Positions 1 through 64,000 are shown, counted from the first letter of the stretch. The stretch: DNA of 64,000 nucleotides from Candidatus Omnitrophota bacterium (GCA_016235185.1 JACRLT010000004.1:6303-70302), one strand, 5' to 3'. A program made the numbers and translations. Notes: generated by a model not told the origin, from the letters alone.

Positions 1-740
1 CATTTCACCTGGGCAAATGCCAAGAGCTGATATTTTCCACAATGCGGGCAAGGCACATGATATCTGAGTTTGTTGGATTTCTGATAAGCCCGGTAAATAT
101 AGCCGTCTCTGGTGGTGGGCGTAGAACATTCCACGATCTTACGATTCCAAAATGTTGCGGTACGCTCTTTGGCCAATTTAATCGGATCCGCTTCCCGACC
201 GGCGTAATTGGGATATTTATCAGTCTCATCAAGAAAAAGATTTCGAATAGGCCTGCTGGCCAGATCTGACGGACTATTGGAACTGCCGAAATACAATACC
301 ATGCGGTCAAAATGAAAACGTTTTTTTGTCAGATCATCGGCGCGGCCGGTAACATGACTGCTCAAGGCCTGGCTCTTAAAAATCATGGGCTTGAGTCTAT
401 TTTCTGCCGCTTGTTCAACATCTTCTGCCTTAGGCATAACATATAAGGCCGGCGCAGGATCCTGATCAATGGAATACCCCATCATGTTGTAAAGACTTTC
501 TGTCTTACCGATCTGGGTGGACGAGATTATCGTGATCTCTTCAATGACGGGATCCGCAAAAGCATCCATGATGCCACGCAGATAAGGCGCGCGATCGGTA
601 CGCCATTGGCCGGGCTCGGCACTTGTGAGTTCATCTAATACCCGATTCCCATCCGTCCATTGCGATACTGTGATTTTATCGGGTAGCTTCCAAGCTTCGC
701 GTTCAATGTCAGACCAAGGGAATGTTGATGTCTTCGTCAT
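1..740 (-). CDS. Phage terminase large subunit, GpA family (partial)
   Basis: This is the ATPase-nuclease motor that packages phage DNA into proheads. The reading frame is open from an ATG at 740 to the left edge, so only the first 246 residues are visible. A Walker A-like motif (SSTQIGKTE, residues 73-81) and a Walker B-like LFLDETDKY (168-176) are present, followed by a CPHC pair (231-234) as in lambda GpA-type terminases. The small subunit gene lies just upstream with a 4-bp gap, the usual packaging order. The nuclease domain and the portal and capsid genes should lie left of the window. The family call is recognition of motifs and order, not a search. Confidence 0.88.
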   Translation of the reverse strand, partial: MTKTSTFPWSDIEREAWKLPDKITVSQWTDGNRVLDELTSAEPGQWRTDRAPYLRGIMDAFADPVIEEITIISSTQIGKTESLYNMMGYSIDQDPAPALYVMPKAEDVEQAAENRLKPMIFKSQALSSHVTGRADDLTKKRFHFDRMVLYFGSSNSPSDLASRPIRNLFLDETDKYPNYAGREADPIKLAKERTATFWNRKIVECSTPTTRDGYIYRAYQKSNKLRYHVPCPHCGKYQLLAFAQVK

Positions 741-744
741 ATTC

Positions 745-1383
745 TTATTCTTTTAACGACTTGCGTCTATTTTTATGCCCACTAAAATCGGCGATGATCT
801 CTTCCATTCTCTCTTTGAGAACAATTTCAATTTCGCGGGCTTCCAGGCCGACCAGCTGCGGAGCCATGCGTTTTGGCAAGGCGAGCAGAGCTTTCTTTAC
901 TGTCTGTATCCGATCAATGCGTCCCCGTTCAACTTCTGACCGTGGAATCAATTCGCCGATAAGTTTCTTATATTCTGCCTCAGCTGTTTTGGCTTTATAT
1001 TTTTTCCAATAAATTTCTTGTTTTTCTTTTTCTCCCCAACCGAACGATTTCTGATTGTTGCCTGGGCCGTGGCTCTTGACAAGACGCCAATCAGATATCT
1101 CTTTTACAGAATACTTTCTATCTGGCCGAACTGGCATCCCGTCTTTTACCCAATATCCCACCGTTCGAAGCTTGACATTAAAAACGCGGGCCACCTGTTC
1201 CTGGGTATCTACAATGCCAGGATCTGGAGATGGCCCTTCAAAATTCTCAAGCTCTTTTACTTCCGATCGAAACAGTGGCTTACCTTTTTGGATTTTCTCA
1301 TAAAGATGTATCTGACGTTTTTTCTTTGCCACAGCCACTATCCCTATCTGTTTTTGTTGTTGGTCTGAGTTGTTCACCATCAT
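745..1383 (-). CDS. Phage terminase small subunit, Nu1-like
   Basis: Likely the DNA-recognition subunit of the packaging motor. The 212-residue protein has a central segment typical of Nu1-type winged helices (about residues 55-105: a VARVFNVKLRTVGYW helix-turn-helix followed by a basic wing and KYSVKEISDW). It ends in a long charged helix that could bind the large subunit. It sits directly upstream of the GpA-type large subunit. Two adjacent ATGs (1383, 1380) could serve as start and neither has a strong Shine-Dalgarno. Known for the family: the small subunit binds cos or pac sites; no such site was identified here. Confidence 0.75.
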   Translation of the reverse strand: MMVNNSDQQQKQIGIVAVAKKKRQIHLYEKIQKGKPLFRSEVKELENFEGPSPDPGIVDTQEQVARVFNVKLRTVGYWVKDGMPVRPDRKYSVKEISDWRLVKSHGPGNNQKSFGWGEKEKQEIYWKKYKAKTAEAEYKKLIGELIPRSEVERGRIDRIQTVKKALLALPKRMAPQLVGLEAREIEIVLKERMEEIIADFSGHKNRRKSLKE

Positions 1384-1450
1384 GATAAAACATTGACAGA
1401 CAGGTTATGCGTTTATAAAATACGTTCATCGTTACTGCGGTCGCATAAAG

Positions 1451-1505
1451 CCTGCATGGTTCTATCATGCGGGTTGGGCGCCGGTTCGAGTGTCAGCTCA
1501 ACCGG
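1451..1505. other. Two adjacent stem-loops between phage genes
   Basis: The gap between the terminase genes and the upstream small gene contains two hairpins. The first is 1451-1473, an 8-bp stem (one G-T) around a 7-base loop. The second is 1481-1505, CCGGTT plus GAG pairing with CTC plus AACCGG around a 6-base loop, with one bulged C. Neither is followed by a T-run. They could mark a cos or packaging recognition site next to the terminase genes or an mRNA processing site; this is inference. Confidence 0.4.
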
Positions 1506-1520
1506 TTGCCCCGGCCGTTC

Positions 1521-1739
1521 TCAATTATGATTCTTAATTATTAAAATCCTACCATCAGCCAGCTGGATATCTCCATCACCATTTCCGTGCCCACAGCAAC
1601 AGCCTATCGTTTCAATTCCTGCATCGTTCAAGGCCTGAACTAAATCAGCCAAGCAAGCATCAACCGTTATCTCGATTCTGCCGCTTACTGGCCGCGGTTT
1701 ACACAACTTAACAATTTTATCGGTTCCCCATCTGCACAT
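1521..1739 (-). CDS. Small phage protein with GCCCGHG metal-binding-like motif
   Basis: A 72-residue protein if started at the ATG at 1739, which overlaps the end of the ParB-methyltransferase gene. A farther in-frame start at 1793 would lengthen the overlap. The sequence GIETIGCCCGHGNGDGDI combines three cysteines and a histidine, suggesting metal binding, and small proteins with this motif recur in prophages. No function is known to me. It lies in the leftward late operon just before the terminase genes. Confidence 0.6.
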   Translation of the reverse strand: MCRWGTDKIVKLCKPRPVSGRIEITVDACLADLVQALNDAGIETIGCCCGHGNGDGDIQLADGRILIIKNHN

Positions 1740-3048
1740 CTTTTTCGGCTTTCTTGCCCGTAAATTCTTCCCACCGCTTAATAGCCACGTCACAGAAAAT
1801 CGGCTCCATCTCCATTGCGAACACGCGTCGGTTGAGCCGTTCGCCGGCTATGATCTGCGATCCGGACCCGCTGAATGGCTCATAACATATGTCACCTGAC
1901 CGAGTATGTACGCGCATTGGAATTGCGAAAACCTCAGTCGGCTTTACGGTAGGATGCTCAAGGCCGTTGTTGCGCTTTTTCCCATCGAAATCAAGCTCCC
2001 AGAGATCCGAGTAATATTCTGGCTTCGTGGGATCACCAGACTTAAGATAATCCATGGTCCAGACTGTGCCGATGCCTTTGTTTGATGGCCGATAATGCGG
2101 TTTAGATCCTTGCTTCCATGCCAAAAGGCACGGCTCATGGCGCCAAGAGTAAAACGAGAACGTCAGAACCGCGCATGGCTTAACCCAAATGATCTGCTGA
2201 TGGGGTAAAATACCGAGCTTGCGGCAGATCTGAAAAATGAGTTCCTTGCGGCGCTCTGCATGCCAGATATAAAGGGCGGTATTTTTATCGGTGTACTTTA
2301 ATCCAAGCGTGAGAAAGTTGTGAATAAATCCTTGGGCATCTGTGATCTCAACCTCATGGTAAACATTTGACCAATCCTTGCCGCCAGTCGGCCGATTGGC
2401 GCCCGTATAATCCACTAAGTAAGGCGGATCCGTGGCCATTAATTTGGCCAGATTGCCATCCATAAGGCGTGCGACATCATCCCCCTTGGTGCTATCTCCA
2501 CACAAAAGCCGATGGCCATCAAGGATCCATAGATCCCCGGGCTTGGTGATGGCCTTCTTTGGTGCTTCCGGGATATCATCCGGAAGCGTCTTCCCTGTTA
2601 TCTCCGTTTCAAAATCGCTCAATTCCTCTCTGAGTTCGGCAAGCCTAAGATTCAGATAATCCTCTTGGAATTCGCTACGCAAACGCTCCAGGATCGGAAT
2701 CAAGGACGCGGTCCATTGCCCCATAATCTCCTGGTTGTTGAGCGCGATACTCATCATCTCGCGTTGGGCTTGATCTACATCAACCAATATGCACGGAATG
2801 CGTTTAATGCCAGCATCTTGCAGTATCTTCAACCTCTGGTGACCAGACACCAGTACCATATCGCGCTTATTAACAACCAAGAAATCGATATAACCGAAGC
2901 GTTCCAGACTATTCTGCAAACCTACCAGGGCCTCATTTTCGATCTCACGCGGATTATCAGCCCAGGGCTTGATGTCTCTAAGCCAAAGATTCTTGACTTC
3001 GGGCTTAATATTAATTTTGTTCGTTGCTTTTGATTTCATATTTTTCAT
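1717..3048 (-). CDS. ParB-like domain fused to DNA methyltransferase
   Basis: A 443-residue two-domain protein. Residues about 20-110 form a ParB/Srx-type domain with the SGHQRLK motif (68-74). The rest is a DNA amino-methyltransferase with the catalytic DPPY motif (207-210) preceding the AdoMet-binding FSGSG motif (392-396), the order of the beta class. Such phage enzymes methylate adenine N6 or cytosine N4 and often protect phage DNA or control packaging. No restriction partner is adjacent. An alternative start is 3039. Confidence 0.88.
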   Translation of the reverse strand: MKNMKSKATNKINIKPEVKNLWLRDIKPWADNPREIENEALVGLQNSLERFGYIDFLVVNKRDMVLVSGHQRLKILQDAGIKRIPCILVDVDQAQREMMSIALNNQEIMGQWTASLIPILERLRSEFQEDYLNLRLAELREELSDFETEITGKTLPDDIPEAPKKAITKPGDLWILDGHRLLCGDSTKGDDVARLMDGNLAKLMATDPPYLVDYTGANRPTGGKDWSNVYHEVEITDAQGFIHNFLTLGLKYTDKNTALYIWHAERRKELIFQICRKLGILPHQQIIWVKPCAVLTFSFYSWRHEPCLLAWKQGSKPHYRPSNKGIGTVWTMDYLKSGDPTKPEYYSDLWELDFDGKKRNNGLEHPTVKPTEVFAIPMRVHTRSGDICYEPFSGSGSQIIAGERLNRRVFAMEMEPIFCDVAIKRWEEFTGKKAEKDVQMGNR

Positions 3049-3141
3049 ATGTTTTAACCCTTGTCTCCGAGGAGAACGTATTCACATTTTATGAACATGC
3101 AATCACAAAATTGCACATCAGACTGACTGACCACCCGCGCT

Positions 3142-3723
3142 TCATCCGACCTGCGATACCGACCCGGCGGAGAAGGACCCGCGCTCGACGAGAAATGTTA
3201 CTCTCTTTGATTGATGTTCAAAGTTATTAAGCAGTGCATACTCACCAAACAATTCTATTGCCTTATAATTGTAAGCAATCGCAGCGTCTTTTTCTTTTTT
3301 AAACCTACCTAACCAAAACTTCTTTTTATTCACATAGATATATGCACGCCACATCTGACGCTCAGCTTCCCAATACAATCCTTTATATTGCGAATGTAAA
3401 GCATCGCGATGCTTTCGACTATGCCTCACGTTTTCCTGGATTGTCGCGATTCTTAGATTACATTTTCTATTATCAAGGCCATCTGTATTTCTATGATCAA
3501 CCAACCGACGGTCATTGCTTTCAAGATTCATAATGAAACGATGCATCCAGATTGTTTTCCTTTTACCATTAATCTGTTTTATCCGGGCTGCGTAAAAGAG
3601 ATCAGGACATTTGTTTTTATGCCTAACATGCCATCGATAAGCCGATACTTTTTGATAATCGTCGTCATCAAAGAGAGCATAATGAATCGCCCCTTTATAC
3701 TGTGTTAATTCAATTCTTCTCAT
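3142..3723 (-). CDS. HNH endonuclease with AP2 DNA-binding domain
   Basis: A 193-residue protein resembling free-standing homing endonucleases. Residues about 60-110 carry an HNH core (MHRFIMN, then LVDHRNTDGLDNRKCNLR). Residues about 112-165 carry an AP2-like domain (YKGLYWEAERQMWRAYI to GRFKKEKDAAIAYN). The C-terminal tail (GSFSAGSVSQVG) may be read-through into flanking DNA. It sits between a modification gene and the DUF1064 gene with a 93-bp gap on its downstream side, consistent with a selfish gene inserted in the phage operon. Confidence 0.85.
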   Translation of the reverse strand: MRRIELTQYKGAIHYALFDDDDYQKVSAYRWHVRHKNKCPDLFYAARIKQINGKRKTIWMHRFIMNLESNDRRLVDHRNTDGLDNRKCNLRIATIQENVRHSRKHRDALHSQYKGLYWEAERQMWRAYIYVNKKKFWLGRFKKEKDAAIAYNYKAIELFGEYALLNNFEHQSKRVTFLVERGSFSAGSVSQVG

Positions 3724-4106
3724 CGACGGCCGATCTCCTCGAAGATCACGTCGGGATAAAAGTATTTCAATGCCTTGATACGCATGCGATACGCTGTCTC
3801 TCTTCGCGTGATCGGACTCTTGTAGTCTTGAATGACAACGTGTCCATCGTTATGAATAACCTTGAAGTCTGCTTTGAATCTCGTGTCAGTTGGGAATTTA
3901 AAAATAGGTTGAAGCTCAAAGTCTTTTATCTTTCCATTGGACTTGTCTTCCTTCAGTTTTAAATAATGAAATGATTCACCTTTGCTATCAAACATAATGC
4001 CATCAATCTCTGTCTTCTTGTTCCTGTACTTTCGATAGCCTTGGCCATATTTCCCAGTAAATAATATCTCTTCGCCACCTGATCCTCTGAATGTCCTGCG
4101 TGGCAT
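3720..4106 (-). CDS. DUF1064-family phage nuclease-like protein
   Basis: A 128-residue protein matching the phage DUF1064 family: an N-terminal KYRNKKTEIDGIMFDSKGES block, then LELQP-like DFELQPIF, then KADF and VVIQDYKSP. The spaced acidic and lysine residues are those of a PD-(D/E)XK-type fold, so a recombination nuclease role is plausible but unproven. The start at 4106 is chosen because the upstream gene ends in TAATG, sharing two bases with this ATG. It overlaps the HNH gene start by 4 bp. Confidence 0.75.
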   Translation of the reverse strand: MPRRTFRGSGGEEILFTGKYGQGYRKYRNKKTEIDGIMFDSKGESFHYLKLKEDKSNGKIKDFELQPIFKFPTDTRFKADFKVIHNDGHVVIQDYKSPITRRETAYRMRIKALKYFYPDVIFEEIGRR

Positions 4107-4309
4107 TATCTCCCTCCGCCCCACTTTAACCATCCCCAACCAGCCAATCCAAAATAAATAAGAAATAAAACGCCTTGGGCTGGTAATCCAGCTTGAAAAT
4201 CAATCGCGCACCAGCTCGCATTTGTTGTCATCCAGACCAAGAAGCCTGATCTTTTCTTTTGAATGTTCAAGATCACACCGAAAATCGATAAAATAGTCAA
4301 GAACCACAT
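4106..4309 (-). CDS. Small two-helix membrane protein, PnuC-like fragment
   Basis: A 67-residue protein with two or three hydrophobic segments (residues 1-15, 22-35 and 42-62), ending in GLAGWGWLKW. The pattern of aromatic and small residues resembles half of a PnuC-type vitamin transporter, a resemblance seen in several phage-encoded small membrane proteins. No substrate can be assigned. It is translationally coupled at both ends: its start overlaps the deformylase stop and its stop overlaps the DUF1064 start. Confidence 0.6.
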   Translation of the reverse strand: MWFLTILSIFGVILNIQKKRSGFLVWMTTNASWCAIDFQAGLPAQGVLFLIYFGLAGWGWLKWGGGR

Positions 4310-4725
4310 TAATCAGCTCGCTTGTCTATAATTAATATGCCGTCCATATGATCAATTTCGTGTTGAATAAGACGCGCTAATAATCCGCGAGCTCTTTTCT
4401 TTTTCCCGTTGGTTAAATATTCAATTTCATATGCCCGTTTTACTGACGTATAATTGCAAGGAATAGATAAACACCCTTCTTGCGCGATATCTTCTCCCCA
4501 TTTATTGATAATCACAGGATTGAGCAGCTGTCCTTCTTTGCCTTCTAATAAATACCAGGCAAATCTTAAAGGCATTCCAATTTGAATGGCCGCCAACCCG
4601 CACCCCTTCGTCCAAGCGGTTTTATTAGCTTCTCTTAATTTAAAAACTAATCCTAATCCATCGACTTCTTTACGGGTTGTCTCAATAGATATTTGATGAA
4701 GGAAATTTTTGTCAGTTGCGATCAT
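4309..4725 (-). CDS. def: Phage-encoded peptide deformylase
   Basis: Removes the formyl group from nascent N-terminal methionines. All three signature motifs are visible: GCGLAAIQIG (41-50, oxyanion Gln48), EGCLSIP (83-89, metal ligand Cys85) and QHEIDHMDG (121-129, metal ligands His122 and His126, catalytic Glu123). At 138 residues it stops soon after the HEIDH helix and lacks the longer C-terminal extension of most bacterial deformylases, as in compact phage versions. It is embedded in the leftward phage operon. An intact active site argues for a working enzyme. Confidence 0.93.
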   Translation of the reverse strand: MIATDKNFLHQISIETTRKEVDGLGLVFKLREANKTAWTKGCGLAAIQIGMPLRFAWYLLEGKEGQLLNPVIINKWGEDIAQEGCLSIPCNYTSVKRAYEIEYLTNGKKKRARGLLARLIQHEIDHMDGILIIDKRAD

Positions 4726-4764
4726 TTGGATTCTTAGCGCTCCGTATTTTTTAAAATGATCCAG

Positions 4765-5016
4765 TTATATCCGCGGTCCCGCTGATGGCGCCAATTTAAT
4801 GTCAATGTGCATCACCGGTTTCGTGATGAGTAAACGCCGAAGTTTCGGTGGCCGATTTGGAATTAAAATCGCTTCCGGCTCCGGAAATGTCACCTCAATC
4901 GTCATGCCGGGTTCCATGAGATCATACAAGCTCAAGGCGTGCGTTGATATCGTATTCACCAATTGCTGCATTTGTTCTTTATGATTTCCGCCAGGTATCA
5001 TCTCAATCCTCTCCAT
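4765..5016 (-). CDS. Hypothetical phage protein
   Basis: An 83-residue protein of unknown function, soluble, with a short N-terminal helix and a beta-rich centre (MTIEVTFPEPEAILIP). It overlaps the end of the upstream methyltransferase gene by 14 bp and is followed by a 39-bp gap before the deformylase, consistent with membership of the same operon. No family recognised. Confidence 0.55.
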   Translation of the reverse strand: MERIEMIPGGNHKEQMQQLVNTISTHALSLYDLMEPGMTIEVTFPEPEAILIPNRPPKLRRLLITKPVMHIDIKLAPSAGPRI

Positions 5017-5596
5017 TTTGGTTGCCTAAAAGATTTAAAAAATCCGTCCGGTCAATGATGTCTATTCGTAACCCTTTCTTATTGTATTTTTCAAAGAGAT
5101 CCCGCCACCACTTGATGGGTTTAATGGTCAAATGCAATTCCTCACCAAATTGACGATCGGAAAAAGTAGCGATGCAATGAATCGTGCGATGGTGGGTGAT
5201 GCGGATTATCTCTTTGATGCTGGCTTCCACAAAATCCGTGGGTAAGTGCTCAAGCGTATCCGTTGAAAATGTCAGGTCAAATTTTTCATCACAAAATGGC
5301 ATCTCCCATACCGGCGCCTCAAATAGTCTCTCCGGTTTGATGGCGTTCTTTTCGGTCCCGGCCAAGGTGATATCTAAACCATAGCAATCATAGCCAGTGG
5401 CCAAGAGATAGGACAACGTGCTTCCATCGCCGCAGCCGATCTCCAACAGATTGCCTTCTTTTTCTAAAACAGATCTGATGCCCACCGACTCAATGTAACG
5501 CGCCATGAGCATCGCGCATGCTGATCTCTTATAAACAGAACGCCATAATTTGCTATATTTTTCTTTCTCGGTTATAGAGACTTGTGCGTCAAACAT
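5003..5596 (-). CDS. Class I SAM-dependent methyltransferase
   Basis: A Rossmann-fold methyltransferase. The AdoMet-binding motif is LLEIGCGDGSTLSYLL, followed by YGLDITLAG and the acidic strand DLTFSTDTLEHLP, where the LEHLP signature is typical of Methyltransf_11-like enzymes. Start 5596 is chosen because a GGGAGGAGG Shine-Dalgarno lies just upstream and the ATG overlaps the preceding stop codon by 8 bp; a farther ATG at 5656 lies well inside the previous gene. The substrate is unknown; sugar or small-molecule methylation is as likely as nucleic acid. Confidence 0.8.
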   Translation of the reverse strand: MFDAQVSITEKEKYSKLWRSVYKRSACAMLMARYIESVGIRSVLEKEGNLLEIGCGDGSTLSYLLATGYDCYGLDITLAGTEKNAIKPERLFEAPVWEMPFCDEKFDLTFSTDTLEHLPTDFVEASIKEIIRITHHRTIHCIATFSDRQFGEELHLTIKPIKWWRDLFEKYNKKGLRIDIIDRTDFLNLLGNQNGED

Positions 5597-6194
5597 AAGC
5601 CTCCTCCCGGACAACATGAACACCGTTCCTGGCACATTCCTTTTGAATGATCTCAAACATCATCCGTTCCCTCTGCCACCGTTTATCGTTGTGAAGGGTG
5701 CGATTATTCTCAAGCTTGTCTGCGAAATACCCTTGGCCGGCCCAATCCGCACCAAAGATGTGAATGATCACGCCACCTTTGATCACAGCCAGGGCGATCG
5801 CGGCCAATAACGTGTATTCCTGCCACTCAAGCTCGCGACCAAACGGCATGGCCTCCGCTAATGCCATCTTTGAATCGCTGGGGAATAATTCCTTCTTAAA
5901 AAGATCAAAGACGGCCGACACCCCGGCATGATATCGTTTAATGTCTACCACCCAACGCGCGGGAACCCATAGAACAGCTTTGCTTATTCTCAATACCGGA
6001 AATACGGCCAGAGATATATTGCCTATAGCCGCGAACACCTCCAGGTCCTGGACCGCCCAATAATCAAAGGGAATATCTGACAAAATGGCGCCATTCACCG
6101 CCACACGAAAATCCGGCTGTAGTGCCTCAATCTTCTTCGTTGTTTGATAGAGCCCCAGGGATTTCCCGGGACAGCAAATGGCCCATTTCGTCAT
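5589..6194 (-). CDS. Phage protein resembling DUF115/MptE-like proteins
   Basis: A 201-residue protein. Its N-terminus (WAICCPGKSLG, then FRVAVNGAILSD and FDYWAVQDLEVF) resembles the GPSL and VNGA motifs of the DUF115 family, whose members include archaeal MptE and motility-associated glycosyl-type transferases. The C-terminal part (HIFGADWAGQGYF, then KRWQRERMMFEIIQ) also fits. The assignment is weak and from pattern only. It is coupled to the downstream methyltransferase, hinting at joint modification of a surface sugar or base precursor. Confidence 0.5.
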   Translation of the reverse strand: MTKWAICCPGKSLGLYQTTKKIEALQPDFRVAVNGAILSDIPFDYWAVQDLEVFAAIGNISLAVFPVLRISKAVLWVPARWVVDIKRYHAGVSAVFDLFKKELFPSDSKMALAEAMPFGRELEWQEYTLLAAIALAVIKGGVIIHIFGADWAGQGYFADKLENNRTLHNDKRWQRERMMFEIIQKECARNGVHVVREEAYV

Positions 6195-6200
6195 TGTTTT

Positions 6201-7478
6201 CTATTCCTCCCAATACGTGATAAACCGGAAGATCTCCTCGACGTTCAGCGACTTATTTCCCGTGAAATAATCCAGGGCCGCTTTCTTAGAATTGATCTTT
6301 TTAGGATCAATGCCATATGCCTGAATCACGGCTTTGATTTTGTCATCATAAGAAGGATCTCCATTGATTTCCTCTGCGATCAACAAGACAAAGAAATTCC
6401 GATCCAGCTTCGCGCGGCCAGCTTTGGCCTTTATGGCCTCCACCTGCTTGATAAACGCGTCTTTTTCGGCCTTCACCTTGGCCGCTTCTGCCGCTTGATT
6501 CTTCTTTTCAAAACACGACTTGTCTAAACAGACTTCGGTTTTTTCCGAACCGCCATAGGACTGCTTGAGCATGAACGCCTTGCGGTTTTTACATTTGGCG
6601 CATGTCTTCTTATCGAAGTTGCACTGGCGATCAAACCGCACCGCGCCTTCGGGCATGGTATCGCCCTTGACGACCTCGCCTTTTTCCATCTTCGATCGAA
6701 TCCTGGCAGCCTCTACGGATCTCGCGGCGCTCTGCTTTTTATGAAAGCATTCCGGCTTAAAACACTTCTTGGTCTGGCCGTTCCAGGTTTTAACCGACCG
6801 GCTGAAGCCACACGTTTTGCACTCAGCGGTGTTGAAATTGGCTTCTGAAATGCTCTTGGTCCGCCTATCAGAAACCTTCTCCACCATGCGCTTGAATTCT
6901 CGCACCGAAATGTCTTTGTGATATTTTATGTGCTCTTTCATTTCGGCTTTGACGCCGTCCAGAATCTTGTTGCAGTCATTAATGGCGGTGATGTGCTTCA
7001 AGTGCCCTGGGGCCAGAAGGCCCGAAGTTAAATCATCCAGAAAATCTTTGCGCAGATCCAACAACGCCATGCGGGCCGCTATATATCCCTGGCTCTTATT
7101 GATCTTCTGCGCCAGAATCTCTTGGGTGTATTTGCATCGTTCCAAAAGATTCTTAAACCCCTGGGCTTCCTCCAATGCTGTCAGATCATCGCGTTGCAGA
7201 TTTTCAATGATCTGAATCTCCAAGACATGGTCGTCCTTCAGCTCTTTAATGACAGCTGGGATGGTTTCCAGCTTGGCTTCTTTGGCCGCGCGGAATCGAC
7301 GTTCACCCACCACGATCTCAAACTGATCCGCTTTGCCATTCTTGCGCAACGTGATGGGCGATATCACGCCGTTCTTGCGGATACTCTCCACCAGCTCCGC
7401 CAGTTGCTCCGGGTTGACGTGCTTGCGCGGGTTGGTGGTTGACAAAACGATCTGCGATAACTTCACTTCTTGATACAT
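6201..7478 (-). CDS. ParB/RepB-like protein with cysteine-rich zinc motifs
   Basis: A 425-residue protein. Residues 1-110 are a classic ParB N-terminal domain: NPRKHVNPEQLAELVESI, VVGERRFRAAK and IIENLQRDDLTALEEA. A KorB-like helix-turn-helix follows (about 125-165, KINKSQGYIAARMALL). Three paired-cysteine segments then appear (CKTCGF with CFKPECFHKK; CNFDKKTCAKCKNRKAF; CLDKSCFEKK), probably zinc-binding. There is no ParA gene nearby, so plasmid-style segregation is not supported; a regulatory or phage-DNA-organising role is inferred. Confidence 0.85.
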   Translation of the reverse strand: MYQEVKLSQIVLSTTNPRKHVNPEQLAELVESIRKNGVISPITLRKNGKADQFEIVVGERRFRAAKEAKLETIPAVIKELKDDHVLEIQIIENLQRDDLTALEEAQGFKNLLERCKYTQEILAQKINKSQGYIAARMALLDLRKDFLDDLTSGLLAPGHLKHITAINDCNKILDGVKAEMKEHIKYHKDISVREFKRMVEKVSDRRTKSISEANFNTAECKTCGFSRSVKTWNGQTKKCFKPECFHKKQSAARSVEAARIRSKMEKGEVVKGDTMPEGAVRFDRQCNFDKKTCAKCKNRKAFMLKQSYGGSEKTEVCLDKSCFEKKNQAAEAAKVKAEKDAFIKQVEAIKAKAGRAKLDRNFFVLLIAEEINGDPSYDDKIKAVIQAYGIDPKKINSKKAALDYFTGNKSLNVEEIFRFITYWEE

Positions 7479-7726
7479 AACTTTCTCCTTTCCATGAGTT
7501 CCTGCATCTTCTTAAACAATTTCCAAAGAGCTCTCAAAGCCTCTATGTCCCTATCTTTAATGCCAGTGTGCAACTGACAGCAATTTTTAAAAATACAAGC
7601 CCGGCAATACTTCCTGCAGGAGAGTGCCGCACAGCTGATGATCAATCCACCCGAGCCGCGCGTCACCGAATACGGGATGTACTGCTTATTGGGCGTGAAC
7701 GCCGGCCTGCGTGTGTCGATGATCAT
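7463..7726 (-). CDS. Small cysteine-rich phage protein
   Basis: An 87-residue hypothetical protein with six cysteines clustered at about residues 32-51 (CAALSCRKYCRACIFKNCCQLH), which could bind a metal. The C-terminal half is a charged helix. The start has a CGGAGG-type ribosome binding site inside the end of the previous gene. Its end overlaps the ParB-like gene start by 16 bp. No family recognised. Confidence 0.55.
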   Translation of the reverse strand: MIIDTRRPAFTPNKQYIPYSVTRGSGGLIISCAALSCRKYCRACIFKNCCQLHTGIKDRDIEALRALWKLFKKMQELMERRKLCIKK

Positions 7727-7730
7727 CCAG

Positions 7731-7907
7731 CTACCTCCGTTTGATAGACGCCTCTACGCTCACAAACGGATCAATATCCTGTTCCGCGCAACACATCAAC
7801 AGCTCTGTGGGGTGAACCCCTTCCTCGTAGGCGATCATGGCCAAATCAACCATCATCACCGGATCTGCGAAAACCAAAAGCCGGAATTTCTTATTCTCTG
7901 TTTCCAT
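7731..7907 (-). CDS. Small phage protein (58 residues)
   Basis: A short open frame with a strong GGGAGG ribosome binding site, encoding a protein beginning METENKKFRLLVFADPVMMV. It overlaps the end of the upstream gene by 17 bp and its stop is 4 bp before the next start, so the packing supports it as a real gene. Function unknown. Confidence 0.55.
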   Translation of the reverse strand: METENKKFRLLVFADPVMMVDLAMIAYEEGVHPTELLMCCAEQDIDPFVSVEASIKRR

Positions 7908-8157
7908 CCGACACCTCCCTGTCCACGTCGCTTTTGTGATACGTCATCATGGCGTAGTTGGCCACGTTCACCAGATGGCGCCGATCTTTGGTTTCAATAA
8001 ACTTTAAAAAAGCGCATGCTAAACGGCTCTCCAGACTGGCTGTGGAAAACTGTTTCCAGGTATCACCACGATCCTGGTCATTGCGCTTCATAGTTTCTTC
8101 CATGTCACGCGCGAATCTCCATATCTCCGGCCGAATCACCTTCTTTTTATCCAGCAC
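7891..8157 (-). CDS. Phage protein, weakly like MazG-type phage hydrolases
   Basis: An 88-residue helical protein. The pattern FARDMEETMKRNDQDRG then VNVANYAMMTYHK resembles short phage proteins related to dATP/dGTP pyrophosphohydrolases, which carry ME-x-KLxxND and DVANFAMM motifs. The acidic metal ligands of active MazG-like enzymes are not evident, so activity is doubtful. The start is a GTG at 8157, placed five bases after a perfect AGGAGG; the nearby ATG is in another frame that closes after eight codons. Confidence 0.5.
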   Translation of the reverse strand: MLDKKKVIRPEIWRFARDMEETMKRNDQDRGDTWKQFSTASLESRLACAFLKFIETKDRRHLVNVANYAMMTYHKSDVDREVSDGNRE

Positions 8158-8206
8158 AACATCCTCCTCACTGCAGGCCTTTGACGCTGATATTTGAGCT
8201 CCTGTC

Positions 8207-8371
8207 TCATAGCAACTCCGATGATTTTAACCGCTTGAAGTGTTTGGCATTTTTGACCGCACGGATGACTATTTGACGCACACGGTAATCCAACTGCTCC
8301 AAAAATTCCTCACTCACTTGCTTGTCATACTCCTTGACCAACGCCTTCACCCGCGCCTTATTCAGCAACAT
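8207..8371 (-). CDS. Histone-fold-like small DNA-binding protein (putative)
   Basis: A 54-residue protein whose sequence fits a single histone fold: a short helix (RVKALVKEYD), a VSEEF turn, a long amphipathic helix (about residues 22-43, EFLEQLDYRVRQIVIRAVKN) and a C-terminal KRLKSSEL segment in the place of the RKTVKxxDL motif of archaeal and bacterial histones. The arginine of the usual Arg-Asp clamp is not conserved. The ATG lies inside the end of the upstream RHH gene and the frames overlap by 10 bp, implying coupled translation. Structure prediction would decide between a histone fold and a generic helical hairpin. Confidence 0.55.
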   Translation of the reverse strand: MLLNKARVKALVKEYDKQVSEEFLEQLDYRVRQIVIRAVKNAKHFKRLKSSELL

Positions 8372-8532
8372 TTCTTGCCCTTTCTATTTTTTATCAATTT
8401 CAGCTGCGGCGCCCAGTGTTTATGAACCGCTTGCGCGATGGCCCGGGTCACCATGACGCCCTTCTCCGCGCGCACCGCACGCAGAATGAAATACGTTTCG
8501 GAATCGATCTTAACAGATGCCGCATTGTTCAT
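8362..8532 (-). CDS. Ribbon-helix-helix-like small regulator
   Basis: A 56-residue protein with the layout of Arc/CopG proteins: a beta strand SVKIDSETYFIL, a helix RAVRAEKG, a turn MV and a second helix TRAIAQAVHKHW. Such proteins bind DNA as dimers. It begins at an ATGA overlap with the lysin gene stop, after a GGAGGG ribosome binding site, and runs into the histone-like gene. A phage transcription regulator or nucleoid protein is inferred. Confidence 0.6.
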   Translation of the reverse strand: MNNAASVKIDSETYFILRAVRAEKGVMVTRAIAQAVHKHWAPQLKLIKNRKGKKCC

Positions 8533-9056
8533 ATAGCCCTCCGCTTTGGCCGATAAAATGTGATCTCTTTTTTAGTACCCGGGTAAAGCACCTTTGCCAC
8601 CACCATCTTCTTTGCCCACCATGGCGTCTTGTACATCCCGGTGTGCTCGTAGTGCGTGGCGCCGTTGGTGACATCTTTCAGGTTGCGCACGAAAACATCG
8701 TGAATGGCCTTGTTGGCCTTAGCCTTCAGATCCTTCTGGCCTCCGCTCATTTTTTTCGCCCAGGAAATTTCACGCTTAACAAAAGCATTCAAATTTTTAC
8801 GTTTAAGAGCCACTAATCCCGTGCGCCCTTCTTTTTTCAGTTTATTTCTGACGCACCATGCGATATGAAGATATGTTTTGTGGTCTCCACCTGAATCCTC
8901 CGCGATCAACCCTTTCCATAGATTCGCCGGATAGGCCACAGGCGCGCCAAGAGTTTGAGCAGAAACAGGATTGGCACCAAGGGCAGTAATAACAAAGCTG
9001 AATAATAAACAGACAACTCGTAATCTATTTTTTGCATCACGCCTCCTCATCTTCAA
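8529..9056 (-). CDS. SleB-like cell-wall hydrolase with signal peptide
   Basis: A 175-residue protein with a basic N-terminus and hydrophobic core (about residues 11-33) ending in an alanine-type cleavage site (VSAQ), so exported by Sec or a signal-arrest route. The mature part follows the Hydrolase_2/SleB pattern: IAEDSGGDHKTYLHIAWCVRNKL with the catalytic-type Glu, then DVTNGATHYEH, PWWAKKM and a terminal FYR. Likely the endolysin or a spanin-independent lysis enzyme. No holin-like gene is directly adjacent, which fits a signal-bearing lysin. An alternative start is M3. Confidence 0.7.
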   Translation of the reverse strand: MKMRRRDAKNRLRVVCLLFSFVITALGANPVSAQTLGAPVAYPANLWKGLIAEDSGGDHKTYLHIAWCVRNKLKKEGRTGLVALKRKNLNAFVKREISWAKKMSGGQKDLKAKANKAIHDVFVRNLKDVTNGATHYEHTGMYKTPWWAKKMVVAKVLYPGTKKEITFYRPKRRAI

Positions 9057-9718
9057 AACCTCCCCAGGGCTTTATCGATCTCAACCTCAGCATACCCCTG
9101 TCCCGTCAAATGCCGCTTCACCAGGGCATCGTCATTTTTATACTTGCGTCTAAGCTCTGCCACATCATTCTTAAAAACAGGGGTTGAAAATTTTTTCTTT
9201 TCTAAAGATCTTTTCTTTTTAAAATCTTTATCTTCTACTTTACCTTCTACTTCTACTTCAGAGCTTTTTCGTTTAGACGATGTATTAACGCTTTTGGCTG
9301 GCGTATATACATCGTTCATACGCTGTTCCCACATCTTGATAACGTCAGCCGGAGGATCCGGATAAACGCTGTTCGGACTCATGTTGCCCACAATGTCGGA
9401 ATACTCACCGATTTTCGGCAGCATGATGTATTTAACGTCCTTGACTACGTACACGATGATCAGGCCTTTTTCGACGAGCGCATCGCGAATTTGACGCACT
9501 TTTTCAACAGCTACCTGCGGATATCTGGTATCCGGGAAAAACATGCCTTTGAGCTGATATTCATCACCTTCCAGCCGGCCGAGATTGTCCCGGGAAGTGA
9601 TGCAACCAATAAAAAAAGGCCAGACTTCAAAGCCCATTTCCTTTGAAATCTCGGCCAGCTCCCTGTTGTAACTTATCTTCCACGCGACCGGGCGTTTTTC
9701 AGCGTTCCTGCTTGACAT
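9053..9718 (-). CDS. Phage replication-type winged-helix protein
   Basis: About 221 residues from the ATG at 9718, which follows an AAAAGGGG ribosome binding site; a start at 9769 is also open. The N-terminal half (YNRELAEISKEMGFEVWPFFIG, then VRQIRDALVEKGLIIVY and YIMLPK) resembles winged-helix domains found in phage replication initiators and replisome organisers. A highly charged linker (about residues 150-185) precedes a short C-terminal domain (VAELRRKYKNDDALVKRHL). The replication role is inferred from this layout and its place in the early region. Confidence 0.55.
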   Translation of the reverse strand: MSSRNAEKRPVAWKISYNRELAEISKEMGFEVWPFFIGCITSRDNLGRLEGDEYQLKGMFFPDTRYPQVAVEKVRQIRDALVEKGLIIVYVVKDVKYIMLPKIGEYSDIVGNMSPNSVYPDPPADVIKMWEQRMNDVYTPAKSVNTSSKRKSSEVEVEGKVEDKDFKKKRSLEKKKFSTPVFKNDVAELRRKYKNDDALVKRHLTGQGYAEVEIDKALGRF

Positions 9719-9772
9719 TTTTGACCCCTTTTCTACATCCAAAACGGCGTTTGTACACCGTTTGTACACCGT

Positions 9773-10168
9773 TCATACGGTTGAAACACAAAAGGCGAGC
9801 ATCCCTTGATTGGACTCTCGCCTTAACTGGACATCTTTTCTTTTCAGCTGCTCAAAGAGAATAACCGCCCGGATATGGGAGCACTTCGGCAGCACCTGCT
9901 CTTTGGGCAAAAGCGGATCATACGCTCCGGTCTCATAAATCTTTTTTGACTGCAAAAAACCGTCGCACCCACAATTAAATCCATAGTTCCCGTCGGATTT
10001 GATGGTATAGGTCGTGTGGTTGTACTCAATGACTTTAAAGATATCGCGCTTGGAAACGTATTTCAGCGGCTTGCAGACCCATATGCCCATGCCTTTATAT
10101 TCAATGCACTCATGCTTCACAAACTTTTCAGCTTTTTTTATCTGCGAAAATGTAAAATCCGGCCGCAT
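9773..10168 (-). CDS. Phage protein with SWIM-like zinc motif
   Basis: A 131-residue protein with a CGC ... CSH arrangement (about residues 66-97), matching the CxC(n)CxH pattern of SWIM zinc fingers, which bind DNA or proteins. The N-terminal half is beta-rich (WVCKPLKYVSKRDIFKVIEYNHTTYTIKS), consistent with a DNA-handling module. It has a GAGGAGG ribosome binding site. Function unknown beyond the motif. Confidence 0.6.
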   Translation of the reverse strand: MRPDFTFSQIKKAEKFVKHECIEYKGMGIWVCKPLKYVSKRDIFKVIEYNHTTYTIKSDGNYGFNCGCDGFLQSKKIYETGAYDPLLPKEQVLPKCSHIRAVILFEQLKRKDVQLRRESNQGMLAFCVSTV

Positions 10169-10179
10169 CCATCACCTCC

Positions 10180-10365
10180 TCAGTGAATCACGGTCACGAT
10201 AACCGCCCCCACTACCAAAATGCCACCTGCCACCAAACACCCCACCACCACCCACGCGTCATTAACAGATTCCACAAACCTCTGCCGGTAATAATCCCTT
10301 CCTTTGACCGCCTTGCAATACGCGCGCCAACCTCCCAATGCTCTGACTACCTCCAATCCGCTCAT
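10180..10365 (-). CDS. Small phage membrane protein
   Basis: A 61-residue protein with a basic N-terminal region and one C-terminal transmembrane segment (about residues 37-59, AWVVVGCLVAGGILVVGAVI). It has a strong GGAGGTG ribosome binding site, supporting translation. A holin-like or superinfection role is possible for a protein of this shape, but nothing specific shows it. Confidence 0.6.
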   Translation of the reverse strand: MSGLEVVRALGGWRAYCKAVKGRDYYRQRFVESVNDAWVVVGCLVAGGILVVGAVIVTVIH

Positions 10366-10392
10366 CTTTATTCACCTCCTCCAGCGACTTGG

Positions 10393-10401
10393 TGCTATAA
10401 T
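10393..10401 (+). promoter_or_regulatory. Extended -10 promoter (TGCTATAAT)
   Basis: TG-n-TATAAT at 10393-10401 is a consensus extended -10 element on the plus strand, about 30 bp before the start of the 68-residue plus-strand gene. No good -35 box lies at 17 bp, as expected for extended -10 promoters. Confidence 0.55.
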
Positions 10402-10437
10402 AAAACTTTAAAACCTCTCAACCCGAAAGGAGCCAAA

Positions 10438-10644
10438 ATGCAAATAACTGTCTCTAAAATTTTCCCCAACAGCGGTGATTCTGATTTTAATTGTTTGGAA
10501 GCCAATGTATCCTTTTACGATGAAACCACAGATCCGCATTTCAGTGCTGATGTGGTTGTTTTTCTTGAAAAGAAGGATCTCCCTTTATCGCAGATCGAAG
10601 CCCTCGCGATCCAGAAAGCGCGAGATTTTCTATCACATATCTGA
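10438..10644 (+). CDS. Small plus-strand phage protein (68 residues)
   Basis: An isolated rightward gene inside the leftward early region. It encodes a protein beginning MQITVSKIFPNSGDSDFNCL with a beta strand-rich front and a C-terminal helix (LSQIEALAIQKARDFLSHI). The start at 10438 follows an AAAGGAG ribosome binding site and an extended -10 promoter. Its last 104 bp overlap a convergent minus-strand gene. Function unknown; the independent promoter suggests expression in the lysogen or immediately on infection. Confidence 0.6.
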   Translation: MQITVSKIFPNSGDSDFNCLEANVSFYDETTDPHFSADVVVFLEKKDLPLSQIEALAIQKARDFLSHI

Positions 10645-10723
10645 TCTCTCCATTGGCCCGGATGTTATCTGAGACAACCCTGATGATGTAGTACCTTAAC
10701 TTCCGATTGATCCAACGCAACAT
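10541..10723 (-). CDS. Small basic phage protein overlapping a convergent gene
   Basis: A 60-residue basic protein (MLRWINRKLRYYIIRVVSDN...) with a strong AGAGGAGGA ribosome binding site. Its 3' third is antisense to the end of the plus-strand gene at 10438-10644. The good start supports translation, but coding in the overlapping part is uncertain. No family recognised. Confidence 0.45.
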   Translation of the reverse strand: MLRWINRKLRYYIIRVVSDNIRANGEIRYVIENLALSGSRGLRSAIKGDPSFQEKQPHQH

Positions 10724-10744
10724 AAGTCCTCCTCTTGTGGGTTT

Positions 10745-10951
10745 TTAATTTTGGATCCCGCGCCGGGCCTGCATAAACTTCTGAATGCTTGATTCCGGAA
10801 ACCGCGGCGTACAGCTCTTATTAGGATCTAACGCCACATTGATGTAATTGACGTTGTACGGCAAAAGCCGCTTGCGCCAGTCCTTGCATAGGGTCGTATA
10901 TTTAATTCCTATGATCTCCGCTACCTGTTTTAACGTATAATATTTTTCCAT
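10745..10951 (-). CDS. Excisionase/MerR-like HTH protein
   Basis: A 68-residue DNA-binding protein: YYTLKQVAEIIGIKYTTLCKDW is a winged-helix recognition segment of the excisionase or MerR type, followed by RFPESSIQKFMQARRG as the usual wing and C-terminal helix. The ATG at 10951 overlaps the previous TGA (TGATG). As an early phage gene it could be the excisionase partner of the integrase at 13126-14175, but its distance from the integrase leaves this open. Confidence 0.65.
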   Translation of the reverse strand: MEKYYTLKQVAEIIGIKYTTLCKDWRKRLLPYNVNYINVALDPNKSCTPRFPESSIQKFMQARRGIQN

Positions 10952-11352
10952 CACGCACCCACCTTCTTTTCCTTATGCAATTTCTCAATCAGCCTTTTTA
11001 AATCTGCCTGGTTCTGAAAAGCCTTTTGTTTTAAAACGGCCAAATCTATCCTTACTTTATCCCTGGGCTTATCATCCTTCAGGTCTTCCAGCTCCTGGGT
11101 GTGCAGTTTCTGAATGGTAGCATGCACATGCCGGTCAACATCTTCGTAGGCTTTGGCGCTATAACTTTCAAGGGCTTTCAAAAGATGCCATACTGCGCCA
11201 GCGCGTGTTTGATCGTTGGCATGGTCTCCTGATTCCTGCTCATTCAAATCATCTACAATCTTATCTACCGCTTCCATGAAGTTTTGATTGAGACAAAGGA
11301 CCTCAAGAATTTCATCGATCAGTTCAGATTTCAATGACGGTTTTCCAGCCAC
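10951..11352 (-). CDS. Hypothetical early phage protein
   Basis: A 133-residue, strongly charged, mostly helical protein with likely coiled-coil segments (about residues 50-130). It starts at a GTG (11352) close behind a GGGAGGG sequence; an ATG two bases away is out of frame. It lies second in the leftward operon after the Cro-like gene. No family recognised. Confidence 0.55.
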   Translation of the reverse strand: MAGKPSLKSELIDEILEVLCLNQNFMEAVDKIVDDLNEQESGDHANDQTRAGAVWHLLKALESYSAKAYEDVDRHVHATIQKLHTQELEDLKDDKPRDKVRIDLAVLKQKAFQNQADLKRLIEKLHKEKKVGA

Positions 11353-11432
11353 ATTCCCTCCCTAAACTTTTTTTGCGTTTATCCCACACAGAATCAAAAA
11401 TCGGTGTTACGATAAAAATATGGATGAAAAGC

Positions 11433-11684
11433 TTATTTATCACTATCTTCTTCTGGCTCTTTGGTTCGATCGTAATAGCAAAGATCTCCTACGTCATATC
11501 CTGTCAAATCGCATATTTTTCTTAAAACGTTGGGAGTGATCTGACGTTTACCAGAAAGGATCAAAGAAAAGAGGCTTGGGCTCACATTTATTGTGCTCGC
11601 CACTTCCTCAAATGTTTTTGGCGAAGTGGTCTTTTTTGAAAGCCAAGATTCAATAACTTCTTTTTTAAAACGAATCATGCCCAT
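11433..11684 (-). CDS. Cro-like HTH regulator
   Basis: An 83-residue XRE-type repressor: FEEVASTINVSPSLFSLILSGKRQITPNVLRKICDLTGYDV is a complete five-helix HTH. It is the first gene of the leftward operon, divergent from the CI-like gene across an operator-bearing region. By position and size it fits Cro, repressing the lysogeny promoter and its own operon. The start ATG (11684) follows an AGAGG ribosome binding site. Confidence 0.8.
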   Translation of the reverse strand: MGMIRFKKEVIESWLSKKTTSPKTFEEVASTINVSPSLFSLILSGKRQITPNVLRKICDLTGYDVGDLCYYDRTKEPEEDSDK

Positions 11685-11703
11685 GGTTCAACCTCTTACA
11701 TAT

Positions 11704-11888
11704 AACACTTTTTACGTTTTATTTATTCGTAAAAAAATGGCCTCTTTGGCCTACACCTAAAAGATAACATTTTTTGTGTTTTTGTCAAGCACAATTTTAC
11801 ACTAAATACGTTATTTTGAGTCTTTCCCGTCGTGAATTTAACACTTTTTACGTAATAAAATATATTGTTTTATAGCACTTTTTATGTT
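11704..11888. promoter_or_regulatory. Phage switch region with five operator-like 15-mers
   Basis: The divergent spacer contains five related sequences close to AACACTTTTTACGTT: 11704-11718, 11766-11780, 11798-11812, 11840-11854 and 11874-11888. The ends (AAC...GTT) are complementary, so each is an imperfect dyad suited to an HTH dimer. Copy 2 lies exactly between the -35 and -10 boxes of the leftward promoter, and copies 4 and 5 flank the likely rightward -10 region. These are read as binding sites for the CI-like and Cro-like proteins. Confidence 0.75.
11761..11788 (-). promoter_or_regulatory. Leftward early promoter
   Basis: On the minus strand TTGACA (11788-11783), a 16-bp spacer and TATCTT (11766-11761) form a sigma70-type promoter that would start the early operon about 70 bp before the Cro-like start codon. 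An operator-like dyad fills the spacer, so occupancy would block transcription. Confidence 0.65.
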
Positions 11889-11899
11889 AGAAATGTAAA

Positions 11900-12277
11900 A
11901 TGAGTTTATCAGAACAAATCAAATATCTACGTGAAAAAAAGGGCTGGCGACAAAAAGAATTAGCGGCAAGATTAAAGACGCGCCAATCTACTGTCTCGGC
12001 TTGGGAAATAGGGCGCAATGAACCAAACCCAGCTCAAAGGAAAAAACTCTGCGATCTTTTTAGTATAAGTGAAGCAGTGCTTTTTGGTGGATCGCCAGCC
12101 AATGAAATCCTTAGTCCTGAAATTCTTGAAGCTCTTCAAGACCCGATTGCCGTAAAAGCTCTTCTCGTTACGCATAAAAATAAGCAAGATATCAAAAATG
12201 CTATCAAGGCTATACTGGACTATCTACCGGATCTTTCGCCTGAAAAAAGGCGAGCGATATTAGCACTGTGCCGCTAA
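11900..12277 (+). CDS. CI-like XRE repressor
   Basis: A 125-residue protein with an N-terminal XRE helix-turn-helix (residues about 5-58: IKYLREKKGWRQKELAARLKTRQSTVSAWEIGRNEPNP). Its short helical C-terminal region lacks a LexA/S24 peptidase domain, so induction by self-cleavage is not expected. It is divergent from the Cro-like gene and first in the rightward lysogeny operon with the integrase. It is inferred to be the prophage maintenance repressor. Confidence 0.8.
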   Translation: MSLSEQIKYLREKKGWRQKELAARLKTRQSTVSAWEIGRNEPNPAQRKKLCDLFSISEAVLFGGSPANEILSPEILEALQDPIAVKALLVTHKNKQDIKNAIKAILDYLPDLSPEKRRAILALCR

Positions 12278-12293
12278 AGGAAGAATTAAAAAT

Positions 12294-12935
12294 ATGCCAG
12301 AACATCCCCCATCTACCCTATTAGACGCAAATGGACAGCCTCTGAATAGGGCGTTTAATGCCAGCCGGCTGAATGACCGGATGATTGATGAGTTGATTGG
12401 CATCGTTAAAGGCATAGAAGCAGATAAACTGGTTAATCAAGCAGAAGCAGAATTCCTCTTAGAGTGGTTAACCCACAATAAAAAACTTAGCAATTCTTGG
12501 CCAGCGAATGTGCTTTACCAAAGAATAAAAACAATGCTAAAAGACAAGATATTAGATGAAAAAGAAAAGGTGGAATTGTTTGATACCCTGCGGTCAATTA
12601 CAGGCAGAACGCCTAAAAAAGGATTTGAAAATACGGCGACCAGATTACCCCTTACCGAACCTCTGCCGGTAGTCACCTTCAAAGACCAAGATTATTGTTT
12701 TACCGGACGCTTTGTTACCGGAACAAGAGAACAATGTCAATCCGTCGTAATCAATAAAGGTGGACATGCCCATAATATACCCACCCTTGATACCAATTAT
12801 CTCGTTATCGGATTGATAGGCAGTACTGACTGGATACATTCAGCTTATGGCCGTAAAATTGAAAGAGCCGTCGAAATTCAAAAACAGCATAGTATTAAAA
12901 TAATATCTGAAGAATATTGGGTAAAATTTATATAA
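12294..12935 (+). CDS. BRCT-domain protein
   Basis: A 213-residue protein. The C-terminal part (about residues 120-213) is a BRCT domain: YCFTGRFVTGTREQCQSVVINKGGH, then TNYLVIG, SAYGRKIERAVE and SIKIISEEYWVKFI. The N-terminal part is helical and resembles the linker region found next to BRCT in bacterial exonuclease/ligase-like proteins (LNDRMIDELIGIVKGIEADKLVN). It has no nuclease motifs. BRCT domains bind DNA ends or phosphoproteins; a role in the lysogen is unknown. Confidence 0.8.
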   Translation: MPEHPPSTLLDANGQPLNRAFNASRLNDRMIDELIGIVKGIEADKLVNQAEAEFLLEWLTHNKKLSNSWPANVLYQRIKTMLKDKILDEKEKVELFDTLRSITGRTPKKGFENTATRLPLTEPLPVVTFKDQDYCFTGRFVTGTREQCQSVVINKGGHAHNIPTLDTNYLVIGLIGSTDWIHSAYGRKIERAVEIQKQHSIKIISEEYWVKFI

Positions 12936-12947
12936 AAAGTAGGATTT

Positions 12948-13136
12948 ATGATCCGAATTAAACGCATTAGTTTTTTTATTTTAACGGGATTATTACTATC
13001 GGGATGTATGACCGTCTTGGCTGGACATCAAAAAGAAACTCTGAGAAAAGCTAAAGAGGAAGCGCGTCAAGAAGCCCGAGAAGAGATACAGAAAGCCAAT
13101 CAACAAAACCTTACTGAAACAACCTATGGCATGTAA
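12948..13136 (+). CDS. Small lipoprotein
   Basis: A 62-residue predicted lipoprotein with a basic start, hydrophobic core and lipobox LLSGC (cysteine about residue 20). A short, highly charged helix (KAKEEARQEAREEIQKANQQ) follows. Expressed in the lysogeny operon, it could act at the envelope, for example in superinfection exclusion; this is inference. Its end overlaps the integrase start by 11 bp. Confidence 0.7.
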   Translation: MIRIKRISFFILTGLLLSGCMTVLAGHQKETLRKAKEEARQEAREEIQKANQQNLTETTYGM

Positions 13137-14175
13137 ATACAGACAAAAAGGATCGAAATTCTGGTGGATCGAATATTATCAAGACGGTAGGCAAATCCGG
13201 AAAAGCCTTAAAACCACCGATTCCAAGACAGCAGATTATCTTGTTGCCAAAAAAGATCAAGAGTTGATTGAAGGCGGCCTCCCCCCTGCCCTCAAAGATG
13301 TCACCTTCCAAAATGCCTTCCAGGAATACCTGGAATATTCAAAAGGATACAAAACCGCAAAAAGCTACGAGGTTGATTATTGGAACCTCAGAAGATTTTT
13401 TGACAAAATAAACCCCATTAAGCTTAAAGACATCACCGTAAAATCTATTGAAGAATACCTCTTCGATCGGATTCAAAACGCCGCTTCACTGGCGCCGGCA
13501 CCAGGAAAATCAAAGCGAAAACGCTCTACGAAAAGAATCAGGCCAGTCACGGCCAATGATATCCTCCGGGCTATTAAGACGTTTTTGAATTGGTGCATTA
13601 AAAAGGGATACTTGACCAAGAATCCTGCCATTGACGTCAAAAGATTCTCTGAGCCGGAACATCCGCCCCGCTACCTCACAAAAGACGAAATAACGGAATT
13701 GCTTAAAAAGGCAAAGGACGGCAAGCTGTATCTCTTCATCACAACGGCCCTCTACACCGGCATGCGCAAAGCTGAACTTTTCAACCTTGAATGGCCGGAT
13801 ATTGACTTCAAGAATAGCCGGATATCCGTGCTCAATAAGGCTGAATTCCAGACCAAGTCCAAGAAATTCCGCATCATCCCCCTCCACCCCGAGCTAAAGA
13901 CGCTCCTGAACCACACCAGGCGCGAAAAAGGCCATATTTTTGATAGTATCAAGAAAAACTTCAGAAATGAATTCCAGGAGATCTTAAAAGCGGCTAAGGT
14001 AAAGGCTAACGTCCACGCGCTACGTCACACATTCGCTTCGCACCTGGTGTCAAACGGTGTGAGCATCTACACGGTCTCAAAACTGCTCGGCCATGCCCAC
14101 ATAAAGACTACCGAAATCTACGCACATCTCTCACCCGAAAGTATAGACAATTCCATTGAGAATTTGAAATTTTAG
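13126..14175 (+). CDS. int: Tyrosine integrase
   Basis: Site-specific recombinase that would insert and excise the element. In the 349-residue protein, residues about 1-50 are an arm-type N-terminal domain, about 60-165 a core-binding SAM-like domain, and 170-349 the catalytic domain. Catalytic residues are visible: Arg214 (YTGMRKAELF), a Lys near 245-247, His297 and Arg300 (HALRHTFASH), His323 (LLGHAHIKTT) and the nucleophile Tyr332. The gene ends 73 bp from the 3' end of tRNA-Gly, the classic integration arrangement. Confidence 0.95.
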   Translation: MACKYRQKGSKFWWIEYYQDGRQIRKSLKTTDSKTADYLVAKKDQELIEGGLPPALKDVTFQNAFQEYLEYSKGYKTAKSYEVDYWNLRRFFDKINPIKLKDITVKSIEEYLFDRIQNAASLAPAPGKSKRKRSTKRIRPVTANDILRAIKTFLNWCIKKGYLTKNPAIDVKRFSEPEHPPRYLTKDEITELLKKAKDGKLYLFITTALYTGMRKAELFNLEWPDIDFKNSRISVLNKAEFQTKSKKFRIIPLHPELKTLLNHTRREKGHIFDSIKKNFRNEFQEILKAAKVKANVHALRHTFASHLVSNGVSIYTVSKLLGHAHIKTTEIYAHLSPESIDNSIENLKF

Positions 14176-14247
14176 TCATATTCTTAGTCATAGCTGATTT
14201 GCTGCTGGAAGGAAATTCCGGAAGATTTACCGACGAGAAACTAAAAA

Positions 14248-14318
14248 AGCGGGAGATGGGAATCGAACCCACATAACCAGCTTGGAAGGCTAGTGTTCTA
14301 CCACTGAACTACTCCCGC
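14248..14318 (-). tRNA. tRNA-Gly(UCC), probable prophage attachment site
   Basis: A complete 71-nt cloverleaf: acceptor GCGGGAG/CTCCCGC, D-loop AGTGGTA, anticodon loop CTTCCAA (UCC), T-loop TTCGATT. CCA is not encoded. Its 3' end faces the integrase gene, so the element is inferred to have inserted at this tRNA. The second attachment copy would lie beyond the left edge. Confidence 0.95.
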
Positions 14319-14423
14319 AAAATTTGTCAAAATCACAGCGGGAGTAAATTTAGGTACCACTGCCCGCCACTAAAGATCGGCGGGTCCGCCAAAGATCTAA
14401 TGGCGGAAACTACTCCCGCAAAA
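14285..14423. repeat. 139-bp direct repeat, copy 1 (contains tRNA-Gly 5' half)
   Basis: Identical over 139 bp to 15295-15433 (offset 1010). It covers the 5' half of tRNA-Gly and about 105 bp upstream of it. Inside, the last 16 bases (aactactcccgcaaaa) repeat the tRNA 5' boundary, and an inverted copy (gcgggagta, from about 14339) can pair with the tRNA acceptor strand. A CCGCC/GGCGG hairpin lies at 14386-14406. Confidence 0.9.
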
Positions 14424-14573
14424 GATTTATACTTACGCGGCCTAAAACCGCGCCCTTTAGTGCGCTGATGGTCGTGGTCGCTTCAAGTATTTCGTCCAAT
14501 CCTGCAACAATTGCACTTGTGGCGCTTAAATTAATTTGTAATAAACTGCGTAAAATTTTTTTGACAAATTTTC

Positions 14574-14663
14574 TTGACATTGATACTAAAATCAGTTATA
14601 TTTCTTGTGAATCACGATAAGAGGCTATCCAAAGGGTTCGTCCCGCGGCTATGCCTCTTTTTT
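14574..14663 (+). ncRNA. Putative small RNA with own promoter and terminator
   Basis: On the plus strand TTGACA (14574-14579), a 17-bp spacer and TATATT (14597-14602) form a near-consensus promoter. About 10 bp downstream begins a short transcript that folds by pairing AAGAGGC (14619-14625) with GCCTCTT (14653-14659), has an inner GGG-TTCGT-CCC hairpin, and ends in TTTTTT. No start codon with a ribosome site is present. The RNA would be about 55 nt and its 3' end overlaps the end of the NYN gene in antisense. I do not recognise the family. Confidence 0.5.
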
Positions 14664-15152
14664 ATTTGTGTACCCAAGCTTGATGCTTAAGTTATTCATA
14701 GAGTCCATGAATGGAGCGAATTTTCTCAGTAAAGAAGAAAACTCGTGCCGGTTCGGAACTATTAATCTCTCTATTTTCCCCTGCTTTTTTAAGTACTCGA
14801 TCAAGCAATGAAAATCTCCATCACCGGTGACGATCACTGCTTTATCGTAGTTAGGATACTCAATCATAGCGTGAAGCACTAATTCTGCATCGATATTGCC
14901 TTTAATTTTTCCACCCGGAGCGTTCAGAGTTGACTTAAAAATTAATATGTAGCCATAAGACTGCAATGATGTATAAAGACTTTCGTTTGTTGGCACATAG
15001 CCTATAAAGATGAAAGCCTTGCTTACTGCATATTTGTCCTTCAGATAAACCCTGAATCGTTTAAAATCAAGCTGCCAGCCTAAGTCCCGGATCGCTAAGT
15101 TGAGGTTCTGACTATCAATAAAAGCGTAATTATTTTTCTGCAAAGACATCAT
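14649..15152 (-). CDS. NYN-domain (LabA/DUF88-like) ribonuclease-like protein
   Basis: A 167-residue PIN-like protein of the NYN family. Acidic positions are present: YAFIDSQNL (residues 9-17), GNIDAELVLHAM and VIVTGDGDFHCLI. Such proteins are metal-dependent RNases, often in RNA decay or conflict systems. It is the only gene in the 871-bp island between the two 139-bp repeats. The N-terminus MMSLQ gives two possible ATGs, and no strong ribosome site is visible. Confidence 0.85.
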   Translation of the reverse strand: MMSLQKNNYAFIDSQNLNLAIRDLGWQLDFKRFRVYLKDKYAVSKAFIFIGYVPTNESLYTSLQSYGYILIFKSTLNAPGGKIKGNIDAELVLHAMIEYPNYDKAVIVTGDGDFHCLIEYLKKQGKIERLIVPNRHEFSSLLRKFAPFMDSMNNLSIKLGYTNKKEA

Positions 15153-15294
15153 AAATTTAGTTATATTTTTAGTTATAGCAAATTCATAACTCTTTTATTT
15201 CAACAGCTATTTTTCATAAGTACCAGCTTGTCCCGCCTTTCTGCATCTTTTTGTCAGGCGGGATCCCGCCCGCATCTAAAATCGCATGGCGGGA

Positions 15295-15433
15295 GAAGGC
15301 TAGTGTTCTACCACTGAACTACTCCCGCAAAATTTGTCAAAATCACAGCGGGAGTAAATTTAGGTACCACTGCCCGCCACTAAAGATCGGCGGGTCCGCC
15401 AAAGATCTAATGGCGGAAACTACTCCCGCAAAA
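15295..15433. repeat. 139-bp direct repeat, copy 2 (tRNA-Gly 5' half fragment)
   Basis: Exact second copy of 14285-14423. It contains the 5' half of tRNA-Gly without the 3' half, so this tRNA copy is a non-functional fragment. Together the two copies delimit the NYN gene and the small RNA candidate, like scars of a past insertion or a partial tandem duplication. Confidence 0.9.
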
Positions 15434-15462
15434 ATTATCCCCGCTTACGCAAAGAATGGATA

Positions 15463-16215
15463 CTAATGAGGCAAGATCGATAATACGAGCGCATCCAGTT
15501 TCATAAGGCTGCAAGGCTTTATCAGATAATCTACCGCGCCCTCCTTGGAAGCCTCGGTTAGCACATCTTCATCCTGGATAGCGGAAAGCATCACCACTTT
15601 AATTGAAGGGTCGATATCAAGGATCTTCTTTAAAACCATCAGGCCATCCATGCCCGGCATGCGTATATCACATAAGACCAGCTGCGGCTTGTTCGTTTTT
15701 ATTTTGAGAAGCGCCTCTTCGCCGCTGGCGGCAGAGACTACATTATATCCCTTGATCGACAAAAAATTACAGATCATGTTGCGGATATCCTGCTCATCAT
15801 CGACTACGAGTATATCGCCGTGACGGCTCTCCTTCTTAAATTCACGCAAACTCTCTTTTAGGATGCCCAGTATTTCCTTCATCATGACGTGCGTTGAAAA
15901 ATCCTTCTTTATTACGGCGAATGCTCCTAAAGACATCGCCTTTGCCTTCTCTTCGGCCAAAGGGGCATCTTTTGTCAAAAGGACAAAACTGATCTCACTA
16001 TCCAATTCGCGGATCTTTCTCATTGTTTCATAGCAATCAAGATGGGGTATCTGGCTGTCGAGTATGACCAGGGCATGCCGCTCCCTTTCCATCCTGATCA
16101 ATGCCTCTTTACCGTTAGGAACGCAGGTAACCTTATAACCTATGGAAGAAAGTATCTCATAGAAAGTATCTCTTGCGGATACATCGTTATCTACTACCAG
16201 AATATTCTCTAACAT
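15463..16215 (-). CDS. Tandem response-regulator receiver protein
   Basis: A 250-residue protein made of two CheY-like receiver domains with no output domain. Domain 1 (about 4-118) has DND near residue 9-11, the phospho-acceptor in VILDSQIP and LLTKD. Domain 2 (about 133-248) has VVDDEQD, VLCDIRMPGMDG (phospho-acceptor Asp), VMLSA and the conserved KP near the end. It is a phosphorelay or scaffold component acting through protein contacts. No histidine kinase is adjacent. CTCC-rich sequence upstream gives a good GGAGGAG ribosome binding site. Confidence 0.9.
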   Translation of the reverse strand: MLENILVVDNDVSARDTFYEILSSIGYKVTCVPNGKEALIRMERERHALVILDSQIPHLDCYETMRKIRELDSEISFVLLTKDAPLAEEKAKAMSLGAFAVIKKDFSTHVMMKEILGILKESLREFKKESRHGDILVVDDEQDIRNMICNFLSIKGYNVVSAASGEEALLKIKTNKPQLVLCDIRMPGMDGLMVLKKILDIDPSIKVVMLSAIQDEDVLTEASKEGAVDYLIKPCSLMKLDALVLSILPH

Positions 16216-16680
16216 TTCTCCTCCAGGTTAGACTATGAACTCCTAAAAGATCACCTGCTTTTACTGCGTCGTAAAAACACTTATGGAAACCCCCTGGGCA
16301 TGCCCAGGGTACCTATAATAAGATCCCGCCTTTGGCGGGATTATCCCGCCAACATTCTTAACCTTGACTTGCCCATCTAGTGACATCCCGCTCGCCTCGG
16401 CGTAGCCTGGACCGAAGCAACTTTCGCATTCATCCCCGCCCATGGGCGGGGTTTTCTGCGAGGCGGGATAAAGAGATACTTTTGCTCTGTCGAATTCACT
16501 GTGGTTGTGGCGCCGTTACGTCCTGCTCGCCTTGTCGGCTCGCCACGGACTTCACGGCATCCACCATCTTTTTGCTCTATCGGCTGCATTGTGGTTGTGG
16601 CGCCGTTACGTCCTGCTCGCCTTGTCGGCTCGCCACGGACTTCACGGCATCCACCATCTTTTTGCTCTATCGTAAAAAGA
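16216..16680. other. Non-coding repeat-rich spacer
   Basis: No credible gene in 465 bp. It holds a perfect 18-bp palindrome (16292-16309, CCCTGGGCATGCCCAGGG), several CCCGCC/GGCGGG hairpins, and the 90-bp-period repeat described separately. Open frames here merely translate the repeats. Confidence 0.7.
16500..16672. repeat. Tandem repeat, 90-bp period (two 83-bp copies)
   Basis: Copies at 16500-16582 and 16590-16672 are identical over 83 bp, with a partial third copy before them (ttttgctctgtcg). The end of the unit (ccaccatcttttt) is complementary to the tRNA-Tyr 3' flank (aaaaagatggtgg, 16675-16687), so a 13-bp hairpin can form right across the tRNA CCA end. Confidence 0.9.
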
Positions 16681-16766
16681 TGGTGGACGGGAGAGGATTT
16701 GAACCTCTGAAGCATGTGTGCAGCCGATTTACAGTCTGCCCCCTTTAGCCACTTGGGTACCCGTCC
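16681..16766 (-). tRNA. tRNA-Tyr(GUA)
   Basis: An 86-nt class II tRNA with CCA encoded (16681-16683). Acceptor begins GGACGGG, the anticodon loop CTGTAAA gives GUA, a long variable arm is present, and the T-loop is TTCAAAT. The strand and the encoded CCA are clear. Confidence 0.95.
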
Positions 16767-16868
16767 TTGATTTTGCCTATAAAAGGTTTTCTACCTAACA
16801 AAGTTAATCCCGAAGCCTGCAAGGTAATTTACCGTAAGTAAATTACCTTGCGATTAGGCAAGGGAAAA
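16767..16868. repeat. Modular intergenic repeat, tRNA-Tyr copy
   Basis: Related to the repeats at 47345-48288: it has the shared ends TTTGCCTA...AGGT and CCGAAGC, here ending in CAAGGA directly against the tRNA-Tyr 5' end. Its variable centre is a 14-bp perfect inverted repeat (16819-16851, GCAAGGTAATTTAC around CGTAA). Confidence 0.65.
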
Positions 16869-16875
16869 AATCAAT

Positions 16876-16997
16876 AAGCCGAAGAAGGGAATCTCCCTCC
16901 CCCGCCACGACATTCGTCGTGGCTCCTCCGGGACCGGCCGCTCTCGCTCGAAGCAGTGCCGCTCGAGTCGGCTTCGATTCCAGATTGCCAAAAGAAA
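16876..16997. repeat. tRNA-Thr 3'-end fragment plus GC-rich filler
   Basis: Bases 16876-16893 (aagccgaagaagggaatc) repeat the first 18 bases of the tRNA-Thr 3' region (16997-17014). The 103-bp filler between has a CCACGAC-attc-GTCGTGG hairpin (about 16911-16928) and other GC-rich stems. No gene. Confidence 0.75.
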
Positions 16998-17070
16998 AGC
17001 CGAAGAAGGGAATCGAACCCCCGACCCGCTGTTTACAAAACAGCTGCTCTACCGACTGAGCTACTTCGGC
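16998..17070 (-). tRNA. tRNA-Thr(UGU)
   Basis: A 73-nt cloverleaf: acceptor GCCGAAG/CTTCGGC, D-loop AGTCGGTA, anticodon loop TTTGTAA (UGU), T-loop TTCGATT. CCA is not encoded. It lies 10 bp after the nnrD stop side, reading in the same direction. Confidence 0.95.
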
Positions 17071-17079
17071 AAAAACGCA

Positions 17080-17943
17080 CTATTTACTGATAGACTTAAA
17101 CGCCTTCGGCAAATATTCAATAATATCCGAGGCGACAAGACAGATCTGTGTCTTGTCTTTTGCAGCCAAATCGCCTGCTAAACCGTGAACATAAACAGCC
17201 AGTCGCGCAGCATCATAGGCAGGTATACCCTGTCCTATAAACGCTGCCAGGATACCGGCCAAGCAATCACCGCTGCCTGCGGTAGCCATGCCTGGGTTTC
17301 CCGTATGATTAACGTAAACTTCGCCATGGCTAGAAGCCACAACGGTCTCGTAACCTTTCAAAACTAAAGTTATATTGTAACGAAGCGCGAAATCTTTTGC
17401 AACTTTTTTTCTCTTATTCTGGACATCACCGACAGAATATCCGCAGAGATCAGCCATCTCGCCGGGATGAGGGGTCAAAACTACATCCATTTTTGCTCTT
17501 TTTAAGATATCCAGGCGGCCTGTAAGGCAATTCAATCCATCAGCATCGATGACCAAAGGCACGTCGAGCGAATCGGTAAGCGAGCAAACAAGCTGACGTG
17601 TCCCGCTTTTGATTGATAAACCCGGCCCAAGTAAAACGCAATCTGTTTTAGAAGAAAAATCCTTTATTTCCTTAAAGGCCGCTGCGCTTAAAGAAAGTTC
17701 CCTTGTCTGCGGCAGAGGCAAAACCATGGCCTCCGGAGCAACTTTTGAAGCGATAACCGGATATAAACCATGCGGCACACCCAATGTAACAAGCCCGGCC
17801 CCTGCCTTAAGCGCGCTTGCGGCACTCAAGACTGGAGCGCCGACAAAACGCTGCGAACCGGCCAAGATCAAAACGTGGCCGTAATCGCCTTTATGGCTGT
17901 CAATCTTTCTGTTGAATAATGGCGCTGGCAACCGCATATTCAT
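17080..17943 (-). CDS. nnrD: ADP/ATP-dependent NAD(P)H-hydrate dehydratase
   Basis: Repairs hydrated NAD(P)H. The 287-residue YjeF-C/ribokinase-like domain shows GDYGHVLILAGS, ALKAGAGLVTLG, LGPGL, LIDADGL-like VIDADGLNCL, TPHPGEMADL and the catalytic NPGMATAGSGDCLAGILAA loop. It is a stand-alone dehydratase; the usual epimerase (YjeF-N) half is absent. The start is placed at 17943 (or 17937), overlapping the acpS end; a longer frame to 18030 would run far into acpS. Confidence 0.92.
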   Translation of the reverse strand: MNMRLPAPLFNRKIDSHKGDYGHVLILAGSQRFVGAPVLSAASALKAGAGLVTLGVPHGLYPVIASKVAPEAMVLPLPQTRELSLSAAAFKEIKDFSSKTDCVLLGPGLSIKSGTRQLVCSLTDSLDVPLVIDADGLNCLTGRLDILKRAKMDVVLTPHPGEMADLCGYSVGDVQNKRKKVAKDFALRYNITLVLKGYETVVASSHGEVYVNHTGNPGMATAGSGDCLAGILAAFIGQGIPAYDAARLAVYVHGLAGDLAAKDKTQICLVASDIIEYLPKAFKSISK

Positions 17944-18250
17944 GTGAGTGTGACATCGAAAGCAAGATATCGCTTGTTTTTTGTTTGACGCTACAGTATG
18001 GACGGCCGTAACGGTCATTAGAGATCTCAATATCTTTAAAATTCAATTTCGGGTTCGTGCCGAAGGCTTTAAATACTGCTTCTTTTGCCGCAAACCTTGC
18101 GGCTAAATGCTGCAAAGGATAACGCTTGCTTTGCGAATATTCAAGCTCCTTCTCTGTAAACACTTTTTTCAAAAAAGTGTCACCCCAGCGTTCAATCGCC
18201 TGTCTTAGGCGTTTTATTTCCACAATGTCAATGCCGCTGCCCTTGATCAT
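17900..18250 (-). CDS. acpS: Holo-[acyl-carrier-protein] synthase
   Basis: Transfers phosphopantetheine from CoA to acyl carrier protein for fatty acid synthesis. The 116-residue protein matches the family length and has GIDIVEIKR (metal-binding Asp8) and the FAAKEAVFKAFG helix with the catalytic Glu. It overlaps pdxJ by 4 bp upstream and nnrD downstream, a common bacterial acpS-nnrD pairing. Confidence 0.95.
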   Translation of the reverse strand: MIKGSGIDIVEIKRLRQAIERWGDTFLKKVFTEKELEYSQSKRYPLQHLAARFAAKEAVFKAFGTNPKLNFKDIEISNDRYGRPYCSVKQKTSDILLSMSHSHEYAVASAIIQQKD

Positions 18251-18969
18251 AGTTGTATATCAACCAATTTTTTCATTTGCCGCACTGCTTGTTCCAGGCC
18301 GACGAAAACAGCATGGCAAACAATGGAATAACCGATATTGAGCTCATATATATGCGATAGACCTGCTATGGCGCAAACATTATTATAATCTAATCCGTGG
18401 CCTGCATTTACAATAAGGCCCAATCCGCAAGCATAGCTGGTTGCTTCTTTGATCTTTAAAAGATTCTTTTTAATTTTGGCGAGGCTATCGCTATTTGCAT
18501 ATGCGCCGGTATGAAGCTCTATAATACTTACACCGGCATCTTTTGCCGCCCTTATCTGCTTTAGATCAGGCTCGATAAAAAGGCTGACATCGATCCCTTG
18601 TTTTTTTAATTTTTTCACAGAGCCTTCAATTTTCTTTTTTAGCTTGATCACGTCCAGGCCGCCCTCGGTGGTCAACTCCTGCCTCCTCTCGGGCACGAGC
18701 GTTGCCTGATCCGGTTTAAAACTGCAGGCCAGCCGGACAATTTCTTCGGCCACTGACATCTCAAGGTTCAATTTAGTGTTTACACTTGAGCGTAAAGCCC
18801 TGACATCCGCTTCCTGGATATGGCGCCTATCCTCTCTTAGATGAACCACGATAGAATCAGCGCCGGATAATTCACAAAGTTTGGCGGCCAGAATAAGGTC
18901 GAGCTGACTTGGTTTCCTCTGTTGCCTTAATGTCGCCACATGGTCTATATTGACACCAAGTTTAGGCAT
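18247..18969 (-). CDS. pdxJ: Pyridoxine 5'-phosphate synthase
   Basis: Last step of DXP-dependent vitamin B6 synthesis, condensing 3-amino-2-oxopropyl phosphate with DXP. The 240-residue TIM barrel has the family start LGVNIDHVATLRQQR, then VHLREDRRHIQ and ELHTGAYAN. pdxA lies in the same window (41381-42331) but in another operon. Confidence 0.97.
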   Translation of the reverse strand: MPKLGVNIDHVATLRQQRKPSQLDLILAAKLCELSGADSIVVHLREDRRHIQEADVRALRSSVNTKLNLEMSVAEEIVRLACSFKPDQATLVPERRQELTTEGGLDVIKLKKKIEGSVKKLKKQGIDVSLFIEPDLKQIRAAKDAGVSIIELHTGAYANSDSLAKIKKNLLKIKEATSYACGLGLIVNAGHGLDYNNVCAIAGLSHIYELNIGYSIVCHAVFVGLEQAVRQMKKLVDIQL

Positions 18970-18978
18970 ATTTGAACC

Positions 18979-19101
18979 TTATCTGAACTCCGCATTAACA
19001 TAAAAATAGACAATGATCGCCACGATAAGCGCTATGGCCTTATAAACAGGATAACACAAAAACCATTTTTTTAAATCCACGAGCACGTTGGGGAACTTCA
19101 C
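18979..19101 (-). CDS. Membrane-anchor peptide resembling a truncated CdaR/YbbR
   Basis: A 40-residue peptide from a GTG start five bases after AGGAGG. It has a short cytoplasmic segment (KFPNVLVDLKKWF), one transmembrane helix (about residues 19-34, VYKAIALIVAIIVYFYV) and stops at VNAEFR. This is the layout of the N-terminal anchor of CdaR (YbbR), which usually follows cdaA, but no YbbR domain follows. It may be a minimal CdaA partner or a remnant. Confidence 0.55.
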   Translation of the reverse strand: MKFPNVLVDLKKWFLCYPVYKAIALIVAIIVYFYVNAEFR

Positions 19102-19123
19102 AACAACCTCCTAGGGATAAAGA

Positions 19124-19936
19124 TCACACCTGCGCAGCCGGTGCAACTTTTTGCGACGGCGCTATCAATAGGCTCTTTAAATTCTGCGAGAGGTCTTCCC
19201 TTGACAGGCCTTGCGTAAGCCTGCCGTTGGTCGCCATAGAAATAAGGCCGGTCTGTTCGGAAACGATCAAGACTATAGCATCCGTCTCTTCGCTCAACCC
19301 CAAAGCCGCGCGGTGGCGCGTGCCTAAGGTATGGCTGATATAAGGATTTTGCGCTAAAGGAAAAAGGCAGCTGACAGCCGTCACCTTATTGCCTTGTATG
19401 ACTACTCCGCCATCGTGCATGGGCGAATTAGGCGTAAAGATCGTCTCCAAAAACTCCGGGGTGATCTTACCGTCTATCTCTATACCGCTGTCAATATATG
19501 TCTTCATCCTGTCTTCACGCTCAATAGCGATAAGGGCCCCGATCTTTCTTTGCGCCATATAGGCCAAGGCCATGGACAAATGATGGATCAACTCATCGAT
19601 CTCTTCGGCTTTCAGGCCGGTCCCGAACAGGTGCGGCTGGCCCAAACGCGCCAGGCCGGATCTAAGTTCCGGTTGAAATATCACTATTATGGCTACTACG
19701 GAAATAGCAAAAAGTTTTGTCAGTATCCAATCCAGGGTGTTTAGGCCAAGTTTTTGCGCAAGGAAAAATGCAAGGACCAGGATAAAGATCCCCTTCCATA
19801 CCTGGCCGGCGCGCGTACCTTCAAAAAAGATCATTATCCTGAAAAAGACAAACCACAAAATAGAGATCTCTATAATGGGCTTAAGAACAGACCAATAGAC
19901 AACAAAAAAATTCGCTATCCTATCTGCCATGGGCAT
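19124..19936 (-). CDS. cdaA: Diadenylate cyclase CdaA
   Basis: Makes the second messenger c-di-AMP from two ATP. The 270-residue protein has three N-terminal transmembrane helices (about residues 10-85) and a DAC domain (about 95-250) with the signature MHDGGVVIQGN and GTRHRAALG. It overlaps folP by 17 bp. The membrane-anchored form is the housekeeping cyclase tied to cell-wall and potassium homeostasis; its normal regulator CdaR is represented here only by a short anchor peptide. Confidence 0.96.
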   Translation of the reverse strand: MPMADRIANFFVVYWSVLKPIIEISILWFVFFRIMIFFEGTRAGQVWKGIFILVLAFFLAQKLGLNTLDWILTKLFAISVVAIIVIFQPELRSGLARLGQPHLFGTGLKAEEIDELIHHLSMALAYMAQRKIGALIAIEREDRMKTYIDSGIEIDGKITPEFLETIFTPNSPMHDGGVVIQGNKVTAVSCLFPLAQNPYISHTLGTRHRAALGLSEETDAIVLIVSEQTGLISMATNGRLTQGLSREDLSQNLKSLLIAPSQKVAPAAQV

Positions 19937-21137
19937 CTCTCTTTCTTACGATCGCATCAGAAACTTTTGCTACCTGGGCCATCTCTTTTACGTCATGGAC
20001 GCGTATAATATCTGCGCCGCTGGCAATAGCCATGCTCGCGGCCGCGGCCGTCCCCCATGCCCTCTCATGAACTTCGGCGTTCAAGATCTTGCCGATAAAC
20101 CTTTTCCTTGATAACCCAACCAGGACAGGCCGTCCCAAACTTTTTAAAGCACCAAGCCTGTTTAAAATTTCAAGATTGTGCTTCAGGCCCTTGCCGAATC
20201 CTATGCCCGGGTCAAGGATAATTTTTTTCTCCTCGATACCTGCATCCTGCGCTTTTTCCAAAGCGCCGCCTAAAAATTCGATGACCTCTGCGATAACATC
20301 TTCATAGGCCGGTCCTTTTTGCATATTATACGGCACACCCTTCATGTGCATCAAGACAAGCGATGCCTTATAGCGCGCTACCAGTTTTGCCATCTTCCTG
20401 TCAAAACGTAAAGCAGAGATATCATTGACGATCTCAACCCCTAGGTCCAGCGCCGCATGAGCGACTTCGGACTTTGTCGTATCGATGGAAAACGGCACGC
20501 GTACATACTTACGCAGCCTCTTAATGAACGGGATGACGCGGTTTAATTCTTCTTTTGCAGAGATCCTTGATGAACCCGGGCGGCTGGACTCGGCCCCGAT
20601 GTCTAGGATATCGGCCCCGTACTTGACCATATCTTGAGCAAAGGCCAGGGCTTTATCCGGTTCTATGCCTAATATCCCGTCTCCGCTGAAAGAATCAGGG
20701 GTGACATTTATGATCCCCATAAGCAGCGTGCGTTTTCCCAAATAAATATTTTTTCCGGCAATATCCAGGACCACGCGGCCTTTCTCAAAACGGCCCAAGC
20801 AAGATCTCATCTGCGCTGCCAATTGAGCAAGGCCAAAAGGTTGTTTTTTTAACTTTTCCGATAGCTGGAGGACCTGGGACGCGTTACCCAACACCAGGCA
20901 ATCAGTCGTCTTATCTTCTCCGGTAAGGGTGCCTCGGCTTAGGGCAACGTCGCCGCCCAAAGAAAGCATTTCCTGTTTGAGGATATTTGCGGAAAAATTT
21001 TGCAGCTTGTGGATCTTGATGCAGCGAGAAAAACCTTTGCGCCGCATGATCTGGATGCCGCCACGATCCACGCCGATCTTTTTAAATTCTTCGACGAGCT
21101 CTTCAGGGCCCCTGAAGGTGAGAATATAAGGATTCAT
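19920..21137 (-). CDS. folP: Dihydropteroate synthase with N-terminal extension
   Basis: Joins p-aminobenzoate to the pterin precursor in folate synthesis, here feeding the tetrahydrofolate branch of the acetyl-CoA pathway. The TIM barrel starts near residue 130 (LMGIINVTPDSFSGDG), with DIGAESSRPGS, SIDTTKSEVA, NDISAL and DPGIGFGK. The first 130 residues are an extra domain with two repeats of mixed alpha/beta character, also found in some deep-branching bacterial FolP proteins; its job is unknown. Confidence 0.95.
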   Translation of the reverse strand: MNPYILTFRGPEELVEEFKKIGVDRGGIQIMRRKGFSRCIKIHKLQNFSANILKQEMLSLGGDVALSRGTLTGEDKTTDCLVLGNASQVLQLSEKLKKQPFGLAQLAAQMRSCLGRFEKGRVVLDIAGKNIYLGKRTLLMGIINVTPDSFSGDGILGIEPDKALAFAQDMVKYGADILDIGAESSRPGSSRISAKEELNRVIPFIKRLRKYVRVPFSIDTTKSEVAHAALDLGVEIVNDISALRFDRKMAKLVARYKASLVLMHMKGVPYNMQKGPAYEDVIAEVIEFLGGALEKAQDAGIEEKKIILDPGIGFGKGLKHNLEILNRLGALKSLGRPVLVGLSRKRFIGKILNAEVHERAWGTAAAASMAIASGADIIRVHDVKEMAQVAKVSDAIVRKRDAHGR

Positions 21138-21156
21138 GGAAGGATATTTTTTTAAC

Positions 21157-23013
21157 CTACACTAAGCCAAGGAGCAGCTTAACCTCTGCGGCATCCAAAA
21201 CCTCTTTTTCCCGAAGGGTGTTAGCTAAAAGCGTTAACTTGTCCCTATTTTGCTCAAGCAAGTTGCGCGCCCTATCAAAACAAGTGTCGATTATCGCCTT
21301 GATCTCACTATCAATAATGCGGGCCGTATCTTCACTGTAATTCCTTTCTTCAGCAAGATTTTTCCCAAGGAATACAAGGCCCTCGCGACGCCCAAGGGTC
21401 AGAGAACCGACCTTCTCGGACATGCCAAATTCACAGACCATGCGGCGTGCCATTTGCGTCGCCACATCGATGTCATTCTCGGAACCGGTAGTTACATCGT
21501 TAAAATTCAGGCTCTCGGAAGCGCGCCCTCCTAAAAGGACCGTAATGCGGCCCAAAAGTTCGCTTTTAAGCATGATGTACCTGTCCTGCAGCGGCAACTG
21601 AAGTGTATAGCCCAATGCAGCAACTCCGCGCGGAATAATAGAAACTTTATGAAGAGGATCAACCTCCGGAATAAGCAAAGATATAAGCGAATGGCCGGCT
21701 TCATGAAAAGCCACGATCTCTTTTTCCTTGGCACTTATTACGCGGCTCTTTCTTTCAGGGCCTGCGACCACCCTTTCTATAGCCGCCTGCATCTCTTTTT
21801 TTTCAACAGCCTCTTTATTATAGCGAGCTGCAAGAAGCGCTGCTTCATTGCAAAGGTTAGCCAGATCAGCGCCTGAAAAACCAGGTGTCTGACGGGCGAT
21901 ATCTTCCAAGCTCACATCTGGCGAAAGCTTGATCTTCTTAACATGGACCTTTAAAATAGCCTCACGGCCTTTGATATCCGGCCTGTCAATGACTACATGC
22001 CTGTCGAAACGGCCCGGACGCAATAAAGCCGGATCAAGCGTATCCGGCCGGTTAGTCGCCGCAATAAGTATGATGCCTTCCTGCGGGTCGAAACCGTCCA
22101 TCTCAACCAAAAGTTGGTTTAACGTCTGCTCTCTTTCGTCATGCCCTCCGCCGATACCCGAAAAACGCAGGCGGCCCACAGCATCTATCTCGTCGATAAA
22201 GATGATGGCTCCCCTTCCCGATACCTTAGAAGCCTTCCTGCCCTGTTCAAACAGATCGCGTACGCGCGAAGCGCCTACGCCGACGAACATCTCAACAAAA
22301 TCCGAACCGCTTATATTAAAAAACGGCACATTGGCCTCGCCGGCCACGGCCTTGGCTATCAGCGTCTTTCCGCATCCGGGAGGGCCGACCAAAAGTACAC
22401 CCTTTGGGATCTTACCTCCGAGCCTCTGAAATTTTTTAGGGTCTTTTAAAAACTCAATGACCTCCTGCAGCTCTTCCTTGGCCTCGTCGACTCCGGCCAC
22501 ATCGATAAATGTCACCTTTTCTTTTCCTTCGCCTCCCAAGCGCGCCTTTACTTTGCCGAAAGACCAGATCCTATTGCCGACTTCAGCTCCGCGGTAACTA
22601 AAATACCACAGAAAGGCTATAAAAAGGACAACCGGCCCTAACGAAAAAAGAAGGTTTGTCAACAAAGTCTTAGCCGGCTTCACGGCAAAATCAGGCGCAT
22701 TTGTACGTAATAATGTCAGCAGGTCCTTGTCATCAGCCGGGATATTGACAGAAAAACGCATCCCGCTTGCCATTTCCCCCTCCAATGAATCTCCCACCAT
22801 TGCCACACTGCGCAGGTTGGCTGGATTATCACGCAATACCCTATAAAACTCACTGTAGGTCAGCTCTTTTCTGGCATTACTTGGATTCTGAAAAATTCCA
22901 AACAGATAAAAAGTGGCCATAATGAACAATAACCATGCAAAAAGAGGGAAATTGGGACGCCTAACACCTTGCGGTACTTGAAGTTTTGTCTTATTGGGTT
23001 TATTTTTTTTCAT
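21157..23013 (-). CDS. ftsH: ATP-dependent zinc metalloprotease FtsH
   Basis: Membrane protease that degrades misfolded and regulatory proteins. The 618-residue protein has two transmembrane segments (about 21-42 and 118-138) around a short periplasmic domain, an AAA module with Walker A GPPGCGKT and Walker B IIFIDEID, and the zinc site HEAGH. The length is normal. It follows tilS with a 63-bp gap, the frequent tilS-ftsH order (hpt is missing between them). Confidence 0.97.
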
Positions 23014-23076
23014 AGTGGTATTATTATAACTAATCCCGCTTCAAAAGCAAGCCATTCTTTTTCCGCCGGGGGCAGA

Positions 23077-24063
23077 TCATGCCTTGCGCAAAAAAATATC
23101 CAGGGTTGAACTTGTCTTTGAGACGATAATTCGGCCAGGAAGATGGACTTGGGAAAGTTGCGGCCGGAAAAAAAGCAATTCCTCTACTTCCTGGGCGTGC
23201 TGAAAAGTCACCAATCTCAAATCTCCCTTAAGGCGGCAGACTAGATCCCTTATCACAAGGCGCCTTAGGGCGATATCAAGCTTTTTAAAACGCGCAAGCG
23301 GAATGCTTAAAACACTGTTTTTCTCCTTTAAATTCTTTTTTAAAAAAGCATCCGCCTGCCTTGACAAAAAATCATAATCAGCCCCGGCCGAAGAAGCAAA
23401 ATATGAAAGGACCTCCCTGATATTGGCGTTATAATCTTTTTCCAAAACCGGCAACAACCTATTCCTTATTTTGTTGCGAAAAAATCTATCTTCAAAATTC
23501 GTCTCATCTATACGAAACCCCACTCTTTCGGCTTTCAAATATTTAAGTATGTCTTTGCGGCTGACCTCCAAAAGCGGCCGCACAATAACATGCCCGTCTA
23601 TTATGCGCTTTGGCAGGATAGCGGCCATACCGTAGAGGCCGCTGCCGCGCAACAGGCGCATCAGGACCGTCTCTGCCTGGTCATCCCTGTGATGCGCAAG
23701 CGCGATTTTTTTCGACCGGAATTTTTTTGCTGCTTTTAGCAAAAAATCGTAGCGCAGCCTTCTAAGCTGCTCCTCTAAAGAACCGGCCCTTTTAATATGT
23801 TTCCAGTCGAGCGCCTTTCCGTAAAAAGGCAGGCCCAGGGACTGCGCCGTTTTTTTGACAAAAGCGTGATCTTTGGAAGAATTTTTCCTTATACCGTGAT
23901 CCAGATGGGCAACGCATAGAGAAAGACAGAGCCGCGCATTAAGCTCTTTTAAGGAATAAAGCAAGGCCATCGAATCAGGCCCGCCGGAAACAGCAACAAC
24001 AACCCTGTCTCCCTGCTCAAACATCTTATATTTATTAATGGTATTTAAAACCTGCTGATTCAT
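23077..24063 (-). CDS. tilS: tRNA(Ile)-lysidine synthase
   Basis: Modifies C34 of the CAU-anticodon tRNA-Ile to lysidine so that it reads AUA. The PP-loop VAVSGGPDSMALL lies near residues 23-35, followed by AHLDHGIR and the HHRDDQAETVLMRLLRGSG signature. The 328 residues include the N-terminal and a short C-terminal domain. Its essential partner tRNA could be the CAU tRNA at 24638-24714, if that gene is tRNA-Ile2 rather than tRNA-Met. Confidence 0.95.
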   Translation of the reverse strand: MNQQVLNTINKYKMFEQGDRVVVAVSGGPDSMALLYSLKELNARLCLSLCVAHLDHGIRKNSSKDHAFVKKTAQSLGLPFYGKALDWKHIKRAGSLEEQLRRLRYDFLLKAAKKFRSKKIALAHHRDDQAETVLMRLLRGSGLYGMAAILPKRIIDGHVIVRPLLEVSRKDILKYLKAERVGFRIDETNFEDRFFRNKIRNRLLPVLEKDYNANIREVLSYFASSAGADYDFLSRQADAFLKKNLKEKNSVLSIPLARFKKLDIALRRLVIRDLVCRLKGDLRLVTFQHAQEVEELLFFRPQLSQVHLPGRIIVSKTSSTLDIFLRKA

Positions 24064-24076
24064 GTTTTGGTTTGCT

Positions 24077-24111
24077 GGTTGCCGGTTTTCCGGTTAACCG
24101 GTTAACTGGCT
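24077..24111. repeat. 35-bp inverted repeat, left copy
   Basis: Exact reverse complement of 25970-26004, about 1.9 kb away. The sequence is built of CCGGTT/AACCGG blocks around a perfect GTTAACCGGTTAAC palindrome, set in low-complexity GCCAGTT-like DNA. The pair brackets the membrane protein gene, the tRNA-Met cluster and acsE. Confidence 0.9.
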
Positions 24112-24137
24112 GACTGACAAACAGGCTAACTAAATTT

Positions 24138-24617
24138 CTAATATTCCCTGCTCTTATACTTAAACTGCCTTACGATATTAGGGTGGGAAAAAAAGTAGAT
24201 CACGCTCAAATAGTAAGCAAACGAAATAACAATACCGGCTATAAGGAAATACATGGGTATCTTTGTCAGTATCTCTTCTGCTGCGAAAACATTTAAGACG
24301 ATATTGACAAGCATATTGATGATGTAGGCGCCCATGCTGATACGCAAAAGATGCCTTGCCCATTCCTTCAAGTGCAAGGCGCCGATCCCGGCGATCACCC
24401 AAGCGATATAGATCAGGAGGCTTATAACGGAAGAGATCCAAAAAACTGGCATGGAAAGCATCCCATCCATGGCTGCATTCTCTTCAAAACCAGGCCCATT
24501 AAGAGGCAAAAGTAGGATAGATAAAGTGACGAGGAACGTAGCGAAGCTGCCAAAGGCTATCAACGATATTGCAAAAATGACTACGCCCTTGGTCCGTGTT
24601 ATAAATTTATAAACCAT
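24138..24617 (-). CDS. Four-helix membrane protein of unknown function
   Basis: A 159-residue integral membrane protein with four predicted helices (about residues 10-37, 52-77, 90-112 and 120-145) and a short basic tail. A WARHLLRISM loop between helices 2 and 3 resembles small proteins of unknown function annotated in many uncultured bacteria. It stands alone between tilS and the tRNA-Met cluster. No function is proposed. Confidence 0.75.
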   Translation of the reverse strand: MVYKFITRTKGVVIFAISLIAFGSFATFLVTLSILLLPLNGPGFEENAAMDGMLSMPVFWISSVISLLIYIAWVIAGIGALHLKEWARHLLRISMGAYIINMLVNIVLNVFAAEEILTKIPMYFLIAGIVISFAYYLSVIYFFSHPNIVRQFKYKSREY

Positions 24618-24637
24618 TTTCTATGCCTTGCAAATTC

Positions 24638-24714
24638 TGGTGGCGGAGAGTGGATTTAAACCACCGACCAAGCGGGTATGAACCGCGTGCTCTATCGGGC
24701 TGAGCTACTCCGCC
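24638..24714 (-). tRNA. tRNA with CAU anticodon (Met elongator or Ile2), unusual elbow
   Basis: A 77-nt tRNA with CCA encoded: acceptor GGCGGAG/CTCCGCC, anticodon loop TTCATAC (CAU). It lacks the three G-C pairs and 1-72 mismatch of an initiator. The T-loop is TTTAAAT instead of TTCRANN (C56 is U), and the D-loop AGCCCGATA has A where G19 is expected. The changes are compensatory (A19-U56). Confidence 0.9.
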
Positions 24715-24794
24715 ATATAATTTTCAAAGATTTAAGGCGAAAATGCCTGCAGATATTCAGGGATTTTCCGCCGAAGGCGGACCCGCCTACGGCG

Positions 24795-24908
24795 GGAAAC
24801 CACCGACCAAGCCAGGCCTCTCGTTTAGCTCGAGGTTAATTCGCTGACTTTAATATGCGGGCGAATTAAGTATGAACCGCGTGCTCTATCGGGCTGAGCT
24901 ACTCCGCC
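24795..24908 (-). pseudogene. Interrupted tRNA-Met copy 1
   Basis: Carries the 5' half of the CAU tRNA unchanged through the anticodon loop, then a 57-nt insert (24813-24869) replacing two bases, then the variable arm and half of the T-arm; the T-loop and acceptor 3' strand are missing. The insert folds as a TTAATTCGC/GCGAATTAA hairpin plus a CTCG/CGAG hairpin. It is too short for a group I intron and cannot form a mature tRNA. Confidence 0.8.
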
Positions 24909-25024
24909 ATCGCTTTAATCTCTTTTCAAAAATTTTAACCTTGCTCAAATATCCGCATAGTGGATTTTTGAGCACAAAAATGCACCGAAGGTGCATTTAG
25001 CGAAATCCCGCCGTTTTTTGGCGG

Positions 25025-25139
25025 GGAAACCAGCGACCAAGCCAGGCCTCTCGTTTAGCTCGAGGTTAATTCGCTGACTTTAATATGCGGGCGAATTAAG
25101 TATGAACCGCGTGCTCTATCGGGCTCAAGTTACGCCGCC
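25025..25139 (-). pseudogene. Interrupted tRNA-Met copy 2 (decayed)
   Basis: Same structure as the copy 230 bp to its left, with the identical 57-nt insert (25043-25099), one change in the T-stem remnant, and a decayed D-arm and acceptor (gggctcaagttacgccgcc). The shared insert shows that the copy was interrupted before it was duplicated. Confidence 0.8.
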
Positions 25140-25151
25140 AATATATATTTC

Positions 25152-25949
25152 TTATCTTTTCTTGCTCTTTTTATACGCTGAAACAAAATTGTCGCAATAG
25201 ATGCTTTTATTCAATACGTTTTCGCCTGCTATCAAAGAATCCATCAAGGGTTCATCAAGCGGGTCTAAGATGGCGCTATCCAGACCGAAAGCCGCAGCCA
25301 TCGTCAAAAACGACCGATTAATTAAGCTCCTGTCCTTTGCGCCTTGGGAAATATTGCTTAGGCCGACGATCGTCTTCGGAGAAGGTGCTGACAATAATTT
25401 AAAATCTCTAATGGCTTCCAGTATAGCAAAAAGTTGGTTTTGGGCAACATTTATCGGCAAAAGTATCGGGTCCAAATAGATATCGTTTGGTGAAAAATTG
25501 TGTTTTTGCGCAGTATCCAGTATGGATGCCGCCAATTCAAGCCTTCTGTCTTTATCCTGGGGCACGCCTTTTTTGTCCATCGTCAAAGCTATAAGCGAAG
25601 CGTTATATTTTTTCGCAAGCTCTAAATAAACCTCCAGGCGCTCTGTGTCTGCGGACGTAGAGTTGATGATCCCTTTCTTCTTTAACCGCGCAAGCCCTTC
25701 TTCCATGATATTCTGTCTTGTCGTGTCCAGGCTCAAAGATACGCTGACCGTATCCTGGATACAATCAATAAGCCACAGCATATCGACAAGCGGGTCACGC
25801 GATAAAGGGCCGCAATTTACGTCTAACGCATCAGCTCCGGCCTCAACCTGTAATTGCGCTAACGATTGAATATAGATCTTGTCGCGCTCCGCAATAGCCT
25901 TTGCTACCTTCTTATACATCCCGTTTATCAATTCGCCGATTATAAACAT
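25152..25949 (-). CDS. acsE: Methyl-H4F:corrinoid iron-sulfur protein methyltransferase
   Basis: Moves the methyl group from methyltetrahydrofolate to the cobalt of the corrinoid iron-sulfur protein, linking the methyl and carbonyl branches of the Wood-Ljungdahl pathway. The 265-residue pterin-binding TIM barrel starts FIIGELING, with GADALDVNCGP, LSLDTTR and TIVGLSNISQG. The length matches AcsE rather than MetH. It is the last gene of the acs operon. Confidence 0.93.
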   Translation of the reverse strand: MFIIGELINGMYKKVAKAIAERDKIYIQSLAQLQVEAGADALDVNCGPLSRDPLVDMLWLIDCIQDTVSVSLSLDTTRQNIMEEGLARLKKKGIINSTSADTERLEVYLELAKKYNASLIALTMDKKGVPQDKDRRLELAASILDTAQKHNFSPNDIYLDPILLPINVAQNQLFAILEAIRDFKLLSAPSPKTIVGLSNISQGAKDRSLINRSFLTMAAAFGLDSAILDPLDEPLMDSLIAGENVLNKSIYCDNFVSAYKKSKKR

Positions 25950-25969
25950 CGTTATCCAGTTTGCCAGTT

Positions 25970-26004
25970 AGCCAGTTAACCGGTTAACCGGAAAACCGGC
26001 AACC
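25970..26004. repeat. 35-bp inverted repeat, right copy
   Basis: Reverse complement of 24077-24111, in the short spacer between acsD and acsE. Neighbouring bases are degenerate copies of GCCAGTT and CCGACCAG units. Confidence 0.9.
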
Positions 26005-26024
26005 GACCAGCCGACCAGCTTAAT

Positions 26025-26993
26025 TCATCTTTTCATCAGTTCAGCTATGGCGGCTTTAACAATCTTAATGGCCTTCGGGTGTCGCATAGTAAGAATATCA
26101 GCTCCTGCTTGGAGCATGGCAATAGCAGTCATGGCTTCCCACATTACGCCGCGCTCCCGCGCATTTCCCCATAAAGGCGATTCGGCTTCAGAAACCCTTG
26201 CCTCTTTGGCGCGCCACGCCTCCTGGCCCACAAAACAGATAAACGGCATAGCAAGCATCTTGTCTCCGGATAAGGCGGCACTGCGCGCGCGTTCCATAAT
26301 TGAATACGCGTATTCAAGCCCGTAACCAAGAGCGCCTATGGTTGGATTTATTGCGATCCTGTCTTGCGGCATACCAATATCAGAGATAAGGATATTTAGC
26401 TGCTTAGCTATATTTACGTCAATGGGCGACTCGGCAATAATGTTATGTCCGTCGGCAATACAGGCAGCCGTCAACGTCTTGTAATTTTCCTGCACCACAC
26501 AACCGAATAGCAGCCTCTCACCTTTTGTCACCTCTGAAACATAAGGCAGGACCTCGTTATCCTTATCCCCCTGGCCGCAACCCAGAATGATCAATGGCGT
26601 CTTGACCCTTTTTAAAAGCGCTGTTGCCAGGCTCCCGGCGTCTTTGGAATTCTTATCGCCAAAATCAGGATGGATGCCCTGAAGTTTTAAACATACCAGG
26701 TCAGCCCCTGCATCTTCGGCCATCATTGCCGCCCAATCAACAGGGTTTTTTGAAACGCCTTTCAGATCTTCGGCTAAAGATTGAGGCCAATCATCATCAG
26801 GTACATCATAGACTTCAGCGGCGATGATAGGCGCATAAGGTATTTCTCCTTCCTTAAACAAAAACGGCATTGCTGCCTGATTACCGATCTTAAAAACCTT
26901 GCTCCGCGAGCCGCCTTCTTCGCGCGTGGCGCCAAGCTTAAGCTCGTGGACCCTTAAACCATACATCTGCTGGCTTCTCAATTCTTCGGCCAT
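26025..26993 (-). CDS. acsD: Corrinoid iron-sulfur protein small (delta) subunit
   Basis: The small subunit of the corrinoid methyl carrier, partner of AcsC. The 322-residue TIM barrel matches CdhD/AcsD: FLFKEGEIPYAPIIAAEV, DWPQSLAEDL, EDAGADLVCLKLQGIHPD and TIGALGYGLEYAYSIMER. The start at 26993 (MAEELRSQQ) is chosen over 27035 because it only overlaps the end of cooC by 16 bp. Confidence 0.93.
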   Translation of the reverse strand: MAEELRSQQMYGLRVHELKLGATREEGGSRSKVFKIGNQAAMPFLFKEGEIPYAPIIAAEVYDVPDDDWPQSLAEDLKGVSKNPVDWAAMMAEDAGADLVCLKLQGIHPDFGDKNSKDAGSLATALLKRVKTPLIILGCGQGDKDNEVLPYVSEVTKGERLLFGCVVQENYKTLTAACIADGHNIIAESPIDVNIAKQLNILISDIGMPQDRIAINPTIGALGYGLEYAYSIMERARSAALSGDKMLAMPFICFVGQEAWRAKEARVSEAESPLWGNARERGVMWEAMTAIAMLQAGADILTMRHPKAIKIVKAAIAELMKR

Positions 26994-27733
26994 AGCTTGT
27001 CTCCCATGTCTTGTATCGCCAAATACGCAGCGCAACTTTTTGATAAACTTGCTAGATCTAAACCCTTGGAACTTAGATCCTGCACATCTTTATCAAACGG
27101 CACGACAAAAACATCATCCACTGCAAACTCTCTGCGGGCCTCTATTATATCCAAGGAGCCGCTTGATCTATTGACAACTAAAAACTTCTTTTTTGCGACA
27201 ATACCGAGCTCTTCAATGAGGCCGAGGATCCTTTTGGCGGATCTCAAGCCCACCTGCGACTCATCCGTCACCAGGATAACATTGTCAGCTGCCCGCGTCG
27301 TCTTCCTTGAAAAGTGCTCCATGCCCGCCTCGTTATCAATGACTACAAAAGTGTAATCCGAGACGAGCTTGGCCATAACATTCCGCAAGACATTATTTAT
27401 ATAACAGTAACATCCAGGGCCTTCCGGCCTCCCCATCACCAATAGATCGAATCCGTCGTTCTCCGTGATATCATTATGTATCTTGTACTCGATAAAACTA
27501 TCCTTGCCCATGCTCTGCGGAACAATGTCGGGTTTTTTGGCTACCTCTTCTATGATATCTGCTATAGTCCCAACAGCAGAAAGCCCCAGGGCGTCGGAAA
27601 GGTTGCTGTTCGGATCCGCATCCACAGCCAGGACGCGAGCCCCGGCCCTATGCGCCAACATCAATGTTATCAGGGCGCAAACGGTTGTCTTGCCTGTACC
27701 GCCTTTACCGGCAATGACAATAACACTAGACAT
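26978..27733 (-). CDS. cooC: CooC-type nickel-insertion ATPase
   Basis: A SIMIBI-class P-loop ATPase that helps load nickel into CO dehydrogenase or acetyl-CoA synthase. The deviant Walker A GKGGTGKTT is at residues 9-17, AVDADPNSNL follows, and a VVIDNEAGMEHFSR block matches the family. The Cys pair is present as CYC in PGCYCYINN. Its 251 residues are typical. It overlaps the activator gene by 8 bp. Confidence 0.93.
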   Translation of the reverse strand: MSSVIVIAGKGGTGKTTVCALITLMLAHRAGARVLAVDADPNSNLSDALGLSAVGTIADIIEEVAKKPDIVPQSMGKDSFIEYKIHNDITENDGFDLLVMGRPEGPGCYCYINNVLRNVMAKLVSDYTFVVIDNEAGMEHFSRKTTRAADNVILVTDESQVGLRSAKRILGLIEELGIVAKKKFLVVNRSSGSLDIIEARREFAVDDVFVVPFDKDVQDLSSKGLDLASLSKSCAAYLAIQDMGDKLWPKN

Positions 27734-29660
27734 ATTTTACGCTCGGGAATCTTTTTATGTCCGTGTGCGGAAAAAACATCGCCGCCATATATTCATCCAT
27801 ATATTCGGGGTCAGTCGATAGTTCAAAATAGGTGATGTTTTTGGCGACTTCGTCACTAGTCAAGGAAGCCTGACAGGAAAGCAAGGCCTGGCGCGCGCCT
27901 GCCAAAGAACTATTCCCTACAAAAATATACTTATGCCGGTCCACATCCGGGATAAGGCCTATTCCTACGGCGCTTTCAATATTCAAGGACGTACCGAAAC
28001 CTCCGGCAATAAAGATCTTTTTTATGTCTTTAAAATCAATGTCCATGTGGCGCACAAGTATGGCTATGCCCGAATATATGGCTGCTTTAGCGCGCTTTAA
28101 ATTATCCAGATCCGAGTCCGTGATCACAATATCAGCGTCTATGCCGCTCTCCTTTTCAAACACAACGACAAATTCATGACCCAAGCTGCCGTTCCTTAAC
28201 CGCTTGGACTTTATCTCCCTGTTAAGTTTACCGTTTTTATCAAGAATGCCGTGCTTAAAAAGCTCGCAAATAAGGTCGATATAGCCCGAACCGCATATAC
28301 CGCGCGGTTTATCGCCGCCAATCGTCACATATTCAACGTCGAATGATCCAGGTTTTATGCGCACTTCCTGTATAGCCCCGCGCGTGGCGCGCAGGCCGCT
28401 CGACATGCCGCTGCCCTCAAAAGCAGGCCCTGCTGAAGCCGCGCAGCTTATGATCCAATCGCTATACCCTAGCGCGATCTCTCCGTTTGTTCCTATATCT
28501 ATCAAAAGGCTCAAATCCTTTGATTGGTGTATATCACAGGCTACCACACCGGCCGTAATATCAGCTCCTACATAACTGGCTACGCCCGAAAGGCAAAAAA
28601 GCAAACCGTGAGGGTTTATCTTTATCCCCGCTTCTGCGGCTTTGACCGCAGGAAAATAATTTGCCGTAGGCACATACGGCTCCTGGCGTATATACGTAGG
28701 ATCAACGCGCAATAAAAGATGGATCATTGTCGTATTGCCGGCAACACTTACGGCTGTAACGTCATTTAAGTCAATGCCGTGTTCTTCGGTGAATGTCTCT
28801 ATCATCTCATTTGCCACATCAATGACCGCGTGATGGAGCTTCTCTAAACCGTCCTGCGCTTTCGAATAGACGATCCTTGAAATAACATCTGAACCGAATG
28901 TCGCCTGGCGGTTATACGCAGCCTTAGTGCCCAAGATCTTTTGTTTGTTTAAGTCCACCAGCTGTGCCGAAATTGTCGTTGTGCCTATATCAAAAGCAAA
29001 ACCATAATTTTTATCGGAACGGTCCTGCGGTTCGATCGAGACGATCTCGGCAACAGGCCCTTTTTGGCTCACAGCAACAGTTATCTTCCAATCGCTTGCG
29101 CGCAGCAATTCTCCCAAGTGGCGGATATTGGACAGGCCTGTCTGGATAGGTTTTTCGCCTATCTTGTCTTCGACAGCTCGGTAGACCCTCTCCAAATCAC
29201 TGATCTTATCGTCGAAGTTAGGCTTCGGCAGCTGAAAGCAAAACTTAGTTACCAGCGGCGCATGGGAAAACAGAGCAGCGCCTAATGAAGGCATGGCCTG
29301 CGTTATATCTTCGGCCTTGCTGTAGACATCCCGCAGCCTCAACTCCAGCTCTTCCTTGCTCAAATTGCCCAGATCAAGACGGGATTCTGCCGGGATCTCG
29401 ACTTCTATATTAGATTCGATCAACGCCTGACATGCCAAATAGACCCCGAGCTTCCTTTCTTCACAAGTGATCTTTCCGGAGGTCTCCGAATGTACTGTGC
29501 CGCTTTTCACCACGACCTTGCATCTGCCGCAAACACCGTCTCCGCCGCATGCCGAATTCAGGTGTATATGCGCCGAGATCGCGGCAGAAAGGATCGTAGT
29601 GCCGCGCTCTACCTCGACCTTTTTATTTTCCGGATAAAATGTGACCGTATATTTATTCAT
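27726..29660 (-). CDS. acsV: Corrinoid activation protein, ferredoxin-ASKHA (RACo-like)
   Basis: Reductive activator that uses ATP to return the corrinoid iron-sulfur protein from Co(II) to Co(I). The 644-residue protein has an N-terminal [2Fe-2S] ferredoxin domain (residues 1-90, cysteines in SACGGDGVCGRCK and a downstream Cys), a linker, then an ASKHA ATPase with AFDIGTTTISAQLV, SVAGNTTMIHLLL and IAGGFGTSLN. It lies between acsC and cooC, so the corrinoid role is well supported by context. Confidence 0.92.
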   Translation of the reverse strand: MNKYTVTFYPENKKVEVERGTTILSAAISAHIHLNSACGGDGVCGRCKVVVKSGTVHSETSGKITCEERKLGVYLACQALIESNIEVEIPAESRLDLGNLSKEELELRLRDVYSKAEDITQAMPSLGAALFSHAPLVTKFCFQLPKPNFDDKISDLERVYRAVEDKIGEKPIQTGLSNIRHLGELLRASDWKITVAVSQKGPVAEIVSIEPQDRSDKNYGFAFDIGTTTISAQLVDLNKQKILGTKAAYNRQATFGSDVISRIVYSKAQDGLEKLHHAVIDVANEMIETFTEEHGIDLNDVTAVSVAGNTTMIHLLLRVDPTYIRQEPYVPTANYFPAVKAAEAGIKINPHGLLFCLSGVASYVGADITAGVVACDIHQSKDLSLLIDIGTNGEIALGYSDWIISCAASAGPAFEGSGMSSGLRATRGAIQEVRIKPGSFDVEYVTIGGDKPRGICGSGYIDLICELFKHGILDKNGKLNREIKSKRLRNGSLGHEFVVVFEKESGIDADIVITDSDLDNLKRAKAAIYSGIAILVRHMDIDFKDIKKIFIAGGFGTSLNIESAVGIGLIPDVDRHKYIFVGNSSLAGARQALLSCQASLTSDEVAKNITYFELSTDPEYMDEYMAAMFFPHTDIKRFPSVKYV

Positions 29661-29675
29661 GGGTTATTAATATGT

Positions 29676-31004
29676 TCAAAGATTCTTTAAATAGGACGAG
29701 ATGCCGGCGGCTTCGCGCGGGCCTACGAAGATCTTCCAGCCTGACTTTTCTTCCAGATCTCCGCTCATCATCGCGACGTAACCAGGGATGATAAGATTCT
29801 TGTGCTTGACTATACGCCCAAGTTCAAAACGTATAAGGGTATCTGCGATGCGTTCCGGCGTAAATTTCTCCGCAGCCCAGGCCGTCAGAACGGACATCCC
29901 TTCAGTATCTACGCAGATCAGATAAGCCGGTATACGGCTTGCCTCGATCTCTCCTAAGACAGTATAGTACGTCAGTGAAAAATTGGTTGTTATCAAAACC
30001 GGGGACTTCTCGCCTGCTGTGCCCACAGTATAAACATTCGGCTCTACCTGCAAAGGTTTCTGCGGATCGGTGAAGATATTCTGCCTCAACGTCAAAAGCG
30101 GCAGTATATATTCAGGTTTCCTTGATCTCAAGATGATGATACTGGCATATTTGGTTACATAAGCAGCTGCTTGAACCATAGCCTGATATTCGTCCCCTGT
30201 TTCAACAATTGCCATTGTGGGAAAACCTAAGCTGCGTTCGCCCTTTTTGACTGCTGATCTTCGCGCCTGGGTAAGCTGCCAGAGCCTCTCGCTCGTTGAG
30301 TTTTGCGCGATGTCCAAGACGATATCCGAAAAACCCTGCTGCGTAAATCTTTTGGTTTGCTCCGAGAATCCATTCATATCCGGCTTACGAAAAGCCAAAG
30401 GCAGGCGCCTTTCTTTGCACACACCTGCAAAACTGTCCAAAAGGGCAGCGTCAGAACAATAGACTAACGGCCTTTCCTCGCCACAAAATTCAAGCGCGGC
30501 TTTTAGGGTATCCAAAGATGCCGGCATAAGCACTATACCCAATTTAACTACCTTCTTGATCTTGGAGAGGGCCGCCAAAAACATATCTTTTCCGGATTTC
30601 TGACGAAGAGCAATAAGGTCAACTTTGATATTCTGGCCTACACGCTCAAACTGCAGCTTTGAGATCTCATCCAAAGCACGGTTCAATTCCGCGTCGCTTG
30701 CATCATCTTCCAATAAAAACCCGATGGCAGAAGGATGATGGAATTTCTCTTCATGACGGAACACGACTGTTTCATTACCGACGCTAACCTTGTTATCGCC
30801 CGAGCCTATCTCAACCAAACGGATAGCGGGTTGGGATGCCTGCTCTAGAATTACCCGCACGTCAGGCGCAACAAAAGGGCACTTATCTATCGGCACGGCC
30901 TTTTTTGCCAATTGCATGGCAAACGCCAGGCATGTCTGGAAGCCGCACTTTTTACAATTTGTTTTAGGGAGCAGCTTATATATCTCTAATCCCGAGAGCG
31001 CCAT
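29676..31004 (-). CDS. acsC: Corrinoid iron-sulfur protein large (gamma) subunit
   Basis: Methyl carrier of the acetyl-CoA pathway. The N-terminal [4Fe-4S] domain has LPKTNCKKCGFQTCLAFAMQLA with a further Cys at KCPF. A TIM-barrel centre and a C-terminal B12-binding domain follow (LITTNFSLTYYTVLGE ... PGYVAMMSGDLEE). The 442 residues match the family. It overlaps larC by 19 bp. The catalytic subunits (acsA, acsB) are not in the window. Confidence 0.95.
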   Translation of the reverse strand: MALSGLEIYKLLPKTNCKKCGFQTCLAFAMQLAKKAVPIDKCPFVAPDVRVILEQASQPAIRLVEIGSGDNKVSVGNETVVFRHEEKFHHPSAIGFLLEDDASDAELNRALDEISKLQFERVGQNIKVDLIALRQKSGKDMFLAALSKIKKVVKLGIVLMPASLDTLKAALEFCGEERPLVYCSDAALLDSFAGVCKERRLPLAFRKPDMNGFSEQTKRFTQQGFSDIVLDIAQNSTSERLWQLTQARRSAVKKGERSLGFPTMAIVETGDEYQAMVQAAAYVTKYASIIILRSRKPEYILPLLTLRQNIFTDPQKPLQVEPNVYTVGTAGEKSPVLITTNFSLTYYTVLGEIEASRIPAYLICVDTEGMSVLTAWAAEKFTPERIADTLIRFELGRIVKHKNLIIPGYVAMMSGDLEEKSGWKIFVGPREAAGISSYLKNL

Positions 31005-32134
31005 AAGTTTTTAGCCTTTCGATTTATTTCTTCGTAAACCTTTGAAATAGGCATTCGGCTTTCCCGGGCCACTGCCTTGCAATCTTCATACTCCGGAGAG
31101 AACCTGGCCTCGCCGTCCATTGCCTTTATGCATTTGACCCGAACCATCTTTGGGCCGAACTCCAGCGTCTTTATCTCCCTATCAACTTTTAGCCTGTGGT
31201 CTGTATGAAACCTAACGCCGATGGTTGTCGTCTCTGAAAATACAATTTCAGTTATCTTACCTAAATTTTCGCTTTTTGACAATACCGTTAATAAAAAACC
31301 CGGCCGGGTTTTTTTCATATAAACCTGGGCCAGAAAAACATCCAAAGCTCCGGCCGCAAAAAGCCTGTCAAAGACATATTCAAAGAATTGGGGGTTCATG
31401 TCATCTATATTGGCTTCTATTGACACGACTTCCTCCGTCTGAAAGCGCCCAACTTTAAATTCAGCCACCCTTAACACATTGGACGTTTCTTTCGGATCAA
31501 AAGTGCCTGCGCCATAACCGCAGCGCCCGGCCTGGAAAAGCCCTAGATTTAGCTCTTCTGCCTGACCCCCTAATGCGCGCAAAATAGCCATACCCGTAGG
31601 CGTCACGTTTTCAAAAAGCCTGCCGGTAAAATAAATCTTATTATTCCTCAAGAGCTCAAACGTTGCAGGCGCCAGCCTATAATTCAACGGAATGGCAGAA
31701 TACAGTACTCGATCTGCGCCCAATATATCCAAGCAAATGCATGCCGATGCTATGTCAACGATCGAATCAACATCGCCAAGCTGTTGGAAGTGTATATCCT
31801 TATGTTTATGGCCATGGGCCTTGATCTCCGCATAACTTAGAACTTCATAGACTTTCAGTATGTTTCTCTTGATGTTTTCGGATAGACGGCTGCTTTTTAC
31901 CAGGCTGACGATCTGGCGATAGGAATAATTCTTGCCTGCGGCGCAAGCCACATCGAACTTTACGGCCTTCACATGGCCTCTTTCAACAAAACTTTTCTTT
32001 AAAACGTAACCGCTGACTTTTATTTTTTTTAGCTCTTTTTTAAGAAGTTTAAGATCGACGCCCATATCCAAAAAAGCGGCCACGGTCATGTCGCCGCTTA
32101 CTCCGCCGATAATGTCGAAATATAAAGTTTTCAT
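30986..32134 (-). CDS. larC: Nickel-pincer cofactor synthesis protein LarC
   Basis: CTP-dependent cyclometallase that inserts nickel into the pincer nucleotide of lactate racemase. The 382-residue single frame begins LYFDIIGGVSGDMTVAAFLD, has a His-rich segment (HGHKHKDIHFQQLG) suited to metal binding, and an NIDDMNPQFFEYVF block. In some Lactobacillus the gene is split by a frameshift; here it is continuous. Overlap with acsC places this nickel protein in the same transcript as the nickel-dependent acetyl-CoA machinery. Confidence 0.93.
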   Translation of the reverse strand: MKTLYFDIIGGVSGDMTVAAFLDMGVDLKLLKKELKKIKVSGYVLKKSFVERGHVKAVKFDVACAAGKNYSYRQIVSLVKSSRLSENIKRNILKVYEVLSYAEIKAHGHKHKDIHFQQLGDVDSIVDIASACICLDILGADRVLYSAIPLNYRLAPATFELLRNNKIYFTGRLFENVTPTGMAILRALGGQAEELNLGLFQAGRCGYGAGTFDPKETSNVLRVAEFKVGRFQTEEVVSIEANIDDMNPQFFEYVFDRLFAAGALDVFLAQVYMKKTRPGFLLTVLSKSENLGKITEIVFSETTTIGVRFHTDHRLKVDREIKTLEFGPKMVRVKCIKAMDGEARFSPEYEDCKAVARESRMPISKVYEEINRKAKNLWRSRD

Positions 32135-32808
32135 GCTTTCACCCGGCCTACCAGGCCTGCAAAGTATCCGGCACCGAAGCCATTGTCGATATTGACCACG
32201 GCGATACCTGGAGAACAGCTATTGATCATTGTCAAAAGCGCGGACAATCCATCGAAACTTGCCCCGTATCCGCAACTCGTTGGAACAGCAACAACAGGGC
32301 AACTCACAAGACCGCTGACAAGGCTGGCCAAGGCACCCTCCATCCCTGCCACTACGATAATGACCGATGCCTTTTGCAGCGCATCTTTCTTATCCAAAAT
32401 TCGGTGCACGCCGGCAACGCCTACGTCATAAAGCTTTTTAACCGCAGAACCCATAAGCTCCAATGTTACTGCCGCCTCTTCTGCCACCGGTATGTCGCTC
32501 GTGCCGGCCGTAACAATAAGGACCTCGGCTCCGATCTTGTTCGTTGCCCGGCCCCGCCTGTAAGCAAGCCCTGCTTTCTCATTAAATTCCAGGCCCTTGA
32601 TCTTTTTCTTCAAATAGCGAAAACAATCCGCCTTAAGCCGCGTCAATAATATTGGCGCATTTTTATCTTTTGCCAGCGTAAGAGCTATATGAGCGATCTC
32701 ATCTTTCGTCTTGCTCTGGCAAAAAATGACTTCAGGAAAACCTCTCCTGGCTTGCCTGTCGGTATCCACACAGGCAAACCCAAGGTCGATATATTTTTTT
32801 TCCGTCAT
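32131..32808 (-). CDS. larB: Nickel-pincer cofactor synthesis carboxylase LarB
   Basis: Carboxylates and hydrolyses nicotinic acid adenine dinucleotide in the first step of nickel-pincer cofactor synthesis. The C-terminal half is AIR-carboxylase-like (VIVTAGTSDIPVAEEAA, VAGMEGALASLVSGL, VPTSCGYGASFDG). It overlaps larC by 4 bp. LarE and the racemase LarA are not seen in the window, so the end user of the cofactor is unknown. Confidence 0.93.
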   Translation of the reverse strand: MTEKKYIDLGFACVDTDRQARRGFPEVIFCQSKTKDEIAHIALTLAKDKNAPILLTRLKADCFRYLKKKIKGLEFNEKAGLAYRRGRATNKIGAEVLIVTAGTSDIPVAEEAAVTLELMGSAVKKLYDVGVAGVHRILDKKDALQKASVIIVVAGMEGALASLVSGLVSCPVVAVPTSCGYGASFDGLSALLTMINSCSPGIAVVNIDNGFGAGYFAGLVGRVKA

Positions 32809-33104
32809 AAGGTTACGATGAAATAAAGAAGGAGGAAGATGATGACAAGAGATGCAATGTAGAAATCATTGTGGTAGATAAAGTCTTTTGCCCTCTCGAA
32901 CGCGGTACCCTCGATAGAAACGAGCGACTCATTTGGCTTGATCTTGTGCCTGACATGGTCTAGCTGCTCTTTTTTAAATCTCAAGTAAACCCCGCCGACT
33001 TTATAGGCAGGGATCTCTCCGGCTTGCGCCAGGTCAACGACTTCCTTTTCCGTAAGATTCAATATATTGGCTACCTCTCGAATAGTCAGAAGCTTCGACG
33101 TCAT
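32805..33104 (-). CDS. Membrane-anchored excisionase-type wHTH protein
   Basis: A 99-residue protein: residues about 5-52 form an excisionase/MerR-like winged helix (LLTIREVANILNLTEKEVVDLAQAG, then YLRFKKEQLDHVR). A linker and one C-terminal transmembrane helix (about 80-98) follow. This is an unusual architecture that would hold a DNA- or protein-binding domain at the inner membrane. It lies 3 bp after a bactofilin gene carrying the same kind of wHTH, suggesting a joint role. Confidence 0.75.
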   Translation of the reverse strand: MTSKLLTIREVANILNLTEKEVVDLAQAGEIPAYKVGGVYLRFKKEQLDHVRHKIKPNESLVSIEGTAFERAKDFIYHNDFYIASLVIIFLLLYFIVTL

Positions 33105-33107
33105 GCG

Positions 33108-33617
33108 TTATCCCACCTTCCCGGCTGAAACCCACTCATCGACCTTTTTACGTTCGAACTTCCAGGCATTGCCGTCCTTAAAAGCCGGGATCTTCCCGGA
33201 AGAAGCCCAATCCTGCACCGTATTTGCATCCACTTCAAGATAACGCGCCAGGCCATCGGTGTCAAAGACATCTCCGAGCATGGAACACTTACCTTGAAAT
33301 ACGGCCCCTTCGGCAATACTTAACACAGGAGTCCTTAGATTCCCGTCAACAACAGCATGTTCTGTCAAAACTATTTTCCTGGAGGCGGTTATCTCGCCCT
33401 TCACCTTACCGGATATCAAAATATCGTCTCCTGTTATAGTAGCGTCGACAATAGCGCTGTCGCCTATCTCTAAAATGCCCTTGGCTTCCAACGTGCCCTC
33501 AAATTTTCCGTTGATACGAAGATGCACGGAATCCTTAAAAGATAAGCTCCCCTGCATGGCGGAGTCTACTGTAATGACTTTCTCTTCAGTCTCCCTCTTC
33601 CTCTCTCTCAGGGCCAT
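33108..33617 (-). CDS. Bactofilin fused to wHTH domain
   Basis: Cytoskeletal bactofilin of 169 residues. The beta-helix core (about residues 18-108) shows the repeating hydrophobic pattern of the family (LRINGKFEGTLEAKGILEIGD, DILISGKVKGEITASRKI). It is followed by an excisionase-type winged helix (about 115-165, GLARYLEVDANTVQDWASSG, AWKFERKKVDEWV). The start at 33617 follows AGGAGG. Bactofilins polymerise on membranes; the extra wHTH would allow binding of DNA or a partner peptide. Confidence 0.88.
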   Translation of the reverse strand: MALRERKRETEEKVITVDSAMQGSLSFKDSVHLRINGKFEGTLEAKGILEIGDSAIVDATITGDDILISGKVKGEITASRKIVLTEHAVVDGNLRTPVLSIAEGAVFQGKCSMLGDVFDTDGLARYLEVDANTVQDWASSGKIPAFKDGNAWKFERKKVDEWVSAGKVG

Positions 33618-34056
33618 GGTGGACCTCCTTTTTAAGTAAAACGCGCTCAAATTTTCTCAAAAATAACAGTACAGTAAGCACAAGAAAAGTCACAAATACA
33701 GAGGTCTTAAAAAAACCGCAGCCGACGCTCAAACCAAGAGCCGCCACTATCCACAGGCTAGAAGCTGTTGTCAACCCCCGTACCCCGCGGGGTGAATGTA
33801 TGATAGCCCCGGCGCCAAGAAAACCGATCCCTGTAATTACGCCCGCAGCGATCCTTGTTGGATCAATGCCCACTTGTTGCGATTTATATATATCAAAAAC
33901 ATGCAGAGATGTCAACATAATCAACGTCGAGCCGACACATACAAGTATATGCGTCCTTAAACCGGCCTCGTGCCTGCGGATCTCCCTCTCTAAGCCGATC
34001 AAGCCGCTCAAGATAAACGCCACCAGTATCCTTATCATCATCTCCGTATCAGTCAT
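33586..34056 (-). CDS. MgtC/SapB family membrane protein
   Basis: A 156-residue inner-membrane protein with four to five helices and the MgtC signatures GLIGLEREIRRHEAGLRTHILVCVGS and VITGIGFLGAGAI. The family is linked to magnesium limitation and control of ATP synthase in pathogens; in environmental bacteria the role is less clear. It lacks the soluble C-terminal ACT-like domain of Salmonella MgtC. It overlaps the bactofilin start by 32 bp. Confidence 0.92.
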   Translation of the reverse strand: MTDTEMMIRILVAFILSGLIGLEREIRRHEAGLRTHILVCVGSTLIMLTSLHVFDIYKSQQVGIDPTRIAAGVITGIGFLGAGAIIHSPRGVRGLTTASSLWIVAALGLSVGCGFFKTSVFVTFLVLTVLLFLRKFERVLLKKEVHHGPEREEEGD

Positions 34057-34070
34057 AAAAACCTTCCCTT

Positions 34071-35066
34071 CTACCCGGCCAACGGGTCTAATTTTAAATG
34101 TCTTCTGCTTCCTTTATACTTAAAAACCCTCGTGCCAAGGCTTGCCACCATAGCCGCATTATCCAAACAATATTCTTTTGGCGCGATAAATAGGCGGATA
34201 TTATTATCCTTTGCCGCCAGCTCCAGCCTCTGCCTCAAATAACAGTTAAAAGCCACACCTCCGCCCATTACCAGTGTTTTGGCTTTTGACTTTAGCGCAG
34301 CACGAATGGATTTTACCACCAGATCTTTTACCACCGTCTCCTGGAAAGAAGCGCAAATATCGGCGATCATCTCATCTGTAAGCCTGCCATAAATTTTTTT
34401 AAGCTCTCCTGCTTTATATAATACAGCTGTCTTGATTCCGCTGAAGCTAAAATCCAGGCCCCGGCCGCAGTCACAGCGAAAAGCATAAGCGCCGGGGTTG
34501 CCGCGCTTTGCCAGCTTCTCAATGATAGGCCCGCCAGGGTAACCCAGGCCCAATATCTTTGCCACTTTATCAAAAGCTTCGCCTGCGGCATCGTCCCGCG
34601 TTGAACCGATCAACTCCTCGCGATCCAGGCTCTTGACTTTATACAGGCTTGTATGCCCGCCGGAAACAACTAATCCCAAGAATGGGAATGAAATCTCGTT
34701 TTCTATAAAAGCTGCGTAAAGATGCGACCGCACATGATTTATGCCGACCAACGGCAGGTCCCAGCTTAAAGCAACGCTCCGCGCAAATGAAATCCCGACA
34801 AGAAGAGAACCGATAAGGCCCGGCCCTTTCGTTACAGCGATCAGATCTAATTTCTTTGGAGTTATTGCGGCCTCTTTGAGCGCCGTATCAACGACGCTGC
34901 ATATGGCCTCCAAGTGCGCACGCGATGCGATCTCCGGTATGATCCCGCCATACCGGGCATGAAGGCTTAAAGAAGAAGATATGACGTTTGAAAGCACTTT
35001 TTTCGCATCGCTGACAACGGATGCGCAAGTCTCGTCACATGAAGTTTCAATACCCAATGCGAGCAT
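34071..35066 (-). CDS. tsaD: tRNA N6-threonylcarbamoyladenosine transferase
   Basis: Transfers threonylcarbamoyl to A37 of ANN-decoding tRNAs. The 331-residue ASKHA protein begins LALGIETSCDETCASVV and has VTKGPGLIGSLLVG, VVSGGHTSL, GEAFDKVAKILGL, YPGGP and LVMGGGVAFN. The metal-binding histidines are in INHVRSHLYA, with Arg-Ser in place of the usual Glu-Gly between them. Confidence 0.96.
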   Translation of the reverse strand: MLALGIETSCDETCASVVSDAKKVLSNVISSSLSLHARYGGIIPEIASRAHLEAICSVVDTALKEAAITPKKLDLIAVTKGPGLIGSLLVGISFARSVALSWDLPLVGINHVRSHLYAAFIENEISFPFLGLVVSGGHTSLYKVKSLDREELIGSTRDDAAGEAFDKVAKILGLGYPGGPIIEKLAKRGNPGAYAFRCDCGRGLDFSFSGIKTAVLYKAGELKKIYGRLTDEMIADICASFQETVVKDLVVKSIRAALKSKAKTLVMGGGVAFNCYLRQRLELAAKDNNIRLFIAPKEYCLDNAAMVASLGTRVFKYKGSRRHLKLDPLAG

Positions 35067-35072
35067 GTAGCT

Positions 35073-35960
35073 TTACTCAACGGTTGTAATGATCTCTGAA
35101 AGATTGACGAACCGGTAGCCTTCTGCCTCCAACTCGGGGATCATTTCTTTCAAGACTTCAATTGTAAGTGGACGGTCGTGGCCGATGCCTACGGCGACCC
35201 CCATCTGTTTGGCCCTTTGCGCTAATTTCAAAATTTGGCCTCGGATATAGACAGCGTCGCTCTCATTATCTATGAAGACATCTCTCTGGGCAAAGCCAAG
35301 CTTGAATCTCCTGGCAACGCCGCGACATACGCTTCTTGATGTAACTAAACTGTCCAAAAAGAACAAGTCTCTTGATTTTAGGTACTCCATAACAACCTTC
35401 ATAATACGCGTATCCTCGGTAGCCTTTGACCCCATGTGGTTGCTTATTCCTTTGGCATAAGGCACAACTGCAAACGCACCGTCCAAAAGGCGCACCACAC
35501 TTTTTTTGTCCATGGATATCAGGATAGTATTTTCTTCAAGCCCATAATTCTCCTTATTCTGCGGTTCCATAGGCATGTGGATTATGACATCTTTATTTTT
35601 ATGATAGGCAAGTTGCGCTACGTGCGTAGAATGCTCCTTGAAAGGCAGTATAGAAAGAGTCACATGAAAATCATTATCCGTGATAAAATCCCTGTTCTTC
35701 AAATTATAGCCCCAGTCATCGATCACGAGGGCGATCCTGCCAAGCACCACTGCAGGCCTTGGCGCGATAACGGGCTTGGCAGCAACTGTCGGTTTAACCT
35801 CTTTTTTAGGCGCGGCTTCTTTAAGGCGGACAGGCGCAACAGCCGCACGGGAAACTTTTGGCGAAGGCGCACGACGATAAATAAAATATGCCAGGAAAAC
35901 CGACTGGATAAGGATGATCACCGACAAAACAAAAATAACAAAGTTCTTGAAATTATTCAT
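35073..35960 (-). CDS. Divergent polysaccharide deacetylase (YibQ/DUF610)
   Basis: A 295-residue envelope protein with one N-terminal transmembrane anchor (about residues 7-29), a Lys/Ala/Pro-rich linker (about 33-70) and a divergent NodB-like domain: IALVIDDWGYN, VTLSILPF, DVIIHMPMEPQ, GISNHMGSKAT and FFLDSLVTSRSV. The Asp and His metal ligands are present. Family members are thought to act on cell-wall polysaccharide; it often neighbours a CtpA-type protease and EnvC, and the protease is indeed next upstream. Confidence 0.85.
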   Translation of the reverse strand: MNNFKNFVIFVLSVIILIQSVFLAYFIYRRAPSPKVSRAAVAPVRLKEAAPKKEVKPTVAAKPVIAPRPAVVLGRIALVIDDWGYNLKNRDFITDNDFHVTLSILPFKEHSTHVAQLAYHKNKDVIIHMPMEPQNKENYGLEENTILISMDKKSVVRLLDGAFAVVPYAKGISNHMGSKATEDTRIMKVVMEYLKSRDLFFLDSLVTSRSVCRGVARRFKLGFAQRDVFIDNESDAVYIRGQILKLAQRAKQMGVAVGIGHDRPLTIEVLKEMIPELEAEGYRFVNLSEIITTVE

Positions 35961-35987
35961 TATGGGTTAATGAAAATTACCTATATA

Positions 35988-36053
35988 GATCCCGATGGCT
36001 AAAAACAGCCACGGGATTAATTCGCACAGTGACTTATGGATTCCATAAGTCAC
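35988..36053. terminator. Two hairpins between protease and deacetylase genes
   Basis: 35988-36016 pairs ATCCCG and TGGCT with AGCCA and CGGGAT. 36029-36053 pairs GTGACTTATGGA with TCCATAAGTCAC around one base. Neither has a clear T-run on the minus strand, so attenuation or mRNA processing is as likely as termination. Confidence 0.45.
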
Positions 36054-36061
36054 GTGCTCAT

Positions 36062-37357
36062 TTAAGAATGCAGGCTCTTGTAGATCCTGATACTTTTAAG
36101 CAAGTCAACAGCGCGGGATAGCTGGGCGTCTTTAGAGTATATTTTCTGCAAAGCCTCTTCTTGCGAGTCCGGCTTTTTTTGTTCTACGTTTTCAAAGATC
36201 ATCTCAAGCTCTTCCTCATTTTTTATTTTCTCATCTTCCGGTTTTCCATCAAGAGGCCCTGCCTGTGCGACCAGAATATCAGGTTCAACACCTTTCTCAT
36301 GGATCGACTCGCCCTTAGGGGTATAATAACGGCTTGAGGTCAATTTAAGCGCAGAACCGTCCCTCAATGGCAGGACGGTCTGGACCGACCCCTTCCCGAA
36401 TGTCTTTTCTCCCAGGATGATCGCCCTACGGTTATCCTTAAAAGCGCCTGCCACTATTTCGCTACCTGACGCGCTCCCTTCATTGACCAAAAGGACTATA
36501 GGCATATCCACAATAGGAGACTTGAAATCAGCCTTATATTCGGCATTCTGCTTAGGGTCCCTGCCTTTTATGGAAACGATAAGCGTGCCGCGAGCCAAAA
36601 ATCTTTCAGCAACAGCTATGGCCTTATCCAAAAGGCCGCCCGGATTATTCCTTAGATCAATAACAAGCTCTAAAGCGCCCTTGTCTTTCAAATCCTTTAA
36701 TGCAATGTCCAACTCGCTAGGAGTATCCTCGGTAAATTCAACAAGTTTCAGGTAGGCTATATGGTCTTCTAAGATCTTTGACTCTTTGATATCTTTTACC
36801 TCTATCATGGAGCGCCTGATCTTATAGGAATGCAACTTGCTCTCTTTCTCTCTCCAGACAACTACGTTGACCTCTGTTCCGGGTTTACCTCTTAATTTCT
36901 TTACAACATCGCTAAGCGTAAAGTTCTTTATCACTGTATCGTCTATCTTTACAATACGGTCGCCGGTCTCAATACCGGCATCCCAGGCAAGCGTACCCTC
37001 AATAGGCGTAATGACGGTTACAAGATTGTCCTTGATCGTGATCTCTACGCCGATGCCTCCGAACTTCCCTTCGGTCTCTACTTTGAGGTCTTCATACTCC
37101 TGCGGAGTCAAGAACTGGCTGTGCGGGTCAAGGCTGTTGACCATACCGGATAGGGCCCCGTAGATCAAGTCCTTCGGCTTCGTCTGGTCAGCATATTGGG
37201 TCTGTATATACGCCAATGCGTCCGCAAAGATCTCCAATTCCTTATACGTTTCATTTTTCTTAGTGCGGTCTATGGCCGATAATGACAGGCCAGCCATACT
37301 TAAAAGGAAAAAAGATACGCAAACAAAAATAAAAAAATTTCTCAAAAACCTCATCAT
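36062..37357 (-). CDS. S41 C-terminal processing peptidase (CtpA-like)
   Basis: Periplasmic serine protease trimming proteins from their C-terminus. The 431-residue protein has a signal peptide (about 1-28), a PDZ domain (about 95-175, FGGIGVEITIKDN, IVKIDDTVI) and the catalytic domain with Ser in NEGSASGSE and Lys in GEKTFGKGSVQ. The stop overlaps nothing; the start overlaps the gatB stop by 4 bp. Confidence 0.95.
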   Translation of the reverse strand: MMRFLRNFFIFVCVSFFLLSMAGLSLSAIDRTKKNETYKELEIFADALAYIQTQYADQTKPKDLIYGALSGMVNSLDPHSQFLTPQEYEDLKVETEGKFGGIGVEITIKDNLVTVITPIEGTLAWDAGIETGDRIVKIDDTVIKNFTLSDVVKKLRGKPGTEVNVVVWREKESKLHSYKIRRSMIEVKDIKESKILEDHIAYLKLVEFTEDTPSELDIALKDLKDKGALELVIDLRNNPGGLLDKAIAVAERFLARGTLIVSIKGRDPKQNAEYKADFKSPIVDMPIVLLVNEGSASGSEIVAGAFKDNRRAIILGEKTFGKGSVQTVLPLRDGSALKLTSSRYYTPKGESIHEKGVEPDILVAQAGPLDGKPEDEKIKNEEELEMIFENVEQKKPDSQEEALQKIYSKDAQLSRAVDLLKSIRIYKSLHS

Positions 37358-38784
37358 GTTTTTTTTAGCCTTTCTGCAAGCAGGTCGCGGGCGATTTTGG
37401 GATTTGCTTTGCCGCCGGACTTTCTCATGACCTGGCCTACCAAAAACATAAGCGCATTCTCTTTACCCGCGGCGTAATCATCCACAGACCTCATATTTAC
37501 GGCCGCCACTTCTTCGATAATTTTTTTTAGCTCGTCGACATCGGAGACTTGGCCTAAGTTCTTTTCTCGGACAATTGTATCCGGCGGCTTACCCGTTTCC
37601 ACCACTTCCGCCAAAATGCTCTTGCCGGCAAGATTGCTGACAGTCCCATCTTCAACAAGCGAAATGATCTTTGTCAGGTTTTCCGGAGAAAGATGCAAGG
37701 CTTCAAAAGAAAGATTTGATTTTAAATGAGATAAGACCGGGCCGATCAGCCAGTTAGCGATCTTTTTAGGCTCATTATAGATCTTAAGACAAGCCTCAAA
37801 AAAATCCGCTAATTCTTTATCCGAGATCAGGACAGCCGCGTCTTTCTCGCCGAAACCAAAACTTGCCACAAAACGCCCTAATCTTTCTTTGGGTAATTCC
37901 GGCAAGGATTTACGTATGCCTTTAATATCCGCATCGGTGAAAGTAAACGGCGGCAGGTCAGGCTCCGGAAAATAACGATAATCATGCGCCTCTTCTTTGG
38001 ATCGCATAGAGAACGTGGCTTCTTTTTTCTCATCCCAAAGCCTTGTCTCCTGGACTATCCGCTCTCCGGCTTCAAGGCTTTTGACCTGGCGCTTAAACTC
38101 AAATTCCAAGGCAGTCCTGACAGCTTTGAATGAATTCATGTTCTTCAACTCTGCCTTTGTACCTAATTTTATCTGGCCAACAGGCCTGACTGAAATATTA
38201 GCGTCGCAACGCAAACTGCCCTTCTCCATGTCACAGTCGGAAACGCCGATATACTGGAGCGCCAGCTTCAAATCGCTTAAATACACATAGGCGTCTTCCG
38301 GAGAATGTAGATCGGGTTCACTGACGATCTCCAGAAGCGGCGTCCCTGCGCGATTAAAATCTACAAGACTACAGGCCGTGCCCTCTGGATGGATCAGCTT
38401 CCCTGCATCCTCCTCCAGGTGGACTCTCTTTATGGCAATGCGCTTTGCCTGGCCGTCGACTTTTATATCCATATACCCGTGCTCGGAAAGAGGCATGTCA
38501 AACTGTGAGATCTGAAAATTCTTAGGCAGATCCGGATAAAAATAATTTTTCCTGTCAAACTTGATAAAATTACGAATGGTACCGTTTAAGGCCAAAGCTA
38601 CTTTAGCCGCGCTAACCAGGACCTGGCTGTTTAGAACAGGCAAAGATCCGGGAAGGCCCAGGCATACAGGACAAATATTAGAATTCTCTTTTGAGCCGAA
38701 CTCGTTAGCACAGCCGCAGAAGGCTTTCGTCTTCGTCTTTAACTGCACATGTACCTCTAGGCCTATGACTGGTTCGTATTCCAT
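37354..38784 (-). CDS. gatB: Asp/Glu-tRNA(Asn/Gln) amidotransferase subunit B
   Basis: tRNA-binding and kinase subunit of the transamidosome that converts Glu-tRNA(Gln) and Asp-tRNA(Asn). The signature EPVIGLEVHVQLKTKTKAFC is at the N-terminus, with zinc-type cysteines CGCANEF and CPVCLGLPG and the C-terminal YqeY-like domain. The start is placed at 38784 (MEYEPVIGL), 5 bases after the gatA stop; an open extension to 38925 would run through gatA. Confidence 0.97.
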   Translation of the reverse strand: MEYEPVIGLEVHVQLKTKTKAFCGCANEFGSKENSNICPVCLGLPGSLPVLNSQVLVSAAKVALALNGTIRNFIKFDRKNYFYPDLPKNFQISQFDMPLSEHGYMDIKVDGQAKRIAIKRVHLEEDAGKLIHPEGTACSLVDFNRAGTPLLEIVSEPDLHSPEDAYVYLSDLKLALQYIGVSDCDMEKGSLRCDANISVRPVGQIKLGTKAELKNMNSFKAVRTALEFEFKRQVKSLEAGERIVQETRLWDEKKEATFSMRSKEEAHDYRYFPEPDLPPFTFTDADIKGIRKSLPELPKERLGRFVASFGFGEKDAAVLISDKELADFFEACLKIYNEPKKIANWLIGPVLSHLKSNLSFEALHLSPENLTKIISLVEDGTVSNLAGKSILAEVVETGKPPDTIVREKNLGQVSDVDELKKIIEEVAAVNMRSVDDYAAGKENALMFLVGQVMRKSGGKANPKIARDLLAERLKKT

Positions 38785-38789
38785 GATCG

Positions 38790-40238
38790 TTACAATTTTG
38801 GTTTCATCTTGTGCCAAAGAGTATTTTGTTCGTACGCAAATGCAAGCCTGAAGATATCCTCTTCGGCAAAAGGTTTGCCCAAGATCTGCATGCCGATAGG
38901 CAAGCCGCTTTTTGTAAAACCGCAAGGCATGGACAATGCAGGCAGGCCTGCAAGATTAACGGAGATCGTATAGATATCCGACAAATACATACTTAAAGGG
39001 TCGTCCGTTTTTTCACCGATCTTAAATGCAGGGCTCGGAGACGTAGGTGTCAGGATCAGATCAAACTCGCCTAATACCTTATCGAAATCCTCTTTGATCA
39101 AAGCCCTGACCTTTAAGGCCCTGGAGTAATACGCGTCATAATAACCGCTCGACAAAACATAAGTGCCTAAGATTATACGCCGCTTTGCTTCCTGCCCGAA
39201 CCCCTCTGCGCGCGTCTGTTTATACATTGAGATCAAAGCAGGTTCTTTTTCAACCGATTTATGGCTAGCCCTGAACCCGTACTGGACGCCGTCAAACCGC
39301 GCCAAATTAGACGAGGCCTCGGCTGTAGCGATGATGTAATATACGGCAACCGCATATTCCGTATGAGGAAGGCTGACTTCTCCGAATTGGACGCCGAAAC
39401 TTTCTAATTTCGCCTTTGCGTCGTTTAAAGCCTGGCGGACCTCCGGATCCATGCCTTCAACGAAATATTCTTTCGGGATACCAACGCGCATGCCGCGAAC
39501 GCCTTTCTCAAGGCTTCTTACGTAGTCCGGCACAGGGATATCTACGGATGTCGCATCGTTCTTATCGTGGCCGGCTATTACCTTCAAAAGAAGCGCATTA
39601 TCGCGGACGTCTTTTGTCATCGGCCCTATCTGATCAAGGCTTGAAGCAAATGCGATAAGGCCGTAACGCGAAACGCGGCCATATGTCGGTTTCAAGCCGA
39701 CTACGCCGCATAGCGCTGCGGGCTGGCGTATGGAACCGCCGGTATCCGACCCCAAAGCTAGAATAGCTTCGTCCGCCGCTACCGCTGCAGCCGAACCCCC
39801 CGATGAACCGCCTGGCACGCGCTCTAGGTCCCAGGGATTACGCGTCGGGTAAAATGATGAGTTTTCACAGGAAGAACCAAAAGCGAACTCATCCATATTG
39901 GTCTTTCCAAAAATAAGCGCGCCTTGTTCCTTTAATTTTTTCACGACGGTCGCATCGTATGGCGCTACAAAACCCGAAAGGATACGCGAGGCGCATTCAG
40001 TCAGATCTCCATCGCTGCAGATATTATCCTTGATGGAAACGGGGATGCCGTTCAGTTGTGCGTCGACTGAATTCCGGGATGAGGATTTTTTAAAAAAAGG
40101 CTGCCTGGCATAAGCCCGTACTTTTGGCTCTACTTTGTCAAAGCGGTCCTTTAAATCAGAAAGTATATGCGCAGAAGTTATCTTTGCGGATCTCAAAGAC
40201 TCTGATAATTCATGTGCCGTTAAAAGATTAAGGTTCAT
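38790..40238 (-). CDS. gatA: Asp/Glu-tRNA amidotransferase subunit A
   Basis: Amidase subunit that releases ammonia from glutamine. The 482-residue protein has the amidase triad: Lys in VSIKDNIC and the serines in the GGSSGGSAAAVAADE and LGSDTGGSIRQPA stretches. It lies in the standard order gatC-gatA-gatB with a 4-bp overlap to gatC. Confidence 0.97.
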   Translation of the reverse strand: MNLNLLTAHELSESLRSAKITSAHILSDLKDRFDKVEPKVRAYARQPFFKKSSSRNSVDAQLNGIPVSIKDNICSDGDLTECASRILSGFVAPYDATVVKKLKEQGALIFGKTNMDEFAFGSSCENSSFYPTRNPWDLERVPGGSSGGSAAAVAADEAILALGSDTGGSIRQPAALCGVVGLKPTYGRVSRYGLIAFASSLDQIGPMTKDVRDNALLLKVIAGHDKNDATSVDIPVPDYVRSLEKGVRGMRVGIPKEYFVEGMDPEVRQALNDAKAKLESFGVQFGEVSLPHTEYAVAVYYIIATAEASSNLARFDGVQYGFRASHKSVEKEPALISMYKQTRAEGFGQEAKRRIILGTYVLSSGYYDAYYSRALKVRALIKEDFDKVLGEFDLILTPTSPSPAFKIGEKTDDPLSMYLSDIYTISVNLAGLPALSMPCGFTKSGLPIGMQILGKPFAEEDIFRLAFAYEQNTLWHKMKPKL

Positions 40239-40522
40239 TCGATGACCTTCGGCACTTTAAAAAACTGCCCTTCACGGCTTGGCGCGTTTTGCAGGACTTT
40301 TTGCGGGTCTATTGAAGGCAAAACAGTATCCTGACGGTACACATTTTTAATATCCAGGACGTGTGCCATTGGTATTATCTTGGAAACATCGACTTTTTTA
40401 AGTTTATCGATATATCCGAGTATGGATCCCAACTGCTCTCGGAAATGCTCGACCTCGGCCTCTGCTAAACCAAGCCGTGCGAGATTAGCGATATATTTTA
40501 CTTCTTCTTTGGATATAGCCAT
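40235..40522 (-). CDS. gatC: Asp/Glu-tRNA amidotransferase subunit C
   Basis: Small subunit that clamps GatA and GatB. From the start at 40522 it is 95 residues (MAISKEEVKYIANLARLGL ... VYRQDTVLPS ... GQFFKVPKVIE), the normal length; the frame is open to 40588 but that extension does not resemble GatC. Confidence 0.95.
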   Translation of the reverse strand: MAISKEEVKYIANLARLGLAEAEVEHFREQLGSILGYIDKLKKVDVSKIIPMAHVLDIKNVYRQDTVLPSIDPQKVLQNAPSREGQFFKVPKVIE

Positions 40523-40565
40523 GCCATTACTCCTTGAGTCACAATCAGTTAATCGTTTTAATATA

Positions 40566-41384
40566 TCACTGACGCTTTGAAATGTCAAAAATTAGATTAC
40601 TCAATCGGACGAAATCTAAAAGCGCCAACTCTTGCGGGCGACGCAGAAGCAGCTCACGGCAGGGAAGCCCGTTAAGTTCCTCTTTTGTAAAGAGCCTGCC
40701 AAGAGAGCCGTAAAGCCTCTTCCTCCTTTGGCCAAAGGCATAACGAATGATCTTAAATAACAGGGCCTCGGATCTCGCGCCATGAAATGCTTGAGGCTCT
40801 CTAAAAGGTTTAAGCCTAATAAAACAAGAGTCGACTTTAGGCGCAGGATAAAAAGAAGACCCCTTGATCTTGAACAAAACTTGCGGCCTACAGAAATAAT
40901 TGACGAAACACGATAAGGACCCGTATACTCTTGTACCCGGAGCAGACGTCACCCTCTCTGCAACTTCCTTCTGGACCATTATAAAAATATCATCGATAAA
41001 ACGACGATTTTCAAAAAGGTACTCGAGTATGGGTGTTGTAATGTAATAAGGCAGATTGGCTACTATTTTTACAATACCTATCTTTCTTTTCTTGAGTGTA
41101 CGCTTTAGATCAAACTTCAGAATATCGCAGCAAAAAATATCAATATTTTTAAGGTCGCGCGCTGCAACCTCCAGATTCGCGCACAATCCACGGTCTATCT
41201 CAACAGCCAGGACCCTGCGCGATCGCTTGGCCAATTCGAAAGTCAAGTTCCCCTGGCCAGGCCCGATCTCTAAAATAAAGTCCCTTTTCCGTACTTCGAC
41301 GGCCTTTAGGATCTTGGCTATGATATTTTTGTCGAAAAGGAAATTTTGACCGAAACGCTTTAAAGGAGGCAGAGCATTCTTCAT
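40566..41384 (-). CDS. rsmA: 16S rRNA dimethyladenosine transferase
   Basis: Dimethylates two adjacent adenines near the 3' end of 16S rRNA. The 272-residue protein from M at 41384 has RFGQNFLFD, LEIGPGQGNLTFELAK, VLAVEIDRGL and the catalytic VANLPYYITTPI. It overlaps the pdxA stop by 4 bp, the common pdxA-rsmA coupling. Confidence 0.97.
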   Translation of the reverse strand: MKNALPPLKRFGQNFLFDKNIIAKILKAVEVRKRDFILEIGPGQGNLTFELAKRSRRVLAVEIDRGLCANLEVAARDLKNIDIFCCDILKFDLKRTLKKRKIGIVKIVANLPYYITTPILEYLFENRRFIDDIFIMVQKEVAERVTSAPGTRVYGSLSCFVNYFCRPQVLFKIKGSSFYPAPKVDSCFIRLKPFREPQAFHGARSEALLFKIIRYAFGQRRKRLYGSLGRLFTKEELNGLPCRELLLRRPQELALLDFVRLSNLIFDISKRQ

Positions 41385-42331
41385 CGGCGGGTATTTCTGG
41401 CTAACTTTGAGGCGAGCCGGATTGCAGCGATCATTGAACCCGGACACGCTATATTTTTCCCGGCAATATCAAAAGCCGTACCGTGAACAGGAGACGTGCG
41501 GATAATAGGCAGGCCTGCAGTCAGATTAACGCCCGCACCAAACTCAAGGAGCTTAAAAGGAATGAGCCCCTGGTCATGATAGGCGGCCACGACCAGGTCA
41601 AACTCACCTTTTGACGCGCGATAAAAAACAGTATCAGCCGGATATGGGCCAAAAAAATGCCCTTTGTATTTTTTTTCGAGTTTTTTAATAGCAGGAATAA
41701 TAACAGTCTTTTCTTCGTTCCCAAAAAGGCCTGTCTCACCCGCATGCGGATTCAATCCGCATACAGCGATCTTTGGATCGCGTATCTTAAAACTGTATTT
41801 TAGCAGATCATAAACTGTACAGCCGCAGCCTATAATGCGTTCACGGGTCAACGCGTTGATGGCTTTTTTTAAAGAAAGGTGCCGGGTCAAAAGGACTACT
41901 TTTAGCGACGCAGAAACAAACACCATCTCAACCCGCTCTACGCCAAACGCGTGGGCCAAAAATTCAGTATGCCCTGGCCATATAAACCCGCATTTTTTGA
42001 CGTTCTCTTTTGAAATAGGGCCTGTAACTAAAGCTTGCGCTTCCCCTCGCTTGATCCAGGCTACGGCAGCATCAAGATATCCGATGCTGGCCCTTGCCCC
42101 CGCAACAGAAGGCGCACCAGGCTTAAAAAACTTGGCGCCTTCGTTCTCCTGGTCAATCAACGAGATATTACCTGACTGCCTAAACCCATATCTGGATAGA
42201 ACCCCTGCGTCCCCAAAGATAAAAAAAACCGCATCACGGATGCGGCGCATCTGGGGCAAGGCCTTTGTTATTACTTCAGGGCCGATGCCGCAAGGGTCTC
42301 CCATACTTACAGCTATATTTATTCGGCTCAT
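41381..42331 (-). CDS. pdxA: 4-hydroxythreonine-4-phosphate dehydrogenase
   Basis: Supplies the amino-ketone substrate of PdxJ in vitamin B6 synthesis. The 316-residue protein has SMGDPCGIGPEVITKAL, ALVTGPISKE, GHTEFLAHAFG and AAYHDQGLIPFK with metal-binding histidines. It overlaps the SurA-like gene by 4 bp. Confidence 0.97.
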   Translation of the reverse strand: MSRINIAVSMGDPCGIGPEVITKALPQMRRIRDAVFFIFGDAGVLSRYGFRQSGNISLIDQENEGAKFFKPGAPSVAGARASIGYLDAAVAWIKRGEAQALVTGPISKENVKKCGFIWPGHTEFLAHAFGVERVEMVFVSASLKVVLLTRHLSLKKAINALTRERIIGCGCTVYDLLKYSFKIRDPKIAVCGLNPHAGETGLFGNEEKTVIIPAIKKLEKKYKGHFFGPYPADTVFYRASKGEFDLVVAAYHDQGLIPFKLLEFGAGVNLTAGLPIIRTSPVHGTAFDIAGKNIACPGSMIAAIRLASKLARNTRR

Positions 42332-43236
42332 TCTTCCCTGACCGATATATAGGCCTTATCCTTTAAAGCCTCCAACCACTCTTTAAGCTTCTTTTCTGTC
42401 TTCTGGTCCTCAAGCATAAGGGCGATCGTGTTTTTGACCTCATCGATGGATCTCTCCGAAACAGGCATTTTTTCTTTTAATAAAAAAATATAAAAACCGT
42501 TTTCTACGCTGACCGGGATTGAACACACCCCGGTTTCCAAAGAAAACAGCACGTCCTCGAGCTCTTTTTTCAGCTGGCCCCTGGCTATCGTGCCCAAATT
42601 AGACTTCTGCGAATACTCGCGGGCAACTTCATTGAAATCTTTCCCCTCGCTCAACAATGCTTCCACCTTGCTTAAATCTTCTTTATCTTTGACAAAAATG
42701 GAATCTACTGACACGCTCTCGGGTGAAATGAATTGAGACCTATTCGACTCATAATAATCCGTCACTTCCTTTGGGCTGACTAAAACCTTGCTTTTGACTT
42801 CTTTTTGAACAGCCATAAAGATCAAAAGCTGATTTCGTAATTTTTTCCTAAGCTCGGAAAGGCTGAACCCCTGCTGTTTTAAGGCCATATCAAATGCCAA
42901 TTCGCTGCCGGCTCGCATCTTTATATCTTTGATACGGTCCTCAACTACCTTCTCGTCAGCCTTAAGGCCCATTTCCTGCGCTTCCTGCAAGATGAGCCTG
43001 TCTTCTACCATGCGGTTTAAGAGCTCCAGCCTAAGTTTTTTCGGATCATTCGTAGGCAGGCCTGATTCCTCGGCCATATCCGTCAACTTCATGAACGTAC
43101 CTACCTCATCTTCGGTGATAACGTCGCCATTGACTATAGCGGCGATCTTATCCAGCTTCTCCCCATAGATAAATCCGCATGAAGCCGACAAGGCCAAAAC
43201 TGCAGAAAAAAATATCAAACAAGTTCTTTTTCCCAT
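42328..43236 (-). CDS. SurA-like periplasmic chaperone/prolyl isomerase
   Basis: A 302-residue exported protein with a signal peptide (about 1-24), a SurA N-terminal chaperone domain (KLDKIAAIVNGDVITEDEV) and one parvulin domain (about residues 175-265, VSVDSIFVKDKEDLSKVEALL, REYSQKSNLGTIARGQL). It probably escorts outer-membrane proteins. The start at 43236 is chosen after a GGAGG site; a farther ATG at 43305 lacks a signal peptide. It overlaps no other gene. Confidence 0.88.
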   Translation of the reverse strand: MGKRTCLIFFSAVLALSASCGFIYGEKLDKIAAIVNGDVITEDEVGTFMKLTDMAEESGLPTNDPKKLRLELLNRMVEDRLILQEAQEMGLKADEKVVEDRIKDIKMRAGSELAFDMALKQQGFSLSELRKKLRNQLLIFMAVQKEVKSKVLVSPKEVTDYYESNRSQFISPESVSVDSIFVKDKEDLSKVEALLSEGKDFNEVAREYSQKSNLGTIARGQLKKELEDVLFSLETGVCSIPVSVENGFYIFLLKEKMPVSERSIDEVKNTIALMLEDQKTEKKLKEWLEALKDKAYISVREE

Positions 43237-43250
43237 TATCCCCTCTCCTC

Positions 43251-45146
43251 CTAATTCATGCTGTGTGGAGCCAACGAAGCGATCGATTCCCTTAGAAGAC
43301 GGCAATAAAGATCAAAGCCTACGGCAGCAATATGGCCATGCTGCTCTAAACCAAGTAAATTTCCGGCGCCCCTGATCTCCAAATCCTCCATCGCGATCTT
43401 AAACCCCGAACCCAACTCGCTGTATTCGGCAATAGCCTCAAGCCGTTTTCTTGCTTCGACGGATAAGGGTTTGCCGCTTTTAACTACAAAATATGCATAA
43501 GCCTTGCGCGTAAATCTTCCAACTCGGCCGCGCAACTGATGTAGATCGGCCAACCCGAAACAATCTGCATTGTTGACGATGAGCGTATTTGCGTTCGGCA
43601 CATCAATGCCGGACTCGATGATAGTCGTTGAAACAAGGACATCTATCGCGTTATTCAAAAAGTCGACCATGACCTTCTCCAGGTCCTTGGCCGGCATTTG
43701 TCCGTGCGCGAATTCCACGCGAGCGGCCGGCGGTGTTAACTTTCGGACTTCCCCCGCTACTTCTTCTATATCTTCTACCCTATTGTGCACAAAAAAGACC
43801 TGGCCTGCCCTTTTAAGCTCGCGCTCTATTGCTTGTGCCAACAATGCCTTGTCATATGCCACAAGATGCGTCTCTATTGCCTGCCTGTTTTGCACAGGCG
43901 TGTTAATGACAGAGATATCTTTTGCGCCCATCAATGCCATATAAAGAGTGCGCGGTATCGGCGTAGCTGTCAGAGTCAGGACATCCACCAGCGCGCGCAT
44001 TTCTTTAAGCTTCTCCTTGGCTTTTACCCCAAAGCGCTGCTCCTCATCAATGATAACAAGGCCTAGATCCTTAAAAACTATATCCGGCGAAAGGAGGCGG
44101 TGTGTACCTATTACAATGTCGATAGCGCCTACAGCAACTCCTTCCAGGACAGCCCTCTGCTGGGCCGGAGTTTTAAAACGGCTTAGCATCTCAACGCGCG
44201 CCGGGAACGAACCGATCCTTTTGACAAAATTCTGGTAATGCTGTTCGGCAAGGATAGTCGTCGGGACCAGGATCACCACCTGTTTATTGTCCATTACGCA
44301 CTTGAATGCGGCGCGCATCGCGACTTCGGTCTTGCCATATCCCACATCACCGCACAAAAGCCTATCCATGGCAAATGGCGACTCCATGTCATCTTTAGTA
44401 TCTTGGGCTGCCTTAGACTGGTCCTCTGTCTCCTGGTACGGAAAATTATTTTCGAATTCCTTCTGCCACTCTGTGTCTTTGGAAAAATCAAATCCGCCCA
44501 TACTCTTGCGCATAGCCTGTAATTTTAAAAGATCAAGGGCAAGTTTTATCGTAGCTTTTTGCGCCCGCAGCTTGGAACGCTTCCACTGGCCTGAACCAAG
44601 GCTGTTTACCCGCGGTGGCCTGCCGCCGAAACTGATATATTTCTGCACAAGATGCATCTGGTCAACAGGGACGAAAAGCCTGTCTTCGCCGGCATATTTG
44701 ATGACCATGTGATCGCGATCTGCCTGCGGCCCTTTGATCTTCTCAATGCCCTGATAAATACCTACGCCGTGCTGCTGATGCACCACAAGATCGCCCTTTT
44801 TTATATCCACAAAGTTGCTGATAGGAAGGTCGAGGGCGTTCTTTGTTAAAATGGGCCGGCGGTTTGCAGCCTTTTTAGGCAGGAGGATGACGATCTTGTG
44901 CTTCCAAAAAGGCTTGCCTGTTTCCAGGCAAAAACTCTCGATACTGTGGATCAGATCATTATCCCATTTGATGCGCACGGGATATTCAAAGGTCACGGCA
45001 TATATACTGACTACGTCGCCTAACCTTGAAAAATCACCCTCTTCCTGCACCATGTCCTGACGCCGATAACCCAATAATACTAGTGTAGAAAGAAAACTTT
45101 CTATATCAAGTGTCTGGCCTTCGAAAAACTTGAAACTCTTGAACAC
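43251..45146 (-). CDS. mfd: Shortened transcription-repair coupling factor Mfd
   Basis: A 631-residue Mfd, against about 1150 in model bacteria. It keeps a remnant of the UvrB-like region (residues 1-95), the RNA-polymerase-interacting domain (about 108-190, [18 protein letters not shown]) and a complete SF2 translocase ([52 protein letters not shown]). The UvrA-binding and damage-recruitment domains and the C-terminal autoinhibitory domain are absent. The upstream gap to secDF is 9 bp, so no missing part is encoded nearby. Confidence 0.9.
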
Positions 45147-45155
45147 TGTATCAAC

Positions 45156-47339
45156 CTATCGGCCCGGCCTGACAAGACTGCGGCAGGCGATGACAATGGG
45201 GCTGGCGATGAATATCGTCGAATAACAACCGATGATAAAACCAAAAAGCAAGGCCAGTGAGAATGAGTTCAGGATCTCCCCGCCCAAGAAGAACATAGAA
45301 ATAACTACCAATAGCGTTGCAAGAGACGTCAATATCGTACGGGCCAAAGTCTGATTAAGGGCAATATTGATCACGTCTTTTAAGGACAATTTGTACTTTG
45401 TGCGCATCAATTCCCTGACTCTGTCATAAATGACTATTGTATCATTGATGGAATAACCTGCTATTGTCAATAAGGCAGTGACTATCAATAGGTCTAACTG
45501 GTGGCCCATAAATACAAGGAATCCTCCGGTCAGGATCACATCGTGCAGTAAAGCAAAGACGCCGCCTATGGCAAAATCCATGTGCTTGAAACGTATTGCC
45601 ACATACACAAGAATACCCAACAGCGAATAAACAATGGCAAAAATAGCTTTTTTCTTTAGCTCCCTGCCGACGCTCGGCCCTATTTTTTCGATGCGAAGGA
45701 TCTCGAATTTATTATCGGGAAGACTCTTCTTAAACTCTGCCTGCACCCTTTCTGCGGATTCGTTGCTGCCTCGTATTATCACCTGCCGCGGATTCTCCCG
45801 GACTTGCTGGATGACTGATTCTCCCAGCCCGATATTCTTCAACGAACTCCTCAAGGATTCTATAGCGATATTCTTTTCAAAAATATACTCCTGGAGCTGG
45901 CCTCCAGAAAACTCAATGCCGTAGGCCTGGCGGCCCTTAACTACCATTGCCGTCATGCCTACGATAAAAATGAACCCTGAAAGCGCATAACAGAACCACC
46001 TCTTGCTGATAAAATCAATGTTGGTATCTTTTTTTATAAAACTCTTGAAATTCAGGCTTTTTAGTTTATTTTTTGAAAGCAGATAGTCAAAGATCACGCG
46101 TGTTACAACGATAGACGTAAATAAACTGGCCAGTAAACCGATGGAAAGGGTCACGGCAAAACCCCTTATAGGCCCTGTGCCGAACTGGAACAAGAAAAAG
46201 GCCGCGATAAGCGTCGTCACATTGGAGTCAAAAATAGCGCTAAAGGCCTTATCATAGCCGTTAGCCACTGCTGACCTTATGGCCTTGCCTGTTTTTAGCT
46301 CGTCTCTCATCCTCTCGTTAATAAGCACATTGGCATCCACAGCCATACCTATGGTCAGGATAATGCCTGCTATGCCCGGTAGAGTGAGCGTGCCATGGAA
46401 CAAGCCCATACCTCCCAATATAAGCAAGATGTTCAAGAGCAACGCCGTATTGGCAATTAGGCCGGTTACACCGTAATAATAGAACATGAAGAGAAAAACC
46501 AAAAACACCCCTACAATGCAAGCGGCAATCCCCTTACGTATAGAATCCTGGCCCAACAAAGGCCCAACGGTCCTTTCTTCTTCTACGATCAAAGGCGCAG
46601 GTAAGGCGCCGGAACGCAAGACTATTGCCAGATCTTTTGCTTCGTCAGGCGTAAATCTGCCGGTAATGACCGCTTCTCCGTTAGGTATTGATTCATTGAT
46701 CCGCGGCGCAGAATAAACTCGGCCGTCGAGAACAATGGCAAGGCGGCTGCCTACGTTATTTTTCGTCAAGTCCGCGAACTTCTTTATGCCGTCGCCTTTT
46801 AACTTCATTGACACAACGGGCTGGCCGAAAGAGCTCTGGTCGAACCGCACATCAGCCGTCTCCAAATATTCACCGGTCAATTCTGCGGTTTGGTTCAAAA
46901 GCAGCTTCTCATCCTCTGCCTCCTTTAATTCAAAGCCCGCTGCCACATTTCCAGCCAAGGCGTCAGAGATAAGTTTTGTATCGTTTGATACCATCTTAAA
47001 TTCCAAAAGGGCGGTGCGGCCGATCAAATCGAGGGCCCTGCCCCTATCGGTCAAACCAGGCAATTGCACTACGATCCGGTCTTCTCCCTGGATCTGCACA
47101 AGAGGCTCCTTGACACCGAACTGGTCTATCCTGTTACGGATGATCTCAAGAGCGCGCTCAACCGCGTCCAGCTTGGCCTTTTCTGCTAACTTGGATGTGT
47201 CTACGCGCAAAATAAGGTACATACCGCCCTGCAGGTCAAGTCCGAGACTGATCCGTTTCTGAAGCGGGAATGCCAGAAAGATCGACACAAGGACAATACC
47301 TACGATCATCAAAATTCGATACAAGAGACTCTTTTGCAT
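45156..47339 (-). CDS. secDF: SecD-SecF fusion protein translocase subunit
   Basis: Proton-driven accessory motor of Sec export. The 727-residue protein joins SecD (residues 1-430: SLGLDLQGGMYLILRVD, P1 domain, GMAVDANVLINERMRDE) to SecF (from about 440: GIEFSGGQLQEY, YSINDTIVIYDRVRE, SLALLFGFIIGCYSTIF), giving twelve predicted helices. It lies downstream of yajC, its complex partner. The ribosome binding site AAGGAG lies at the end of a modular repeat. Confidence 0.96.
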   Translation of the reverse strand: MQKSLLYRILMIVGIVLVSIFLAFPLQKRISLGLDLQGGMYLILRVDTSKLAEKAKLDAVERALEIIRNRIDQFGVKEPLVQIQGEDRIVVQLPGLTDRGRALDLIGRTALLEFKMVSNDTKLISDALAGNVAAGFELKEAEDEKLLLNQTAELTGEYLETADVRFDQSSFGQPVVSMKLKGDGIKKFADLTKNNVGSRLAIVLDGRVYSAPRINESIPNGEAVITGRFTPDEAKDLAIVLRSGALPAPLIVEEERTVGPLLGQDSIRKGIAACIVGVFLVFLFMFYYYGVTGLIANTALLLNILLILGGMGLFHGTLTLPGIAGIILTIGMAVDANVLINERMRDELKTGKAIRSAVANGYDKAFSAIFDSNVTTLIAAFFLFQFGTGPIRGFAVTLSIGLLASLFTSIVVTRVIFDYLLSKNKLKSLNFKSFIKKDTNIDFISKRWFCYALSGFIFIVGMTAMVVKGRQAYGIEFSGGQLQEYIFEKNIAIESLRSSLKNIGLGESVIQQVRENPRQVIIRGSNESAERVQAEFKKSLPDNKFEILRIEKIGPSVGRELKKKAIFAIVYSLLGILVYVAIRFKHMDFAIGGVFALLHDVILTGGFLVFMGHQLDLLIVTALLTIAGYSINDTIVIYDRVRELMRTKYKLSLKDVINIALNQTLARTILTSLATLLVVISMFFLGGEILNSFSLALLFGFIIGCYSTIFIASPIVIACRSLVRPGR

Positions 47340-47344
47340 AATTA

Positions 47345-47478
47345 TAACTCCTTAATTTTGCCTTATACAATCCTACCTTGCAAAATTTCCTCCGTAGGCG
47401 GATCAGCCTTCGGCTGAAACTCCGAAGCTTGCGCAGTCCGCCATTGTTTCAGTGGCGGACAAGCGATTAGACCAGGAG
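47345..47478. repeat. Modular intergenic repeat A (yajC-secDF spacer)
   Basis: Read on the minus strand it ends GGCAAAATTAAGGAG, which supplies the secDF ribosome site, and contains CTTCGGAGT and hairpins CCGCC/GGCGG (47438-47458) and CAGCCGAAGGCTG. Shares its ends with repeats at 47771-47895, 48150-48288 and 16767-16868. Confidence 0.75.
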
Positions 47479-47485
47479 CAAACCT

Positions 47486-47764
47486 TTATACTTGTTTTTC
47501 CACGCGGCCGACGGCTGATTTATCGATCTCCACCCTCGTATTCTCATCAATGCGCACGATCAATGTCTTTTCTTTAACATTGATGACAGTGCCATGGACA
47601 CCGCCGATCGTCACGATCTGGTCATTCTTTTTTAGATTTTCCACCATCTTTTTGAAATCTTTCTGCTGCTTCTGTTGAGGCCTGATCAGGATAAAATAAA
47701 AGATCAGAAAGATCAAAGCTAACGGAAATAGGTTTCCCAACAATCCGATCTGCGGATTAGCCAT
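47486..47764 (-). CDS. yajC: Preprotein translocase accessory protein YajC
   Basis: A 92-residue SecDF partner with one N-terminal transmembrane helix (LFPLALIFLIFYFILIRPQQ) followed by the conserved RPQQKQQKDFKKMVENLKKNDQIVTIGG, here split for brevity into TM plus KKNDQIVTIGGVHGTV. It sits between rpsP and secDF with modular repeats on both sides. Confidence 0.96.
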   Translation of the reverse strand: MANPQIGLLGNLFPLALIFLIFYFILIRPQQKQQKDFKKMVENLKKNDQIVTIGGVHGTVINVKEKTLIVRIDENTRVEIDKSAVGRVEKQV

Positions 47765-47770
47765 TTAAAC

Positions 47771-47895
47771 ATCTCCTTGATTTTGCCTATTTTAGGTATT
47801 TATTCTTTACAAAATCAACTCCGAAGCTTGTCCCCACTGTTTCGTTTTGCTTTCGCAAAGCGAAACAAAACGGTGGGGACGATTAAGCAAGGAGT
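47771..47895. repeat. Modular intergenic repeat B (rpsP-yajC spacer)
   Basis: Same ends as repeat A (GGCAAAATCAAGGAG on the minus strand, CTTCGGAGTTG), but the variable centre is a long hairpin: GTCCCCAC...GTTTCG with its complement CGAAAC...GTGGGGAC (about 47830-47880). The outer ends ACTCCTTG and CAAGGAG are complementary. Confidence 0.75.
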
Positions 47896-47898
47896 ATG

Positions 47899-48141
47899 CT
47901 ACTTTACCTTTTTTACAAGGCTTTTGACGGTCGGCGAAAGTTGGGCTCCTAATTTGACCCAATGTTCAATTCGCTCCTTATTGACTTTTAGCGCAGCCGG
48001 ATCTTTGGCCGGGTCATAATAGCCCAACTCCTCGATCACCCTGTCATCGCGTGATCTAGTTTTTTCTATCGCCGCGATACGAAAATTATACTTTTTCTTC
48101 GACGTATCTGATATTTTGCGCAATCTGATCATTACTGCCAT
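47899..48141 (-). CDS. rpsP: 30S ribosomal protein bS16
   Basis: An 80-residue bS16 with the family start MAVMIRLRKISDTSKKKYN and DGRVIEELGYYDP-like VIEELGYYDPAKDP. The usual rimM-trmD-rplS partners do not follow; instead yajC and secDF do. The ribosome site AAGGAGG is at the end of modular repeat C. Confidence 0.97.
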   Translation of the reverse strand: MAVMIRLRKISDTSKKKYNFRIAAIEKTRSRDDRVIEELGYYDPAKDPAALKVNKERIEHWVKLGAQLSPTVKSLVKKVK

Positions 48142-48149
48142 TTTTGTTA

Positions 48150-48288
48150 CCTCCTTAATTTTGCCTATGTTAGGTTTTTCTTTACAAAATTTCCGCCGTA
48201 GGCGGATCAGCCTTCGGCTGAAACTCCGAAGTCTGCGCAGTCCGCCACTGGATCAATGGCGGACAAGCGTTTTGACAAGGAGTATTCC
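48150..48288. repeat. Modular intergenic repeat C (trpE-rpsP spacer)
   Basis: Nearly identical to repeat A over the GCCGAAGGCTGATCCGCC block and ends, with its own CCGCC/GGCGG hairpin (48242-48262). The minus-strand end GGCAAAATTAAGGAGG gives the rpsP ribosome site. Confidence 0.75.
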
Positions 48289-48289
48289 T

Positions 48290-49783
48290 TTAGTGTGCGT
48301 ATTTTACGGCCTCAAGCAATGCCTTGGCCTTATTTAACGTCTCGCGATATTCGCGCTCGGGCACGGAATCGCTGACGATACCTGCCCCTGCCTGAATATA
48401 AAGCATGCGGTCTTTTATGACAATGGTGCGGATTATTATACAAGAGTCGAGGTTCCCTGAAAAGCTAAAATAACCTATTGCTCCGGCATACGGCCCGCGC
48501 CTTGTTTTCTCAAGCTCGTCTATTATCTCCATGGCGCGTATCTTTGGCGCGCCGCTGACCGTGCCTGCAGGGAAACACGCGATCAGCGCATCGAGCGCAT
48601 CTTTGCCAGGCTTTAATCTTCCTGTAACATTACTGACAATATGCATAACATGGGAATATTTTTCTATCCCCATGAATTCACTGACACGCACACTGCCATA
48701 ACGGCATACCCTGCCCAAGTCGTTACGGCCAAGATCCACCAACATCAGATGCTCTGCTTTTTCTTTTGCGTCAGAAAGCAAGTCACGGACAAGCGACTCG
48801 TCCTCCTTTTCAGTTGCGCCCCTGGGCCTTGTGCCTGCTATAGGCCTGGTTTCTACAAAACCGTCCTGACAGCGGACAAGTAATTCCGGAGATGAACCGA
48901 CAAGGATAAGGTCCGAGAGCTTAAGATAAAACATATACGGGGAAGGATTGATTGACCTCAATGACCTATAAATATCTATAGGCTTATTCTTTAAACTCAT
49001 CTTGAGCCTTTGCGAAAGCACTACCTGTATAACGTCCCCGCGCCGTATATAGTCTTTGGCGCCAATTACGGCCTTTTCAAATTCCCTCTTGGTCATATTG
49101 GAGCCTGCCTTAGCGCTTGATCCGTCCTCTTCCAGGATTTTCTCGCTCTTTAAAGGAGTTTTTAATTTATCGATAAGCGAGCCTATAGCCTTGACTGCCT
49201 CTGCGTATGCCTTTTTTAGCTCTTTTTCTGTTTTAGAACCCAGGAGGCAATTGGCAACAATCTTTATCTTACGGTTAACGTGATCAAAAATAACCAGATG
49301 CTGGGAAAGCATAAAAACACAATCAGGGACATTAAGGTCATCGGTATTTTTATCAGGGATATTCTCAAAAAACCTGACTGTGTCATAACCCATATAACCC
49401 ACCAGCCCGCCGCAAAACCTGGGGAGGCCTTTTGTGGCAACGAATTTGAAACCGGCCAGGATCGATCTTATCTCATCCAAGGGAGACACCGAAGATCTGT
49501 AGCGCCTCACAGTCTTTTTTCTGCCTGAAAAACGCTCCAACGTAATTGTCTTGTCCTTGCTTTTGAAGACAAACGAAGGATTGGCCGCCAAAAAAGAATA
49601 ACGCCCGATGTTCTCCTGGGACTCTACGGATTCCAATAGATAGGAATAATCGCCGTCATCGATCTTTAAAAAAGCGGAAACAGGAGTTTCCAGATCAGCG
49701 AGTATTTCTTTACAAACAGGGATAACGTTCCCCTTTTTAGCCAGATTTTTGAATTCTTTGAAATCAGGGTAGATCATAGACAA
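48290..49783 (-). CDS. trpE: Anthranilate synthase component I
   Basis: Makes anthranilate from chorismate and ammonia, starting tryptophan synthesis. The 497-residue protein has an N-terminal LLESVESQENIGRYSFL block (tryptophan feedback site) and the chorismate-binding signature GTVSGAPKIRAMEIIDELE with GAIGYFSFSGNLD. No trpG or other trp gene follows; it is linked to the his genes. Confidence 0.95.
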   Translation of the reverse strand: MSMIYPDFKEFKNLAKKGNVIPVCKEILADLETPVSAFLKIDDGDYSYLLESVESQENIGRYSFLAANPSFVFKSKDKTITLERFSGRKKTVRRYRSSVSPLDEIRSILAGFKFVATKGLPRFCGGLVGYMGYDTVRFFENIPDKNTDDLNVPDCVFMLSQHLVIFDHVNRKIKIVANCLLGSKTEKELKKAYAEAVKAIGSLIDKLKTPLKSEKILEEDGSSAKAGSNMTKREFEKAVIGAKDYIRRGDVIQVVLSQRLKMSLKNKPIDIYRSLRSINPSPYMFYLKLSDLILVGSSPELLVRCQDGFVETRPIAGTRPRGATEKEDESLVRDLLSDAKEKAEHLMLVDLGRNDLGRVCRYGSVRVSEFMGIEKYSHVMHIVSNVTGRLKPGKDALDALIACFPAGTVSGAPKIRAMEIIDELEKTRRGPYAGAIGYFSFSGNLDSCIIIRTIVIKDRMLYIQAGAGIVSDSVPEREYRETLNKAKALLEAVKYAH

Positions 49784-49787
49784 AAAA

Positions 49788-50147
49788 TTATTTTACTTTC
49801 AGTTTCCGATAAAAACAGCTTCTTTTGCCGGTATGGCATGCCGCACCCACCTGGCGCACCTTGATAAGAATAGCATCTTTGTCGCAGTCGTAATAGATAC
49901 CCTTGACAAACTGAAAATGCCCGGAGGTCTCGCCTTTTATCCAGAATTTATTGCGGGAACGCGACCAGAAACAGGTCTTCTTCAACTCCAAGGTCTTTTT
50001 CAGGGATCCTTCATTCATGTAGGCGAGCATTAGGACTTCGCCTGACATATAGTCCTGCACGATGGCAGGGATCAATCCTTTTTCGTCGAACTTCAATTGG
50101 CTTAAGCTCTTAATATCCTCTTTTTCTTCCGGTTTCAATTGCGCCAT
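49788..50147 (-). CDS. hisI: Phosphoribosyl-AMP cyclohydrolase
   Basis: Opens the adenine ring in histidine synthesis. The 119-residue protein has the metal motif [22 protein letters not shown] and SCFYR. It is the HisI domain alone; the HisE pyrophosphohydrolase is not fused and not in the window. Confidence 0.96.
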
Positions 50148-50158
50148 TGTCTCCTTTT

Positions 50159-50992
50159 TCAGATGCGGACGTTCACACCTTTGGATCTTAGGTATTGTTT
50201 TATTTCCTGTATCGTATACTCGCCGTAATGAAAAATGGATGCGGCGAGCGCTGCATCCGCCTTCCCGCGTTGGAAAACATCCAAAAAATGCTTTTTTTCG
50301 CCGGCCCCGCCTGAAGCTATAACCGGGATCTCAAGCGAACTACTAACGGCATGCGTCAACGCTATATCGTAGCCGTCTTTTGTCCCGTCAAAATCCATAC
50401 TCGTTAAAAGGATCTCTCCTGCGCCTAATTTTTGCGCACTTTTCGCCCATTTAATAACATCGAGGCCTGTAGCGGTTCTTCCTCCGTGAGTATATACTTC
50501 CCATCGACTTTCAGAGGTCAGAGGACAGAGGTCAGAGGACAAAGTTTTCGTTTTTTTCTGTTTTCTGTCTTCTGTTTTCTGTCTTCTGTCAATTGACTTC
50601 GCATCAATAGCAACAACAATACACTGGCTGCCAAACCGCCTGGCAGCTTCGGAAATAAGACGGGGATTATTGACCGCAGCCGTATTGATCGAAACCTTAT
50701 CAGCTCCGGCATTAAGGAGCGCCCGGATATCGTCTATTCCCCGGATGCCGCCGCCGACGGTAAACGGCATAAATATGTTGCTGGCGACTTTGCGCACCAA
50801 TTCGATCAATGTCTTGCGGGCCTCGAAGCTTGCGGTGATATCCAAAAAAACAAGCTCATCGGCCCTCTGTTTCTCATAAACACGCGCGATCTCAACCGCA
50901 TCGCCGGCGTCTTTCAAAGATAAAAAACGGACCCCCTTGACAACGCGGCCATCTTTTACGTCCAGGCAAGGAATGATCCTCTTAGTCAGCAT
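50159..50992 (-). CDS. hisF: Imidazole glycerol phosphate synthase cyclase subunit with in-frame insert
   Basis: Cyclase half of the HisH-HisF complex producing imidazole glycerol phosphate and AICAR. The barrel has [16 protein letters not shown] (catalytic Asp11), TVGGGIR, VVAIDAK (catalytic Asp130), [17 protein letters not shown] and VIASGGAG. At 277 residues it is about 25 longer than usual because residues 133-162 are a lysine/glutamine-rich segment encoded by a palindromic repeat, placed in the surface hairpin after Asp130. Frame and both catalytic residues are intact. Start overlaps hisA by 11 bp. Confidence 0.95.
50507..50596. repeat. Palindromic repeat inserted in-frame in hisF
   Basis: A purine-rich arm (about 50511-50543, AGAGG(T/A)C units) faces a pyrimidine-rich arm (about 50550-50590, TTTTCTGTCTTCTG units), able to form an imperfect hairpin with G-T pairs. 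The same type of sequence occurs in the hisD-hisB spacer (52993-53073). Confidence 0.8.
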
Positions 50993-51758
50993 TTTTCACG
51001 ATACCGATCGCCTCTTTGAGGCTAAATTTATTCTCGTACAAGGCCCGGCCCACAATAACGGCGTCAACGCCGTCATCGCCCAGCCTGCTAAGCACCCTAA
51101 TGTCATCCAAAGACGAGACCCCTCCGGCATATGTGAAAAATAACTTCGTTGCCGCAGCCTTGCGCGCCCTTTTTAAAAAAATAAGGATCTTCGCGGCATC
51201 CGGCCCCATCATCATGCCGTCCTTGGATATATCAGAGAAGTTCACGAATTTTACACCCACGGAAGAAACGGCGTTTATAAAAGACGGGATATCAATAAGG
51301 ATGTCCCCGCTCTGCTGCCAACCGCTCGTACCGCTGGTTATGACCTCCGGACTCTCCATATGTTTTATATCTATGCTGATAGCGACCTTATTCAAATAGC
51401 CGCTGATCGACTCGGACAAAAGGAACGATTGATCCTCAATGACCTTAGTGCTTAAGACAACGCGCGCAGCCCCGACATCAAGATATTTTTTTATCGTCTC
51501 TTCGGTCCGTATACCCCCTCCGACCTCGACTTTGGCCGAAACACCTTTGATGATGTCCCTAATAACCGAAAAATTCTTCGGCTCTCCGGTCTTTGCACCG
51601 TCTAAGTCAACAACATGCATGATAGATGCGCCTTCTGCCTGCCACTTCTTGGCATATTCAAGCGCAGGAAGTCCGTAAACCTTGGCTCGATTAAAATCAC
51701 CACGCTCAAGACGCACGACCTTTCCATCCATAATGTCTATAGCAGGCACTATTAACAT
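50982..51758 (-). CDS. hisA: ProFAR isomerase
   Basis: Isomerises ProFAR in the fourth step of histidine synthesis. The 258-residue TIM barrel has the half-barrel repeats [51 protein letters not shown]-like [13 protein letters not shown] and [12 protein letters not shown]. Gene order hisH-hisA-hisF is standard. Confidence 0.96.
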
Positions 51759-51765
51759 TTAGCTC

Positions 51766-52380
51766 CTAACAAAATCGGATAAAATTCCTTAAAAGTTTTA
51801 AGCCGGTCTCCTGGCTCTTTTCAGGATGGAACTGCATGCCATAAACATTCCCGTCCTTAATGATGGAGGCGAACTTAATGCCGTAGTCCGTGCGCCCTAT
51901 TACGACTGACCTCAAACGCGGCTGCACATAATAAGAGTGGCAAAAATAGGTATAAATATCCGGCCCCAAATCTTTAAAGATCTTTAAGCCGGTTTTTAGT
52001 TTCTCGATCCCGTTCCATCCCATATGCGGGCATTTCAGCTTCGAAGAAAACTTACGCACCTTTCCTTGTATGATGCCAAGCCCTTTTACGCCTCTGGATT
52101 CATCGCTTTTTTCTAATAAAAGCTGCATACCAAGACAGATGCCCAAAAATGGCCTGCCTGCTGCGATAAAATCTCGTATAGGGGCGATAAAACCGCGCTC
52201 CCTTAATTCCTTCATCGCATCGCCGAATGCGCCCACTCCGGGCAATATCAGCTTATCATAAGATAATATTTTTGCAGGCCCCTCTATTATGTCGGCATCG
52301 ATCCCAAGCGACTTAAAACTGTTGCGCACGCTATAGAGATTTCCCATGCCGTAATCAATGATCGCAACTTTTGCTTTCAT
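51766..52380 (-). CDS. hisH: Imidazole glycerol phosphate synthase glutaminase subunit
   Basis: Supplies ammonia to HisF. The class I glutamine amidotransferase has the nucleophile Cys in FLGICLGMQLL and the His-Glu pair in MQFHPEKSQ. The start at 52380 (MKAKVAIIDYGMGN) gives 204 residues; the frame is open to 52434 inside hisB. Confidence 0.96.
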   Translation of the reverse strand: MKAKVAIIDYGMGNLYSVRNSFKSLGIDADIIEGPAKILSYDKLILPGVGAFGDAMKELRERGFIAPIRDFIAAGRPFLGICLGMQLLLEKSDESRGVKGLGIIQGKVRKFSSKLKCPHMGWNGIEKLKTGLKIFKDLGPDIYTYFCHSYYVQPRLRSVVIGRTDYGIKFASIIKDGNVYGMQFHPEKSQETGLKLLRNFIRFC

Positions 52381-52381
52381 A

Positions 52382-52972
52382 CTAGATGCGGCCCTTTGTA
52401 GAAGGCACTGACGCACAACGGGGCTCTTTTTCAACAGCCTTGAAGATAGCTTTTGCCAGCGCTTTAAAAATACCCTCTAAAATATGGTGCAGGTCTCTCC
52501 CCTCCAAGACATCGACATGAAGGGTCGCTCCCAGATTAGTCGAAAACGACCTTAAAAACTGCTCGGCATAGTTAAGGCTGTATTCAGATATATCCTTCGC
52601 TTTTACCTTGTCGGCATTGAATTTAAGAAAAGGCCTTCCTGAAATATCGATAGCCACGCGCACAAGCGCCTCATCCATCGGCACTGTAGCCTCGCCGAAT
52701 CTTTTAATACCAGCCTTTTTTCCCAAGGCCTTTGAAAAGGCCTCTCCCAATGTAATAGCGACATCTTCATTCGTGTGATGAATATCCACATCCAGATCGC
52801 CGGAGGCATCGATCTTTAGATCAAACAAACCGTGCTTGGCAAATAAAGCAAGCATGTGGTCAAGAAAAGCAATCCCAGTTTTTATTTTGTGTTTTCCTTT
52901 ACCATAAAGATTCAAATAAATTTCTATATCTGTTTCCGAGGTCTTTCGTCTTTTTACAATAGCCTTTGCCAT
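52382..52972 (-). CDS. hisB: Imidazoleglycerol-phosphate dehydratase
   Basis: Dehydrates imidazole glycerol phosphate. The 196-residue monofunctional enzyme has GIAFLDHMLALFAKHG, DIHHTNEDVAITLG and DLHHILEGIFKALA with manganese-binding histidines. Start 52972 follows GAGGAG; the upstream in-frame codons to 53083 come from a repeat in the spacer and are excluded. Confidence 0.96.
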   Translation of the reverse strand: MAKAIVKRRKTSETDIEIYLNLYGKGKHKIKTGIAFLDHMLALFAKHGLFDLKIDASGDLDVDIHHTNEDVAITLGEAFSKALGKKAGIKRFGEATVPMDEALVRVAIDISGRPFLKFNADKVKAKDISEYSLNYAEQFLRSFSTNLGATLHVDVLEGRDLHHILEGIFKALAKAIFKAVEKEPRCASVPSTKGRI

Positions 52973-52992
52973 GCAGCACTCCTCATGTTTTG

Positions 52993-53073
52993 AGAAATCA
53001 GATGACAGAGGACAGATAACAGTAACGGTTTTTTCCATCCTCTGTTTTCTGACTTCCGTCTTCTGCCTTCTGT
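52993..53073. repeat. Palindromic purine/pyrimidine repeat in hisD-hisB spacer
   Basis: Purine arm GATGACAGAGGACAGATAACAG followed by pyrimidine arm CTCTGTTTTCTGACTTCCGTCTTCTG (given in part). Same layout and wording as the insert in hisF. It is open in the hisB frame, so a longer hisB could be mispredicted. Confidence 0.75.
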
Positions 53074-53075
53074 TA

Positions 53076-54308
53076 CTAATCAAACCTCTTTTTTACGGAA
53101 TCAAAATGTTTAATCAAACCTTCGATCTGGCATAATTTTTCAATATGGGGCCGCGATTCTTCAAGTGATTTTTTCGAATAAGAAATAATATGCGTACTCC
53201 TTAAAAAATCGTTGGTCGTGAGCCCGGAGAAAAACCGCGCAGTGCCGCCGGTCGGCAGGACATGACTTGGCCCTGCGAAATAATCTCCGATAGCAACAGG
53301 GCTATATGGCCCCAGGAACAGCGAGCCCGTGTTCTTGACGCTTTTAACGAACTTTCGAGGATTATTCGTCAAGATCTCCAAATGCTCCGGGGCGATGCGA
53401 TTGCTGACCTCGACCGCCTCATCAAGGTTTTTGACCAGCACGATATAACCATTTTCATTACCCGGCAAGGCCTGCTTCACTTGCTTGGCCAGAGATTTGG
53501 AAGGCGTGATCAAAACAGCCAGCCCTCCGGCATGCTCGGCCTGTGCCGCCAGGTCGCTTAAGACGAAATCTGCGCAAGAATTCCTGTTAGCAATGACGAC
53601 AAGCTCCGTCGGCCCTGCTAACATATCAATGTCGCAATAGCCGAAGACCTGCCGCTTTGCCTCCGTCACATAGTTATTTCCTGGCCCTACGATCTTATCT
53701 ACCTTCTTTATAGTCTTTGTGCCGAATGCCAGTGCGGCAATAGCCTGCGCCCCTCCGATCCTATAGATCTCGCTAACCTTCAATAAGTCGGCAACAACCA
53801 AAATATGCGGGTTCACATGGCCGTTTTTATCCGGCGGGGTTACCAAAACGATATCTTTTACTCCGGCGATCTGCGCCGGCAAAACACTCATGTATACGCA
53901 GGAAACCAGAGGAGCTGTCCCTGCCGGCACATAAACACCCACTCGGCCAAGAGGGTCGATCTTTTCTCCCAAAAAAACCCCGTCTTGATTGAACTGTTTC
54001 CAGGAATGCTTCTTTTGCTTTGTATAAAATTTAGTGATATTGGCGATGATCTTTTTCAAGGTCGAGATGAATTCAGGCTTGATATCCTGATACGCAGCGC
54101 TTTTTTCAGCCTCGGTCACCTGCATTTGTTTGAGCGTCATCTTAACGCCGTCAAACTTGCGCGTATAACGCAGGAGCGCGTCATCGCCGTTTAAACGCAC
54201 ATCGTGGATTATCCTGTCCACCCTCTCCTTGATACGCTTCTTTTGGAGATCTATGAATCTTGTTTCGAGTTTTTCCAGGTCTTTTGAATTCGATCTGATG
54301 ATCTTCAT
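53076..54308 (-). CDS. hisD: Histidinol dehydrogenase
   Basis: Performs the last two oxidations of histidine synthesis with NAD. The 410-residue protein has VPAGTAPLVSCVYMSVLPA, AGPTELVVIANR, LAAQAEHAGG and RIAPEHLEI with the catalytic Glu-His and zinc ligands. It overlaps alaS by 4 bp, so the his genes are read from the recA-alaS side. Confidence 0.97.
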   Translation of the reverse strand: MKIIRSNSKDLEKLETRFIDLQKKRIKERVDRIIHDVRLNGDDALLRYTRKFDGVKMTLKQMQVTEAEKSAAYQDIKPEFISTLKKIIANITKFYTKQKKHSWKQFNQDGVFLGEKIDPLGRVGVYVPAGTAPLVSCVYMSVLPAQIAGVKDIVLVTPPDKNGHVNPHILVVADLLKVSEIYRIGGAQAIAALAFGTKTIKKVDKIVGPGNNYVTEAKRQVFGYCDIDMLAGPTELVVIANRNSCADFVLSDLAAQAEHAGGLAVLITPSKSLAKQVKQALPGNENGYIVLVKNLDEAVEVSNRIAPEHLEILTNNPRKFVKSVKNTGSLFLGPYSPVAIGDYFAGPSHVLPTGGTARFFSGLTTNDFLRSTHIISYSKKSLEESRPHIEKLCQIEGLIKHFDSVKKRFD

Positions 54309-56875
54309 AGGCTCTCCAAAACTCCACCTTTATCAATATATAGCTTGGCTCCTCTTAACACTAAATCCTTCTTGGAAATATCCTTAATGCCCCCCTGGGC
54401 AAAATCCTTGCGGCCACCCCCTGTGCCGCCGGCTAAAGGCAAAATTTTCTGAAGAACAACATTAGCAGCAATATTAGAAGAGGTAGAAGCGCACACAACA
54501 ACGTCTCCGGAACTCAAAACAAAAACGCCCTCACTTGGAATTTCTTTTTTTAGGAGGTCAGCAGTCTGTCTGAGCATATTAACATCATAATCTTTGAAAT
54601 CATGGACGACAAAAGTTACGTTTCCAACCTTATTTTTTGGCAAATTGGCATTCTGCGATGCAATATTTTCTTCCTGGAAATGCCGAAGCTCTTTCTCAAG
54701 TGTCTTGATACGGCTCAACGATTGATCCAAAGCAACCAAGACCTGTTCGGGGCTAGTCTTTAATTTCTCCGCCGCGGCTTCGAGCGTCTCAAAAGAGACG
54801 CGCACGCGTTCAAGCGCGAGCTTGCCGGTCAATGCTTCAATACGGCGCAGGCCGCTGCCAACGGAGGACTCCGAAGTAATGACTACCATGCCTATCTGGC
54901 CCGTTTGGTCCAGGTGAGTGCCGCCGCAAAACTCTTTACTGTATTCCCCTATGGAAACAACGCGAACAGAATCCTCGTATTTTTCCCCGAATAAAGCTAT
55001 GGCACCGGTCTTCTGCGCCTCATCTTTCTTCATTACTTGAGCTTTGAGGCTATCATTCTTTAACACGTATTCGTTCAACAACCCCTGTATCCTTTCCAGG
55101 TCTTCTTGGCTTATATCCTTAAAATGCGTAAAATCAAAACGGAACCTGTCAGGCTCAACAAATGAGCCTGCCTGCTGGACATGCGGCCCCAAGACCTTTC
55201 GCAAAATAGCCTGAAGTATATGTGTCGCCGTATGGGCCCTTTTTATCGCCACTCTACGGTCTCTATCAATGACCGCAACCACGTCATCTGCTAACCGTAT
55301 CGGGCTAACCAGTCTGCCGGAAACCGTAACAAAATGGATCATGGAATCGCCTTCTTTTACAGTATCAGTGACGGAAAGCGTAATATTTCCTGCCTGGATC
55401 TTTCCATGATCACCGACCTGTCCGCCGGATTCTGCATAAAAAGGTGTAGTGTCTAACACTACCCAATAGACAAAATTAGAGTCATCGATGGATTGCACGT
55501 CTTTGCCATCTTTGACAATTTGGATTATCTTTGCTTTGCAAGAATCCTTTTCATAACCGACAAATTGAGATTTCTTAAATTGAACCGAATCTTTTGAAAA
55601 AATCGCCCCGGCCATCTTACTGGAAGAGCGCGATTTTTCCTGCTCCTCTTTAAACAACGCAGCCAACCTTTCTTTATCGATCGACAATCCTGCTGCGGCA
55701 GAGGCTTCGGCTGTAAAATCAGGCGAAATACCGTATGTTATATACAAGTCCAATGCAATATCGGCAGGAAATTCATTTTTTCCGGCTTGCTTTAAAATTT
55801 CGATTTCAGCTCCGACTTTCTCATTCCCGCCCTCAAGGATATTTTTAATATATTTTTCCTCTTCAGCCTTTATGATCTGCGCCATGTTATCGCGGCGCTC
55901 TAAGAGTTCAGGATACTGGTCTCCCATGGACAGCGCTATGCTTGATACTATTTTATAGACAAACGGCTTCGGATCTTTACTTTGAGCAAAATAGGCGCAC
56001 CGACGGATAAGTTTTCTGACCACATAGCCGCGGCCATCATTAGACGGCAGTACGCCGTCAGAAAGGCAAAAAGTCACAGCCCGCGCATGGTCGGCTATCA
56101 TGTTCAATACCCTCTCTTCGCGCACCTCGGTTGACTCTTTCACCGCATCAATAATAGGCAGAAAAATATCGATCTTGTAGTTGGAATCAACGCCCTGCAA
56201 AACCTGGGACATCCTTTCCAAGCCCATCCCTGTATCGATATTTTTCGTGGGCAACGGCTCTAACACTCCTCCATCACAGCGGTTGAATTGGGTAAAAACC
56301 AGGTTCCACACCTCGACTGAACTGCCGTCCTGTTTCTGGTAATATATTTCCGAACAAGGGCCGCAGGGGCCGTTCGGGCCGTTCTTAATGGCGTCCGACG
56401 GCCAAAAATTATCTTTTGCGCCGAATTTTTTTATTTTTTCAAGAGGCAGTTTCATGTGCTTGTGCCAAAGGTCCAACGCCTCGCTGTCATCCTCATATAC
56501 AGAGACCCAAAGATCCGCGGGATCGATCTCCAATACCCTTGTAACGAATTCCCAGCCCCACTCTATCGCCTCTTTCTTAAAATAATCGCCGAAAGAAAAA
56601 TTACCAAGCATCTCAAAAAAGGTATGATGAAAAGGCGTACGGCCAACCTCTTCCAAGTCTCCTGTGCGCAGGCACTTTTGAGCGCTTGTAGCGCGCCTGA
56701 AATCTTTCACCTTACCTAAGAAATTATCCTTGAACTGGTTCATGCCGGCAGAGGTAAAAAGAACGGATGGATCATTGGCAGGCACCAAAGAATCGCTTTT
56801 GACCAATCTGTGGCCGCGCTCAACAAAAAAATCAAGGTACAATCTACGCAGTTGGCTGGTTGTCAGTTTTTTCAT
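54305..56875 (-). CDS. alaS: Alanyl-tRNA synthetase
   Basis: Charges tRNA-Ala. The 856-residue enzyme has the class II core (FFVERGHRLVKSDSLVPAND, TSAGMNQFKD), the editing domain zinc site (HTATHILQAIL and EFCGGTHLDQTG) and a C-terminal oligomerisation/C-Ala region. Length and motifs are normal. The start is immediately after the recX stop (1-bp overlap). Confidence 0.97.
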   Translation of the reverse strand: MKKLTTSQLRRLYLDFFVERGHRLVKSDSLVPANDPSVLFTSAGMNQFKDNFLGKVKDFRRATSAQKCLRTGDLEEVGRTPFHHTFFEMLGNFSFGDYFKKEAIEWGWEFVTRVLEIDPADLWVSVYEDDSEALDLWHKHMKLPLEKIKKFGAKDNFWPSDAIKNGPNGPCGPCSEIYYQKQDGSSVEVWNLVFTQFNRCDGGVLEPLPTKNIDTGMGLERMSQVLQGVDSNYKIDIFLPIIDAVKESTEVREERVLNMIADHARAVTFCLSDGVLPSNDGRGYVVRKLIRRCAYFAQSKDPKPFVYKIVSSIALSMGDQYPELLERRDNMAQIIKAEEEKYIKNILEGGNEKVGAEIEILKQAGKNEFPADIALDLYITYGISPDFTAEASAAAGLSIDKERLAALFKEEQEKSRSSSKMAGAIFSKDSVQFKKSQFVGYEKDSCKAKIIQIVKDGKDVQSIDDSNFVYWVVLDTTPFYAESGGQVGDHGKIQAGNITLSVTDTVKEGDSMIHFVTVSGRLVSPIRLADDVVAVIDRDRRVAIKRAHTATHILQAILRKVLGPHVQQAGSFVEPDRFRFDFTHFKDISQEDLERIQGLLNEYVLKNDSLKAQVMKKDEAQKTGAIALFGEKYEDSVRVVSIGEYSKEFCGGTHLDQTGQIGMVVITSESSVGSGLRRIEALTGKLALERVRVSFETLEAAAEKLKTSPEQVLVALDQSLSRIKTLEKELRHFQEENIASQNANLPKNKVGNVTFVVHDFKDYDVNMLRQTADLLKKEIPSEGVFVLSSGDVVVCASTSSNIAANVVLQKILPLAGGTGGGRKDFAQGGIKDISKKDLVLRGAKLYIDKGGVLESL

Positions 56876-57360
56876 TATTCGTCTTCAGTGTCTGCTTTGA
56901 AGGCAACATGTAGGGCGTCATAGACTTTATCATGAGGGTATCCGCGGCGTAAAAGATATCCATAAAGCCTTGATTTGGCTCGAGCTCGATCAAGATGGCG
57001 CATTTTCTTCAACTTCAACTCGACGATCTCTTTTATCGCATCGGCTTCATTATAATTGGCCGACACATTTTCCAAGGCATCCTCTATTATACCTTTATCA
57101 ATGCCCTTCTTGTTTAATTCGTAACGCAAACGGCTCAAACCCAATTGCCTCTTTACGCGGCTTTCCGCCCACAACTTGGCAAAAAGCACATCATCCAAAA
57201 GGCCTGTTTTTTTCAAAAAACCTATTGTCTCTTCAATGGCCTCCGGGGAGATCTCTTTCTCTTTTAACTTATCCCTTATTTCTTTTTCGCTACGCAGCCT
57301 GAATTTGATCAGACGCAGCGCGCAATTCTTGGCCTTTGATAGATCGGCGGGCCCGTGCAT
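56875..57360 (-). CDS. recX: RecA regulator RecX
   Basis: Binds and restrains RecA filaments. The 161-residue helical protein has three tandem three-helix repeats: ALRLIKFRLRSEKEIRDKLKEK, LDDVLFAKLWAESRVKRQLG and YLLRRGYPHDKVYDAL. It is directly coupled to recA (shared base) as in many bacteria. Confidence 0.92.
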   Translation of the reverse strand: MHGPADLSKAKNCALRLIKFRLRSEKEIRDKLKEKEISPEAIEETIGFLKKTGLLDDVLFAKLWAESRVKRQLGLSRLRYELNKKGIDKGIIEDALENVSANYNEADAIKEIVELKLKKMRHLDRARAKSRLYGYLLRRGYPHDKVYDALHVAFKADTEDE

Positions 57361-58427
57361 TATTTCTTAACAGCCGGCGCATGCGCTTCTGCTAATTTTC
57401 TGGCGTGCTCCTGACGGATCTTCTTGTCGATTTCAGAGGCGAGTTTTGGATTATCCTTCAGGAAAAGTCTGGCTGCGTCCCTTCCCTGGCCAAGTTTCTG
57501 TTCGCCATATAAAACCCAAGCGCCTGACTTCTGCAAGATCCCAAGGTTTACGCCGGTATCAATAAGGTCCGATTCCAAAGCAATGCCTTCAGAATGAAGA
57601 AAATCTACTTCCGTTTCTCTGAAAGGCGGGGCCACTTTGTTTTTGACAACCCGAATACGCACGCGGCTGCCGATGACCTGATCGCCTGCCTTAATATAAC
57701 CGGTCCTTCTTAGATCAAGCCTGACCGATGAATAGAATTTCAGGGCCCGGCCGCCTGTTGTCGTCTCCGGATTGCCGAACATAACACCAATTTTCTCACG
57801 GATCTGGTTTATAAAGATCACACATGTCTTGGATTTAGAGATAGTGCCTGTCAACTTTCTTAAGGCCTGTGACATAAGGCGCGCCTGCAGACCCATGTGG
57901 CTGTCACCCATCTCGCCTTCGATCTCTGCGCGCGGCGTCAATGCAGCCACAGAGTCGATTATGACCAGATCCACGGCATTCGAACGCACCAGTGTTTCTG
58001 CAATTTCCAAAGCCTGCTCGCCTGTATCCGGCTGCGAGATCAAAAGATCGTCTAAATTAACCCCTATCTTCTTGGCATAAGTGGAATCAAAAGCGTGCTC
58101 GGCATCAATAAATGCTGCAACTCCGCCCTGTTTTTGTACCTGGGAAATAATGCTCAAAGTCAGCGTTGTCTTGCCTGAAGCCTCGGGCCCGAATATCTCG
58201 ATCACCCTTCCGCGGGGTATACCGCCAACACCTAAAGCAAGGTCCAAAGAAATAGAGCCTGTAGGGATAACCGGGATATCCGACTTAAAATCCTCGCCCA
58301 ATTTCATAATAGAGCCTTTGCCAAATTGCTTTTCAATTTGAGCCAAGGCCAACTCCAACGCCTTAAGCCTGCTGGAACTCTCTTCTTTTTTACTTAACTC
58401 TTTCTCTTTATTATCTTTATTAACCAT
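57360..58427 (-). CDS. recA: Recombinase RecA
   Basis: DNA strand exchange and SOS coprotease. The 355-residue protein has Walker [43 protein letters not shown] and the L1/L2 loops ([37 protein letters not shown]). The normal length and an own promoter at 58465-58493 suggest it heads this long minus-strand transcript. Confidence 0.98.
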
Positions 58428-58464
58428 TTTTTGACCCCTTTCTCCTTCATAAATTTAGGTAAAA

Positions 58465-58493
58465 ATTATACATCCTTGAGGACAGTTCGTCAA
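58465..58493 (-). promoter_or_regulatory. recA promoter
   Basis: TTGACG (58493-58488), 17-bp spacer, TATAAT (58470-58465) on the minus strand, about 38 bp before the recA start codon. I saw no clear LexA box of the CTGT-N8-ACAG or GAAC-N4-GTTC type. A CCGCC/GGCGG hairpin lies just upstream. Confidence 0.75.
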
Positions 58494-58563
58494 CACACAT
58501 TTACCCTTGAACCAATGCTTTGGCGGGCTATCCGCCACCAGCACAATTTCTCACATCTACCCC

Positions 58564-58592
58564 TTGAAAACGCTATTTTAGTATGATATATT
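58564..58592 (+). promoter_or_regulatory. Promoter of the riboswitch transcript
   Basis: TTGAAA (58564-58569), 17-bp spacer and TATATT (58587-58592) on the plus strand, placing a start near 58600, about 30 nt before the aptamer. Confidence 0.6.
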
Positions 58593-58629
58593 TTCGTTAG
58601 AAATTGGATCGTTCTTTATTGAACTAAAA

Positions 58630-58705
58630 AGGGCAAACTATCCGAGAGGATAGGACGCAAAACCTTGAGTCCGCCACAGTACTTTGGCGGACAGTCGGGT
58701 TGCCG
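58630..58705 (+). promoter_or_regulatory. Cyclic-di-GMP-I (GEMM) riboswitch
   Basis: The aptamer core is visible: GGGCAAAC at the 5' side, a P2 stem TATCC-GAGA-GGATA with GNRA tetraloop, the conserved GGACGCAAA stretch, a P3 arm, and the closing GGGTTGCC. The P3 arm contains a CCGCC/GGCGG hairpin (58671-58690) of the same type as dispersed repeats in this genome. A terminator 37 nt downstream indicates transcriptional control by c-di-GMP. Confidence 0.9.
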
Positions 58706-58741
58706 TGTCCCGCAGAGGCGGGACCTCGTGAATTCAAAGTT

Positions 58742-58771
58742 AACCCATTCATCTTTGAATGGGTTTTTTTT
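58742..58771 (+). terminator. Riboswitch expression-platform terminator
   Basis: AACCCATTC pairs with GAATGGGTT, followed by TTTTTTT, in front of the small exported protein gene. It is a textbook intrinsic terminator that c-di-GMP binding would favour or prevent. Confidence 0.88.
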
Positions 58772-58852
58772 GTTGCCGCAGAAAGCGGCACACCCGCCGA
58801 TCCGATACGGCGGGGTGTCTGCCCTTTTGATACCAAACATTTAGAGGGCAAC

Positions 58853-59170
58853 ATGGATATAAAAAAGCTTTTTTTCATCTCGATCACAATAGTTCTTCTT
58901 TCGGCCAACGCGTGCCTGGCAGGACAGACCACGATTACAGGATCAGCCAGATGCGTCATGCCGGATCTATTTGAATTCAAAACTCAAGGAACCGCACCAG
59001 AGGCGGCCACTGCGCCGGCCGAGCCTGCGATGCCTATCCCTTCAGGAGCTTCAGGTAAATATGAGGTAACAAAAGAGGAAAAACTGATCCAGACCGAAGA
59101 TATGGTGACGGTTACAGACGAAGGATCCGAAATGGCTAAGGCTACGATTTACACGATCTGCGCCAAATGA
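58853..59170 (+). CDS. Small exported protein under c-di-GMP riboswitch
   Basis: A 105-residue protein with a signal peptide (about 1-22, KKLFFISITIVLLSANACLA). The mature part has an Ala/Pro-rich stretch (about 45-63) and a polar C-terminus (EKLIQTEDMVTVTDEG). Two cysteines (CVMP and TICAK) could form a disulfide. Start 58853 follows AGAGGG. Control by a c-di-GMP riboswitch and a position next to a surface-assembly operon suggest a role in attachment or envelope biogenesis; no family is recognised. Confidence 0.8.
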   Translation: MDIKKLFFISITIVLLSANACLAGQTTITGSARCVMPDLFEFKTQGTAPEAATAPAEPAMPIPSGASGKYEVTKEEKLIQTEDMVTVTDEGSEMAKATIYTICAK

Positions 59171-59214
59171 AACAACCTGATTTTGTACCCGCAGGTTCCT
59201 TTAGATACCTCTAA

Positions 59215-59364
59215 CAAAATCCGCCAAAGCATTAGTGGCGGATACAAAATCCGCCAAAGCATTAGTGGCGGATACAAAATCCGCCAAAGCATTAGTGGCG
59301 GATACAAAATCCGCCAAAGCATTAGTGGCGGATACAAAATCCGCCAAAGCATTAGTGGCGGATA
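59215..59364. repeat. Five tandem 30-bp palindromic units
   Basis: Five copies of a 30-bp unit, aaaat-CCGCC-aaagcattagt-GGCGG-atac, with no spacers; the units are identical except the last two bases. Each folds as an ATCCGCC/GGCGGAT hairpin. It follows the exported protein gene. Confidence 0.95.
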
Positions 59365-59383
59365 ACAAAAAGCCCATACGATG

Positions 59384-59439
59384 CCCCAGATTACCCTCTG
59401 GGGTTTTGCCCCGTTTTGAAAAGTTACTTAAAACGGGGC
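59384..59439 (+). terminator. Double terminator between convergent genes
   Basis: CCCCAGA/TCTGGGG (59384-59403) followed by TTTT, then GCCCCGTTTT/AAAACGGGGC (59408-59439) followed by TTCATTTT. It ends the plus-strand transcript and sits at the 3' end of the convergent usher-like gene. Confidence 0.75.
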
Positions 59440-59440
59440 T

Positions 59441-62305
59441 TCATTTTCCCTGGGGTTCCTCAAGAGGAATATTGTAAACGAAAGTAGCGCCTTCGATCAC
59501 CTTGACGGTCTTTGTGATCGGGACCTTGGGGAGATATTTCACAGGCACGGTCTTAAGATCCACCTTCAAGGTGTGCTCTCCGGGCACAAGCTTCCTGAAC
59601 ATATATTCTCCAAAAGAGCTTGTTACCGCCTTTTGATCATTATCTAGAACTATAACTACGGAATTAACCGGCTTTTCACCCGCATCATACTTTCCATTGC
59701 CATCCTTATCCAAAAAGACCAATCCCGATATCTCCGATTGCGTCGTCAACCCAAAATCAAAGCGCTTCAACTTAGCATGCACTATATCTACCTCCCTAGA
59801 CACTGAAGTCGTAGGGGTGTATCCCTTGGGGATAGTTTTTAGATCCAGGCCCAAAGTGGCTTTTTTCCCGGTTAACCCCTCAATTTTATAATATCCCTTT
59901 GCATCAGTAACAGCCTTTTTATCTTGTGACCCAAAGACTTCTACACCGCTGACCCCCTGTTCTTTCGGCTCTCTTGCCCCATTTCCATTTAAATCATAAA
60001 ATACGTACCCATAGAATCCGCCCTTGGCTTGCCATCTAAACCCGGTATCCCACAATAACCTCATGCCCCAGCTCAAATCAAAATCAAAGTGTTTTACCGT
60101 ACCTTCTTTCTCTGCCCAAACATTATCCACGCGGGCCTTCAGATATAATTCGCTGTCAGGGTTGGGCTTGAACGTCACTTCGCCCTCGCCTTCGAGACGA
60201 TCTTCCCCACTCAAGAAGCTTAATTCTGACTCGGTGTCTTGTTCATCCCTGTAAAAAATCCTCAAGTTCGTGTAAAAGGGCGAACGGCCGATCCTATGGT
60301 TATAACTCAAACCATACTCCTGGGCTGTAGGATATGCCCTCTTACGGCTAAACTTGTTATACAACAAATTAAATTCCCTGCGATAATAGCCGTAAATATC
60401 ATACAAGACCCTCATGCTCAACCCCGCCATGATCCTGTTGTTGTTAAAATCCTGCGCAGGAGAGGAAAAATTTTTGGATTTGCTGTTTTGATAAGTCAAA
60501 TACGTGCTTAACTTTCTGAAGATAAATATCTTTTTTCTGAAAACTATCTCCTTGGTTTCAACTACAGAAGGCGACACAGACCCGATCTGATCATCCATCG
60601 TATAACCTAATTCAAATTCCGTCTGCGGATCCGCATACCAATTTACACGCGTGACAGAATTATAATTCGGTGTCCCGGGTTTGTCAGGATTAAAAAATAC
60701 TTTATCCAAAGATCTGGAGAAAGAGTTAAAGATCGCCACATCCTGTGTGGGCCGGTAATTTATGGTCATAGTCTGGTTTTGGGAACCGCCTGCCGGCTCG
60801 CCTCCAAGCAAAGACGCAAAATGCTCGTTATTATCTGTCGTAGAAACGCCAAGCCGAAATTTTGGCAATGTAAAACTGCTCTGCGTCATATACGATATAT
60901 TTTTAGTGTGGTCATACGCCATCTCTGAACCTACATCAAAAAGGCCCAGGTGATAATTCATCCCGAAACCCGATGTATCGCTTGTCAAAACAGGTTCTGA
61001 CCGCTCCGGCCCATATGAATGGGTATAGAACGTCTTAAAATTGGCAAATTTGTTGGGCCTATAGTTCAAGCCAACCCCTTCCAGCCATGCCTGTTTCGTC
61101 TTACTCAACCCTGAAGCAGCCGGCAATTGCGTAAAGCCTCCGGCCGGAAGAGCACCCTTAAATGTCGTGTATTCTAATTTCCTATCGGACATCGGAGCGC
61201 TCAACAAGATCCCGCGCAGATCAGATGCAGGAAAGCCAAATGAACTAAATCCCGGCGAAAAATCAAAACCGCGGATCGTAATATCTTTAAACTGGTCGTA
61301 GTGGCCGTTGGTTATCCCCATCCTCAAATTCGAGACACTATAGTTACCTAATGGTGTTCGGTTCGCCTGGACAGCAGAATCAAAATTGCCGAATGGTGTT
61401 TCTCCGATAATGGAAGAACTGTAGGCTAAAGAGTGGGTTATGCGGCTTAGGTCCCCAAAGCCCCTGCCTGTGTAAAAGCTGTCTCCGATAATGGAATAAC
61501 TCAACTTAAAAGACTCGGGACGCTGTGCCTCTATAAAACGCTCCTGATATTCCTTCAAAAGCCGCATGGCAAACTTTCTCGGCCCTATCAGGAACCTGAA
61601 AGTCTTTCGCCCCTTATTATCCCATACATGCATATAAGTTGTACCCAGGTCCTGCGGCTCAACTAACAACTCATCCGGCCCAAGGCGCGAAACTTTCAGC
61701 ATATTTGGTTGTGTAACCAGGAACCTGGAAAGATTGTTACCCTTAAACCTCAAGCGCTCACCTATGTTGGTATCAATATCCAGCGTATCTTTGCCTTCAA
61801 GCGCGCTATCTACGTCAATCACAACTTCTTCAACAGGCTCCTCTTGAGGTGTCTTTGTTTGAGTTGGAAACTGAACCGTTGTAACTCTGACCTGTTTTTC
61901 AGGACGCTGTGCTGACTTTTGAGCCAGAATCGCCTGCTCAAGTTCTTTTTGTTCAGATACCGGCCCCAGCATCTCTAAAGATTTTTGCGCGCTGTTCAAA
62001 AGCAAATTTACCGATGATATTTTTTTTACCAATGAATCTCCCTCGTCAAGGGCGCCTGTCTTCTTACTCCGGACTTCAATTGTGCTTATAAATTCCTTGG
62101 CGACGACAGACTCGGGATCAGCCATAAGTGCTTTTTTAAACTCTGTGAGTGCTTCGGGATATTTTTCTAGATTGTAATAAGCAATTCCTTTTTCACATAA
62201 AAAATCCGCTATCTGGGGGGAGACAGCGGCCTGTGCAAATGATGGCGGTATAATAAAATTGAAACTTAATAAAATAATTAAATAAGTTGATAAAATTTTT
62301 TTCAT
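59441..62305 (-). CDS. Usher-like outer-membrane protein with CnaB/SdrD-type tail
   Basis: A 954-residue exported protein. In order: signal peptide (1-27); TPR-like pair (about 30-85); a charged coiled linker; a small N-domain like those of pilus secretins (about 180-240, RFKGNNLSRFLVTQPNMLKV, DLGTTYMHVWD); a long aromatic-rich beta region (about 260-760) with alternating pattern of a large outer-membrane barrel; and two CnaB/SdrD-like domains (764-856 and 857-954, GYVFYDLNGNGAREP and GLVFLDKDGNGKYD with DxNGN calcium-type loops). Next to a chaperone and a subunit gene, an usher or assembly-platform role is inferred; sequence is not that of FimD/PapC. Confidence 0.7.
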   Translation of the reverse strand: MKKILSTYLIILLSFNFIIPPSFAQAAVSPQIADFLCEKGIAYYNLEKYPEALTEFKKALMADPESVVAKEFISTIEVRSKKTGALDEGDSLVKKISSVNLLLNSAQKSLEMLGPVSEQKELEQAILAQKSAQRPEKQVRVTTVQFPTQTKTPQEEPVEEVVIDVDSALEGKDTLDIDTNIGERLRFKGNNLSRFLVTQPNMLKVSRLGPDELLVEPQDLGTTYMHVWDNKGRKTFRFLIGPRKFAMRLLKEYQERFIEAQRPESFKLSYSIIGDSFYTGRGFGDLSRITHSLAYSSSIIGETPFGNFDSAVQANRTPLGNYSVSNLRMGITNGHYDQFKDITIRGFDFSPGFSSFGFPASDLRGILLSAPMSDRKLEYTTFKGALPAGGFTQLPAASGLSKTKQAWLEGVGLNYRPNKFANFKTFYTHSYGPERSEPVLTSDTSGFGMNYHLGLFDVGSEMAYDHTKNISYMTQSSFTLPKFRLGVSTTDNNEHFASLLGGEPAGGSQNQTMTINYRPTQDVAIFNSFSRSLDKVFFNPDKPGTPNYNSVTRVNWYADPQTEFELGYTMDDQIGSVSPSVVETKEIVFRKKIFIFRKLSTYLTYQNSKSKNFSSPAQDFNNNRIMAGLSMRVLYDIYGYYRREFNLLYNKFSRKRAYPTAQEYGLSYNHRIGRSPFYTNLRIFYRDEQDTESELSFLSGEDRLEGEGEVTFKPNPDSELYLKARVDNVWAEKEGTVKHFDFDLSWGMRLLWDTGFRWQAKGGFYGYVFYDLNGNGAREPKEQGVSGVEVFGSQDKKAVTDAKGYYKIEGLTGKKATLGLDLKTIPKGYTPTTSVSREVDIVHAKLKRFDFGLTTQSEISGLVFLDKDGNGKYDAGEKPVNSVVIVLDNDQKAVTSSFGEYMFRKLVPGEHTLKVDLKTVPVKYLPKVPITKTVKVIEGATFVYNIPLEEPQGK

Positions 62306-62313
62306 ATGCCTTT

Positions 62314-63162
62314 TTAATCTTTTATTTTTAGCGGACCTAATACGCCTGACGCGGAAACATTGAAGCTTGCTTCTTTGATAATATTGCCACCATTTTCAAA
62401 CTCAATTGTCAACAAAAGATCATAGTCTCCGGCCTTAAGATCCACTGACTTTGCCGTGGATTCCAGGCTGGCCTTGTCATGCGCCAAGGTATAAACTTCA
62501 TCAAAAACGCCCCGCGCAAAAACCATCCCATAGCTATCGATCACATCAAAAGTCCCTTTTGCCGTAATATCGGTATTGCCGGTATTTACAAAATCAGCGG
62601 CCACAACAAGATTATTTAACTTCTCCGTAGCAGCAAGATTTTTTATCTCGGCAGTCTTCTGTATTGTGCCCTCTGGCTCAATATAAAAAAGCGCCCCCAG
62701 GCGATTCAATACCTTGACCATCACATTATTTCCTTTTTCATCTACGGCCGGCATTTCTCCTCCGCCGGTTTCAAAAAACATAACGGCATAATTCCCGCCT
62801 TTTGCATCTTTAGGCACAGAAACTGTATAGCGTACCATCTGTATGCCCCCGACAGGGACCGTAAAATCAGCCGGATAAAACGTGATCCAGTTTGAAGCCG
62901 ACAATGCCGTCGTGCCCTTTGGCATAAATTCTTTGCCGCCGTCCTGCGCGTTGTAAACCCAATCCTCCAGATAGACTTTTACGGCTGCGGGATCTTTTCC
63001 GTTATTTTCCACCTTGACCTCGCCGCTAGCATAACTGCCTGGAGCAACGGACAATCTGATCTTTGGCTTATCGATACGGATACCGGCAAAGGCTGGGACC
63101 AAAAAAAACATGTTAATGATAAAAAAGCATAAGGCCGAAATTAAAATTTTAGTTTTGTTCAT
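62314..63162 (-). CDS. Periplasmic Ig-like chaperone (PapD/DUF916-like)
   Basis: A 282-residue exported protein with a signal peptide (about 1-26). The first domain follows the pilus-chaperone or DUF916 pattern: KPKIRLSVAPGSYASGEVKV, NWITFYPADFTVPVGG and VRYTVSVPKDAKGGNYAVMFF. A second Ig-like domain (about 165-260) follows. There is no C-terminal membrane helix, unlike Gram-positive DUF916 proteins, so it is probably soluble in the periplasm. It lies 8 bp before the usher-like gene and after the subunit gene. Confidence 0.72.
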   Translation of the reverse strand: MNKTKILISALCFFIINMFFLVPAFAGIRIDKPKIRLSVAPGSYASGEVKVENNGKDPAAVKVYLEDWVYNAQDGGKEFMPKGTTALSASNWITFYPADFTVPVGGIQMVRYTVSVPKDAKGGNYAVMFFETGGGEMPAVDEKGNNVMVKVLNRLGALFYIEPEGTIQKTAEIKNLAATEKLNNLVVAADFVNTGNTDITAKGTFDVIDSYGMVFARGVFDEVYTLAHDKASLESTAKSVDLKAGDYDLLLTIEFENGGNIIKEASFNVSASGVLGPLKIKD

Positions 63163-63225
63163 AGAAAAAAATTAAATTAGTTCCCGCTGACGCGGGATTT
63201 CACTGAAGTAAAATTTTGGTGTTCA

Positions 63226-63278
63226 AAATTTTTTAGGTGCCGGCATATCTTTAAAACATACCGGCACCTAAAAAATTT
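63226..63278 (-). other. 18-bp perfect inverted repeat between subunit and chaperone genes
   Basis: 63226-63243 (AAATTTTTTAGGTGCCGG) pairs perfectly with 63261-63278 around a 17-base loop. There is no separate U-tract on the minus strand beyond the stem, so partial termination or 3'-end protection of the subunit mRNA is more likely than full termination. Confidence 0.7.
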
Positions 63279-63288
63279 AGCCGTAACA

Positions 63289-64000
63289 TTAATTAAGCGT
63301 TAATGTAAACGTAATGGTACCTGAATACGCGCCTGACACCTGATCCGGCGTAACAGGCTTCCACGAAGCAAATGTCTGCTTCGTTCCCTGGCCTGATGTT
63401 CCATTAATACCTAACGACCAGTTGGAAGGCTTGGTATCGCCTGCAAGAGGGCCAGAGATAGCCACAATTGCTCTGACAATCCTGCCCAAACCGCTATTAT
63501 CGCTCTGATACACAAGCTGCTCTGTCGTACCGGTTGTGCTGGTAGCAGCCACAACAGGGCCGAGAAAAGCTGATCCCGGAGGAGCTCCTTGTATAACACC
63601 GCCTAACAGATCCTGCCACTGATATTCAGGAACAAGAAATACAGCCTCATTCGGCATCAAAGCACCAGACGGACCTACTAATTGCTGCCCCTTTTCGGTA
63701 ATCTTATATCTGCGGCCAGACGTAGATGCGATCATTAAAACATAATAAAAGTAGCGGCCTCGCATAAATAAGAATTGACCGTATGTAGGGCTTGCTGGAT
63801 TAGTATCATACACTGGACTCAAGTTTCCAAAGTCAAACGAAGGCGACGCTGAAACATCAACCCCTTGATTAAAAGGACTGATTGCTGGATTAAACGTCGC
63901 GGACTCCATCTGTTTAACAACTTTTAAGGAAAACTCAAGAAACTGCGGGACTTGTGCCGAAGCCGGGCCGCTCGGGCCAACTTGCGATGTCTGTGCCAAT
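63289..64000 (-). CDS. Secreted beta-rich surface subunit (partial)
   Basis: The frame runs off the right edge; 236 or more residues are visible. The sequence AQTSQVGPSGPASAQVPQ at the edge looks like the region just after signal-peptide cleavage. The protein is beta-rich, low in charge, rich in Gly/Ser/Thr/Ala, and ends in an alternating strand (SGAYSGTITFTLTLN), as in fimbrial and spore-coat-U-type subunits whose last strand takes part in assembly. It is probably the structural substrate of the chaperone and usher-like proteins downstream. Confidence 0.6.
   Translation of the reverse strand, partial: LAQTSQVGPSGPASAQVPQFLEFSLKVVKQMESATFNPAISPFNQGVDVSASPSFDFGNLSPVYDTNPASPTYGQFLFMRGRYFYYVLMIASTSGRRYKITEKGQQLVGPSGALMPNEAVFLVPEYQWQDLLGGVIQGAPPGSAFLGPVVAATSTTGTTEQLVYQSDNSGLGRIVRAIVAISGPLAGDTKPSNWSLGINGTSGQGTKQTFASWKPVTPDQVSGAYSGTITFTLTLN

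Follow-up and report, generated by a model that had tools for sequence, protein, structure and literature searches.

A probable, strongly diverged chaperone-usher pathway of the non-classical kind in Candidatus Omnitrophota

The stretch of DNA analysed here (the window, 64,000 nucleotides) is part of a 99-kb contig in the 1.79-Mb, 92% complete genome of a Candidatus Omnitrophota bacterium. A locus of five genes spans its right edge, with most of them inside the window. Four form an operon on the minus strand, in the order 485-aa secreted protein, 259-aa subunit, 282-aa periplasmic chaperone and 954-aa outer-membrane protein; the features described below within and between these genes lie on the same strand. 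The gene for the 485-aa protein is located just to the right of the window edge. The pilin-like subunit occupies 63289–64000, with its gene start ~70 bp beyond the window, as read from the ORF and the flank sequence, the two-domain Ig-type chaperone (P0002) occupies 62314–63162 and the usher-like protein (P0001) occupies 59441–62305. The first-pass annotation had placed three minus-strand ORFs at these positions, the subunit gene running from 63289 past the window end; it had not included the 485-aa gene outside the window and had missed a convergent plus-strand gene (58853–59170) for a small secreted protein, 105 aa in length. Both the chaperone and the subunit family have a single member in this genome. 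Upstream of the 485-aa gene the neighbours are unrelated, the first of them likely encoding a tRNA methylthiotransferase as judged from its sequence. A PADLOC search gave no match. A type IV pilin-like gene cluster carrying the N-methylation motif (L002:17557-19999) is found upstream of the operon, at a distance of ~6 kb.

The subunit and chaperone genes are separated by a hairpin (63226–63278) located 3' of the subunit gene. The hairpin had already been described, at a length of 18 bp; it is real, but the folding calculation gives about 25 paired bases. The intergenic stretch folds with −48.5 kcal/mol (z −7.35) and none of 200 shuffled sequences folded as well. On the other side of the operon, a 30-bp unit is repeated in tandem 5.2 times, with 99% matches, at 59214–59370; the array separates the 3' end of the usher gene from that of the small convergent gene.

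Taken alone, the chaperone of the window matched no family convincingly in Pfam. The profile of its family, however, matched two structures when searched against the PDB by hmmsearch, namely EcpB (E 3.8e-4) and EfmWxLIP1 (E 2.5e-4). Profile-profile comparison by hhalign gave 86% (E 5e-6) with EcpB and 84% (E 8e-6) with the eight PapD-type chaperones of K-12, while 15 shuffled and two reversed controls reached E values of 0.03 or worse. By this profile evidence the chaperone is homologous to the PapD-type chaperones with two Ig domains and a G1 donor strand, in line with its earlier description as an Ig-like chaperone. The putative G1 strand corresponds to residues 147–155 (62698–62724), an alternating hydrophobic stretch identified from the family alignment and from the alignment with EcpB. 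All 35 family members have a hydrophobic residue at each of positions 149, 151 and 155, and position 153 is variable; together these four align with A111, A113, A115 and I117 of EcpB, whose role as donor residues has been probed by mutation (PMC4654587). Moreover, Arg154 is invariant in the 35 members and aligned with R116 of EcpB. In our reading of the alignment, there is no arginine at the place of the EcpB anchor residue Arg89. Weak matches to WxLIP_PGBD were found in 17 of the 35 family members.

The 954-aa protein begins with a signal peptide (approximately residues 1–25, 62231–62305), judged from its hydrophobic N-terminus. Pfam recognizes in it one TPR module (residues 30–83, 62057–62218; also visible in the AlphaFold2 model), a weak T2SS-T3SS_pil_N-like, that is secretin-type, N-domain (residues 160–241, 61583–61828; E 4e-4) and two SdrD_B domains, which form C-terminal domain 1 (59744–60022) and C-terminal domain 2 (59456–59734). 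This domain content agrees with what had been proposed. All 29 relatives compared have SdrD_B, and 25 of them have pil_N, for which the best E value is 3.5e-15. The deepest-branching relatives have N-termini of 34–80 aa, with no room for the TPR, and C-terminal domains of ~300 aa as compared to 200.

A large barrel had been expected of this protein, and the AlphaFold2 model of the protein alone predicts one, with about 26 barrel-type strands over residues 267–753 (60047–61507; mean pLDDT 79.7, pTM 0.56). The longest barrel loop in the model has 15 aa, and loops above about 20 aa are found in none of 58 ushers, so that none would be able to hold a plug. When the model was compared with the PDB by Foldseek, the best 14 matches were all FimD or PapC (E 1.6e-19 to 9e-10), followed by BtuB-type receptors at 1e-8. 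The TM-scores are low (best 0.47, for the pore, with an rmsd of 13 Å), and the likeness to ushers is therefore one of local structure and order, not of good superposition.

Profile comparison supports the same relationship in parts of the chain. Using hhalign, C-terminal domain 1 matches the CTD1 of ushers (45%, E 2e-4). A segment of the barrel ahead of the usual plug site (residues 330–372, 61190–61318) matches the corresponding β5–β6 segment of FimD-type ushers (18%, E 1.3e-3); off-target control domains gave mostly 4% or less. The barrel alone gave nothing above control level against FimD-type ushers apart from this short segment. The whole protein reached 28% against the K-12 ushers, and the known pair of K-12 ushers and EcpC scored lower, at 14.6%. 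The match needed an alignment of seven ushers, since a single FimD gave nothing above control, and nor did EcpC alone. The N-domain shows no likeness to PapC_N (0.4% by hhalign). It should be noted that family searches with classical definitions return nothing: PF00577 is absent from the 954-aa protein and from the families listed for its 29 relatives, the TcfC E-set PF16967 and CooC_C PF15976 are not among the families listed for the relatives (EcpC serving as positive control), no secretin domain is among the families listed for the protein and the 29 relatives, and neither PF00577 nor PF16967 was found in any of 117 sampled Omnitrophota genomes, with E. coli as positive control. The apparently new traits are thus, as far as models and profiles can tell, the predicted 26-strand barrel, the absence of a plug in 58 ushers and of any usher Pfam match, together with a TPR and a secretin-type N-domain in place of PapC_N.

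The subunit had been called secreted, and its full 259-aa form has a signal peptide. A putative N-terminal donor strand (PASAQVPQF, 63940–63966) and a C-terminal edge strand, GAYSGTITFTLTLN (63292–63333), were recognized by their strand motifs; in most subunits of the family, the sequence opens with a motif of the kind TVSVNATVP and closes with GxYSGTVTxTL. The subunit family alone gave noise against Pfam and the PDB, the latter mainly from the signal peptide, and comparison with EcpA gave nothing useful. The 485-aa protein was more informative. The first-pass annotation had suggested looking for further subunits to the right of the window, and this gene is indeed a three-domain, pilin-like one: its three repeats match each other (hhalign 99%), and comparison with the subunit gives about 70% for two of them. 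Searched against the PDB, the profile of the three-domain family found no structures other than CfaB/CfaE fusions (E 1.9e-7 to 4e-4), and no WxL family was among the pilin matches. An AlphaFold2 model of an ortholog shows strand-rich domains (pLDDT 85.9), and its top four PDB matches are CfaB/CfaE donor-strand fusions (best E 1.7e-15). In this model, a long strand follows domains one and two and none follows the last; the strand pairing is read from the order of these elements. The 485-aa protein thus looks like three pilin domains linked beforehand by strand complementation, and since no G strand follows the last domain, it would fit a tip or starter position. By homology to the three-domain protein and by its strand motifs, the subunit of the window is probably a pilin with an incomplete Ig fold.

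The small convergent gene is present downstream of the usher gene in 32 of 56 related loci. In many relatives, the product consists of a signal peptide, a donor-strand-like motif and a charged low-complexity region. The donor-strand score of the window copy is not above that of shuffled sequences. Our guess is that the small protein may end or anchor the chain.

To place the locus in the phylum, 237 Omnitrophota genomes were sampled, and a strong usher match (best E below 1e-30; weaker matches are mostly TPR or SdrD_B parts alone) was found in 65 of them. About 60 related loci were retrieved and their neighbours counted, the linkage figures being taken from the 50 with at least 4.5 kb of upstream sequence. 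The chaperone lies beside the usher gene in 49 of these 50, and at least one pilin-like gene in all 50, so the three-gene block anticipated in other Omnitrophota is conserved. A contig scan with one peptide pattern, derived from a closer set of ushers and limited in reach to what that single pattern detects, added 30 further loci, among them one in Candidatus Velamenicoccus archaeovorus LiM; all are titled Omnitrophota or relatives with one exception, labelled "uncultured bacterium". A recA-like gene (57360–58427) adjoins the operon in the nearest relatives (L033-L036, L038), which suggests vertical inheritance of the operon among them. In one retrieved chaperone gene (L078:7224-8123), a stretch of masked bases translates as X.

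Three further proteins of ~900 aa (L040:1665-4358, L050:14423-17206 and L088:15246-18026) scored with our usher HMM and were rejected, as they have only the N-terminal TPR in common with the clean usher profile, and these neighbours were excluded from the usher counts. They end in Phe like many barrels, and the signal-plus-TPR module common to them and the usher matches at 97.9% over 63 columns. A similar N-terminal match occurs at G000:C14:14182-14400, and such matches are common across the phylum.

At four loci (G167, G159, G029 and G085), a gene beside the operon encodes a fusion of a GH26 glycosidase with a C-terminal pilin domain (L055:6763-8277, L059:3866-5377, L083:11424-12890 and L080:11066-12595). 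These genes encode about 500 aa with a complete GH26 domain, whose match to endoglucanase H (2bv9) has an E value of 7e-37. Two acids that we take to be catalytic lie in the motifs HE and EFA, and both motifs are invariant in the fusions. GH26 proteins devoid of a pilin domain are present in other Omnitrophota. In the chaperone-usher pathway it is usual for tip subunits to have two domains, the C-terminal one being a pilin domain, and the sequences of the fusions suggest an enzyme-tipped pilus as a candidate. A glycosidase-bearing tip subunit was not found in our literature search of open papers at title and abstract level.

Given gene conservation, profile homology and predicted folds, we propose, with a probability of roughly 0.86, that the operon encodes a homologous but strongly diverged chaperone-usher pathway of the non-classical (alternative, class 5-like) kind. 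Several features are common to the locus and the alternative (class 5 or alpha) pili CFA/I (CfaA-B-C-E) and ECP (EcpA-B-C-D), namely the pilin fold and the in-line donor-strand arrangement and, for ECP, the EcpB-like chaperone whose donor strand contains a conserved Arg and a CarboxypepD_reg-type domain at the C-terminus of the usher, as in EcpC. The Omnitrophota usher has neither the TcfC E-set, which spans residues 283–350 in EcpC, nor CooC_C; unlike alternative ushers, it ends in two or three C-terminal domains, with the TPR and the secretin-type N-domain ahead; no arginine of the chaperone aligns with Arg89, the carboxylate anchor of EcpB; and three pilin domains are already fused in one gene, which sets the system apart from alternative pili. 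FimD/PapC systems have in common with it the large barrel, two C-terminal domains with CTD1 homology, the gene order subunit-chaperone-usher and a hairpin after the subunit gene. They differ in possessing PF00577, PapC_N and PapC_C matches and a plug, and their barrel has 24 strands, whereas 26 are counted here, from one predicted model. Because defining features of both families are lacking, we file this usher under neither the classical nor the alternative one. The T2SS-T3SS_pil_N domain ahead of the membrane part is also seen in type II and Tad-type secretins (CpaC, RcpA), from which the protein differs in having no secretin match and a membrane part predicted as a single-chain barrel rather than an oligomeric one.

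The first-pass annotation had rightly seen chaperone-usher logic in the operon, in view of the predicted barrel, the homologous chaperone and the linked genes, and none of the three outcomes it had named as refuting was seen, but it had attributed this logic to unrelated parts. Independent evolution of such logic would account for the lack of an usher Pfam match and of a plug, for the secretin-type N-domain and for the C-terminal pair having SdrD_B as its best Pfam assignment. We consider it improbable, as the chaperone, the pilin domains, CTD1 and the barrel segment are all homologous by profile to known chaperone-usher parts and occupy the same relative positions, and ushers account for all 14 of the top structural matches. 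The CnaB/SdrD pair, presented as a foreign replacement, sits at the place of CTD1/CTD2 of FimD and matches CTD1 specifically. The N-terminal TPR and secretin-type N-domain, unrelated to PapC_N by the hhalign comparison, are the only part for which that description holds.

A system for surface-layer or wall-protein display, in which a WxLIP-type chaperone-like partner would serve a coat of subunits and the barrel would act as exporter or anchor, appears slightly less probable still. The chaperone profile is about as close to EfmWxLIP1 of the Gram-positive WxL/WxLIP systems as to EcpB, Arg strand included, and the weak WxLIP_PGBD matches described above point the same way. Moreover, a cultured relative has been described as a coated coccus (PMC10066038). 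However, the matches of the pilin side are to class 5 pilins and those of the barrel to ushers. WxL systems, to our knowledge, are monoderm and their clusters possess neither an outer membrane nor an usher-like barrel. The WxLIP of Gram-positive bacteria also differs in its described role, which is to bind WxL proteins and to connect the bacterial surface with that of the host (PMC10599100). A reading of the 954-aa protein as an ordinary barrel receptor or an MSCRAMM-like adhesin that neighbours the chaperone and its client by chance is, in our view, very unlikely. SdrD_B domains do occur in adhesins, and TonB-type receptors also match the barrel, but the E value of the best usher match is some eleven orders of magnitude better than that of the best receptor match, the sequence shows neither a TonB plug nor a cell-wall anchor, and linkage to the chaperone and pilins is nearly complete over the phylum.

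Returning to a diverged chaperone-usher pathway, the known logic of such systems fits the operon gene by gene (PMC8410936, PMC4654587), and we infer strand exchange, fibre formation and the roles of the N-domain and the small protein. The pilin-like subunits would be exported by Sec. The chaperone would then capture each of them by lending its G1 strand, flanked by Arg154, and hand it to the 954-aa usher. In the periplasm, the usher would act through its secretin-type N-domain and CTD1/CTD2. The N-terminal strand of the next subunit would displace that of the chaperone, and the fibre would exit via the barrel. As both the plug and PapC_N are absent, gating and recruitment must differ from those of FimD; by its position, the N-domain/TPR region is a candidate for both roles, gate and recruiter.

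A further, doubtful extension, which we hold to be rather less likely than not to be borne out as a whole, is that the Omnitrophota proteins represent an early-branching third kind of usher, plugless, with 26 strands and gated by a secretin-type N-domain, and mixing alternative and classical features; some host-dependent Omnitrophota might then carry active GH26 on the pilus, and the small donor-strand protein might serve as chain terminator.

In the literature searched, we found no report of chaperone-usher pili in Omnitrophota, and a phylum-wide study describes type IVa and Tad pili, leaving ushers or fimbriae unmentioned (PMC10066038). A plugless usher would offer a natural test of the purpose of the plug. 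Moreover, the classical chaperone set of K-12 scores only 1.8% against EcpB, and the Omnitrophota chaperone, which is close to both the classical (84%) and the alternative (86%) members, may help to join these branches of the pathway. Omnitrophota are a little-known group, often dependent on hosts. Since they are inferred to live by attachment to other cells and predation on them, an adhesive organelle of this kind is a direct candidate for host contact, and the glycosidase-pilin fusion, if true, would make the pilus an enzymatic tool.
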